Shown: positions 1-39,468 of the stretch, in pieces
Layout of the letters: each line of letters starts with the position of its first letter
How positions within the stretch are numbered: the first letter of the stretch is position 1
Virus record (IMG/VR): IMGVR_UViG_3300042565_002788
Coordinates: 1-39,468 of that record
Origin: a virus
Length of the DNA stretch: 39,468 nt
Reading direction: 5' to 3' (one strand)
The notes under the pieces: model-generated
What the model saw: the letters and a program-made list of their open reading frames with translations, nothing else
Told to the model about the DNA's origin: nothing
Database searches by the model: none
Translations under genes and position numbers: made by a program

Positions 1-125
1 CCTTTCGTCGCAGTGCGTTGCGACAAGAGAGAATCTAAACCGGCCTATCGCGAAGGTCAACAGGGTCTTTGCACTTTTCTGCCGTTAGCCTTGTTTCGTA
101 GTGGTTTCCGCGCGTCGATTCCTGC
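1..125 (-). repeat. Promoter cassette, copy 1
   Basis: First of four related blocks of about 100 bp that each precede a leftward gene. Reading leftward it holds a half-conserved distal part (tttccgcgcg-tcgattcc), the 14-mer GCACTTTTCTGCCG (71-84, + strand sense), a -35, a -10, and at positions 1-8 CCTTTCGT, the complement of the ACGAAAGG ribosome site used by the other copies. The palindrome found in copies 2-4 is not recognisable here. The gene it serves lies left of the window. Confidence 0.8.
32..60 (-). promoter_or_regulatory. Leftward sigma70-type promoter, copy 1
   Basis: On the minus strand TTGACC (60-55), a 17-nt spacer and TAGATT (37-32). The spacer ends in GGCCGGTT, as in two sister promoters. 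The A-tract 14-mer begins 10 nt upstream of the -35. The driven gene is outside the window. Confidence 0.75.
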
Positions 126-131
126 GCGCGG
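108..131 (-). terminator. Possible hairpin after the left leftward operon
   Basis: CCGCGCG (108-114) and CGCGCGG (125-131) form a perfect 7-bp GC stem with a 10-nt loop, just past the stop at 138 of the leftward operon. There is no U-tract in the leftward transcript, so it would be at best a weak terminator, or simply a chance GC repeat. Confidence 0.3.
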
Positions 132-137
132 GGGGGG

Positions 138-737
138 TCAGGCGGCGAGCACCGTGGTCCCGCGCGCCGAGATGATCGCCGTGCCCGCGGGCAACGCCGC
201 TTGCAGCGCACACCACAGCGCGCGCTTCGACGCCTGCGGCACGAGCGACGCCTTGCGCGTCGGGTCGTAGCGCCGCCCCGGCACGCCGCGCAGGGCGGTC
301 ACGAGCGCGTCGAAGGCTTCGCGGCTGAGGTCGGCGCACTCCACCACGAAAGCCGCGCCCTCAGGGAGCACACTGACGCGCGGGGCGCGCACGTCGAGGT
401 GCTCGCGGATCGCCTTCGCGACGGCGGCGAACCCCAGCGCGTCGAGGGCGCACAGCAGGGCGGGCACCTCCGCAGCGTGCTGCGCGGCGGCGATGCGGTG
501 GACCACCTTGTTCGCGGTGCGGCGCGCGTCACCCTCGACCGCGGCGACGGCGCCGAGCAGGGGCAGCGCCCGCGTCCAGTCGGCGCCCGTGCCCGCGCCG
601 TCGAGACCGGCCTTGCGGCGGCACGTCGGCCCCATGCCGCACTCCACGCTCACGGAGTCGAGCAACGGGCGCCCGCAAGCGCAGCACGTCGTGGCGACGA
701 GGTCGCACGCGGGGGCGCTGGTGTAGTCGACGCTCAC
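138..737 (-). CDS. DUF6011-type zinc finger plus HARP-like domain protein
   Basis: 199 aa from a GTG that overlaps the stop of the upstream gene (GTGA). Residues 18-43 form a zinc finger of the DUF6011 type: CCACGRPL, then ECGMGPTCRR with Cys at 18, 21, 33 and 39. The C-terminal half (about 120-185) carries VPGRRYD and then SLVPQ, which resembles the HARP fold seen in SMARCAL1-like and phage helicase proteins that bind DNA forks. There is no helicase core here, so this is a zinc finger joined to a DNA-binding-like module. A role in phage DNA metabolism is inferred. The finger call is fairly secure; HARP is a resemblance by eye. Confidence 0.7.
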   Translation of the reverse strand: MSVDYTSAPACDLVATTCCACGRPLLDSVSVECGMGPTCRRKAGLDGAGTGADWTRALPLLGAVAAVEGDARRTANKVVHRIAAAQHAAEVPALLCALDALGFAAVAKAIREHLDVRAPRVSVLPEGAAFVVECADLSREAFDALVTALRGVPGRRYDPTRKASLVPQASKRALWCALQAALPAGTAIISARGTTVLAA

Positions 738-892
738 GCCGACACCTCGACGACGATCCCGGTCGCCTTGCATCGCGGGCACCGACGCTCGCCGCGCTCA
801 GTCGCGACGTAGCAGTCGCCGTGGCAGGTAGGGCACAGCCGCTCCACGGCGCGAGGGGTGCGGGCAGTCTTCGTTGCGGCGGTGAGGTTCAC
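734..892 (-). CDS. Small zinc-ribbon protein (52 aa)
   Basis: Starts at GTG 892 behind CGAAAGGACC, the ribosome site shared by the cassette-linked leftward genes, and ends in a 4-nt overlap with the next gene. The sequence has CPTCHGDC near residue 20 and CPRCKATG near residue 38, two knuckles of a treble-clef or zinc-ribbon fold like that of the DnaJ central domain. Probably a small nucleic-acid- or protein-binding accessory factor; function unknown. Confidence 0.72.
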   Translation of the reverse strand: MNLTAATKTARTPRAVERLCPTCHGDCYVATERGERRCPRCKATGIVVEVSA

Positions 893-971
893 GGTGTGTG
901 GTCCTTTCGACGGTCTCGTCAGTGCCCGCGTGACGGGCAGACCGGCCCCCGAAGGGGCGCGGTTTCGACCT

Positions 972-1178
972 TCAAGGGTTGCTGATCACCTTGACCTCGT
1001 TGCCCCACCAACGGGCCAGCAGTTCAACGCCACCCTGCGGGGTCCACACGGACGGGTTGCAGGGGTAGGCGACGGTGCCGACATGGCGCACCGTGCCGCG
1101 GACGACGGCGCCGCCGGGCGGGAGGCCGGGGTGGTTGCTGTGGAACTCGACGGTCTGGCCAATGCGGGGGGTGCTCAT
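972..1178 (-). CDS. Small early protein, SH3/KOW-like beta barrel candidate
   Basis: 68 aa, first gene after the copy-2 promoter, with AAAGGA 10 nt before its ATG. The opening RIGQTVEFHSN and the spaced short beta segments (VRGTVRHVG, GVELLARW) look like a small barrel. No family is recognised. An 80-nt gap follows before the zinc-ribbon gene, which has its own AAAGGA site. Confidence 0.65.
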   Translation of the reverse strand: MSTPRIGQTVEFHSNHPGLPPGGAVVRGTVRHVGTVAYPCNPSVWTPQGGVELLARWWGNEVKVISNP

Positions 1179-1222
1179 GGTGTCGGGGTCCTTTCGTCGC
1201 GGTGTTCGTTGCGACGACGTGA

Positions 1223-1251
1223 ACCCTAAACCGGCCGCACCCCAGGGTCAA
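1223..1251 (-). promoter_or_regulatory. Leftward sigma70-type promoter, copy 2
   Basis: TTGACC (1251-1246), a 17-nt spacer and TAGGGT (1228-1223) on the minus strand. The -10 region is embedded in GGCCGGTTTAGG, a motif repeated at four other places in the window. The start point is expected near 1216, giving a leader of about 38 nt to the ATG at 1178. Confidence 0.82.
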
Positions 1252-1278
1252 GAGGGTGTCTGCACTTTTCTGCCGAAC

Positions 1279-1294
1279 CGCTGGAACTCCAGCG
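1279..1294. promoter_or_regulatory. Palindromic operator, copy 2
   Basis: Perfect dyad CGCTGGA-AC-TCCAGCG, 27 nt upstream of the -35 of the leftward promoter. That position, centred near -70, fits an activator site or a repressor-loop site. Two relatives lie in copies 3 and 4 at nearly the same distance. Confidence 0.7.
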
Positions 1295-1513
1295 TTTTCG
1301 CGCGACGATTCCCCGGCGTTGACCCGCACCGAGGGCACCGCGAGAGGGAGCGCGGAGTGTAGGCAACGCACCTACATGCGCCTACCCCGGGCCTTGACAC
1401 GTCGCGGCGAGCCGTGTCCGCTCTCGCGCGGAGTCCGTGACGGGCAAAGGGTGCCGCGAGACAGCACCCGTCCTAGCCGGAAGCGCCCCGCGTGAGGATT
1501 CGTCGCGGAGAGG

Positions 1514-1543
1514 TTGACGCCCGGCGCTGGCGGTGCGTACCCT
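1514..1543 (+). promoter_or_regulatory. Candidate rightward late promoter
   Basis: TTGACG (1514-1519), an 18-nt spacer and TACCCT (1538-1543). It is the only good -35/-10 pair found by eye between the leftward promoter and the packaging genes. It lacks the A-tract, the GGCCGGTTTAGG motif and the palindrome of the early cassettes, so separate (late) control is likely. Confidence 0.5.
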
Positions 1544-1689
1544 TTACGCCACTTCGGTCCCGCTGCCCCGCCACAGGTGCGCCCTCATCCTGCGCACCTC
1601 GCCACGCGCCGCAGTCGTCGTCCCCCTCCCCGACCAGCCCGCTGCTACGCGAGGCACGGCGGGCGCGGGACCGGAGTGACCCTCCCGCG

Positions 1690-1884
1690 ATGCTCTTGAC
1701 CGCACGCGACCTCGAGTCCCGCGGCTTCGCCCGCCGCACCGCGCAACGGCTCCTCGCGAAGCTTGCGCGCCAGGGCCACGCGACGACGATCCCCACGGGC
1801 GGACGCCGCGCGCTCGCGGTCGACGCGGCCACCCTCGCGACGCTCGCGGGCGCTGACCTCGACGCGGTGACCGAGTGCCGCTGA
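1690..1884 (+). CDS. Small helix-turn-helix protein
   Basis: 64 aa. The start is an ATG with a weakly placed GGAG 13 nt upstream. A helix-turn-helix is readable at about residues 5-35 (TARDLESRGFARRTAQRLLAK), followed by a basic wing-like stretch, so a MerR/excisionase-like DNA binder is likely. It stands first in the packaging operon, directly before the terminase genes; it could regulate late transcription or assist packaging. No specific family can be named. Confidence 0.6.
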   Translation: MLLTARDLESRGFARRTAQRLLAKLARQGHATTIPTGGRRALAVDAATLATLAGADLDAVTECR

Positions 1885-2093
1885 CGGACGCCGAGCGACG
1901 CGCCCTCGACGCACGCAGCGCCGCGACGTGGCGCGACATCCGCGAGGCCGCGGAGTGCGCGTTCGACGCGGCGACGACGTACCGCTACTACGACGGCGCG
2001 CAGACACACGACTGCGCCGACATGACCACGCTCGCGCGAGTGACGCGGCCCGCACGCAAGCGCGACCGCGTCCGGTGGCGAGAGGACCGATGA
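1875..2093 (+). CDS. Small hypothetical protein before the terminase
   Basis: 72 aa from GTG, overlapping the preceding gene by 10 nt and ending 4 nt before the small terminase ATG. It has an acidic, Ala-rich helical N-terminal half (LTDAERRALDARSAATWRDI) and a strongly basic C-terminus (RPARKRDRVRWRED). No family recognised; tight spacing suggests translation coupled to the terminase genes. Confidence 0.55.
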   Translation: MPLTDAERRALDARSAATWRDIREAAECAFDAATTYRYYDGAQTHDCADMTTLARVTRPARKRDRVRWREDR

Positions 2094-2097
2094 CACG

Positions 2098-2586
2098 ATG
2101 GGACGCCCCTCCAAGCTGACGCCCGAGACCGCCGCGCGCATCGTCGCGAACGTCGAGGCGGGCAACTACGCCGAGACCGCGGTGCAAGCCGAAGGCATCG
2201 CCGTCGGGACGTTCTACCGATGGATGGAGCAAGGCGCGAAAGATGAGTCGGGGCCGTTTCGCGAGTTCCGCGAAGCAATCGTGCGAGCGCGTGCGACCGC
2301 CGAACAGCACGCGCTGAAGATCGTGCGCGAGGGGATGCTCCATGAGGAGCGCGGACCCGAGCGCGCGCAGTGGTACCTGGAGCGCACGGCGTCCGACCGC
2401 TTCGGCCGTCGCGACAAGGTCGTTGTCGAGAACGCGGTTCGCGAGGAGCTTGACCGCGCCCTTGCGAAGCTCGAAGCGGCGCTGACCTCAGAGGAGTTTG
2501 ATCGTGTCCTACGCATCCTCGCGGCTGACGGCGCTGGCAACGGCGCGGCTGTCGCAACGGACGACGCAGGCGAAGCGGTGCACTGA
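2098..2586 (+). CDS. terS: Terminase small subunit
   Basis: 162 aa. The opening GRPSKLTPETAARI, then AVQAEGIAVGTFYRWMEQG (about residues 29-47) as an HTH, then FREFREAIVRAR and the WYLERTASDRFGRR segment are the layout of TerS-like small terminases of Mu-like and related phages. Its job is to recognise phage DNA and recruit the large subunit. It overlaps the large subunit gene by 83 nt in another frame, a common terS/terL arrangement. Confidence 0.85.
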   Translation: MGRPSKLTPETAARIVANVEAGNYAETAVQAEGIAVGTFYRWMEQGAKDESGPFREFREAIVRARATAEQHALKIVREGMLHEERGPERAQWYLERTASDRFGRRDKVVVENAVREELDRALAKLEAALTSEEFDRVLRILAADGAGNGAAVATDDAGEAVH

Positions 2587-3970
2587 CGAGACGCTGCGCG
2601 CGTTCATCCCGCGCGTCTCGCCGCAGTACGCCGACCCGTTCCATCTCGCGCCGGTGCTCTCGATCTTCGAGCGCATCGCCGCGGGCGAGCGCGTGCGCGC
2701 GTGCATCTCGATCCCGCCGCAGCACGGCAAGACCGAGACGATTCTCCACGCCCTCGCATGGATGCTCTCGCGGCGTCCCGAGTGGCGGTTCACGTACGCG
2801 ACCTATCAGCAGGATCAGAGCGACGACAAGAGCTACACGGCGCGCGACATCGCACGGCGCGCAGGCGTCGAGCTCGTAGCCGACCGGCAGAACCTCCGAA
2901 TGTGGCGCACTACGCGCGGCGGCGGAAGTCTCTTCACGTCGGTGGACGGCCCCGCCACGGGCCAGGGCGCACAGGCGTTCGTCGTCGATGACCCCTACAA
3001 GGGGCAGACCGAGGCGATGAGCGCAACGGTCCGCGCGAACGTCGAGCGGTGGTTCAACGGCACGGTCCTCATGCGCGGGCAGGAGGACATGAGCGTGGTC
3101 GTGATTCACACGCGGTGGGTCGAAGACGACCTCATCGGGCGCATCGCATCGGGCGCGTTCGGCGACGAGTGGGAGGTGGTCAACCTCCCGATGCTCGCCG
3201 ACGACGACGGGCGCGCGAGTGCTCGCCCATACGACACGGCGACGCGGGTGCTCAACCCTCGCCGCACGATGCCCGACGGGCGCACGTTCGGCTGGACGGT
3301 CGAGGGCGGGCGCAAGCACCTCAACGGGCTCACGGAGTCGGCCGCGGAGTCGCTCTGTCAGGGCAAGCCGCGCAAGCGCGTCGACGGGGCCATGTGGCAG
3401 TGGGCGTGGGTCGACGCCGCGCGCGTCGCGAAGGCGCCCGACCTGCGGCGCGTTGTCGTTGCGGTCGACCCCGCCACCACGTCGCACGACGAGAGCGACG
3501 AGACGGGGATCATCGTCGCGGGCATCGGGTACGACGGGCGCGGGTACATCCTCGCCGATGAGAGCGGACGCTACCGCCCCGAGGAGTGGGCGCGCAGGGT
3601 CGCGAGCGCGTACACCACGCACCGCGCCGACGCCGTCATCGCAGAGGGCAACCAGGGCGGCGAGATGGTCGGCGCCGTGCTGCGCGCCTGCGGGTCTGCC
3701 GCGCTCCCCGTTCGCATCGTGCACGCGAAGCGCGGCAAGGCCACGCGCGCCGAGCCCGTCGCGGTGCTCTACGAACAAGGCCGCGTGTCGCACGTCGGGT
3801 CGCTCGCGCGCCTCGAAGACCAGCTCACGACGTGGGACCCGGCGACCGCGCACGCGAGCCCCGATCGCCTCGACGCGCTGGTGTACGCCGTGACCGAACT
3901 GATGGGCGCGGCACCTTCGACCGCAACGCCTCCGAAGCCCGTTCGCGCCGCCCCGTCGTGGGGCTTCTAA
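2504..3970 (+). CDS. terL: Terminase large subunit
   Basis: 488 aa. GTG 2504 is chosen because AGGAG lies 7 nt upstream; a TTG two codons earlier is too close to that site. The packaging ATPase has a Walker A-like IPPQHGKTE (70-78), Walker B FVVDD (159-163) and coupling segment IHTRW (201-205). The RNase H-like nuclease has VAVDP (D322), AEGNQGG (E381) and PDRLDALV (D457). It translocates DNA into the prohead and cuts it. Length and motif order fit a complete TerL of the Mu gp28/Terminase_6 type. Confidence 0.95.
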   Translation: MSYASSRLTALATARLSQRTTQAKRCTDETLRAFIPRVSPQYADPFHLAPVLSIFERIAAGERVRACISIPPQHGKTETILHALAWMLSRRPEWRFTYATYQQDQSDDKSYTARDIARRAGVELVADRQNLRMWRTTRGGGSLFTSVDGPATGQGAQAFVVDDPYKGQTEAMSATVRANVERWFNGTVLMRGQEDMSVVVIHTRWVEDDLIGRIASGAFGDEWEVVNLPMLADDDGRASARPYDTATRVLNPRRTMPDGRTFGWTVEGGRKHLNGLTESAAESLCQGKPRKRVDGAMWQWAWVDAARVAKAPDLRRVVVAVDPATTSHDESDETGIIVAGIGYDGRGYILADESGRYRPEEWARRVASAYTTHRADAVIAEGNQGGEMVGAVLRACGSAALPVRIVHAKRGKATRAEPVAVLYEQGRVSHVGSLARLEDQLTTWDPATAHASPDRLDALVYAVTELMGAAPSTATPPKPVRAAPSWGF

Positions 3971-3973
3971 CCG

Positions 3974-5317
3974 ATGCCCCCTCGCACCAACTACGAGACC
4001 ACGCCATCGCCGATGGACCGCGTCCAGCGGCGCCTCGGCGCAGGGCTGACGCCGCAGGCCATCACCGTCACGCAGCGCGCGGCGGATGAGGGGCGCATGG
4101 CGCTCTGGGCAGACCTTCTCGATGAGGTCCGACAGGGCGACCCGCACCTGCACGGCGACCTCCAGAAGCGAGAGTTGAGCGTCGCGGGCGCGGACTACGA
4201 GCTGCGCCTCCCGACAGGCGCCACGAAGCGCGCAGGCGCCACCGCGCTGAGGCTCTGTCAGGACGCCATCGAGGCCATCGCACCGCCCGCAGGATCGCTC
4301 GCCGTGAGCTTCCGCGGGGCGATGCAGAACCTGCTCACGGCGAACTGGCACGGGCGCGCGGCCGTCGAGATGGTGTACTCGCGGGACGGTCGCTACACGA
4401 TCCCCACCGAGGCGTATCCAATCCACGCGCGGCGCCTCTCGTGGTCCAACGACCTCGATTGGCGGCTCTACCTGTACGACGAGACGACGGGCGACACGCG
4501 CTTCTCTCGCTTCCCGGGCGTGCCGTTCAGCGACCGCGCGCTCTTCCCCGCGGGCAAGATCCTGCTGCACACGCCGCGGATGTTCGGCACCTACCCGACG
4601 CGCGAGGGGCTCGGCCGCGCGCTCGTGTGGTACTCCGCGTTCAAGCGGTGGACCGTGCGCGATTGGCTCGCCTTCGCGGAGTGGGCGGGCCGCGGGCTGC
4701 GCGTGGGCAAGTACGCCACGGGTCGTGATCAGAAGAACGACGCTCGCGCCAACGAAGAGGACAAGGCTGCGTTGGAGGATGCCCTCGTCGCGATGTCATC
4801 GACGGTGGCGACCATCATCCCAGACGTGACCGACTTGCAGGTGATCCCGCCGCACTCGACGGAGGTTCACGCCGACCTCGTGAAGCTGTGCAACGGCGAG
4901 ATGAGCAAGGCCATCCTCGGCGGCACGCTCACGAGCGACCCGGGCGACCGCGGCGCGCGCTCACTCGGTGAGGTGCACCTGCGCGCGATGACGCAGCTCC
5001 TCAAGAGCGACGCGGAGAACCTTGCGGACACGCTGCGCCGCGACCTCTTCGGCCCGCTCGTGCGCATGAACCTCGGCGACCGCGCGCCGGTGCCGCACAT
5101 CGTGTTGAACGTCGAGCCGCCCGAGGATGCGAAGTCCCGCGCGGAGCGGCTGAAGATGTACATGGAGCACGGCCTTTCCGTCGGCGCCGAGTGGGTGCGC
5201 GACATGGAGGGCATCCCCTCGCCGCAGCCCGGCGAAGAGGTCATCGGCGGGCGGCCCGTCGCGGCGCCCGCACAGCCCGCACCCACGGCCACGGACCCGA
5301 CCGACACGGGCGAGTGA
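3974..5317 (+). CDS. Portal protein, DUF935 (Mu gp29-like)
   Basis: 447 aa, starting 3 nt after the terL stop. Early RRLGAGLTPQAI, LWADLLDEVRQGDPHLHGDLQKRELSV and the later KWYSAFKRW-like stretch (ALVWYSAFKRWTVRDWLAF) match the DUF935 portal family. ELRL...AIEAI and the central acidic region are also as expected. It forms the dodecameric DNA channel at the head vertex. The C-terminal tail is Pro/Ala/Thr rich. The stop overlaps the ATG of the next gene. Confidence 0.9.
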   Translation: MPPRTNYETTPSPMDRVQRRLGAGLTPQAITVTQRAADEGRMALWADLLDEVRQGDPHLHGDLQKRELSVAGADYELRLPTGATKRAGATALRLCQDAIEAIAPPAGSLAVSFRGAMQNLLTANWHGRAAVEMVYSRDGRYTIPTEAYPIHARRLSWSNDLDWRLYLYDETTGDTRFSRFPGVPFSDRALFPAGKILLHTPRMFGTYPTREGLGRALVWYSAFKRWTVRDWLAFAEWAGRGLRVGKYATGRDQKNDARANEEDKAALEDALVAMSSTVATIIPDVTDLQVIPPHSTEVHADLVKLCNGEMSKAILGGTLTSDPGDRGARSLGEVHLRAMTQLLKSDAENLADTLRRDLFGPLVRMNLGDRAPVPHIVLNVEPPEDAKSRAERLKMYMEHGLSVGAEWVRDMEGIPSPQPGEEVIGGRPVAAPAQPAPTATDPTDTGE

Positions 5318-7119
5318 TGGCGGTCTACGACGGGATCAACTTCCGCCCGCCGGCCGGTGTGCGGAGCGCCTGCGCGCGCGGCATCGCGCTGCGCGAAGAG
5401 GGCTACGGCGGTGACGGTCTCCAGCCCGAGACGGTCGCGTGGGCGCGGCGCCTCTCGGCGGGTGAGCGCATCTCCCCGGAGAAGGCGCGAAAGATGAACG
5501 CGTGGTTCGCGCGACACGGCGCGAGCCCCGAAGAGAACCGAGCGCGGCGTGAGGACAAGACCTCGCCCGCGTGGGTCGCGTGGCTGCTGTGGGGCGGCGA
5601 CGCAGGGCGCTCATGGAGCGCAAGGCTGGTGCGACAGATGGACGCGAGAGACAAGGCCGCGCGCACGTCGCGCACGATGCAGGGCGTCGGCGTGAAGCTC
5701 GACGCGATGGTGGGCGGCGGCGGTGACTCGCCGTGGAACGTGCTTGCCTACGAGGTCGCGCTGCAAGGCCGCGGGGACGTGGCGCTCACGCGCGCGGACT
5801 TCGAGCAGTGCATCGCCAACTTCATGCGGTGGGGCAAGGAGGTCCCGGTGGTGCTCTACCACGCGGACACCGATCCGATGTCGCACCCGATGGCGCGCGA
5901 GGCGCACGCGTGGATCACCGCGATGCGCGTCGGCTCCATGATGCGCGACGGCAAGACGGTCGCGACCCTCGAAGCCCGCTTCCGGTGGGTCAACGCCGAG
6001 ACGCGCGCCAGCGTGGAGCGCGGCGCCCTCGCGTATGGGTCCGTGACCCTCGTGCAGAACGGCGTGGACGAGGAGAGCGGCGACGACGTGGGGAGCTTCC
6101 TCTGGTCGTTCTCGCTGACCAACAACCCCGCGCTGGTCGACATCCCGCGCATCGCCGCGCAGCACATCGCAGCGTCGGCGGCGACGATCCGCGCGGGGCG
6201 CTACTACGGCACCGTCGAAGACCGCGACGACGTGCTCGCCATGCTGCGCGCGGAGTTGATGCTCCCCGCGCTCGCATCCGAGGCCGACGTGATGCGCGAG
6301 GTCGACAAGCTCGCCGCGTTGATCGGGTCCGGCGAGGACGAGACCGGCGTCGATGTGGACGACATCATCGAGTGCATCCGTGAGGCGATGCGCCTCCCCG
6401 CGCTCACCACCGCCGACGAGGTCATCGCCGCGGTCCGCAAGGCTCTCGCGTCGCCATCGAGCGACGCACAGAACTCGGCCAGCAACGCGCTGCCGATGCA
6501 CCGCGGGCACGCGCCCGCCTCTCTCCGACAGGAGTTCACCATGTCTCACACGTTCATCACCCTCGCGGCGCGGCTCGGCATCGCCTGCACCGACGAGGGG
6601 GCCGCGCAGCAGCAGGTGCTTGCGCGTGCCGAGGAGTCGCTCCCGATCCGCCGTCAGCTCGGGCTGTCGGTGGAGGCGAGCGCCAAGGATGTCACCGCCC
6701 GCATCGAGGCCCTCACCGCCGACGCCGCCCGCGTCACCGCGCTCTCCGCGGAGGTCGAGGCCCTCAAGGTCATCGAGGCCGACCGCGCCGCCCGCGAGGT
6801 CGCCGCGCACGTCGACGCGCTCTGCGCCGACCCCGCGATGGCCCGCTCGCGCGTGGCCCTGGAGGCGTTCGCCCGCGCCGACTACGCGGCCTTCTCGAAG
6901 GCGTACCCGCGCCCCGCGCACGGCGCCGTGTCGACGCTGTCGCAGCGCGTGACCGCGCCCGCCTCGGAGTCGCCGTCGCACCTGAGCGACGAGGCCGACT
7001 CGCACACCGACCGCGCCGACGTGCTCGCCCATGAGCTCATGGCGAAGACCCCCGGGCTCTCCTACGCCGTCGCGCTGTCGCGCGCCTCGTCCATCCTCGT
7101 GCAGAAGGCGGTGTCGTGA
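5317..7119 (+). CDS. Fusion: LLWGGD-type N-terminal domain plus Mu I-like head protease and scaffold
   Basis: 600 aa. Residues 8-108 form a module known from many phage proteins: PPAGVRSACARGIALREEG, the ISPEKARKMNAWFARH helix, and WLLWGGDAGRSWSARL. Residues about 130-290 match the Mu I protease family, with VPVVLYHADTD near 175, GALAYGSVTLVQNG and the signature FSLTNNPALVDIP. The remaining Ala/Glu-rich part (from about 409) is a scaffold that also has its own start (see 6541). The protease processes scaffold and head proteins in the prohead. A separate MuF-like (gp30) gene usually found between portal and protease is missing. Confidence 0.88.
   Translation: MAVYDGINFRPPAGVRSACARGIALREEGYGGDGLQPETVAWARRLSAGERISPEKARKMNAWFARHGASPEENRARREDKTSPAWVAWLLWGGDAGRSWSARLVRQMDARDKAARTSRTMQGVGVKLDAMVGGGGDSPWNVLAYEVALQGRGDVALTRADFEQCIANFMRWGKEVPVVLYHADTDPMSHPMAREAHAWITAMRVGSMMRDGKTVATLEARFRWVNAETRASVERGALAYGSVTLVQNGVDEESGDDVGSFLWSFSLTNNPALVDIPRIAAQHIAASAATIRAGRYYGTVEDRDDVLAMLRAELMLPALASEADVMREVDKLAALIGSGEDETGVDVDDIIECIREAMRLPALTTADEVIAAVRKALASPSSDAQNSASNALPMHRGHAPASLRQEFTMSHTFITLAARLGIACTDEGAAQQQVLARAEESLPIRRQLGLSVEASAKDVTARIEALTADAARVTALSAEVEALKVIEADRAAREVAAHVDALCADPAMARSRVALEAFARADYAAFSKAYPRPAHGAVSTLSQRVTAPASESPSHLSDEADSHTDRADVLAHELMAKTPGLSYAVALSRASSILVQKAVS
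6541..7119 (+). CDS. Nested scaffold protein (Mu Z-like) from an internal start
   Basis: In-frame ATG at codon 409 of the protease gene, preceded by ACAGGAG with an ideal 6-nt gap. The 192-aa product is helical and Ala/Glu/Arg rich, with a coiled-coil-like core (LTADAARVTALSAEVEALKV) typical of head scaffolds. Nested scaffolds inside the protease gene are known for Mu (Z in I) and lambda (Nu3 in C). The internal ribosome site is seen directly; its use is inferred. Confidence 0.75.
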   Translation: MSHTFITLAARLGIACTDEGAAQQQVLARAEESLPIRRQLGLSVEASAKDVTARIEALTADAARVTALSAEVEALKVIEADRAAREVAAHVDALCADPAMARSRVALEAFARADYAAFSKAYPRPAHGAVSTLSQRVTAPASESPSHLSDEADSHTDRADVLAHELMAKTPGLSYAVALSRASSILVQKAVS

Positions 7120-7523
7120 TGGCGACCTCCATGCGTCTCCCCGGCCTGATCCGTCAGGCCATCGCCGAGGCGACCATCGCTGACGGCGTGGCGTGCATCG
7201 TCGGCACCGCGGACTACTCCGCGGCCGTCGCGGGCAACAACCCCGTCGCGGGCCTGATCGGCATCGCCAAGGTCGACGGCAACGGCTCCGTGGCGAGCGG
7301 CGGCACCGTCGACATCGTCACCAACGGCATCTACCCCGGCATCGCGATGGCCTCCATCACGCAGGGGCAGGCCGTCACCGTGGGTGACAGCGCGGGCGGG
7401 CTCAAGCCCGCGGCGCCCTCGGCCGGCGTGAACGCGATGGTCCTCGGCATCGCCCAGGCGGACGCCGCCGCCGGCGACCGCGTCGCCGTCCAGATCGGCA
7501 TCTACCTCATGCAGGGAGCGTGA
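7119..7523 (+). CDS. Head decoration / DUF2190-like capsid stabilising protein
   Basis: 134 aa, starting on the stop of the protease gene. Small beta-rich, Gly/Ala-rich protein with repeated IG/VG turns (GLIGIAKVDGNGSVASGG, ITQGQAVTVGDSAGG, MVLGIAQADAAAGDRVAVQI), the pattern of DUF2190 or lambda D-like decoration proteins. It sits directly before the capsid gene, the usual place. Family inferred from pattern and position. Confidence 0.7.
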   Translation: MATSMRLPGLIRQAIAEATIADGVACIVGTADYSAAVAGNNPVAGLIGIAKVDGNGSVASGGTVDIVTNGIYPGIAMASITQGQAVTVGDSAGGLKPAAPSAGVNAMVLGIAQADAAAGDRVAVQIGIYLMQGA

Positions 7524-7528
7524 TCACT

Positions 7529-8563
7529 ATGAACTCCAACGACATCATCGCGCTCGCACAGCAGCGCCTCAGCGCCTCGCGTGGGCGCGACCTCTCCAAG
7601 CGCGTCGAGCTCGGGCTCGGCGTGGGCTCCGTCCACATCGACCGCGCGCTCACCAACGTCGCGGTGCAGTACCAGAACAACGAGTTCATCGCGGACTCGG
7701 TGTTCCCCGTCGTGCGCGTCGCGAAGAAGAGCGACAAGTACTTCAAGTTCAAGCCCGAGACGATGTTCAACGTCGCCGCCGTCGACGTGGTGGGCGCCGA
7801 GTCCATGCCGGGTCGCCCCGCCGCGGGACTCGACACGCCGGGCACGTTCTCGTGCACCGACCGCGCGCTGATGGACTTCATCTCCGTCGACGAGGAGCTC
7901 AACGCGGACGCCCCGCTGCAGCCCCGCATCGACGTGACGGAGATCCTCTCCAACTACCTGATGCTCGCGCGTGAGAAGCGCATCGCGGACATCGTCTTCG
8001 GCAGCGGCAACTACGGCTCCAACACCGCGGCGCTTTCGGGCGGCGACCAGTGGAATCAGTCCACCTCGGACCCCGTCGCGAACATCCTGTACGCGATCAA
8101 GACGCCGCAGGTGAAGCCCAACACGATGGTCATCGGGTGGGAGGCGTACGACGCCCTGCGCACCAACCCCAAGGTGCTGCAGTTCGTGCTGTCGCGCGCC
8201 TCGACGGGCTCGGGCGCCACGCCGCTGATGGTCGATGAGGCCACGCTCGCGGCGATGTTCCGCCTGAACCGCGTGATCGTCGGCGAGGCGAAGTACAACA
8301 CCGCCGCCGAGGGCGCCACCCCTTCGATGGGCTACCTCTGGGGCAAGTTCTGCGCGCTCATCCGCGTGGAGCCGTCGCCCTCGCCGCGTCGCACGCAGAC
8401 CTTCGGCTACACCATGCGCTTCGGCGCGATGGAGACCTCGACCTTCTACGAGGGCAAGCCCGGTCGCGCGGGTGGCACCTACGTCAAGGTGGCGCACTCC
8501 GACGCCGACGAGATCGTGGGCGGCGAGTACACCGGCTACCTCTGGCGCACGGTGGTTTCGTGA
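7529..8563 (+). CDS. Major capsid protein
   Basis: 344 aa. ATG 7529 is preferred over GTG 7520 because AGGGAG (7513-7518) lies 10 nt before it. Features of HK97-fold, Mu T/E-like capsid proteins are seen: NNEFIADSVFPVVRVAKKSDKYF near the N-terminus, the EKRIADIVFGSGNYG segment, KTPQVKPNTMVIGWEAYDALR in the A domain, and the final GGEYTGYLWRTVVS strand. It follows the decoration gene and lies upstream of the head-completion genes. Confidence 0.9.
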   Translation: MNSNDIIALAQQRLSASRGRDLSKRVELGLGVGSVHIDRALTNVAVQYQNNEFIADSVFPVVRVAKKSDKYFKFKPETMFNVAAVDVVGAESMPGRPAAGLDTPGTFSCTDRALMDFISVDEELNADAPLQPRIDVTEILSNYLMLAREKRIADIVFGSGNYGSNTAALSGGDQWNQSTSDPVANILYAIKTPQVKPNTMVIGWEAYDALRTNPKVLQFVLSRASTGSGATPLMVDEATLAAMFRLNRVIVGEAKYNTAAEGATPSMGYLWGKFCALIRVEPSPSPRRTQTFGYTMRFGAMETSTFYEGKPGRAGGTYVKVAHSDADEIVGGEYTGYLWRTVVS

Positions 8564-8889
8564 GTCGTCGGGATCGTCGACAGGGCTTCGCGCCTGACGC
8601 GGGTGACAGCACTCCGCGCACCGTGCTCGGCTTCACCCCGCCGCCGTCGTCGCAAGACATCGGCGCCGCCACGGAGATGCCCCTTGCGGGCGCTCCCGCG
8701 GGCGAGACGGAGGAAGCTGTGCCGCGTGTCGACGATCCCCCTGCGCCGCCCGTGGCGCGCTACCGCGCCCGCACCGTGATCACTCACAGCGGGCAGCGGT
8801 TCAACGCGGGCTCCGAGATCCCCGCGGAGGTCGTGCGCGAGATGCTCGCCTGCGGCCTCCGCGTCGGGTCCGACATCGTGAAGGGCTGA
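8560..8889 (+). CDS. Hypothetical head protein (Mu gp35 position)
   Basis: 109 aa from GTG, overlapping the capsid stop (GTGA). The first 60 residues are Pro/Ala/Glu-rich and look disordered. The last 45 (RARTVITHSGQRFNAGSEIP, then VREMLACGLRVGSDIV) form a small folded unit. The position between capsid and the gp36-like gene matches Mu gp35, but similarity is too weak to name a family. Confidence 0.6.
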   Translation: MSRRDRRQGFAPDAGDSTPRTVLGFTPPPSSQDIGAATEMPLAGAPAGETEEAVPRVDDPPAPPVARYRARTVITHSGQRFNAGSEIPAEVVREMLACGLRVGSDIVKG

Positions 8890-8893
8890 CACC

Positions 8894-9376
8894 GTGGCAG
8901 AGCAGACCGCCATCGTCACAAGCGCGGACGTGACCGCGCGCCTTTCCACCCAGGCTTATGCGCGGCTCTTCGCCAAGAACGGCGGCGCGACCGCGGACAC
9001 CACGTTTCGCGACCTGTGCATCTCCGAGGCGAACAGCGAGATCCGCGTCCTCACGCGCGCCGCGTTCCCCGACGGGATCTACGCCACGACGGACACCCTC
9101 GACGTGATGATCGTCGGCAAGGGCGTTGACCTCGTGTGCGCCATCGCAGCTTCGCGACACGTCAGCTTCGACGACGAGGGCGCGTTCGCCACGCTCGGCC
9201 GCGCCGCGCGGATGTTCTTCAAGAACCTCAACCGCGATGCCGATGCTCGCGCGCCGGGGTCAAGCGCCGTGCGCCCGCTGCCTCGCGCCACCAACGTCAA
9301 CATCACCAACGAGAGCGGCATCCCCACCAACCCGTTGACGCGCGCGGCGGACGGCTACGGCGGGTCCGACTTCTGA
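8894..9376 (+). CDS. Head-tail connector, DUF1320 (Mu gp36-like)
   Basis: 160 aa from GTG. It begins with a TSADVTARLSTQAYARLF helix, followed by LCISEANSEIRVLTR and a Cys/Ala-rich helix before the SFDDEGAFATLGRAARMF segment. This is the helical bundle layout of DUF1320 (gp36) head-completion proteins, which sit under the portal. Synteny is exact: capsid, gp35 position, gp36, gene G-like, gp37. Confidence 0.8.
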   Translation: MAEQTAIVTSADVTARLSTQAYARLFAKNGGATADTTFRDLCISEANSEIRVLTRAAFPDGIYATTDTLDVMIVGKGVDLVCAIAASRHVSFDDEGAFATLGRAARMFFKNLNRDADARAPGSSAVRPLPRATNVNITNESGIPTNPLTRAADGYGGSDF

Positions 9377-9759
9377 TGGCCGAGCGGGTGTTCCTCGACG
9401 TGGAACGGGCCATCGCGGAGTTGTCCGCGGCCATCGATCAGGAGTTGCCGAAGGGCGCCCTCGACGGGGCTCGGATCGTTGCCGAAGAGGCCGCGACGAA
9501 CCACCCATACACCAACCGCACGGGGCGCTTGCAGTCACGTACGCAGGCCGGTCGCGTACGCGGGAGCGCGCTGCGCGGGCTCATCCGCGCTGAGGTGCTA
9601 GGCGACACGCGCTATGGCGGCTTCGTGGAACACGGCACGTCGCGCAACCGCCCGTATCCGTACCTCGGTCCCGCGTGGGTGCGCCGACAGGATGACTTCG
9701 CGCGTGCGGTCGACGCCGCGCTTGAGCGTGCCGCCGTGCGCGCGTGGAGTGCCTCGTGA
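9376..9759 (+). CDS. Neck / tail completion protein (HK97 gp10 or Mu G-like)
   Basis: 127 aa, ATG overlapping the preceding stop (ATGA-type). The NHPYTNRTGRLQSRTQAG loop, then YGGFVEHGTSRNRPYPYLGPAW, is the hallmark of the HK97 gp10/virion morphogenesis family: 'Y..fvE.GT...rp.PFl.PA'. The protein closes the head-tail joint or terminates the tail. Confidence 0.88.
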   Translation: MAERVFLDVERAIAELSAAIDQELPKGALDGARIVAEEAATNHPYTNRTGRLQSRTQAGRVRGSALRGLIRAEVLGDTRYGGFVEHGTSRNRPYPYLGPAWVRRQDDFARAVDAALERAAVRAWSAS

Positions 9760-10403
9760 GCCTCTCCCTCGCCGATGTCGACGGGCTGCTCTATGCGCAG
9801 CTCGGGACGATCCTGACCAACGTGACGACGGGCACGACCGCGGCGCGCCCCTTCGCGCTCGTCGGCCGCTTCGCCGGATCGCTCGACGAGACCAGCGTGC
9901 GCGAGGTCGTGACGCAGTACCCCGCCGCGCTGCTCTGCTACGAGGGCGAGACGGTCACGCGCACGGTCAACACCCTCGCGGGTGACGCCGAGGATCGCGG
10001 TCTCAACGCCTGGACGGTCTACGTCTGCGTCGAGGACGCGCGCGCCATCGACGACGGCACCATCGGCACCACCACGGCGCCCGGCGGACTTCGCCTCGTG
10101 GACTCCGTGCTCGGCGTGCTCAACGGGCTCCTGATCGCCACGACGGGCGCAGCGCCGCAGACCGCATGGATGGACCGTCGTCTGCGCTGCGTGGGCACGC
10201 GCGAGGCGCTCATCCGCCGCGGCGTGGTCTACGTCTACGCCGTGAGCTTCGAGGCGGCGCGCGCGCTCCCGCAAGTGACACCTGCTGACACGAGCGTTGA
10301 GCTTCTCGAAGTTCGCGGCGCCGTGAACCTTGTCGACACGTTCGACGATGACGACCCGAAGAACCCTGTTGTGCAGTTCATCGCAGACACCGCCGAGGAG
10401 TGA
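9756..10403 (+). CDS. Tail terminator-like protein (Mu gp37, DUF1834-like)
   Basis: 215 aa, GTG overlapping the previous stop. Mixed alpha/beta protein with TVYVCVEDAR, then a helix (LRLVDSVLGVLNGLL) and a late acidic VDTFDDDDPKN segment. Length, the LVDSVL...GLL helix and position between gene G-like and DUF2635 fit the gp37 family. It probably caps the tail tube and limits sheath length. Confidence 0.75.
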   Translation: MSLSLADVDGLLYAQLGTILTNVTTGTTAARPFALVGRFAGSLDETSVREVVTQYPAALLCYEGETVTRTVNTLAGDAEDRGLNAWTVYVCVEDARAIDDGTIGTTTAPGGLRLVDSVLGVLNGLLIATTGAAPQTAWMDRRLRCVGTREALIRRGVVYVYAVSFEAARALPQVTPADTSVELLEVRGAVNLVDTFDDDDPKNPVVQFIADTAEE

Positions 10404-10404
10404 G

Positions 10405-10605
10405 ATGCAGACCATTCGTGTGAAGGCCGTCGCAGACGCGCGGCTCCCTGTCCCCGGCGTGCCGGGGCGCTTCGTCGGGCGTGACCGCAAGACGGGCGAG
10501 ATCATCGCGGGCGGCGTCGCCGTGTCCGCGGAGTCGTACTACCTCCGCGCCGTCGCGCGCGGTGACCTTGCGCTCATCGAGAGCGCGGATGAGGTGCAGT
10601 CGTGA
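10405..10605 (+). CDS. DUF2635 protein (Mu gp38-like)
   Basis: 66 aa behind GAGGAG. It reads as the DUF2635 pattern: an N-terminal IRVKAVADARLPVPGVPGRF, a central GVAVSAESYYLRAVARGDL and a short acidic end. These small proteins are encoded just before the sheath gene in Mu-like myophages; exact role unknown. GTG of the sheath overlaps its stop. Confidence 0.8.
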   Translation: MQTIRVKAVADARLPVPGVPGRFVGRDRKTGEIIAGGVAVSAESYYLRAVARGDLALIESADEVQS

Positions 10606-12197
10606 CCATCGCCGTCGCTGGTGTCCCCGCGTCTCGCAAGACGCCGGGCGTGAACTTCAACGTGGTCCTCGGCGGCTCGGGCACGAGCGCGGGGCAGGCC
10701 CCGCGCCGCATCATGCTCCTCGGGAACATGATCGCGACGGCGCTGACCAACTCGTCGCCGTCGTTCACCGTCGCCGCGGGCACCGCCGCCATCGCAACGC
10801 CCGTGTTCGTACCGTCGCCCGATGACGCGGCCACGCTCTTCGGGCGCGGCTCCGAGCTGCATCGCATGAGCATCTCGGTCTTCGCGCAGGACCCCTCCGC
10901 GACGCTCTACGCGACGCCCGTGGCCGAGGCGAGCGGCACCGAAGCGACTGGTATTCTGACCTTCGCCACGTCGGCGAGCGCGGCGTTCACCGTGCGCCTC
11001 CGCCTGTGCGGCGAGGTCATCGACGTGGGTGTGGCAAGCGGCGACACCGCGACGACCATCGCGGTCGCCGTGGCCGATGCGATCAACGACGCCCCTTCGC
11101 TTCCGTACACCGCGCAGAACTCCACTGGCGCGGTGACTGTCAGGGCGAAGCACGACGGACCGCGTGGCAACACGCTCGTGGTCGATGCGTACTTCGTGAG
11201 CAGCACGGGCGCCGAGGTGAGGATCACCACGAACTCGACCACGTCGAGCGGCGCGACCACCGGCGTCTGGTCCTCGACTGACGCCATCGGCAGCGAGATC
11301 ACCCTCGCGTCGGGCGCCACGCAAGACGACTTCACCAACGCGCTCGCGGCCATCGAGCCGCAGCGCTACGACCGCATCGTCGGGAGCTGCATCGACGCGA
11401 CCAACGCGGGTCGCGTCGTCACGCACGTCAACGCGCAGGCCGGTCCGACGGTGCAGCTCCTCGAGCAGGCCCTCGTCGGTAGCACGGACACCTATGCGAA
11501 CGTCGTGACCTTCGCGACAGGGCGCAACGCCTCGCGTCTGCAGGTGGTGTGGAACCACGCGACGGTGATCCCATGTTGGGAGGTCGCCGCGCAGGTGTGC
11601 GCCGCACGGCTCGCGGGCGACTCTGCCGCGGGCGGCTCGCGCGTCGGTGAGGCGAGCGACCCGGCCGCGAACCTCGACAGCATGGAGCTCGTGTCCGTTC
11701 TCATGGCGCGCGTCGTCGGTGACCAGCCGACCGCGACGGAGATCGAGAACGCCCTCAACAACGGCATCACGCCCGTCGGCGCTTCGGGCTCGCGCCCCGG
11801 CTACGGCGTCATCGTGCGGAGCATCACCTCGCGGTCGCTGCTCAGCGGTACGCCGAACTACGCCGTCCTCGACACGTCCAGCGTGACGGTGCCGGACTAC
11901 GTCGCCGACACGCTGCGCTCCGACCTCGCGGTGACCTTCGCGGGCTGCAAGCTCTCGCCCGACTCCGACAGCGCGCCGACCGCGCCGCGCGTGGTCACGC
12001 CCTCCATCGTGCGGGCGCGCATCGCGCAGAAGCTCACGGAGATGGAGGCCGCGGCCATCCTGATCAACGTGACCGCGAACCTCTCGCTCCTCGTGGTCGA
12101 GGCCAACGCCCTCGTGCCCGGTCGTCTCGACTGCGAGATCCCCGCCGCGGTGATCCCCGGCCTTCACCTCGTCGCCGGGAACGTCCGGCAGCTCTGA
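10602..12197 (+). CDS. Contractile tail sheath protein (Mu L-like)
   Basis: 531 aa. The N-terminal AGVPASRKTPGVNFNVVLGG and PRRIMLLGN strands, the ATLFGRGSELHRM helix, a large variable insertion (about 130-260) and the conserved C-terminal SIVRARIAQKLTEMEAAAIL region match sheath proteins of Mu-like phages. It polymerises around the tube and contracts at infection. It identifies the virion as a myovirus morphotype. Confidence 0.92.
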   Translation: MTIAVAGVPASRKTPGVNFNVVLGGSGTSAGQAPRRIMLLGNMIATALTNSSPSFTVAAGTAAIATPVFVPSPDDAATLFGRGSELHRMSISVFAQDPSATLYATPVAEASGTEATGILTFATSASAAFTVRLRLCGEVIDVGVASGDTATTIAVAVADAINDAPSLPYTAQNSTGAVTVRAKHDGPRGNTLVVDAYFVSSTGAEVRITTNSTTSSGATTGVWSSTDAIGSEITLASGATQDDFTNALAAIEPQRYDRIVGSCIDATNAGRVVTHVNAQAGPTVQLLEQALVGSTDTYANVVTFATGRNASRLQVVWNHATVIPCWEVAAQVCAARLAGDSAAGGSRVGEASDPAANLDSMELVSVLMARVVGDQPTATEIENALNNGITPVGASGSRPGYGVIVRSITSRSLLSGTPNYAVLDTSSVTVPDYVADTLRSDLAVTFAGCKLSPDSDSAPTAPRVVTPSIVRARIAQKLTEMEAAAILINVTANLSLLVVEANALVPGRLDCEIPAAVIPGLHLVAGNVRQL

Positions 12198-12209
12198 TCG
12201 GAGATCAAC

Positions 12210-12578
12210 ATGGCGCTCTACTCAGGCCCCGGCTTCATCCTCTACAACGGCGTCCCCGTGCTCCAGGCGGGCTCGATCACGTACAACGTCGAGACCGACA
12301 ACAAGGACGTGAACACACTTCTCCTCGGGCGCGCGGGCTTCTCCGCGGGGCCGAAGAAGGTGCAGGCGTCGGTCGACAACGCCATCCCCGCGAGCGGCAT
12401 GGAGCTCGACTGGCCCGCCATCGCGGAGGCGCAGTCCGAGGTGTCGCTCGGCTTCGTCATCGCGGGCGTGACGCGCAACGCGACGGGCGACGTGCGATCC
12501 GTGCGCGTGACGACCTCGACTGAGAACGCCAACGGCGTGAGCTTCGAGTTCCACGGGACCAGCGTGGGCTCGGTGTGA
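12210..12578 (+). CDS. Tail tube protein (Mu M-like)
   Basis: 122 aa behind a GGAGATC ribosome site. It is beta-rich, with GSITYNVETDNKDVNTLLLGRAG near the N-terminus, a typical tube-protein segment containing the inter-subunit loop, and a C-terminal strand pair ending in SFEFHGTSVGSV. It directly follows the sheath and precedes the tail chaperone, the standard order. Confidence 0.88.
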   Translation: MALYSGPGFILYNGVPVLQAGSITYNVETDNKDVNTLLLGRAGFSAGPKKVQASVDNAIPASGMELDWPAIAEAQSEVSLGFVIAGVTRNATGDVRSVRVTTSTENANGVSFEFHGTSVGSV

Positions 12579-12579
12579 C

Positions 12580-13224
12580 GTGAGCGAGCTTCCCGCGCAG
12601 TTCATCACCGACCGCCGCAGCCCGCTGCGCAAGGTTCTCGACGCTTCGCGCAACGGGCGCGCCGTCGAGATCATCGAGTTTGACGGGTGCGACAACCGCT
12701 TTCGCGGCGTGCCCCTCGCGCTCCGCGCGCTCACCACCGACGAGGAGTTGAAGCTCCGCGCGGTGGCGGCGAAGTGGTGCGTTGAAGCGGGCTTCGGCGA
12801 GTCGTTCCTCCTCGACACGCCCGAGGGTCGCAACACGGTGGAGTTCGAGGCGAAGGTGCAGACCATCGCCCTTGCGCTCTGCGAGCCTGCGCCGCCTCAC
12901 GCGCCCGTCGCGGCGTCGGCCGATGAGCTGCGCGGGCTCCTGTTCGCCGACGAGGTCGCGGCGCTCTTCGAGGTCTATGTGGACTTCGTCACGAAGCGGT
13001 CGCCCATCAGCGCGGCGAAGAGCGCCGAGGAGGTGGCGTCGCTGGTCGACTCGTTGGGAAAAGGGACGACGCCGCTACAGCGGTTGAGTACCTTCGACGC
13101 CGTTACGCTGCGCACCATCGTGCGCGAACTGGTTGCACGGTGGACGAAGCTGACGAGCTCACCCTCGTCGCCTACGCCGCCGTCGACCGACACGGAGAGC
13201 GACTTGCCCGAGGCTTCGGGCTGA
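12580..13224 (+). CDS. Tail assembly chaperone, unshifted form (Mu gp41 position)
   Basis: 214 aa from GTG. Helical protein with an N-terminal beta part (VEIIEFDGCDNRFRGVPL) and the conserved LTTDEELKLRAVAAKW stretch of tail chaperones. It ends in a low-complexity Ser/Pro/Thr tail (LTSSPSSPTPPSTDTES). It escorts the tape measure during tail assembly. Codons 159-161 contain an in-phase slippery site that yields a second, longer product (next entry). Confidence 0.85.
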   Translation: MSELPAQFITDRRSPLRKVLDASRNGRAVEIIEFDGCDNRFRGVPLALRALTTDEELKLRAVAAKWCVEAGFGESFLLDTPEGRNTVEFEAKVQTIALALCEPAPPHAPVAASADELRGLLFADEVAALFEVYVDFVTKRSPISAAKSAEEVASLVDSLGKGTTPLQRLSTFDAVTLRTIVRELVARWTKLTSSPSSPTPPSTDTESDLPEASG

Positions 13225-13232
13225 TCGAGTAG
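12580..13232 (+). CDS. Tail assembly chaperone, -1 frameshift product
   Basis: The heptamer G_GGA_AAA (13056-13062) is in the correct phase for -1 slippage in the chaperone gene. After the slip the -1 frame stays open for 56 codons, from AGG at 13062 to TAG at 13230-13232, 4 nt before the tape measure ATG. The extension contains TVDEADELTLVAYAAVDRHG and looks protein-like. A short stem CCGC-TACA-GCGG (13072-13083) lies 9 nt after the heptamer. Total 217 aa. Such shifted chaperones are known for lambda G-GT and Mu. Confidence 0.75.
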
Positions 13233-13236
13233 AAGC

Positions 13237-15345
13237 ATGGCGCGGGCAGTCCTACAGATCGACGTGGACACGTCGGGCGTGCGGCGAGCGATGGGTGACC
13301 TTCGCGGCACCGCGCGCACGGCGCAAGCGGCCATGACCGCGGAGGCGCGGCGCGCGGCTGCGCAGCGTGACCGCATCGCCCGCGACGAAATCCGCCACAA
13401 GCAGCGCATGGACATCGAGACGGTGCGCTCACAGCGCGACGCCGACCGCGCCCGCACGCAGAGTGCCGCGCAGGCGTCGCGCGAGCGCATCGCCGCAAGC
13501 AACCGCGAGGCCCGCGTTGACGTGGCGCGGATGCAGACTACGACGCAACTCTTCATCGCCGCGGAGCGTGCGAAGACGCGCGCCGTTGAGCGTGAGGAGA
13601 AGCAGCGCACGCGGGCCGCGCAGACCGAAGAGCGCACGCGCGTCGCGGCGGCGCGAGCGGCAGCACGCGAGGTCACTCGCTCCGACCGCGAGCGCACGCG
13701 CGCAGGGCGTGACATCGGCTATGGGCTGCGCCGCGGGCTCAACGTCGGCGGTGATGCCGCGCTGAACGTCGGGCGCGTGGCCTACTCGCAGATCCGAGAC
13801 GCACGGCGGCAGCGCGCCGAGAGCGAGAACACGCTCAACGGCGCCTTCTACCAGGCGCGTCTGACCGGCCCCGAGGCAACGGCAGCGCGCACGCGCATCG
13901 AGACGGAACTCGCCACGGGATCGCTGCGCGGGATGTCCATGGAGGACGTCGCGGGCGGGCTCTCGCAGGCGCAGACGCAGTTCAACGTGCTCGCGGGCGG
14001 GGACCCGGCCGCTCGCGCTGCCGCGCTTGAGCGACAGGTGCAGCTCCTTGCGTTCGCGCGCAACACCTACCAGAGCCCCGGCGAGGTGCTTCGCGTCGCG
14101 GGAATGCTGGAGCAACAGGGCGTGACCGGCGCGGATCAGATGTCGACCATCCGCAGCATGACGGGCATGGCGCAGGCCGGGTCCATCGAGCTCGGCAACG
14201 TCACCCGCGAGGCCCTTGGGCCGCTCATGCAGAACATCGCGCGCAGCGTCACCGCGGGGATGACCCCGGCGCAGCGAACGCGCGCGGTGCAGAGCGCGAC
14301 GCTCGAAACGATGGCCGTCGGTGAGATTACGGCGCGCGCCGGTGGTCGATCTCGCGACATGCTCAACGCGCTCGCCAAGACGCGCGGGAGCATCACCAAC
14401 GAGCGCACGCAGGAGAACCTCTACAACCGTCTGCGGTCGCAGGGCGGCGCCGAGGGGCAGGCCCTCGCGTCGAGCATGTTCACCGTGCAGAACGGCCGCG
14501 CGCGGCTCAACGAGGGCACGTCTGCGGTCGGGTTCCTCTCCCAGCTCGTCGCGGGCTTCGGCGGCGACGTGAATCGCGTCGGCAATATCGTTGGCGCGGG
14601 TGGTCCCGGCGCACCGATGGTGCTCGACGCTCAGCAGCGGCGCCTCATGCTCCTGCTCGCCTCGCAAGGGCAGGGCGGGCAGAGCATCGCGCAGAACGTC
14701 ACTGCGATGCAGCGCGATGGCTCGACCTTCGGCGCGGCCGACGAGGCGCGCGGGCGCGGCCTTCGCGACTCCGAGCAACTCACAGAGATCAACGCGCAAG
14801 AGACGAAGCGGCTCAACGCGCTGAACGATACCTCGGACGCAGTGGTCCGCTTCGGCCGCGCCCTCGACAACTTCACCGCGGAGCATCCCATCGGCTCCGC
14901 GGCAGTCCAGAGCGGCGCAGGGCTCCTCGGAGGTCTGCTCGGCGGCGCGCTGTTCTCGCGCATCGGCACCGCGCTCGCGGGCACGCGCATCGGCGCGGCC
15001 ATCGCGGGCACCACCGCGGCCAACGGCGCGGCGGCAACGGGTGCCATCGGCGGCGCCGGTGCGGGACTCGCAGGCGCAGGGCTCGGAGTCGCAGCGGTCG
15101 CAGGCGCGGCGCGCACCGCGGCCACGGGTGACACCATTGGCGGCGGTCGGGCGTCGACCATCGAGCGCGTCAACGCAGGCATCGCGGCGCTGAACCCGGC
15201 GACGGCCATCGGCGAAATGGCATCACAGTTCGGTGGCGCCATGATCCGCGCGCTCGCAGGTGCGAACATCACCGCGACGCTTGACCCCGTGACCGCCGCG
15301 CACGCGGCATCGCAGAACGCAACGCAGCCTGCGAGGCGCCCGTGA
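13237..15345 (+). CDS. Tape measure protein
   Basis: 702 aa. Residues about 20-160 are a very basic, Ala/Arg-rich coiled coil (IETVRSQRDADRARTQS and similar). The middle has NTYQSPGEVLRVAGMLEQQG, typical of tape measures. Residues about 550-650 are a Gly/Ala-rich hydrophobic segment (GLLGGLLGGALFSRIG, GAGAGLAGAGLGVAAV), probably membrane-active during DNA ejection. By the usual rule of roughly 1.5 angstrom per residue the tail would be about 100 nm. It follows the chaperone, as expected. Confidence 0.9.
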   Translation: MARAVLQIDVDTSGVRRAMGDLRGTARTAQAAMTAEARRAAAQRDRIARDEIRHKQRMDIETVRSQRDADRARTQSAAQASRERIAASNREARVDVARMQTTTQLFIAAERAKTRAVEREEKQRTRAAQTEERTRVAAARAAAREVTRSDRERTRAGRDIGYGLRRGLNVGGDAALNVGRVAYSQIRDARRQRAESENTLNGAFYQARLTGPEATAARTRIETELATGSLRGMSMEDVAGGLSQAQTQFNVLAGGDPAARAAALERQVQLLAFARNTYQSPGEVLRVAGMLEQQGVTGADQMSTIRSMTGMAQAGSIELGNVTREALGPLMQNIARSVTAGMTPAQRTRAVQSATLETMAVGEITARAGGRSRDMLNALAKTRGSITNERTQENLYNRLRSQGGAEGQALASSMFTVQNGRARLNEGTSAVGFLSQLVAGFGGDVNRVGNIVGAGGPGAPMVLDAQQRRLMLLLASQGQGGQSIAQNVTAMQRDGSTFGAADEARGRGLRDSEQLTEINAQETKRLNALNDTSDAVVRFGRALDNFTAEHPIGSAAVQSGAGLLGGLLGGALFSRIGTALAGTRIGAAIAGTTAANGAAATGAIGGAGAGLAGAGLGVAAVAGAARTAATGDTIGGGRASTIERVNAGIAALNPATAIGEMASQFGGAMIRALAGANITATLDPVTAAHAASQNATQPARRP

Positions 15346-16241
15346 CCGACGCGCTCAAAGACCTCCCCGAAGCGAGCTACGACGGCGTCACGTTCCCCGT
15401 CGAGCGGCTCGACTGGTCGGGCGGCAACGACCTCGTGGAGCACGTCGCGTATCGCCGCCCCGGCGCGGACGTGGAGCCCACCGGGCGCAAGGCGTACCGC
15501 GGGAGCTTCACCATCCCGCTGATCAACACGCCCGCCTTGGTCGCGCGCTACGGGCAACTCTTCCCCGGCAAGCGGTACGACCTGATCCGCGCCTTCGAGG
15601 ATCGTCCCATCGCGACGCTGTGGCACCCGACGCTCGGGCAGCTCGCGGCTGGCATCGGCGAGATCAGCGAGACGGCGACCGCGGAGGATCGTGGCGGCGT
15701 TCGCATGACCGTCCAGTGGGTCGAGCACGACGCCTCCGTCGCGCTCGCACTCGGCCCCGACACGACGACGCCCGACGCCGCGCAACAGGGCGTCTCGCAG
15801 CTCGCCGACGACGCTGACGCGGCGAACGCCACGACCGCGGGCTATCAGGCCACGAAGCCGACGGTCAACGCGCAACTCGCGTACCTCGACGCGGCGCCGC
15901 GGACCTTCGCGCAGACCTCCGGCGCGCTGCGCAACATGCTCGCGCCGGTCGCGGCGAACCTCGCTCTCCCCGCGCTGTCGACTGCGAGCGCACACACCGC
16001 ATTCGTCGCGCTGTCGCGGCTGTCGTCAGGCGTCTACGCCCTGCGCAACCAACTCATCCCCTCGCCGCAGCGCACGCGCTTCTACACCACGCCGGCGCCG
16101 ATGGCGCTCTGGCAGGTGAGCCTCGCGGTGTACGGCTCGACCGATTGGGTGACGCTCCTGCGCAGCGCGAACGCGATCACCAATCCCCTTCTCGTGCCCG
16201 CGGGGCGACGCCTCACGGTGCTCCCCCTGCCCGGGCGCTGA
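15342..16241 (+). CDS. Baseplate hub/DNA circularisation protein (Mu N-like)
   Basis: 299 aa from GTG, overlapping the tape measure stop. The first 100 residues (ASYDGVTFPVERLDWSGGND, VEHVAYRRPGADVEPTGRKA, then GQLFPGKRYDLIRAFED) match the DNA circulation protein N-terminal family of Mu N. The last 50 (LWQVSLAVYGSTDWVTLLRSAN, then VPAGRRLTVL) look LysM-like, which could touch peptidoglycan. It joins the tube end to the central baseplate. Confidence 0.85.
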   Translation: MTDALKDLPEASYDGVTFPVERLDWSGGNDLVEHVAYRRPGADVEPTGRKAYRGSFTIPLINTPALVARYGQLFPGKRYDLIRAFEDRPIATLWHPTLGQLAAGIGEISETATAEDRGGVRMTVQWVEHDASVALALGPDTTTPDAAQQGVSQLADDADAANATTAGYQATKPTVNAQLAYLDAAPRTFAQTSGALRNMLAPVAANLALPALSTASAHTAFVALSRLSSGVYALRNQLIPSPQRTRFYTTPAPMALWQVSLAVYGSTDWVTLLRSANAITNPLLVPAGRRLTVLPLPGR

Positions 16242-16244
16242 CGC

Positions 16245-17447
16245 ATGGCCACGACGCACACGGTCACGCTGACGCTCGCGAACGGGCCGACGCCCATCGA
16301 CACATGGGACCGCGCCATCGTGTCGCTGTCGATGCTGCGCGCGGGGCAACCGTGGACGGTGTCGTGTTGGCGGACCACGACCGACCGCACGACGTGGGAA
16401 GTGCTCGCGCGGCGCGTGCGGCTCATGGACCGGGCGACGTTGAGCATCGACGGTCACCCGCAACTCGTGGGCCGCATCGAGACGTGGGAGCGACACGCGG
16501 AGGGCCACGGCGAATGCCTCGCGGTGCTCTCGGGTCGTGACCTCGCGGGCGTGGCGCAGTCGTGGGACGTGAACCCGACGATCCGCATCCGCAACGCCGC
16601 CCTTGAGGACGCCCTGCGGGACATCTTCGGCGGGATGGACCTCGACGTGCGCATCACCCCAGCGGCGGCTGCGCGTGAGGTGCAGAGCGCCCGCAGGCCC
16701 GGCGCGCGCGGCACCGGCACGAGGCCCCGCCGCAGCGTGGTCGACATCGCGCACCCGCGCGTCGGTGAGAAGGCGTGGCAGACCGCCGAGCACATCGTGC
16801 GGAGGCTCGGCTTCATGCTCTGGATCGCGCCGCGCACCGACGGGAGCGTCGGCATCGTGGTGGACGCGCCGGACTACACGCAGGCGCCGAGCTACGCGCT
16901 CACCCGCACGCTCGATGCGCGCGGCGTCGGCGGCGGCAACATCCTCGGCGGCTCCGAGGTGTTCAGCACGCAGGAAGTCCCGACCGCGGTTGCGGTCTAC
17001 ACGGGCAGCGTGCGCGGGTCGGGCGAGTCGTCGCGGAGTCGCGCGAGCATCGTCAACGAGCCGCTCTTCGACCCCGCGATCAACCGCGGCTTCGTGCTCG
17101 AAGATGGCACGCCGCAGCCCGTGCACATGCGGAGCGACCGCGCGCGCACCCTCGAAGCAGCGACTCGCGAGGCGCGCCGCACCATTGCCGATGCGATGGC
17201 AGGCTTTCGGCGGTACAAGTGCAGCGTGCAAGGCTTCGGGCAGCGCGTGCAAGGAGACGATCGGCTCTACGCGGTGAACACCATCGCGACGGTGCGAGAC
17301 GACCTCATGATCGACGCCGAGGGGCGCGGCATGGATGAGCGTATGCTGATCACCGACGTGGAGTTCACACACTCCCGCAAGGAGGGGCAGACCACGAACT
17401 TGACCCTCGTGCCGCTCGACTCCATCGTCGTGACGCCGGAGGTGTGA
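16245..17447 (+). CDS. Baseplate hub protein (Mu P / T4 gp27-like)
   Basis: 400 aa. Beta-rich start, then LSGRDLAGVAQSWDVNP near residue 100, characteristic of gp27-type hub proteins (Mu P, P2 D relatives). A basic low-complexity linker (ARRPGARGTGTRPRR, about 150-165) and a second hub domain follow. The C-terminal part ends in RMLITDVEFTHSRKEGQTTNLTLVPLD, the common final hub strand pattern. It trimerises and holds the spike. Confidence 0.85.
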   Translation: MATTHTVTLTLANGPTPIDTWDRAIVSLSMLRAGQPWTVSCWRTTTDRTTWEVLARRVRLMDRATLSIDGHPQLVGRIETWERHAEGHGECLAVLSGRDLAGVAQSWDVNPTIRIRNAALEDALRDIFGGMDLDVRITPAAAAREVQSARRPGARGTGTRPRRSVVDIAHPRVGEKAWQTAEHIVRRLGFMLWIAPRTDGSVGIVVDAPDYTQAPSYALTRTLDARGVGGGNILGGSEVFSTQEVPTAVAVYTGSVRGSGESSRSRASIVNEPLFDPAINRGFVLEDGTPQPVHMRSDRARTLEAATREARRTIADAMAGFRRYKCSVQGFGQRVQGDDRLYAVNTIATVRDDLMIDAEGRGMDERMLITDVEFTHSRKEGQTTNLTLVPLDSIVVTPEV

Positions 17448-17448
17448 C

Positions 17449-18078
17449 GTGGGTGACGACGTGATTGAGTTCGTGAAGGTCACCGCGGCGACCGCGAGCA
17501 CCTCGTCGCGCGTGCTCACGGTGCAGGCCGCGGGCGTCGGCGCCGAGGGTGACGACGACGGCGCGCAGGGCTTCGACGCCGTCGAGGTCGCGCAGCCCGC
17601 GGGGCTCATGGCTTCGCCGACGCTCACGCGGACGACGGAGGCCGTCGCGGTGCGGCGTGGCGATGAGCTCGTGGCGCTGGTCCTCATCGACAAGGGCGCC
17701 CCGGCGCAGAGCGTCGAGGCGGGCGAGACGCGGCTCTACGGCGTCGGATCCGACAACTCCACCGCGGTGATCCGGCTGCGCGCCGTGGGCGCCGTTCAGA
17801 TCGTGGCGAAGACGGGGCAGCGCGTGGACATGCAGGGCGCAACGCAAGCGTTCGTGCGCGGCGACGACTACTCCACCGCGATGAACACCGCGGTCGATGC
17901 GATCAAGGTACTCAACACCGCCGTCGGCACCTTCGCGACCGCAGTGGGCGGCGCGCTCCCGCCCGTCGCAGCGGCAGCAACGACGCTCAACGCAGCCATT
18001 GTGGCGTGCAACTCGGCGCTTGACACCTTCAAGTCGTCGTCAGCGACGTGGCTTTCCACGAAGATCAAGGGCGAATGA
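17449..18078 (+). CDS. Baseplate spike (Mu gp45-like)
   Basis: 209 aa from GTG. The N-terminal half has an OB-like region and paired strands (GEDELVALVLIDKG-like, ETRLYGVGSDNSTAVIRL, then RAVGAVQIVAKTGQRVDMQG). This resembles gp45/gpV-type spikes. The C-terminal 75 residues form a helical Ala-rich coil (MNTAVDAIKVLNTAVGTFAT) not seen in Mu gp45; it may be a trimerisation stalk. Position between hub and gp46-like wedge supports the call. Confidence 0.78.
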   Translation: MGDDVIEFVKVTAATASTSSRVLTVQAAGVGAEGDDDGAQGFDAVEVAQPAGLMASPTLTRTTEAVAVRRGDELVALVLIDKGAPAQSVEAGETRLYGVGSDNSTAVIRLRAVGAVQIVAKTGQRVDMQGATQAFVRGDDYSTAMNTAVDAIKVLNTAVGTFATAVGGALPPVAAAATTLNAAIVACNSALDTFKSSSATWLSTKIKGE

Positions 18079-18458
18079 CGTACGCAGTCGCGAGAGCCCG
18101 TAGCGGCGTGAACGGCGAGGTCCAGTGGGACGCGTCGCGCAACTCCTGGCGCCGCAGCCCGTCGCCCGCGGCAGAACTCGTCGTGATCGCGATGCAGTGT
18201 CAGCGCGGCGAGTGCCCCGTGGATCCCTCCCTTGGTGTCGATTGGGCGAGCGTCGACAAGCTCCGCACCGACGCGCGCTCGCGCGCTGAGGACGCGATCC
18301 GCACGGGGCTCAAGCGGTACGTTGACTCCGGCGCCATCGCTGACCTCGTGGTGAGCGTCGAGGTCTACCCCGCGCGCGGGCTGCTCACCTTCGATGTGAG
18401 CTTCGTTGACGTGCTCCTCGGAGCACAGACCCGCCAGCGCGTGCGCGGCGAGAGGTGA
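18075..18458 (+). CDS. Baseplate wedge (Mu gp46 / T4 gp25-like)
   Basis: 127 aa, ATG overlapping the preceding stop. The segment AAELVVIAMQCQRGECPVDPSLGVDWASVDK matches the gp46 pattern of a short N-terminal strand, 'RG...D..lGvdw' loop and helix. It ends with strand pair LVVSVEVYPARGLLTFDVSFVD. Sheath-initiating wedge component; next gene is the gp47-like wedge. Confidence 0.82.
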   Translation: MTYAVARARSGVNGEVQWDASRNSWRRSPSPAAELVVIAMQCQRGECPVDPSLGVDWASVDKLRTDARSRAEDAIRTGLKRYVDSGAIADLVVSVEVYPARGLLTFDVSFVDVLLGAQTRQRVRGER

Positions 18459-18462
18459 CCTA

Positions 18463-19968
18463 GTGGCATTCACGGGACGATCACGCGAGACCATCCGAAG
18501 CGAACTCCTCGCGTCGTGGGCAGCGAACTACGCCTCGCGCGGCGAGACGTTGCAGACCTCTGCAGGGAGCGATGCCTACCTCATGGCGAGCGCCTTCGCG
18601 GTGCAGATGGAGGGCATCGAGGCGCAGGCCGAGCAGACCGCGCTCGACATCCTCCCCGACACCGCGAGCGCGGAGGCACTGGACCGCCACGCCTTCGTCG
18701 ACGGCATCGCGCGTCGGTCGGGCTTCACCGCGCGGCTGTCGGTCACGGTCACGTCGGGCGTCGCGACGACGTTCACCATCCCCGCGGGCACGCGCATGTC
18801 GTTCAGCGACGGCACGCCGTACGTCGTGGAGAGCGCAAGCGTCACGACCTCGGGCGGTCCGCCTTCGGGCACGATCAACGTTCGCGCGACCGAAGCGGGC
18901 ATCGCAGGGACGCGGCTCGCGGGCGACGTGCTCACCTTCGCGACGGCTCCGTCAGGGCTCAACTCCACGGGCACCGTGGCGAGCGTGCTGCGACAGGGCA
19001 CCGACGCGGAGAGCGACGAGGACCTTGCGGCGCGGATCATTGCTCGCCGTCGCGAGCGGCCCGGCAGCGGCAACCGCGCCGATTGGGCGTCGTGGGTCGA
19101 GGCGTACACCGGCACGGAGATCGCGCAGACCTTCGTCTACCCGCTGCTCGCGCCCCCCGTGAGCTTCCCCGGCGCGGGCACGCCGAGCACGCCTGGATGC
19201 GTCACGGTCGTTGCGGTCGGCCCCGCGCAGGGCGACAGCACCACGAACACGCGCATCGTCCCCGTGGCCGACGTTGGTGCTGGCACCGCGGGCGCTGAGC
19301 TCACGCGCATCGAGGAGTACATCGAGGGCGACCGTCTCCCCGATGGCACCGACGTGAGCGACACGCCGAACGACGCGCTGCGGCCGGTCACGGTCACGCC
19401 GGGGAACTACTCCGTCGAGTCCATCGCCGTCAGCGCCGAGAACGTCGTGGTCGACGTGGTCGTGAGCTTCGCCAACATCCTCCAGTGGTCGGGCACGATG
19501 ACCATCGTGTCTGCGTCGTCATCGACCCTCGTGGTGAGCGGCGACCATCTCGACAAGGTCGGGATGCGGATCATCGCGAACATCGGTACCGGCAACTACC
19601 GCGGCGGCTTCAAGCTGTTCACCCTCGGCGCGGGGAGCTTCGACAGCACCGACACGACCTTCACCATGAGCGACGCGACCATCGCGACGGCGACGGGCAC
19701 GGTGTACCCCGGGCACGGGAACTTCAACGCGATGCGGACCGCCGCGCTCAACTACTTCGACGCGCTCGGTCCGGGCGACACGTCGCCCGCATCGCGGTGG
19801 CCCACCGAAGACGACACCTCCCGCGCGCGGCTGTACATCACGGCCCTCGCGGCTGCGATCAACGGCGCCGAGGGAGTGCTCTCCGCGGAGACGACGACGC
19901 CCGCGGCGGACGTGTCGCCCGCGGCGAAGACCGTCGTCACCCTCGGCACCTTCCGCACGACGACGTGA
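18463..19968 (+). CDS. Baseplate J-like wedge protein (Mu gp47)
   Basis: 501 aa from GTG. The TASAEALDRHAFVDGIARRSG segment (near 70-90) and the beta region with TFTIPAGTRMSFSDGTPYVV are diagnostic of the baseplate J family, as is GTDAESDEDLAARIIARRRERPGSGN near 180-205. The C-terminal third carries an extra beta domain (ILQWSGTMTIVSASSSTLVV, NIGTGNYRGGFKLFTLG), larger than in Mu gp47 (381 aa). Confidence 0.9.
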   Translation: MAFTGRSRETIRSELLASWAANYASRGETLQTSAGSDAYLMASAFAVQMEGIEAQAEQTALDILPDTASAEALDRHAFVDGIARRSGFTARLSVTVTSGVATTFTIPAGTRMSFSDGTPYVVESASVTTSGGPPSGTINVRATEAGIAGTRLAGDVLTFATAPSGLNSTGTVASVLRQGTDAESDEDLAARIIARRRERPGSGNRADWASWVEAYTGTEIAQTFVYPLLAPPVSFPGAGTPSTPGCVTVVAVGPAQGDSTTNTRIVPVADVGAGTAGAELTRIEEYIEGDRLPDGTDVSDTPNDALRPVTVTPGNYSVESIAVSAENVVVDVVVSFANILQWSGTMTIVSASSSTLVVSGDHLDKVGMRIIANIGTGNYRGGFKLFTLGAGSFDSTDTTFTMSDATIATATGTVYPGHGNFNAMRTAALNYFDALGPGDTSPASRWPTEDDTSRARLYITALAAAINGAEGVLSAETTTPAADVSPAAKTVVTLGTFRTTT

Positions 19969-19971
19969 CGC

Positions 19972-20364
19972 ATGGCGACCATCACCACGTTCACCCGCGC
20001 ACGCCCCGCTGACTCAACGCAGGCCGTCGCGTCGCAGGATCTCACGCCGTCCGCGCTCGGGCGCCTCGGGTCCGTCGTGGTCACCGAAGACCCCGCGCAG
20101 GATGGCGGCGCATCGGTCACGGTGCGAGAGGATGCCTACTCTTGGACGGGGCCGCTCGGCGCGAGCGTTGACCCTCGCACGGGGCGTCCCTTCCGCGCAG
20201 CACCGTGGGTGCCCGCGTACCCGACCGACCTACTTGCGCTCGCCACGGAGCTGCCCCTGAGCGCGTACCTCACCACGTCGCAGACCTCCTACGGCGGGCT
20301 CGTCGCCGCGGTCGCTACCATCCTCGGCGGGTGGGGCTGGACCTACGCGACGGAGACGGTCTAG
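19972..20364 (+). CDS. Hypothetical tail-region protein
   Basis: 130 aa, 3 nt after the gp47-like gene. It has a disordered-looking N-terminus (TTFTRARPADSTQAV) and a hydrophobic, aromatic C-terminus (GGLVAAVATILGGWGWTYA). No family recognised. It is not at a place where Mu has an extra gene (gp47 is followed directly by gp48). Its TAG shares the tetranucleotide CTAG with the stop of the leftward lipoprotein. Confidence 0.65.
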   Translation: MATITTFTRARPADSTQAVASQDLTPSALGRLGSVVVTEDPAQDGGASVTVREDAYSWTGPLGASVDPRTGRPFRAAPWVPAYPTDLLALATELPLSAYLTTSQTSYGGLVAAVATILGGWGWTYATETV

Positions 20365-20990
20365 CCGCGCTCGCACCGCGACGTGCGGGCGTTGCACACG
20401 AAGCCCGCGCCGCAGACGTATCCGCACTCCGCGCAGTTGTACCGCGGGCCGTTCGGGTCGACACAGAGGGCAACGCCGCACGCCACAAGCCCCGGCGCGC
20501 AGCGGTGGACGCACATGCCCTGTGAGCACGCGGGCACGCTGCCCACCCCGCGCGCAGCACACCTCACCCCGCAGGCGCCGCAGTTCGCGGGGTCGACGGC
20601 GAAGCTGTCCACGCACGTCGAGCCGCAGAGGTGTGGCGGGTCGCACGCCACCACGTCGCGCGACGGCTGCGGCGGGGCCACCACGTCGGGCTCGATGACC
20701 ACATCAGCGGTCCTCGCGGCGTCGGACGATGCGGCGTCGCTGGAGCCCGTTGCGGGCACGTCGGCAGGCGGGACGGGCGTTGCCGCGTCGGGGGCGTCAG
20801 CGGGCACGGGCGGGGCCTCCGCGGGGCAGGAGCACGCGCTCACGGTCCCGGCCTCGTCGCAGACCTGCGCGCCGGCGACGCCGCCGGGGCAGACACACGC
20901 CGCGGTGGTGCCAGGGGTGCAGTCCCGCGGCGCGAGCTCGGCGGACACAGAGCACCCGAGGGCGAACGCAGCGGCGATGAGGTGGCGCAT
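20361..20990 (-). CDS. Cysteine-rich lipoprotein moron with Stig1-like motifs
   Basis: 209 aa on the strand opposite to all neighbouring tail genes. The start chosen gives a lipoprotein-like signal: MRHLIAAAFALGCSVSAEL (Cys13). CTPGTTAACVCPGG and AQVCDEAGTVSACSCP follow, then a Pro/Ala/Asp-rich linker, then CGSTCVDSFAVDPANCGACG and two further 'C..C' units. The NCGACG pattern is frequent in secreted proteins of Myxococcota. Predicted to be exported and displayed on the lysogen or dying cell; superinfection exclusion or adhesion are possible roles. No ribosome site is visible before the ATG. Confidence 0.78.
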   Translation of the reverse strand: MRHLIAAAFALGCSVSAELAPRDCTPGTTAACVCPGGVAGAQVCDEAGTVSACSCPAEAPPVPADAPDAATPVPPADVPATGSSDAASSDAARTADVVIEPDVVAPPQPSRDVVACDPPHLCGSTCVDSFAVDPANCGACGVRCAARGVGSVPACSQGMCVHRCAPGLVACGVALCVDPNGPRYNCAECGYVCGAGFVCNARTSRCERG

Positions 20991-21076
20991 GGGCGTCACT
21001 TTACGCTTGACCCTGCGAAGATTCCATGACGCGACGGATTCGCCACCGCGTCGCAACTCGTGTACCCTCCCCCGCG
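20991..21076. promoter_or_regulatory. Divergent start region between moron and gp48-like gene
   Basis: Leftward: TAAAGT (minus strand, 21003-20998) ends 7 nt before the lipoprotein ATG. Rightward: TACCCT (21063-21068) ends 8 nt before the gp48-like ATG. Both -10-like hexamers would place the start point at or next to the ATG, i.e. leaderless messages. No good -35 accompanies either, and no Shine-Dalgarno is seen for either gene. Confidence 0.4.
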
Positions 21077-21700
21077 ATGCCGCAACGACCGCAGCCGCTA
21101 CCCACCGCGCCGTCGCTCAATGACACCGAGCGTCTATTCGCGCGGCAGTTCGCGATGTTGCTCGGCCCCTGGTACGGCGCCGCGGACGGCACGCGCAACG
21201 CCGCGGAGGTCGAGGGCATCGGCGAGTCGCTCGCGGAGTCCAGCGGCACCAACGAGAGCGTGGGCCGCGAGGCGTTCGTCAACCTCGCGTCGACGCTGCT
21301 CCCTGAGTGGGAAGCGCTCTACAAGATCCCCGCGCCGCTGACGACGACGGCCGCGCGGCGCACCTCGCTCCTCGCGCGGACGCGGGCAGGCTTCATCGCG
21401 CACCCGCGCACCATCGTCGAGGCCATCCGCGACATCGCTGGCGCCGATGCGACCGTGCTGGAGCCGCTGTGGTCTGAGGTCACCGCGGACCCCGAGCGTG
21501 TGCACGTCATCGTTGTGCGCATGAGTGCCGATGCCTACGGGACGCCACCTGACCACACCGCGACCTATCAGCAGATCGTCGACGTGGTGGGCCGCATGAA
21601 GCCCGCGCACATCGAGGCGGTCTACACCGGAACGCAGACCACGGCATTCCTCACCGACGACCCAGACAGCCTCACGGACAACACCGTGTTGAGAGCGTGA
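21077..21700 (+). CDS. Baseplate/tail protein, DUF2313 (Mu gp48-like)
   Basis: 207 aa. ATG 21077 fits the family start; an upstream in-frame start at 21026 would add Arg-rich residues from the promoter region. Helix FVNLASTLLPEWEALYKIP, ARRTSLLARTRAG and the region after (IVEAIRDIAGADATVLEP) match the gp48/YmfQ family that bridges baseplate and fibres. The moron separates it from the gp46-gp47 block. Confidence 0.78.
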   Translation: MPQRPQPLPTAPSLNDTERLFARQFAMLLGPWYGAADGTRNAAEVEGIGESLAESSGTNESVGREAFVNLASTLLPEWEALYKIPAPLTTTAARRTSLLARTRAGFIAHPRTIVEAIRDIAGADATVLEPLWSEVTADPERVHVIVVRMSADAYGTPPDHTATYQQIVDVVGRMKPAHIEAVYTGTQTTAFLTDDPDSLTDNTVLRA

Positions 21701-21703
21701 CCG

Positions 21704-22252
21704 ATGGAACCACTCGCGAAAACATGGACGGTCTTGCAGCAGGTCGAGAGCGCGGACCTCAACCAGCTTCAACGCAACGCCGTCGCGCTGCGCCCTTCGG
21801 CTGGCACCGCCACGAACTCATGGAGCGCCGTTGCCAACGGGCAACAGGGCGTGATGTTCCAGAGCGAGAGCAACGTCGCCAACGGCACGGTGATCACCAT
21901 CGACACGTCGCTCGATTGGCGCGACCGCGTGCTCTACGGGTGGGTTCTCGCGTACGGCGCGGCGACCTACCCGGGCAACGCCAACGACACCAACATGAAC
22001 AGCGGCGCCGCGTCGCTGTATCACTTCGTTCTCTACACGGGCACGGGTGCCACCGACGCAGGCGCGGCGCTCGTGTCGAATGGGAACCCCCCCGGCATCG
22101 GGTACTTCACCGACATGGGTGTCACCAACGTGTTCATCTTCTGCGACACCGGCGCGGGCGGCGGAAAGCTCCGTATCTACAACGGCAGCGGCGCCGTGTT
22201 CTACACGCCCACGGTGTTCGTCTACGCAACGCAGGATCTCGGCAAGCGCTGA
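21704..22252 (+). CDS. Virion structural protein, likely fibre-associated
   Basis: 182 aa, 3 nt after the gp48-like gene. It begins KTWTVLQQVESADLNQLQRNA, a helical attachment segment often seen at the start of phage appendage proteins. About 130 residues of beta-rich, Gly/Asn/Thr-rich sequence follow, ending GAVFYTPTVFVYATQDLG. No named family. Confidence 0.65.
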   Translation: MEPLAKTWTVLQQVESADLNQLQRNAVALRPSAGTATNSWSAVANGQQGVMFQSESNVANGTVITIDTSLDWRDRVLYGWVLAYGAATYPGNANDTNMNSGAASLYHFVLYTGTGATDAGAALVSNGNPPGIGYFTDMGVTNVFIFCDTGAGGGKLRIYNGSGAVFYTPTVFVYATQDLGKR

Positions 22253-22290
22253 CCTCAACCTCTCTCGCGTCCACGCACTAGGAGCACATC

Positions 22291-22812
22291 ATGGGCAACC
22301 CCGCGTCATTCGTCACCGCCGCATCGACCGCCGACCGCAACACCTTCGCCGCCGCGCAGACCTTTTCGGGCGGCATCGCCGTCACGGGCGGGATCACGGG
22401 CGGCGTGCGTCAGGTCGTGCCGTTCGGGCAGACCAACATCGTCACGGGCGACAACGCCACACCCGCGAGCTCGACGCCCGTGCAGACGCACTGGTGCGGC
22501 GTGTCGGGGCTCACGACGTGTGCCTTCGTCGCGATGCGCGCGGGCTCCGTGACGGGGCTGTCGATCAACCTCAACACCGCAGCGGCGGGCTCCAACCTCA
22601 TCGTGGGCGTCTACAAGAACGGCACGATCATCAACGCCGCCGCCATCGTCACCCTGGCGAGCGCGACGAGCGACGTGAAGGGGCAGGGCACGTTCACGTC
22701 GGGCTCCTACGCGTTCGTCGCGGGTGACGTGATCGACGTGCGCATCCGCACCGGCTCGGGCTGGAGCGCGACCGCGGCCGACTGCTCCATCGCCGTCGAG
22801 ATCGAGACCTGA
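22291..22812 (+). CDS. Beta-sandwich appendage protein
   Basis: 173 aa behind TAGGAG. Residues 5-40 (TAASTADRNTFAAAQTFSGG) form a repetitive shaft-like start. Residues about 60-173 alternate strands (VGVYKNGTIINAAAIVTLAS, YAFVAGDVIDVRIRTG) like receptor-binding or appendage jelly-roll domains of phage fibres. Likely a fibre or tip component; no family name. Confidence 0.62.
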   Translation: MGNPASFVTAASTADRNTFAAAQTFSGGIAVTGGITGGVRQVVPFGQTNIVTGDNATPASSTPVQTHWCGVSGLTTCAFVAMRAGSVTGLSINLNTAAAGSNLIVGVYKNGTIINAAAIVTLASATSDVKGQGTFTSGSYAFVAGDVIDVRIRTGSGWSATAADCSIAVEIET

Positions 22813-22825
22813 GAGGGGCCGCGCC

Positions 22826-23299
22826 GTGGCGAAGATCAACCCCATCACCCTCCGCGCGGCGTCGCTGACGCTGACGGGCTCTCTCGCCACGGTCGTCGGG
22901 ACCGTGAGCACCGACAACGCGAACGCCACGAGCGGCGCGGCGTCCATCGGTTCGCTCGCGTCGTTGCGTCTCGTGTGCGCCTACGCGCGGCACGCATCGT
23001 CCACCACGGGGCGCCCCATCTTCGAGGTCGACCTCTCGATGGACCCGCCGAGCACGGCGGCGGCGTCGGTGTCCAACTGGATGCCGGCGATGCTCCTCGA
23101 CTCGTCCACCTTCACCGCGGGGCGCATCGACGCCTACGCGATGCAGGTGTCGCTCGCGCCGTCGGTCACGGGCAGCACCACGCGCGGAACGCCGCCCATC
23201 GACGTGACTGGCGCGTGGTGGATCCGCGTGCGCGTGTACGACGTGGACGGGTCCAACCCCGGCGCGATCTCCGCGCTCGCCTTCGGGGGTGAGACGTGA
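22826..23299 (+). CDS. Virion structural protein, fibre region
   Basis: 157 aa from GTG behind GAGAGGGG. Beta-rich, with a central RPIFEVDLSMDPPSTAAAS and a final WWIRVRVYDVDGSNPG. It resembles its neighbours in composition (Ala, Ser, Thr, Gly) and is part of the run of five appendage-type genes. Function assigned only by location. Confidence 0.58.
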   Translation: MAKINPITLRAASLTLTGSLATVVGTVSTDNANATSGAASIGSLASLRLVCAYARHASSTTGRPIFEVDLSMDPPSTAAASVSNWMPAMLLDSSTFTAGRIDAYAMQVSLAPSVTGSTTRGTPPIDVTGAWWIRVRVYDVDGSNPGAISALAFGGET

Positions 23300-23985
23300 G
23301 CGCGTTCGACCCGAGCGCGCCGGGTCTGCCCATCGTCGGCGGCGGCGGCGCGTCGCTCCCCACCACGCCCGCCTCCGCGCTCCTCGACGCGGCGAACCCG
23401 GGCAAAATCGTCGGGCTCGCGCAGGTCACCGGAGCGGGCACGAGTTTCGAGCCCGACGTCGTCGTTGAGGCTGGCGTGGGCCTCGCCGCGGGCACCACCG
23501 CGGGCGCGACGCTCGTGGGCGACGGCACCGAGGGCGCGGTGCTCACGTCGGCGACGATCTCCGCGCTCCTCGCGAGCGCCGATGCGGCGGCGGCGCGCAC
23601 GGCGCTCGGTGTGCAGGACGGGCCTCGGCTGATTCCGCTCGCCAGCTACACCACCACGGTCTCGACGGTCGACGTTGCCATCGGCGGCGCCCGCTTCGAC
23701 CCGGCGGACTACGCGATCACGGCTCGCACGACGGTGCTCGCCCTCGACGCGATCGGGCAGGTGGTGAGCGGTGTGACCGGCACGCTCACGCTGTACAACC
23801 TCACCGACTCGGTCGACGCTGCGACGCCGATTCAGTGGACCGAGACCAGTGCCACGCGCAAGACCGCGTCCGTGACGCTACCGACCACCCCGAAGGTCTA
23901 CGAGCTGCGGCTCAAGAAGAGCGGCGGGGCGGTTTCTGATTACGCGGTGATCAGCACCGCCAACATCCGCATCACCTGGAGCTGA
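23296..23985 (+). CDS. Tail fibre-like protein
   Basis: 229 aa from GTG overlapping the previous stop. N-terminal Gly-rich region, then LLASADAAAARTALGV near residue 100, a motif that recurs in phage tail fibres at the end of shaft repeats. The distal half is a beta domain (VDVAIGGARFDPADYAITARTT is its first strand region). Probably a trimeric fibre segment. Confidence 0.68.
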   Translation: MSAFDPSAPGLPIVGGGGASLPTTPASALLDAANPGKIVGLAQVTGAGTSFEPDVVVEAGVGLAAGTTAGATLVGDGTEGAVLTSATISALLASADAAAARTALGVQDGPRLIPLASYTTTVSTVDVAIGGARFDPADYAITARTTVLALDAIGQVVSGVTGTLTLYNLTDSVDAATPIQWTETSATRKTASVTLPTTPKVYELRLKKSGGAVSDYAVISTANIRITWS

Positions 23986-23989
23986 CCCA

Positions 23990-24940
23990 ATGGCCACAAA
24001 CACGAACGTCTCGTCTCCCGCGAACGGCACCGCGGCGATCTTTTCGCTGCTCACGACGCTCTGCAGCGCGGGCTGGATCGTCAAGCGATGGAGCGATGCC
24101 ACCACGCTGTCAGCGGACAACGTCAACCTCACCACGAACCCCTACGGCACCAGCGGCAGCGGCGCGGGCAACCTCGGAAACACCAGCGCGTGGTTCCGCG
24201 TCGCCGCGTCGGGCGGCTCGCGCGAGTGGCTTTTTCAGCGCGGTTCGGGCGATGCGACGTGGACGGTGTCGCGGTCCGTCGCGGGCTTCACGGGCGGCTC
24301 CCCGAGCGCCACGACCGCGGGCACCGCGACCGACGCGACAGCGCTGTTCAGCGCGGCGGCGCTCTTCTCCGCGACCCCCGGCCGGTGGTTCATTTCGGTG
24401 GACGATGCAGACGGCTTCGGGTGGACGGCCTACGCGATTCCGGTCGGCGGCGGCAACGTGCTGACGTTCCTGTCGGATGAGCCGCTGCAGAGCGGTACGA
24501 CGGCGACGGAGGACACCGACCCGTACCTGTGGATCGGTTACTACAACGTCACGGGACTAGGAGCGGCGGGCACCTTCTCGATCACTTCGGGGTCGCCGAT
24601 GCTCGGGTACAAGCGATACACGACCGCCGCGTCCAATCAGCGCATCACCTACGGTGTGGTGTATGATGGGAGCAGCACGCTAGCGCCTGCGGGCAACACC
24701 AATGCCGCACAGCTGGGACAGACTCCCGTCGGTGGCCGCGAGGTGCCGTGGCAGATTCCCGTCTCGCGCCCCGCAGCCGCGAGCACGTCGTCGGGATGGG
24801 CCGGGGTCCCGAGCCGTCACCGCTGGAGCACCGTGGGCGGGCGCGTCAACGGCGACAAACTCGTGAGCGGCGCCGACAACTGGCTGTACGCCGCGGGTCT
24901 GTGGGTCAAGTGGGACTCCTCGACGCCCACGCTGAGCTGA
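23990..24940 (+). CDS. Large appendage protein, possible receptor binder
   Basis: 316 aa. Beta- and aromatic-rich, with repeated 'W' strand motifs (GWIVKRWSD, SAWFRVAASGGSREWLFQRG, WFISVDDADGFGWTAYAIP) and a distinct C-terminal domain ending WLYAAGLWVKWDSSTPTLS. As the longest and most distal protein of the fibre block it is the best candidate for host recognition, but no domain is recognised. Confidence 0.62.
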   Translation: MATNTNVSSPANGTAAIFSLLTTLCSAGWIVKRWSDATTLSADNVNLTTNPYGTSGSGAGNLGNTSAWFRVAASGGSREWLFQRGSGDATWTVSRSVAGFTGGSPSATTAGTATDATALFSAAALFSATPGRWFISVDDADGFGWTAYAIPVGGGNVLTFLSDEPLQSGTTATEDTDPYLWIGYYNVTGLGAAGTFSITSGSPMLGYKRYTTAASNQRITYGVVYDGSSTLAPAGNTNAAQLGQTPVGGREVPWQIPVSRPAAASTSSGWAGVPSRHRWSTVGGRVNGDKLVSGADNWLYAAGLWVKWDSSTPTLS

Positions 24941-24947
24941 GGTCACG

Positions 24948-25151
24948 ATGGCCACATTCAACGCCTTCGTGATCCCCGCCCTGACCACGCCGTTCGCAGG
25001 CCGGTGCGGCACTGCGCGCGGGGCGTTCCCCGTGCTGCAGGGCGCGGTCACCACGTACTACTACCGCACGAGCGGCGGCACGCGTGCCAGCACCACCGAC
25101 CTCGCGGCGATCCCCGCGGGCGCGGTCATCGAGCGGACGGTGACGGCGTGA
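24948..25151 (+). CDS. Small structural-region protein (67 aa)
   Basis: Starts 7 nt after the previous stop. It has two or three beta segments (TFNAFVIPAL, TTYYYRTSGG) and no membrane segment. It lies between the last fibre gene and the lysis region, so it may be a tip or fibre accessory protein. Confidence 0.55.
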   Translation: MATFNAFVIPALTTPFAGRCGTARGAFPVLQGAVTTYYYRTSGGTRASTTDLAAIPAGAVIERTVTA

Positions 25152-25179
25152 CCGCCGCCGCGCTCGCACGGGGGCGGTG

Positions 25180-25650
25180 ATGCACCCCGCGCTGCAGATC
25201 GCCCTCGGTGTCGCCTCTCTCGCGGTGGTGCTCTCGCAGATCGTCGCGCGGTGGGGCGGGCGTGCGCAGCGGCAGGAGAGCGATGGGCGCGTGCTGGAGC
25301 GCGTCGAGGGCGCGGCGCAGTCCCAGGCGCTGACCGGCGCGACGCTGTCGGCCACGCTGCACACGCTCACCGAGACCGTCGCGAAGATGCACGCCACGCT
25401 CGACGGCGTGGCCTCGAAAATGGGCGTGCACGACGTCGCGGTCGCCGAGGCGCGCGTGAAGGCCGACGCAGACCGCGACCGCGTGACGCGGCTGGAGGCG
25501 CAGGTCACCGACGCCGCCGCGCGCCTCGTCGATGTCGACCACCGGCAGACCGAGGCGCGGCACACGCTGCGCGCGGAGATGCACACGGCAATGGCGGCGC
25601 TGCGCGCCGAGGTGATCAATGCTCCACGCTCTGCTCGTCGAGGATCATGA
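25180..25650 (+). CDS. Membrane-anchored coiled-coil protein at start of the lysis region
   Basis: 156 aa; GTG 25177 and ATG 25180 are both possible. One N-terminal membrane segment (LQIALGVASLAVVLSQIV, residues about 4-21) precedes a basic stretch. About 110 residues of heptad-like coil follow (VAVAEARVKADADRDRVTRL and neighbours). The layout is that of an inner-membrane spanin or of an XhlA-type holin partner. The end overlaps the receiver-domain gene by 32 nt. Confidence 0.65.
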   Translation: MHPALQIALGVASLAVVLSQIVARWGGRAQRQESDGRVLERVEGAAQSQALTGATLSATLHTLTETVAKMHATLDGVASKMGVHDVAVAEARVKADADRDRVTRLEAQVTDAAARLVDVDHRQTEARHTLRAEMHTAMAALRAEVINAPRSARRGS

Positions 25651-26008
25651 CGGGCACGCCGCGCTGGTGGCCGACGGCCTCCGTGGGCTCGCGTGGATAC
25701 AGCGCGTCACCACGCTCGCGGAGGCCCGCGCGGTGCTCCGCGTGGCGGTGCCCGACGTGGTGCTCTGCGACCTGCGCGGCACGTCGGACGTGTCGCCCAC
25801 CGAAGCCGCGAGCGACCTGCGCCTCGCGCTCGACAGCGCGGGCGCGTCGATCCGCGCGCGTGTGCCGCTGGTGCTCACGAGCGGGCTCGACCCCTACGTC
25901 CTCGACAAGATCGCGGGCGCGCTCGTCAACACCCACGCGCTACCCAAGCCCTTCTCCTGCAACGGCCTACGCGCACTCATCGAGCGCGTCACTGGAGTGA
26001 CCTCATGA
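25619..26008 (+). CDS. Stand-alone response-regulator receiver domain
   Basis: 129 aa, just the size of a CheY-like REC domain. The start has GAGG 6 nt upstream. Key residues are all present: acidic pair in LLVEDHD (E8, D9), phosphoacceptor D51 in VVLCDLRG, Thr87 in LVLTSG, and Lys110 in LPKPF. The order and spacing match CheY (D12/D13, D57, T87, K109). No output domain or kinase is encoded nearby. It is nested between a membrane coiled-coil gene and a holin candidate, with overlapping starts and stops, so it is probably co-translated with lysis genes. It could tap host histidine kinases, plentiful in myxobacteria. Confidence 0.8.
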   Translation: MLHALLVEDHDGHAALVADGLRGLAWIQRVTTLAEARAVLRVAVPDVVLCDLRGTSDVSPTEAASDLRLALDSAGASIRARVPLVLTSGLDPYVLDKIAGALVNTHALPKPFSCNGLRALIERVTGVTS

Positions 26009-26307
26009 CATCGTCTCAGCTCCTCTCCTGGCTCTCGGACCACGCGGCCGCGCTGTGGCCCGTCGTCTCCGCGCTGCTCCTCGTGGCGCTGCGCTCGCGC
26101 ACCCCAGAGCAGTGGGTCGCCCTGGGCGAGACGTCGCCGCGGTGGCAGGGCGCGATCCGCCTGCTGCGCGCGGTGGGCCTCGACCCCGCGAAGGCGCTCT
26201 CGGCCCTCGGGCAGATCGTGACCGGCCGCGCCCCCGCGCGTGCCGTGCAGATCGCCGACACCGTCCAGCGCGCGACGCAGGCCCCGCCGCCCCCGGGAGG
26301 CGCGTGA
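26005..26307 (+). CDS. Holin candidate, one membrane segment
   Basis: 100 aa, ATGA overlap with the receiver gene and GGAG upstream. A single hydrophobic stretch (AAALWPVVSALLLVALR, residues 13-29) and a charged, helical C-terminus with a Pro-rich end (APPPPGGA). Small size, one membrane span and location just before the endolysin fit a class III-type holin or pinholin; assignment is by context. Confidence 0.55.
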   Translation: MTSSQLLSWLSDHAAALWPVVSALLLVALRSRTPEQWVALGETSPRWQGAIRLLRAVGLDPAKALSALGQIVTGRAPARAVQIADTVQRATQAPPPPGGA

Positions 26308-26627
26308 TGGGCGTCGGCCACCCCGTCGTCCCCTCCAGGGACTCTCTCGCGCGTGCAGGCCTGCGCCTCGCCGCGGTGATCCTCGTGGCCGTCGTGGCGG
26401 GGCTGCTCGCCAGCGGCTGTCCCTCGCCGCGGTTGCCCGTGGTCGAGGGCTGCACCGTCGGCGCCTCGCGGTGCCGCGCGGACCGCCCGCAGGTGTGCTC
26501 CTCGACGGGCCGCTGGCACGACGTGGGCGACCTCGCCTGCGCCGCCTCCGGGGCCGTGTGCGTCGAGGGTGACGCGGGCGTCGCGCACTGCGCCCTCGCG
26601 ACCGATGGAGGCTCCGATGTCCGCTGA
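26307..26627 (+). CDS. Small cysteine-rich lipoprotein in the lysis region
   Basis: 106 aa behind GGGAGG. Signal segment LRLAAVILVAVVAGLLASGC, a clear lipobox with Cys38. The mature part has a spaced Cys pattern (GCTVGASRCRADRPQVCSSTG, cut here to the first units) continuing to C97 or so. This 'C..G...C.....Q.C...G.W' pattern is typical of myxobacterial surface proteins. An outer-membrane spanin partner for the coiled-coil membrane protein at 25180 is possible; equally, a surface moron. Confidence 0.68.
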   Translation: MGVGHPVVPSRDSLARAGLRLAAVILVAVVAGLLASGCPSPRLPVVEGCTVGASRCRADRPQVCSSTGRWHDVGDLACAASGAVCVEGDAGVAHCALATDGGSDVR

Positions 26628-27276
26628 CCTCCGCCCCGTCGCCGCAACGCTCACGCGCGAACTCTCCGCGCGCTACCACACCGACGTGGTCACGCCCGAT
26701 TCGTGGCAAGTCGTGCTCGCGCGACTCGCCGCGCAGGGTGCCGCGCTCGGGCTCGGCGCGATCAACAGCACGCTCGCAGGGTGGGCGCGCGAGGCGTTCG
26801 ACGCCCTCGACCCCGCGACCTCTTCGCGCTCCGTCTGCCTCCCGCAGATCGGCGGCGAGGGTGCCGTGGTGGTGATGTCCGCCGCCGCGCTCGCTGACCC
26901 CGTCGAGAACGTCGAGACCATCGCGCACGAACACGAACACGCGCGGGTGCTGCGCGCCGATCCCGACCTCCAGGTCGCGATGGACTACACCTCGGGCGAG
27001 CTGCGCGCGACGACCGAGGCCCGCGCCTACGCGGTCGGGGCCTTCGCCCGCTACCTCGTCACAGGCGCATGGCAGACGGCCGACGAGATCGTCGCGCCCC
27101 TCGCGCACGGGTACGCCCTCGACGCCGCGACGCGCGAGCACTGCGCGGTCATCGTCGCGTCGGCGCTCGCCTCGATGCGCGCGGGTGTGGTCCCGCCCTT
27201 CGAGGTGTGCGGCGTGGTCCTCGATGTGCTCCGCGCGAAGCACCCCGAGGCCATCGTGGCAGAGGCGTTCCGGTGA
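26617..27276 (+). CDS. HEHEH zincin-like protein
   Basis: 219 aa, GGAGG 5 nt before the ATG, overlapping the lipoprotein gene by 11 nt. The motif HEHEH (residues 104-108, TIAHEHEHARVL) fits HExxH, and Glu134 in ELRATTEARAYAVG is a plausible third zinc ligand 26 residues on, as in gluzincin proteases. The rest is helical. No signal peptide. Located between lipoprotein and endolysin; could be a lysis or virion-processing metallopeptidase. Family not recognised. Confidence 0.6.
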   Translation: MSADLRPVAATLTRELSARYHTDVVTPDSWQVVLARLAAQGAALGLGAINSTLAGWAREAFDALDPATSSRSVCLPQIGGEGAVVVMSAAALADPVENVETIAHEHEHARVLRADPDLQVAMDYTSGELRATTEARAYAVGAFARYLVTGAWQTADEIVAPLAHGYALDAATREHCAVIVASALASMRAGVVPPFEVCGVVLDVLRAKHPEAIVAEAFR

Positions 27277-27518
27277 CCCTCGAAGCCCGCATCGCAGAGC
27301 TTCGCGCGCTCGCGCCTGGATGGCTCGACGGCGACGGCGAATCGGTCACAGAGTCCGCGCTGTCGACTGCGGCGCGCGTCGCGCGCATCGTCGCCGCGTG
27401 CGGGCGAGAGCCGCGGATCTTCCCGCTCCCCTGCGGCGGCGCGACCGTCGAGTGCGACGCGGTGGACGTGTACCTCGGCGCGGACGGCGCCGTCGAGAGC
27501 ACCACGGAGGATCCGTGA
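27273..27518 (+). CDS. Small conserved-type protein (LDGDG motif)
   Basis: 81 aa from GTG overlapping the previous stop. GWLDGDGESVTESAL followed by a helix and PRIFPLPCGGATVEC resembles a widespread small bacterial domain of unknown function with 'GWDG.G' and 'P...GG...EW' motifs; here the terminal EW is EC. Ends in GTGA overlap with the endolysin gene. Confidence 0.55.
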   Translation: MTLEARIAELRALAPGWLDGDGESVTESALSTAARVARIVAACGREPRIFPLPCGGATVECDAVDVYLGADGAVESTTEDP

Positions 27519-28252
27519 GCGGTCGACTCTCGCAGGCTGAGCGCGCGTCCCTCGGGCTGTCCGCGGGCGGGCTCATCGTCAACGGCGTGCGCGTGCCGGT
27601 CCCCGGCGTGAGCGTGACGACGTGGCTCGATGACCCGCGCCGCGCGCCGCCGATCACCGACGGGCGCAGCATCACCGCGCCGCCGCGGGCCTTCGTGTGG
27701 CACACATCGAAGGGGGTCCTCTGTCGCGCCGCCGCACCCGATGCGATCCCGTCGACGATGGCCGAGACGCTCGCGCTCTATCAGTCGCGCACCGCGCGCG
27801 AGGTGTCGTGGCACCTCACCGTCGACACCGACGGCGACGTGCTGCAGCAAGCCGACCCCGCGCGATGGCAGTGCTGGCACGCGGGCGGCGCGAACGCCTG
27901 GAGCCTCGGCGCCGAGCTCGTACAGCGCGACGCCACGGGCACGCTCACGGCGCCGCAGATCCGCGCCGCCGCCGACGTGACCGACGCGACGTGCGCCGCG
28001 CTCGGCATCCCGCGGCGTGTGCTCGTGGGCCTCGACGGCACGCCGTGGGTGCGGCAGGTCAAGGACCTCCAGAGCACAAGGGCCGGAGGTCGCGGGCTGA
28101 CGTGGGCGGGGGTCATCGGACACGTTCACCTCACGACCGACCGCGGCGCGGGTGATCCAGGGCCGCTGATCTTCGCGGAGCTGATCGCCCGCGGGTATGC
28201 GCGGCACGTCGTCAGCGCCGAGGGGCGCATCGCGCGGGAGCCGCTGCTGTGA
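27515..28252 (+). CDS. Endolysin, N-acetylmuramoyl-L-alanine amidase (Amidase_2)
   Basis: 245 aa. The domain spans about 55-222: FVWHTSKG (H63, first zinc ligand), VSWHLTVDTDGDVLQQ (H100), WHAGGANAWSLGAELV, and GHVHLTTDRGAGDPGPLIF (H203 and D214 as remaining ligands). This is the T7 lysozyme/PGRP fold that cuts the bond between muramic acid and L-alanine in peptidoglycan. There is no signal peptide, so release through a holin is expected. The last 20 residues are an extra tail. Confidence 0.9.
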   Translation: MSGRLSQAERASLGLSAGGLIVNGVRVPVPGVSVTTWLDDPRRAPPITDGRSITAPPRAFVWHTSKGVLCRAAAPDAIPSTMAETLALYQSRTAREVSWHLTVDTDGDVLQQADPARWQCWHAGGANAWSLGAELVQRDATGTLTAPQIRAAADVTDATCAALGIPRRVLVGLDGTPWVRQVKDLQSTRAGGRGLTWAGVIGHVHLTTDRGAGDPGPLIFAELIARGYARHVVSAEGRIAREPLL

Positions 28253-28419
28253 CCCGCCCTCCCGGTGGACCCGCGACGCGCGCCCTCGTCGGACTCGTGG
28301 TGGGCCTCGCCGCGGTGACGGCGCTCACCCGCGCGTGCGACGTGGTGGTGCCCGACCCGCTGCGCGGACCGGCGCCGCAGGTGCTCCCGGTGCACGTCGA
28401 CGCGGGGGTGCGGGAGTGA
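28249..28419 (+). CDS. Tiny membrane or lipoprotein-like protein after the endolysin
   Basis: 56 aa from GTG overlapping the endolysin stop. Basic start, hydrophobic ALVGLVVGLAAVTALTRAC and a short Pro/Val-rich tail (PQVLPVHVDAGV). The hydrophobic run ends in a Cys, but the preceding ALTRAC is not a good lipobox. A candidate Rz1-like or holin-accessory protein, judged by place and shape. Confidence 0.55.
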   Translation: MTRPPGGPATRALVGLVVGLAAVTALTRACDVVVPDPLRGPAPQVLPVHVDAGVRE

Positions 28420-28544
28420 GCCGCCTGCGCCGCCTCTGGCTCACCCTCGCGCTGCTCTGGCACCGCCCGCGCCCATCGGTCGGCGTGCTGCACCGGCTGC
28501 ACCGCCCGCGGGATGCGCGCGGGTCGCAGACCGGCCGACGCTGA
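28416..28544 (+). CDS. Tiny basic protein (42 aa)
   Basis: GTG overlaps the previous stop by the same GTGA arrangement as its neighbours. Short hydrophobic LRRLWLTLALLWH then a very basic, His/Arg-rich end. It is the last gene of the late region. Could be a real accessory lysis peptide; length alone gives little support beyond the coupling. Confidence 0.4.
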   Translation: MSRLRRLWLTLALLWHRPRPSVGVLHRLHRPRDARGSQTGRR

Positions 28545-28757
28545 CCCACCCTCGCGCCACCCCGGCGCACCGCCCCGCGTCCTGCGGCGGCGACACTCCC
28601 CTGCCTCGCCTCCTAGCAGCCCGATGCGCGCCCTCCCTGCGCGGTGGTGGCCCGTGGGCCGTCCGCGCCGAGGGGAGGCGCTACGCGGCGCGTCGTGCGC
28701 CGTCACCGACCCTCCGCGCGGGAGAGCCCGTGACGGGGCGCGTGGCCCCGCGGGTGG
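28545..28757. other. Convergent intergenic region
   Basis: 213 nt between the last rightward late gene and the end of a leftward gene. It holds the hairpin at 28700-28736 and no protein-like reading frame with a ribosome site. GC-rich throughout. Confidence 0.6.
28700..28736. terminator. Hairpin, possible two-way terminator
   Basis: CCGTCAC (28700-28706) pairs with GTGACGG (28730-28736); inside, CCTCC and GGGAG around a short GCGC loop form a second stem. It lies where rightward and leftward transcripts meet. No T-tract follows on either side, so termination strength is uncertain. Confidence 0.45.
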
Positions 28758-29231
28758 TCACCAACCGAAGCTGTCGAAGGCCGCGGTCACGACCGCGCGA
28801 ACCTCGGCGTCGAGGTTCACCCCGTCGCGGGTCGTGCCCGACGTGCGCCCGCCGTTGCCGACCTCGCGCACATCGGCGCCGGGGAACGCCGCGCGCACCG
28901 CGTCGAGGATGTACTCCTCGCAGGCGGCGCACTCCTCGTCGGAGCCCAGCCCCTGCGGGTCGATGGTGTCGCGGCCGACGTGCACGGTGATCGAGGCGCC
29001 CGCGTAGGGCACCTCCGTGATGGTCACGTCGTCGATGCCGGGGCACAGGCTCACGCCGTCCGCGTCGACCGCGGAGGCGGGCGGGACCACCACGCCGTCG
29101 ACCACCCGCGATGCGTAGCCCGCGGCGCGGTGCATCGCCGCGAGGGCGTGGGCGGGCGTCTCGCCCTCGAAGGTGCCGAAGTCCGTGGAGTCGTTCGTCA
29201 TCTTGATGGTGTTGTAGGAGGTGCTGCGCAT
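28758..29231 (-). CDS. Hypothetical early protein driven by cassette copy 3
   Basis: 157 aa; start at ATG 29231 with GAAAGGA 10 nt upstream. Acidic, with EGETPAHALAAMHRAAGYAS early, a CPGIDD segment, a CAACEEYILDAVRAAFPGADV helix containing two Cys, and a final helix AEVRAVVTAAFDSFGW. No family recognised. It is the only gene between promoter copy 3 and the convergent hairpin. Confidence 0.65.
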   Translation of the reverse strand: MRSTSYNTIKMTNDSTDFGTFEGETPAHALAAMHRAAGYASRVVDGVVVPPASAVDADGVSLCPGIDDVTITEVPYAGASITVHVGRDTIDPQGLGSDEECAACEEYILDAVRAAFPGADVREVGNGGRTSGTTRDGVNLDAEVRAVVTAAFDSFGW

Positions 29232-29278
29232 GGCGGGAGTCCTTTCGTCGCTGCGGGTCCATCCCTGCGACGAAATGA

Positions 29279-29307
29279 ACCCTAAACCGGCCACGGTCCC
29301 ACGTCAA
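29279..29307 (-). promoter_or_regulatory. Leftward sigma70-type promoter, copy 3
   Basis: TTGACG (29307-29302), 17-nt spacer, TAGGGT (29284-29279) on the minus strand, with the GGCCGGTTTAGG motif at the -10 exactly as in copy 2. The A-tract starts 10 nt upstream of the -35. It serves the gene at 29231. Confidence 0.82.
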
Positions 29308-29333
29308 CAGGGTGCGCGCATTTTGTTGCCGAA

Positions 29334-29350
29334 CGCTGGAGTTCTAGGCG
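29334..29350. promoter_or_regulatory. Degenerate palindromic operator, copy 3
   Basis: CGCTGGA-GT-TCTAGGCG: the left half equals that of copies 2 and 4; the right half is altered. It is 26 nt upstream of the -35. It contains the TAG stop of the leftward gene ending at 29344. Confidence 0.55.
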
Positions 29351-29778
29351 TTTTCGCGTGCCGATTGCTGCGTCTGCCACGGGTCGCCCATCTCGGCGCG
29401 GACGATCTCCGCGAGGTGGTAGGCGTGCCGTGCAGCGCACTGCGCCTTCGCGTCGTCGCGCGTGAGGTCAGGCTGATGGGCGCGCAGCACATCGGAAGCG
29501 CGCAGGAGCGCGCGGTCACGCTGCCACGGCTCGTGGGTGACGTGGCGCCACACGTCGAGGCGGGCATCGCGGAGCGTGTCGAGCATGGCCCGCACGCGAT
29601 CGTCGGCGTGCCACGGGGAATCGGCCACGCGCTCCCCCGACCACGATGCGAGCCACGCGCGGGTGGCGTCGGTGTGCTGCCCCGTGGTGGTGAGCAGTTC
29701 GTCGACCATCCACGCGAGGGCGCGGATGCTTCGGCGCGCAACGGTGCGCGAGGCTTCGGCGCGAGGTCCGCGGCTCAC
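29344..29778 (-). CDS. Hypothetical helical protein, last gene of the leftward operon
   Basis: 144 aa from GTG overlapping the SLOG-like gene (GTGA). Almost all helix, rich in Trp, Arg and Ala (VARRSIRALAWMVDELL, then WRHVTHEPWQRDRALLRASD, and CAARHAYHLAEIVRAEMG). No family recognised. Coupling to the SLOG-like gene suggests a joint role. Confidence 0.62.
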   Translation of the reverse strand: MSRGPRAEASRTVARRSIRALAWMVDELLTTTGQHTDATRAWLASWSGERVADSPWHADDRVRAMLDTLRDARLDVWRHVTHEPWQRDRALLRASDVLRAHQPDLTRDDAKAQCAARHAYHLAEIVRAEMGDPWQTQQSARENA

Positions 29779-30266
29779 CGGCTCCCCCACGTCTGCGCGT
29801 CGACCGTCAGCCCCGCGGCGCGCGCGAGGCCCGCGGTGTGCTCCGTGCCGCGCGTCGGGCGCTTCTCGCCGGGCTGCACCACGGCGGGCTTGCGACCGTC
29901 GAGGAGCGCGAGGACGGAGACGGTGTCGCCCGCATCCATGATGCCCGCGGCGTCGGCGACCATCATCTCGTTGCGCTTGAGGGGGTGCCTGCTGACCCCA
30001 TCGGCCCACAGCCGCAGGCGGTCCCACTCCTCGCAGTGCGCGGTGTCGATCCATCCCGCGTTCGGCCCGTGCGTGCGGTAGCACCACACCCGCCGTAGGG
30101 CGTCGCGCTGGATGCGACTCGCCCACGCATCCGGCCCCGGCGCATCCCCCACGAGGAGCAGGTCCACGCCCACGAGCGCCGCCGCGATCAGCCCGCGCGC
30201 CCACGCCTCCGCGGCGGGGTCGTCGGCGAGGCTGCGGGCGCCGGTGACCAAGAGGACGCGGGTCAC
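29775..30266 (-). CDS. SLOG/DUF2493-like nucleotide-binding protein
   Basis: 163 aa from GTG. RVLLVTGARSL at the N-terminus, LLLVGDAPGPDAWASRIQRDA near 38-58 and GVSRHPLKRNEMMVADA near 90-106 match the DUF2493/YAcAr branch of the SLOG (Rossmann-like) superfamily. Its members bind nucleotides or nucleotide-derived ligands and occur in conflict systems and phages. The role here is unknown: nucleotide metabolism, ligand sensing or counter-defence. Confidence 0.75.
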   Translation of the reverse strand: MTRVLLVTGARSLADDPAAEAWARGLIAAALVGVDLLLVGDAPGPDAWASRIQRDALRRVWCYRTHGPNAGWIDTAHCEEWDRLRLWADGVSRHPLKRNEMMVADAAGIMDAGDTVSVLALLDGRKPAVVQPGEKRPTRGTEHTAGLARAAGLTVDAQTWGSR

Positions 30267-30634
30267 TTGTGGTGCTCCAGCCACTCGGGCTTGACGATGC
30301 AGAGCAACGGCCACCCTGACCCCGTGCTCACGGTCCATCCGGGGGAGTTGGACCCGTCGTGCCCCGGCTCGCGCCCGCGCTCCGCAGTGGACAGCCACTT
30401 GCGGATCATCGGCAACGCTTCCTCCGCGCTCATCGGACACGGGAGCGCGGTCCACTTGTCTCCGATGCGGTGAGAGACGAACGCCAGTTCCCCGCCAACA
30501 CTTGTGAACGCGACGGCATCAGCGCCGCCGAACGCGAGGCGCACCACATCGTCAAGGTCGCGGTCATCGAAGCCTGTCATCGTCAGCGCGCAGTTGCCCG
30601 CATGGCGCCGCCGCGTTGTGTCCTTCGTCATCAT
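30263..30634 (-). CDS. Hypothetical early protein
   Basis: 123 aa. ATGA overlap with the upstream gene; a second ATG follows directly. N-terminal basic part, then a mixed domain (DDVVRLAFGGADAVAFTSVG, GELAFVSHRIGDKWTALPC), ending WPLLCIVKPEWLEHHK. No family recognised. Confidence 0.6.
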   Translation of the reverse strand: MMTKDTTRRRHAGNCALTMTGFDDRDLDDVVRLAFGGADAVAFTSVGGELAFVSHRIGDKWTALPCPMSAEEALPMIRKWLSTAERGREPGHDGSNSPGWTVSTGSGWPLLCIVKPEWLEHHK

Positions 30635-31026
30635 CGCTTCGCCCTCCCCTTGCCCGTGCGCTTCGCCTTGCCCGTGCGCTTCGCCTTCGGGTGCGTCGCC
30701 GCCGCCACGTCCGCCATCGCCTTTACGCCGCCGCGCATGTGCTCGGCCGCTGCCACCGCCGCGCGTTGCATCGCCGTCGTCGCCGTCGTCGCCGCCCTCG
30801 CCGCCGCCTCGTGCGCCATGCGGCGGTGATGCGCCCCGGCCGCGACGAGGTCTGTCAGCGTGCCCGCCGTCTCGAAGCCGCCCGCCGTGGGCCACACGGG
30901 GCACGGCTCCATCGGAGTGACGGCCACGCGCACGCCCGCGACCCGCAGCGCGAGGAAGCCGTGGGCCTCCTCGGGCGCCGCGTACACCGAGCCGCCGTGG
31001 TAGTGCAGCAGCACGCCCGCGGTCAC
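30631..31026 (-). CDS. Ala-rich protein with Lys/Arg repeat tail
   Basis: 131 aa from GTG in a GTGA overlap. It has a beta-rich first half (GVLLHYHGGSVYAAPEEAHG, RVAGVRVAVTP), an Ala-rich helix (AARAATTATTAMQRAAVAAA) and a histone-H1-like tail KAKRTGKAKRTGKGRAKR. The tail includes a perfect 18-bp tandem repeat, giving two copies of KAKRTG. Non-specific nucleic-acid binding by the tail is likely. Confidence 0.65.
   Translation of the reverse strand: MTAGVLLHYHGGSVYAAPEEAHGFLALRVAGVRVAVTPMEPCPVWPTAGGFETAGTLTDLVAAGAHHRRMAHEAAARAATTATTAMQRAAVAAAEHMRGGVKAMADVAAATHPKAKRTGKAKRTGKGRAKR
30649..30684. repeat. 18-bp tandem duplication
   Basis: CTTGCCCGTGCGCTTCGC occurs at 30649-30666 and again at 30667-30684 without change. 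On the coding (minus) strand it encodes a repeated six-residue basic unit in the tail of the gene at 30631-31026. The identity suggests a recent slippage duplication. Confidence 0.9.
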
Positions 31027-31589
31027 GAGGCACCCCCGGGTGCGTCGAGGGGGAGGGCGCGGATCGCGTCGCGTGCGTTCTCGATGGCGGCGCCACGCTC
31101 CCACGCAGCGCCACGCTCTTCGACGTGCGCCTTCACGTCGCGCTCTGTCGCACGGTAGTGCCGCTCCAGGGAGTCCAACGCGTCGTCGCAGCGTTCCCGC
31201 TCACCCCGCCGCACCCACGCCACGAGCGTCTCCCCGCTCGCGTCGGCGTCACGCCAGCCCGCTGCCGTGGCCGCAGCGCGCAGGGCGTCCACGCACGCCA
31301 CGAGGGGCGCCTGCTGCGCGCGCGCGACGTCGCGCTCCCGCATCGTCGCTAGGCCGTCGCTGCACCACGGGCACACGTCGTCAGCGCCGGACGCGCCCTC
31401 ACGGCCGCAGCACGCGCAGCGGTGGCCAGTGCGGTGCGGGTCGCGCGGACGGAGCGCGGCGAGGGCGTCCCGCTCCGCGGTCACGGCGGCGAGCTGCGCC
31501 CGCAGGCTGTCGCGCTCACGCTCGGCGCGCTGCAGGTCCCCGATGAGTTTTGCTATCTCCGTGTGCTCCGTGTGCTCCGTGTTCATCAT
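31023..31589 (-). CDS. Coiled-coil protein with zinc ribbon
   Basis: 188 aa (ATG 31589, in ATGA overlap; ATG 31586 also possible, AGGAGG lies just upstream). N-terminal TEHTEHTEIAK repeat, coiled coil (LIGDLQRAERERDSLRAQLA) to about residue 45, a zinc ribbon with CACCGREG and CPWCSDG (near 60-80), then helical C-terminus. Similar coil plus ribbon layouts occur in small phage early proteins of unknown role. Confidence 0.68.
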   Translation of the reverse strand: MMNTEHTEHTEIAKLIGDLQRAERERDSLRAQLAAVTAERDALAALRPRDPHRTGHRCACCGREGASGADDVCPWCSDGLATMRERDVARAQQAPLVACVDALRAAATAAGWRDADASGETLVAWVRRGERERCDDALDSLERHYRATERDVKAHVEERGAAWERGAAIENARDAIRALPLDAPGGAS

Positions 31590-31768
31590 CCCTCCTCTGC
31601 CTGCAACGTCTCGACCGTCTCGCGTTCGCGCACCGTCGTCGGCGCGAGGTCGCCACCGAGTCGCGTCGGCACGTTCGCCACGAAGCGCGCGAGGTGCTCT
31701 ACCCACGCGCGACGCTTGCGCCACCTCGCGTGAGCAGCGCGGATCGCCTCGACGCCGTGCGTTCTCAC
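31586..31768 (-). CDS. Small basic protein (60 aa)
   Basis: GTG in GTGA overlap with the gene above it and ATGA overlap with the one below. N-terminal basic helix (EAIRAAHARWRKRRAWVEHL) and an acidic C-terminus. No family recognised; support comes from the chain of overlaps. Confidence 0.5.
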   Translation of the reverse strand: MRTHGVEAIRAAHARWRKRRAWVEHLARFVANVPTRLGGDLAPTTVRERETVETLQAEEG

Positions 31769-31989
31769 CTCTCGCTCCCGACGTTGAGGTAGGCGCGCGC
31801 TACGCCCTCTCGCGCGTCGTGTAGCGCCCTCTCCGCGCGGTGCGCCGCGTCGCCCTGCACACACCCGCGGCGCAGCACGGAGGCGAGCGTAGACGCCGCG
31901 AGCGCGAGGTCGTCGCACGCCCGCGCGAGCGACTCCGCGGACGGCGGCGCGGTCACGTCGGGCGCGGAGCCGCCGTGTGCGAGCGTCAT
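31765..31989 (-). CDS. Small helical protein (74 aa)
   Basis: ATG at 31989 overlapping the stop of the preceding leftward gene. Two helices (SLARACDDLALAASTLASVL and AAHRAERALHDAREGVARAY). Unknown function. Confidence 0.55.
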   Translation of the reverse strand: MTLAHGGSAPDVTAPPSAESLARACDDLALAASTLASVLRRGCVQGDAAHRAERALHDAREGVARAYLNVGSER

Positions 31990-32531
31990 CGCGTCACCTT
32001 CGCGCCGTCCATCTTCTCGGACGGCGGCTGGTAGTCCGCGCGCAGCACGGCGGGCACCGCGTCGGACGGCAGCATCGCCTCCACGCGGATCGCCTCGGCG
32101 GCGGCGCGCAGCACGCTGACCGCGACGCGATGGAACTGCGTGTGCGTCGCGCTCTCACCGCGCAGCGCCGAGACGGCGTCGCCGCGCTCGATGTGCCGCT
32201 CGCACGTGGCCGCGAGCTCCGCGGCCTTCGCTGCCATCTCCGCTACCTTCACCATCGCCACGGCGTGCAGCGCGTCGATGCGCTCGGACCACGTCGGCGG
32301 CGGGAACTCGTGCCCCTGCTTCTCCACGTCGATGCTCGCGCTGATCTCCGACAACTGGTAGACCGTGTCCCCGTAGCGGTGGAACAGGTACACCGCGAAT
32401 CGCTTCGCCCTGCAGGCGTTGCCGATGTAGTCAGGCGGCGTCATGCGGACCACGACCTCATCCTCCTCCGACGCGCCCGAGAGCAGCCGCGACACCGCGG
32501 CGACCTGATCCAGCTTCGTTCCTGTGTCCAT
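31986..32531 (-). CDS. Hypothetical early protein (181 aa)
   Basis: ATG with GGAGG 7 nt upstream. The first third has VVVRMTPPDYIGNACRAKRF and AVYLFHRYGDTVYQLSE; the rest is a long helix (AMVKVAEMAAKAAELAATCE) and a C-terminal PSDAVPAVLRADYQPPSEKM. It lies directly downstream of the candidate annealing protein. No family recognised. Confidence 0.62.
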   Translation of the reverse strand: MDTGTKLDQVAAVSRLLSGASEEDEVVVRMTPPDYIGNACRAKRFAVYLFHRYGDTVYQLSEISASIDVEKQGHEFPPPTWSERIDALHAVAMVKVAEMAAKAAELAATCERHIERGDAVSALRGESATHTQFHRVAVSVLRAAAEAIRVEAMLPSDAVPAVLRADYQPPSEKMDGAKVTR

Positions 32532-32599
32532 CGTCAATCCTCCGTGGAGTCCGTCACTCCGGTCGCCCCGCGGCACGCGCGAGGCGAGCGCAACGACGG

Positions 32600-33874
32600 T
32601 CAGCCCTGCGCCGCGGCCTTCTCGCGCGCCTTCTTCATCACGCGCCCGAGCTCGTCCTCCATGCGCTGCGCGTCGGTGCGCGGGTCGCCCGCCACGTCGA
32701 ACGTGCACAGCCGCGCGGCGTACGCCTTCGCGAGCGCGGGCGACGTGAGCACCTCCGCGGCGTGCGCGCCGACGCTGTTGAGGATCTCCCGCGCGCTGCC
32801 CTTCGCGACGATCTTGGCGAGCACGTCCGCGGGCACGTCGTCGGCGGGCGTCTCGAGCTGCGCGGGCGTCGCGTCAGCGTCGCGGGACGCGACGAGCGCG
32901 GCCCCTGCGGCGTTGAGCGCGGTGTGTCCCGTCGCGTGCGCGTAGCAGCGCACCACGACGGTGTGCGCCGTGCGTCGCGAGTGCTCGTCCCACTCGGCAC
33001 GATGGATCGTGCGCGCTGCCGTGACGCATCGGTCGGACACGGGTCGCTCCTCGTCGCACCACAGCTCCGACAGCGCGCGAAGCGCAGCCTCGGGCAGCGT
33101 CGAGAGGATCGCGCTCGCCTCGGCGCCGGTCACGCCGGGGACGCCACGCTCACCGAGCCATGCGCGCACGTCGTCCACCATCGCGCGGTTGCGGGCGGGC
33201 GCATCCTCGGAGGCGTAGCGCGAGTGCGTCGCGTAGAGCCCGCGCACGTCGTGGAGGCTCACGCACTCGGTGAGCTCGACGGCCCACCGCGCGGGCGCAG
33301 GGAGCGCAGGTGCAGGGAGCGTCGGGCGCGTGCCGATGCTGCGCTCGATGCCGATGGCCGCGAGGTCTACGCCACCGCCCGGCTCCTGCACCGCGGCGGG
33401 GATCGTTTCGAGCTCCATCTCGTCGAGGAGAGCGAGCCCGAGGATGCTCATGGTCACGCGCCGCTTGGCCTTCGTCTCGGCCTTCATCAGCACGTTGGTG
33501 GGATCGGAGAACGGCAGCGTTGCGATGCTGGTCTCGGTGCGCCCGTTGGGGTGCGTCGCCTTCGCAGCGCACATCACGACCTTCGTGCCCGCGAGGTCCA
33601 TGACCTTCGGCCCGTCGATGATCTCGCGCGTGATGCGGTGGATCGCCGCGAGCTGATCCGTCGCCCCGCGGGTGGCATAGAGGATCTCCTTTCCGTTGAG
33701 CCGCAGGTACGCGAACGGCTGCGCGTCGGGGTTGAGCCCGAGGCTCTCACACACGCGGACGTAGTGCCGCGCGCGCTGCGCAGGGTCGAGCCCTGAGAGG
33801 TCCCCGCGCAGCACGAGGGACTCCACCACCTTCGCCGCGTCGTTGCTGATCGTCATGCCCTTCTCGTCGTTCAT
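32600..33874 (-). CDS. Candidate ssDNA-annealing (RecT/Bet-like) recombinase
   Basis: 424 aa; ATG 33874 overlaps the winged-helix gene stop (ATGA). The first 200 residues carry CESLGLNPDAQPFAYLRLNG, LYATRGATDQLAAIH, then NVLMKAETKAKRRVTMSILG and LALLDEMELETIP. This is a known phage family; the 'GLNP...Pf.Y' start resembles RecT/Bet annealing proteins. Residues about 215-424 are an extra helical half with GHTALNAAGAALV and a basic end (RVMKKAREKAAA). Role in phage recombination or replication is inferred. Confidence 0.6.
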   Translation of the reverse strand: MNDEKGMTISNDAAKVVESLVLRGDLSGLDPAQRARHYVRVCESLGLNPDAQPFAYLRLNGKEILYATRGATDQLAAIHRITREIIDGPKVMDLAGTKVVMCAAKATHPNGRTETSIATLPFSDPTNVLMKAETKAKRRVTMSILGLALLDEMELETIPAAVQEPGGGVDLAAIGIERSIGTRPTLPAPALPAPARWAVELTECVSLHDVRGLYATHSRYASEDAPARNRAMVDDVRAWLGERGVPGVTGAEASAILSTLPEAALRALSELWCDEERPVSDRCVTAARTIHRAEWDEHSRRTAHTVVVRCYAHATGHTALNAAGAALVASRDADATPAQLETPADDVPADVLAKIVAKGSAREILNSVGAHAAEVLTSPALAKAYAARLCTFDVAGDPRTDAQRMEDELGRVMKKAREKAAAQG

Positions 33875-34401
33875 CACTTCGCCCCCTTGCTGTGCGCCGC
33901 GAGCCACGCGCGGCCCTTGTCGGTGATCTGGTAGACGTTCGACGGCCGAATCGATCCGTGCGTCGGCTTGTGCCCGACGACAGCGAGGTGGCCATCGGCC
34001 TTCGCATTGCTTGCTGTGCTCCGGTGAATGCTTCCCGGAACGTCATGCAGCGTGAACGTGTCCACGCTCGACGCGTAGGCGAGCACAGTGATTCGTGACG
34101 ACGAACCGGGCGCGCGATTCTTCGGGTACTTGCGCTTCCTCGCGCCCGTCGCCGTGACGGATCGCACCCGATCGTTGGTCGGCACCGTGGGCGCCGTCTG
34201 CCCGAGCGCGACCAGCGCCATGCGCAGGCGCTCCGCATCGGCGAGACACGTCGCACGCTTCTCCTCGTAGCCCTTCGCGTCGGCCAGGAGCGCGTCCATC
34301 TGCGCCCGTGCGGCGGCGGTGAAGTTCTCAATCATCTCGGTGCTCATCGTCGTGGTCTGGCTCCAGTTGCCGTTCCATCCGGTACGGTCGGGGTGAATCA
34401 T
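33874..34401 (-). CDS. Winged-helix-type protein
   Basis: 175 aa, ATG behind GGAGGGA. A helical N-terminus (MIENFTAAARAQMDALLADA) is followed by a basic linker (ATGARKRKYPKNRAPG), then a winged-helix-like domain about 105-170 (SSVDTFTLHDVPGSIHRSTA, then SNVYQITDKGRAWLAAH). DNA binding is likely; it stands directly upstream of and overlaps the candidate recombinase. Confidence 0.65.
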   Translation of the reverse strand: MIHPDRTGWNGNWSQTTTMSTEMIENFTAAARAQMDALLADAKGYEEKRATCLADAERLRMALVALGQTAPTVPTNDRVRSVTATGARKRKYPKNRAPGSSSRITVLAYASSVDTFTLHDVPGSIHRSTASNAKADGHLAVVGHKPTHGSIRPSNVYQITDKGRAWLAAHSKGAK

Positions 34402-34429
34402 CGAGCGTTCCCTCCGTTGTCAGCCATCG

Positions 34430-34864
34430 TCATCCCTCCATGCAGTCCGCGGGGCAGTCCCGCGGGTCAGTCGTCAGCCACATCCGCACCGCCACGCGCG
34501 ACGGGTCCAGCGCAGCAGCCTCCGCGTAGTCGCGCACCGTGTCCGCGCTGACCCCTGCGCGCCGCGTGATCCACACCACATCGGACGCGCTCGCCGCGGG
34601 GTGCGCTGCCACGCGGTAGACGGCGTCGGGTCGCAGCGGCCCGCGGTCGGGCGTCGTCGGCGCGTCATCGAGGATCTCCGCGTGCGCCTCCACCGCATCG
34701 GTGAGGGTGTCGCCCGCGCACGTCCCGAGGCTCACCCCTCGGCGGTGCAGCGTGACCGTGGGGCGCGGCGCGGTGAGGTCAACCGACCACTCGCAGCGGT
34801 GCCGCGCGCACAGCGCCTCAAGCGCGTCCCGTCCCGCGCGGTCGAGGTCGTCGTCGTAGTCCAT
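34430..34864 (-). CDS. Hypothetical early protein (144 aa)
   Basis: ATG behind GAGGAG. Acidic start (MDYDDDLDRAGRDALEALC), a central LHRRGVSLGTCAGDTLTDAV, then DVVWITRRAGVSADTVRDYA and a C-terminal DPRDCPADCMEG. The internal VSADTVRDYAEAA may be a small helix-turn-helix. No family recognised. Confidence 0.6.
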   Translation of the reverse strand: MDYDDDLDRAGRDALEALCARHRCEWSVDLTAPRPTVTLHRRGVSLGTCAGDTLTDAVEAHAEILDDAPTTPDRGPLRPDAVYRVAAHPAASASDVVWITRRAGVSADTVRDYAEAAALDPSRVAVRMWLTTDPRDCPADCMEG

Positions 34865-34869
34865 CGTCG

Positions 34870-35079
34870 TCACTCCTCGATGACGATCTTGGTCGCCTCT
34901 CCGTCGAGTTCGCCCCGGAGTTGCCACGTCTCGTCATCGTCTTTCCCGGCCTCGCTGCACCCGTAGCAGAGCCCCGGCATCGCCAGCCCCGCGGCGATCT
35001 CCATCGCCTCCTCGGGCGTGCCCGCCTCGATGCGCTTGTAGAGCGAAATCGTCACCCGTGCGTTCACGTTGAACTTCAT
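34870..35079 (-). CDS. Small protein (69 aa), CYGC motif
   Basis: ATG behind GGAGGGA. MKFNVNARVTISLYKRIEAG and TPEEAMEIAAGLAMPGLCYG then an acidic half. The beginning resembles small phage proteins with a 'V...a.T.EEA...A' pattern. Unknown function. Confidence 0.6.
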   Translation of the reverse strand: MKFNVNARVTISLYKRIEAGTPEEAMEIAAGLAMPGLCYGCSEAGKDDDETWQLRGELDGEATKIVIEE

Positions 35080-35146
35080 CGTCAGTCCCTCCGCGGTCAT
35101 GCCCCGCGGTGTGCCCTCGCCGCATCGCAGCGGAGCACACCGCGAC

Positions 35147-36001
35147 TCACGCCTTGTCGCTGGCCTCGGGGATCTCACGGCCCATGATGCGGCGCCACTG
35201 GTCGAGCGTCTCCGCGCGGATCGCGGGACCACCGCGGACAAACTTGCGCGTCTGCCCCTTCTGGAACGCGCGCACTGCCGTGAAGGTGCGGTCCGCGAGG
35301 TCCATGCGGGCGTTGGTGTTGCCCGCGACGTAGTACAGCAGCACGAAGTCACGCAGCGCCACGGCGGGGTGATCCTTGTCGAGCCCCGACGGATCGCGGA
35401 TCAGCCGCGCGAACTCCAGCGTCTGCTCAGGGGCGATCTTGTGGCAGATGCACAGCGCCCCGATCATCGGCCCCTGCGCGAGGCGGTCATTCAACGCGAG
35501 GCGGTCCTTGAGCGCGTCGTAGTGGTCGCCGTGGTCCGCGAGCGCCGCGCGAAGGTGCGCGACCGTGGTGCGTCCGCGGATGTTGATGCCGCCCGTGGTC
35601 GTCATCGCGAAGGCCGCGACGAGCGACGAACGCTTGTTGGTCCCCATGTGCTTCCCGTCCGCGATGGAGAGCACGTCCGTGGCGTTGCGGCCCTCGCCCG
35701 TGTCGATGGCGTCCAGCGCCTCGACGGGGAGCCCGAAGGTCACGCGCATCACCACGGGCGTCTTGGCCTTCACGATGGCGTGGAGGCGATGCTGCCCGTC
35801 GTACAGCGTGCCGTCCGCGCCGAACGCGATCCCCTGATGCGTGCTGCGCCACCGCCCGCCGCGGATCTCCTCGGCCAGCCGCGCGACGTGCGGCGCGTTG
35901 ATCGAGCGGTTCCGCGTGTTCCGTCCGAGCCACTCCGACGCCATCTCCGGCGTCACCACCTGAACCACCGTCGTCTCGCCTATGATCTTCTCTGCGCTCA
36001 T
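35147..36001 (-). CDS. ParB-like domain phage protein
   Basis: 284 aa from ATG behind AGGGAG. The first 110 residues hold TPEMASEWLGRNTRNRSINA, HVARLAEEIRGGRW, then TLYDGQHRLHAIVKAKTPVV and the TGEGRNATDVLSI stretch. The DGQHRLHA loop is the ParB/Srx-fold phosphate-binding signature as found in a common phage family; the C-terminal half is helical (DRTFTAVRAFQKGQTRKFVR). It may act as a nuclease or CTP/ATP-using regulator; none is shown here. Confidence 0.78.
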   Translation of the reverse strand: MSAEKIIGETTVVQVVTPEMASEWLGRNTRNRSINAPHVARLAEEIRGGRWRSTHQGIAFGADGTLYDGQHRLHAIVKAKTPVVMRVTFGLPVEALDAIDTGEGRNATDVLSIADGKHMGTNKRSSLVAAFAMTTTGGINIRGRTTVAHLRAALADHGDHYDALKDRLALNDRLAQGPMIGALCICHKIAPEQTLEFARLIRDPSGLDKDHPAVALRDFVLLYYVAGNTNARMDLADRTFTAVRAFQKGQTRKFVRGGPAIRAETLDQWRRIMGREIPEASDKA

Positions 36002-36075
36002 CGTCGTCTCTCCCTGAACCTGCGGGCATCCGTGCACCGCGTAGGACCTCACCCGCAGGCGAAGCCCTGCGCGAC

Positions 36076-36255
36076 TCACGCGCGCATCGCGTCGTCGCCG
36101 TCCCTGTCGCCACACCACGCAAGCTCCCACGGGAGCGGCGCGGCGAGGTCCGCGTCAGCCTCCATCGCGGCGATCCATGCGTCGCGGCGCGCGTCGCACA
36201 CCTCCGCGAAGGCCGGATCCGCGGCGAGCGCGGCGTCGATCTCCGCGCCGGTCAC
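36076..36255 (-). CDS. Small acidic protein (59 aa)
   Basis: GTG in GTGA overlap with the first gene of the operon. Helical, acidic (TGAEIDAALAADPAFAEVCD, then WIAAMEADADLAAPLPWELA). Unknown function. Confidence 0.55.
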   Translation of the reverse strand: MTGAEIDAALAADPAFAEVCDARRDAWIAAMEADADLAAPLPWELAWCGDRDGDDAMRA

Positions 36256-36623
36256 AGCGACACCGTCCGCTGCGCGCGGGTGGACACGCCCGAGGCGAGC
36301 TCGGCGCGGGCCTCGTCGACCGCGGCGTGGTGGCGGCGGGTGGGGATGCGCGTGCCGCGACGCTGCCACGACACCGACAGCAGCGACAGCGCGACGGAGG
36401 CGGCGGACTCCGCGATGCCCTCCGCGTCGGAGTCGGCGCCCGTGGCGCAGTCGCCGCAGATCAGCGCGCCCTCGTCGACGGAGAGCACGAAGGCGTGACG
36501 CGCGGTGGCGGGGTTGACCTCCACATCGAGGGCACCGCACTGCTCGCACTCGCACACGTCGCGCTCGGTCGGGGGGCGGAGGTAGTCGGCTTCGGCGCGG
36601 AGAAAATCGCGGTCGGTGATCAC
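36252..36623 (-). CDS. Zinc-ribbon protein, first gene of the main leftward operon
   Basis: 123 aa from GTG; CGAAAGGACC upstream is the cassette ribosome site. CECEQCGALDVEV and LICGDCATGAD (about residues 24-60) form a four-Cys zinc ribbon; the remainder is helical with a basic stretch (WQRRGTRIPTRRHH). As the first gene behind the switch region it may be a regulator. No family name. Confidence 0.65.
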   Translation of the reverse strand: MITDRDFLRAEADYLRPPTERDVCECEQCGALDVEVNPATARHAFVLSVDEGALICGDCATGADSDAEGIAESAASVALSLLSVSWQRRGTRIPTRRHHAAVDEARAELASGVSTRAQRTVSL

Positions 36624-36671
36624 AGGGGCTGGTCCTTTCGTCGGCGTCGGGTGATCCGCGCTGACACCCCC

Positions 36672-36700
36672 TTTCTAGGCCGTGGCGGTTTAGGTGTCAA
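36672..36700 (-). promoter_or_regulatory. Leftward promoter of the main early operon, copy 4
   Basis: TTGACA (36700-36695), a 17-nt spacer, TAGAAA (36677-36672) on the minus strand: the strongest -35 of the set. A GGCGGTTTAGG copy (plus strand 36684-36694) fills the spacer, where a bound repressor would block RNA polymerase. Confidence 0.82.
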
Positions 36701-36725
36701 CACCCTTCGCGCTTTTTTCGGCGAA

Positions 36726-36742
36726 CGCTTGGAACTCCAGCG
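36726..36742. promoter_or_regulatory. Central palindromic operator of the divergent region
   Basis: CGCTTGGA-AC-TCCAGCG, a one-base-expanded version of the perfect dyad at 1279-1294. It is 25 nt from the leftward -35 and 26 nt from the rightward -35, so one bound dimer would face both promoters alike. Confidence 0.7.
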
Positions 36743-36768
36743 TTTGCGAGCGTCGGTGCGATTGTGTC

Positions 36769-36797
36769 TTGACGTGCGGCGCGGGGCGGTTTAGGAA
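36769..36797 (+). promoter_or_regulatory. Rightward promoter of the regulator operon
   Basis: TTGACG (36769-36774), 17-nt spacer, TAGGAA (36792-36797), with GGCGGTTTAGG (36785-36795) over the -10. The ATG of the HTH gene is at 36806, only 8 nt after the -10, so the message should be leaderless or nearly so. If transcription began further upstream, AGGA at 36793-36796 could act as ribosome site. Confidence 0.75.
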
Positions 36798-36805
36798 CCG
36801 CGATC

Positions 36806-37168
36806 ATGGCACCTACACCCCGCAAGCGACGCAAGCCGTCGCCCGAAGCAAAGTCCCGGCGCTCGCGCCCTGGCTACGACCCTCGCGCCCCGCGCGACAT
36901 CACCCGCGGCGCCGCGGCGCTGCACCTGTACCTCACCGCCACGCGCGGCACGGCCTCGCGACTCGCACGGCTGCTGGACGTGACGGAGATGACGGTGTCG
37001 TTCTGGCACCGCGGCAAGCGCATCCCCGCGGCGAAGATGCGCGTCGCCCTCGCCCGTGAGACTCGCGGCGCCGTCGCGGTCGACGCATGGGAGACGACCG
37101 ACGGCGCGGATGAACTCGTCGCGGTGGCAGCGCACATCGAGCGCGAGCGTGCGGAGGTGCCGCAGTGA
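36806..37168 (+). CDS. HTH regulator (Cro/CI- or YdaS-like)
   Basis: 120 aa. Basic N-terminal tail (TPRKRRKPSPEAKSRRSRPG), then a helix-turn-helix at about 40-75: LHLYLTATRGTASRLARLLD followed by VTEMTVSFWHRGKRIPAAKM, the pattern of small Cro-like or YdaS-like DNA binders. The C-terminal helix (ELVAVAAHIERERAE) may dimerise. First gene of the rightward operon facing the main early operon; the obvious candidate for the regulator acting on the repeated operators. Confidence 0.8.
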   Translation: MAPTPRKRRKPSPEAKSRRSRPGYDPRAPRDITRGAAALHLYLTATRGTASRLARLLDVTEMTVSFWHRGKRIPAAKMRVALARETRGAVAVDAWETTDGADELVAVAAHIERERAEVPQ

Positions 37169-37323
37169 CCGCGCTCCTCGGGTTCGCGCTGATCATCGTC
37201 GGCGCTGTGTCTGCCGTGGGCCTCGCGCTCTGCGGCTGCGACACGGGCGGCGCATGGCTCCTCGCGGGCGTCGGCGTCGCCGTCGTGGCCGTGGCGCACC
37301 GCGCGCCGAGGTGGTGGCCGTGA
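37165..37323 (+). CDS. Small two-span membrane protein (52 aa)
   Basis: GTG overlapping the stop of the HTH gene. Two hydrophobic segments (LLGFALIIVGAVSAVGLALC and AWLLAGVGVAVVAVA) joined by a short Cys/Gly loop; C-terminus HRAPRWWP. Placement beside a regulator suggests an exclusion or immunity-type membrane protein; it could also be an early holin-like protein. Confidence 0.6.
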   Translation: MTALLGFALIIVGAVSAVGLALCGCDTGGAWLLAGVGVAVVAVAHRAPRWWP

Positions 37324-37625
37324 CGTGCCCCCCGTATGGCTGGCGCCTCGCGCCGAACGGTGACGTTGTTCGTGACGCCGCAGAACAAGCGGTCATCGCC
37401 TGCGTGCGCGCCCTCCGCGCGTCGGGGCTGACCTTCGCTCAGATCAGGGCTGAGCTGCATGAGGCTGGCGTAGCGACAGCAGAGCCGACCGAGCCGACCG
37501 CGCTTGAGCACCTGCGCGCAGCAAACGTGCATCTCGGCGGCGCTGCATTGGGTGCCAACGAGCCGAACGGTGACGAGGCCGATGCCGTCGCGGCGCTGCT
37601 GCAAGCGCACGGGGTGCCGCAATGA
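37320..37625 (+). CDS. Orphan recombinase-domain-like protein
   Basis: 101 aa from GTG overlapping the previous stop. CPPYGWRLAPNGDVVRDAAE and QAVIACVRALRASGLTFAQI, then RAELHEAGV, match the DNA-binding 'recombinase' segment that follows the catalytic domain in large serine recombinases, but there is no catalytic N-terminal domain here. The rest is acidic and disordered-looking. Probably a DNA-binding remnant or a stand-alone adaptor. Confidence 0.62.
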   Translation: MTCPPYGWRLAPNGDVVRDAAEQAVIACVRALRASGLTFAQIRAELHEAGVATAEPTEPTALEHLRAANVHLGGAALGANEPNGDEADAVAALLQAHGVPQ

Positions 37626-38245
37626 CCGCGCGTTTCGCCATCGCGAAGTACTGGGTGTCTGACGAGGGTCGGCGCCGATGGAGTTCGGCGGTCATGGACA
37701 TCGGCGAGCCGTCATGCATGGCGTGCGGGTACTTCGCGCGTTATTGGGACGAGGCCCGCACCGCAGACGCGCGCTGGAACAAGTCGGCGCTTGAGCGCGC
37801 GCACATCGTGGCCGCGTCTGCGGGTGGCCCAGACGTTCCGTCGAACTACGTTCTGCTTTGCGCGAAGTGCCACGCCGCCGCGCCGATGACGCACGACGAC
37901 CGCGTCATGTTTACATGGTGCGAGCGACGAACGTCGCACACTGCCGCGCAGATCAACGAACTCCGCAACGAACTCGTCGGGCTCGGCGTCGACCTGCACT
38001 CGCTGACCGGCCTTGCGGCTTTGCCCTACAACGAACTGCGCGAGAGGCTAAACAAGGCCGCGGACTCTCTCAACGCGGGTTCGCATCTCTGCCACATGAG
38101 CGCGTCGACGCGCGCCGCGACGCTCGCGCGCATGGCTGAAGAACTCGCGGCGGGCCCCGTTATCCAGACGTCGCACGACGTCCCCGAGAAGCCCGCTCCT
38201 GTGGCCGGACCGCGGCAACTCTCGCTGTTCGGAGGTGAGTCGTGA
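37622..38245 (+). CDS. HNH endonuclease
   Basis: 207 aa, ATG overlapping the previous stop. Zinc-bound HNH core: CMACG (C32, C35), LERAHIVAASAGG (H61), PSNYVLLCAKCHAAAP (N75, C80, C83, H84). The H-N-H residues and two Cys pairs are in place, so an active nickase or nuclease is expected. A helical C-terminal half ends PRQLSLFGGES. It is not beside the terminase, which argues against a packaging nuclease and for a homing-like or host-DNA-attacking role. Confidence 0.85.
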   Translation: MTARFAIAKYWVSDEGRRRWSSAVMDIGEPSCMACGYFARYWDEARTADARWNKSALERAHIVAASAGGPDVPSNYVLLCAKCHAAAPMTHDDRVMFTWCERRTSHTAAQINELRNELVGLGVDLHSLTGLAALPYNELRERLNKAADSLNAGSHLCHMSASTRAATLARMAEELAAGPVIQTSHDVPEKPAPVAGPRQLSLFGGES

Positions 38246-38658
38246 ACGCCGCACAAGCCCTCGCCGCGCTCCTCGCGGTGCTCCCTGCGCGCCGTCCCTA
38301 CGCGGCGTGTCTCACGGCCCGCACCCCGCGTGTCATCGCGGACGCGGACGCCGCCTCGCACGAGCACGGCGTGCCCGTCGCGCTCCTGCTCTCCGTGGGC
38401 TACGCGGAGTCGCATCTCGGCTGCGCGCGTGGCAGCGGCGGCTGTTGGGGCGCACCCGTCTCCCGCACGGCGCGGCACACCGCGGGGCGCGCATCGCACG
38501 CGGCGTCGGCGCTTGCGCTCGGACATCGACGCTGCGGCACCTGGGCGGGCGCCCTCGGGCACTTTCGGTGCGGCCGGTGCGTTTGCGCGGGGAGCTACGT
38601 CGCTCGCGTCGGCGGGCTGTGGTCGCGCGTTGAACGCCGCGCGGAGGTGGCGCAGTGA
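38242..38658 (+). CDS. Transglycosylase-like (SLT fold) protein
   Basis: 138 aa from GTG in overlap with the HNH stop. ASHEHGVPVALLLSVGYAES then HLGCARGSGGCWGAP matches the start of lysozyme-like transglycosylases, with catalytic Glu56 in YAESHLG. Four further Cys (HRRCG, RCGRCVC) may form disulfides. A weak hydrophobic N-terminus (AAQALAALLAVLP) is not a clear signal peptide. Odd place for a cell-wall enzyme, far from the endolysin. Confidence 0.65.
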   Translation: MNAAQALAALLAVLPARRPYAACLTARTPRVIADADAASHEHGVPVALLLSVGYAESHLGCARGSGGCWGAPVSRTARHTAGRASHAASALALGHRRCGTWAGALGHFRCGRCVCAGSYVARVGGLWSRVERRAEVAQ

Positions 38659-39077
38659 CCCGGCTCGCATCGGTCCTCGGCGCCCTCGTCGCGCCCTCCC
38701 GCGTGCCCGTGCGGGTCGTGCCGCGCGTGCGACGGGTCGACGTGGCGGTGATGCTGACGGACGCCCTCGGCGGCGTGCGGGAGGCCGTCGAGATTCAGCG
38801 CCTCGCGTGCGAAGTGGCGTGGCGCGGCTTCTCTGCGCACGAGGGCAACGACGAGGCGGTGAGGCTCGCGCGCATCCTGCGGGACCGCTGCGTCACCCAC
38901 GCCGAACCGCAGGCGATGGTCCTCGCGGTGCTCCGCGAGTTGCTCGTTGACTCCGCGCGCGACGGCGCGATGGAGCTTGACCGCTGCGTGAGGGACGCCG
39001 CTCTCACGCACGGCTACCTGATCACGGCGACGCATGAGGCAGAGGCAGTACGGATGATTCAGGAGGTGATGGGATGA
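38655..39077 (+). CDS. Hypothetical protein (140 aa)
   Basis: GTG in GTGA overlap. Helical, with REAVEIQRLACEVAWRGFSA and AVRLARILRDRCVTHAEPQA, and a C-terminal YLITATHEAEAVRMIQEVMG. No family recognised. Confidence 0.58.
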   Translation: MTRLASVLGALVAPSRVPVRVVPRVRRVDVAVMLTDALGGVREAVEIQRLACEVAWRGFSAHEGNDEAVRLARILRDRCVTHAEPQAMVLAVLRELLVDSARDGAMELDRCVRDAALTHGYLITATHEAEAVRMIQEVMG

Positions 39078-39259
39078 GGCTCGAAGTCAAGTCGGGGAAC
39101 GGGTCGCGCACGCTGGACGCCTACGCGCTGCCCACGGATCGGTTGCTGGTCAGCGATTGGGAGGTCACGCTCCTCGTCGGGGTGTCGGCGGCGAAGCGCG
39201 CGCAGTGGACCGCGGCGCGGTGTGCGGCGTGGCGCGCGGCGCATGGGGGTGTGGCGTGA
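39074..39259 (+). CDS. Hypothetical small protein (61 aa)
   Basis: ATG overlapping the previous stop (ATGA-type). A beta start (RLEVKSGNGSRTLDAYALPT) and a basic helix (AKRAQWTAARCAAWRAAHGG). Unknown function. Confidence 0.55.
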   Translation: MRLEVKSGNGSRTLDAYALPTDRLLVSDWEVTLLVGVSAAKRAQWTAARCAAWRAAHGGVA

Positions 39260-39468
39260 GCATGAACATTCCGACGCCCGCGGAACTCATCGAGGCTGCG
39301 CGCAAGAACCACGACGCTGAGGCTGACGCGCTGATCGCGCGCATCGTCGAGAAGCTCCTCGTCAACCCGTTCGTCTACGTCACAGAGTCTGCGCCGATGC
39401 CCGTGCTCCGCGTCGTCGAGGCGCGCATGGGCGAGCGCGGGTGGCAGTGCTGGGTGTGGTACGGCGAC
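39256..39468 (+). CDS. Hypothetical protein, cut by the window end
   Basis: GTG overlaps the previous stop; an in-frame ATG lies at 39262. The visible 71 residues have an acidic helix (TPAELIEAARKNHDAEADAL), a segment VYVTESAPMPVLRVVEARMG and a Trp-rich strand (WQCWVWYG). The frame is open at the last base. No family recognised. Confidence 0.6.
   Translation, partial: MSMNIPTPAELIEAARKNHDAEADALIARIVEKLLVNPFVYVTESAPMPVLRVVEARMGERGWQCWVWYGD

Follow-up and report, generated by a model that had tools for sequence, protein, structure and literature searches.

Receiver (REC) domains that stand alone are known from cellular regulators such as CheY, Spo0F, EpsW, CpdR and Sma0114/SdrG, while the timing of phage lysis is usually explained by the build-up of holin and by membrane potential. 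Receivers are already known in viruses as well: BFVD includes CheY-like proteins and hybrid kinases, and jumbo phages carry the cyclic-phosphate-processing receivers (cRec), divergent REC folds that are phage-borne like the one described here and are linked to NAD and RNA-repair genes, not to lysis genes (PMC7824862). Phage inhibitors of two-component systems have also been described: PIT4 of phage LSL4, an early protein for which host histidine kinases are likewise the expected target, binds to kinase domains and is not described as a REC or as lying in a lysis unit (PMC10714779). In a limited literature search, we found no report of a stand-alone receiver gene in a lysis cassette or region unit.

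The locus presented here comes from the virus contig IMGVR_UViG_3300042565_002788, of which positions 1 to 39,468 (39,468 nt, the whole stretch analysed) are called the window. The window has a GC content of 71% and includes terminase, portal, tail sheath and baseplate genes, which makes the phage a contractile-tailed one. At 25619-26008 on the + strand, exactly where the original prediction had placed it, an ORF running from ATG to TGA encodes a 129 aa protein that shares with the cellular regulators named above the REC fold, the acidic pair, the phosphoacceptor Asp, the Lys-Pro and the lack of an output domain. It differs from them in being phage-borne and located inside a lysis-region gene pair, in its longer β3-α3 region with a conserved RG..D, and in having Ala107 for the aromatic switch. 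Among cellular proteins, the closest relative found (about 38-41% identity) is a REC at the C-terminus of a hybrid-kinase-like protein, whereas the phage domain stands alone. We compared the window with four other IMG/VR contigs carrying different metagenome ids, of which L001, L002 and L003 were found via the REC and L026 via the neighbouring coil gene; three records are fragmentary.

The receiver domain and its active site

Sequence comparison and modelling together confirm that the product of 25619-26008 is a stand-alone REC domain, in agreement with the original call. The AlphaFold2 model, whose input alignment included cellular RECs, has five alternating strands and helices (mean pLDDT 92.7, pTM 0.88), and its matches among solved structures (Foldseek, VIA) are dominated by receiver domains; the best VIA matches are response-regulator receivers, with Z 15.4-16.7 over ~118-120 residues. 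Used as a single sequence, the protein matched only Response_reg in Pfam, at 14.6 bits against a gathering cut-off of 30.2, a score that is a curation threshold and no biological feature. A PF00072 family search of the record itself gave no match at E 0.001, and a single-sequence PDB search found CheY2 only (E 0.35). We regard the sub-threshold PF00072 result as resolved, since alignment, profile and structure all support a REC. Response_reg is the sole family matching all five REC members (best E 9.2e-5), and a profile-profile comparison of the phage RECs with seven cellular RECs reached 99.2% probability over 117 columns, which is supportive but not independent because the cellular set was gathered by searching with the phage REC family.

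All the active-site residues named in the original prediction (E8/D9, D51, T87 and K110) are present and placed in the model where an active REC site has such residues. With strands β1 at 2-7, β3 at 47-51, β4 at 84-88 and β5 at 105-109, E8/D9, D51 and T87 lie at the C-terminal ends of β1, β3 and β4, and K110 just past β5. E8, D9, D51 and K110 are identical in the five homologues, but residue 87 is not invariant, being Thr in four and Ala in L003; the neighbouring S88 is invariant. The aromatic-switch position (K-3, on β5) is Ala107 in all five, the canonical aromatic being absent, and this loss, along with the T87A change in L003, indicates that phosphorylation may not convert into a classic output. 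In each of the five contigs the REC ORF is free-standing, 125-130 aa long and devoid of an output domain.

Other identities for this ORF were considered and set aside. A spurious ORF of GC-rich DNA is ruled out by the positive coding score, the four in-frame homologues with the same neighbours, the Response_reg matches and the fold, and a non-REC Rossmann fold is rejected. We also consider a cRec enzyme improbable: the Pfam match is to ordinary Response_reg only, with none to cRec, the fold search places cRec models far down, with weaker matches than ordinary RECs, and the genomic neighbours are of lysis type. No prophage copy of the phage REC was found in GTDB genomes, which returned cellular RECs only, and 50,697 phage records yielded no relative of the REC, nor did GenBank phages yield any of the coil or the downstream protein; a cellular REC query of the GenBank phages hit, for the most part, ordinary regulators or host DNA in phage-labelled records.

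Gene order and history of the unit

On the 3′ side of the tail genes, overlapping or closely packed genes run on the + strand from the coil gene through an Amidase_2 endolysin gene. The coil gene (25180..25650) encodes a small membrane protein of 156 aa, as judged from KD, flank charges and AlphaFold2 helices. The overlapping start and stop codons originally reported are there: the coil and REC frames share 32 nt (25619..25650), and the REC stop overlaps the downstream start by 4 nt (ATGA, 26005..26008). This downstream gene (26005..26307) encodes a 100 aa membrane protein with one transmembrane helix (~11-29), predicted N-out/C-in. The original prediction had named the two neighbours a coiled-coil membrane protein and a holin candidate, but the name holin has no family match behind it in Pfam, PHROGs or NCBIfam, and we keep the protein as a holin candidate; the coil protein likewise matches no holin family. 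Next come, all on the + strand, a gene for a predicted lipoprotein with an LLASGC lipobox (26307..26627), without family match in the same three databases and possibly an outer-membrane spanin-like partner; one for a zincin-like HExxH (HEHEH) protein (26617..27276), also without family match; a small gene (27273-27518); and the endolysin gene, encoding an N-acetylmuramoyl-L-alanine amidase (27515..28252; PF01510 E 6e-14, PHROG endolysin E 3e-13) and lying 1.5 kb beyond the REC gene. Ribosome-site-like sequences precede the REC gene (GAGG) and the next gene (GGAG), and neither a sigma-70 promoter-like site nor a meaningful terminator was found across 24.5-28.8 kb. In L002 (6390-end) and L003 (6387-6983), one frame covers both holin candidate and lipoprotein-like protein, with two transmembrane segments, a lipobox-like LTGC and a Cys-rich tail, and L003 has a weak homologue of the HEHEH protein, with HEWTH, in the same place.

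The order coil-REC-membrane protein is kept in the window and the four other contigs, where the REC is 89, 70, 67 and ~50% identical to that of the window (L001, L002, L003 and L026, respectively). The coil/REC overlap is 29-32 nt in L001-L003 and 4 nt in L026, and the ATGA overlap is the same in all four relatives. In L003, other tail genes and another cell-wall enzyme region/endolysin surround the conserved trio, while in L026 the downstream membrane protein is only ~30% identical to that of the window. The original prediction had raised the absence or random decay of the gene in related phages; neither was seen, the REC being present in all five contigs found with the coil N-terminus, and random decay is rejected. 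The placement in a lysis region likewise has support, with the amidase endolysin adjoining and the trio recurring. A role in lysis is suggested by this position, by the amidase and by the fact that the coil/membrane-protein pair is found repeatedly close to putative cell-wall hydrolases.

The coil protein consists of one N-terminal transmembrane helix (~5-23), an Arg-rich juxtamembrane segment and a long helix/coiled coil; modelled alone, AlphaFold2 gave long helices (3-31 and 42-146) with low pTM. No charge precedes the membrane helix and four Arg follow it, from which the charge rule predicts an N-out/C-in topology that would place the long helix in the cytoplasm, within reach of the REC. 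Residues 21-40 are invariant at 17 of 20 positions across the five REC-bearing contigs; the juxtamembrane motif of the coil reads ARWGGRAQRQ. Coil proteins are 155-173 aa long where a REC is present against 75-89 aa where there is none, and the juxtamembrane segment is missing from the REC-less coils. The coil is the best candidate for the REC partner, because L026 swaps the membrane protein while the coil N-terminus and the REC face stay. The L026 coil gene (5001-5522) is itself a mosaic, near-identical to the window over its first ~55 residues and strongly diverged in the remainder.

Relatives of the downstream membrane protein also occur in unrelated phages (L007/L008/L039 and L038). In L008 and L038, the coil gene is short (89 and 75 aa, with an N-terminal transmembrane helix) and directly abuts the membrane-protein gene with no REC between, and no REC lies anywhere else in the L008 record; in the REC-less phages a lipoprotein and a cell-wall hydrolase, putative by sequence appearance, come after the pair. 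The REC-holin neighbourhood that was to be sought in other phages does recur, as the trio in the four other contigs, but less related phages keep the pair without REC. Since at least two such lineages keep the coil and membrane-protein genes adjacent, the simplest history looks like an insertion of the REC into an older two-gene membrane unit near the endolysin, a probable gain rather than loss. A membrane-protein profile run against 297 genomes from the phylum of L009's genome gave nothing convincing. A distant relative of the downstream protein lies in a 54 kb contig (L043, 2995-3489), where a pentapeptide-repeat protein is encoded nearby and the position directly upstream has no short coil gene.

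Variable and constant faces of the receiver

Conservation is unevenly distributed along the five RECs, with 25 of 45 residues invariant at 84-128 against 15 of 74 at 10-83 (Fisher p 1e-4). The C-terminal half (α4-β5-α5) is the best conserved part, a result for which a single divergent sequence, L026, is largely responsible, and α1, usually the kinase-docking helix, is the most variable (0/8 invariant). In comparisons with L026, the dN of the two REC halves differs ~2.5- to 4-fold while the ranges of synonymous divergence overlap, thus selection is a simpler cause than recent recombination, which we consider unlikely; with a GC content of 71%, however, the synonymous sites may be almost saturated. 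Between the window and L001, the REC has 14 nonsynonymous to 10 synonymous changes against 6 to 20 in its two neighbours (p 0.02), making it the fastest-changing of the trio. Between the window and L002, the higher synonymous divergence of the REC (0.55, against 0.21 and 0.30) suggests an exchange of REC alleles between phages. Taken together, the alignments suggest a variable input (α1) and a constant output (α4-β5-α5).

No HATPase_c or Hpt domain was found in the window and the four relatives, three of these records being fragments, so the host would have to supply the phosphate. A lead to that host is given by a gene on the opposite strand amid the tail genes (20361-20999, -), possibly a host-derived cargo gene, whose Cys-rich predicted secreted product resembles an MXAN_6577-like family (E 3e-8, below cut-off). 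Along with the GC content, this match points towards Myxococcota, as a lead only; the host is probably a myxobacterium and likely kinase-rich.

Proposed role and its alternatives

Our preferred reading, to which we give a probability of about 40%, is that a contractile-tailed phage captured the REC, which would serve as a host-kinase-coupled regulator of the lysis-region unit by acting on its cytoplasmic coiled coil. The REC would be produced together with the lysis proteins, and the phosphorylation state of D51 would be set by host histidine kinases or small phosphodonors. The conserved α4-β5-α5 face would then bind a partner that stays constant, most probably the juxtamembrane/coiled-coil part of the coil on the cytoplasmic side, and this binding could promote or restrain the membrane step of lysis depending on the state of the host. 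We infer the phosphorylation, the partner, the direction of the effect and the action of the unit in lysis. A single-domain regulator acting on a membrane protein has a precedent in Myxococcus, where EpsW~P works through its binding to a membrane enzyme (PMC12802240). A more specific version is possible though doubtful, namely a phage lysis switch reading host histidine-kinase signals, in which a phosphorylatable receiver would gate the membrane lysis protein post-translationally via the coil, its docking face tracking hosts while its output face is fixed.

The main rival is a phosphate sink or decoy, in which the REC would take phosphoryl groups from host kinases or Hpt and blunt the late-infection host response, with its position in the lysis operon doing no more than timing expression; we consider it rather unlikely. 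The catalytic residues are all kept, there is no output domain, and no kinase was found in the phage records, an absence that fits sink, titration and lysis timing alike. The loss of the aromatic switch (A107) would be expected if output were unneeded and argues somewhat for a sink, as the variability of α1 and the excess of amino-acid change between the window and L001 would be expected of a domain tracking host kinases. That the closest cellular relative found sits at the C-terminus of a hybrid-kinase-like protein also agrees with a sink, and the lost switch resembles the intermediate RECs of hybrid histidine kinases, which can show no allosteric change upon activation (PMC9981736). However, a pure sink needs no conserved α4-β5-α5 face, yet this is the best conserved part, which argues somewhat against it, nor does it need the strict linkage to the coil gene seen in five of five contigs.

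It is unlikely that the REC is host-derived cargo, late in the genome, unrelated to lysis (altering host behaviour, for example) and trapped by the overlapping frames. The positional nature of the lysis role and the same gene pair in REC-less relatives would agree with such cargo, but its site between the same two genes is constant in five contigs despite differing overlaps (29-32 and 4 nt), and the length of the coil partner correlates with REC presence. An adaptor or scaffold without phosphorylation cycling, either a CpdR- or RssB-like deliverer of a lysis or host protein to a protease or an assembly factor for the coil and membrane protein, is quite improbable, as the invariant acidic pair, D51 and K110 imply that phosphochemistry is kept, even though the switch residues are degraded and the single-domain regulator CpdR is the best NCBIfam match of the L026 REC (E 4e-4, below cut-off).

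The recurrence of the coil-REC-membrane protein unit in four other viral sequences suggests that lysis may be tied to the host signalling state. If the REC is a phosphate sink instead, the phage would have in it a means to counter two-component signalling in a host that is probably a myxobacterium and likely rich in kinases. If the host-kinase-coupled regulator is the true reading, the sensory kinases of the host would act directly on the timing of lysis, at the post-translational level and with no transcription factor in between.
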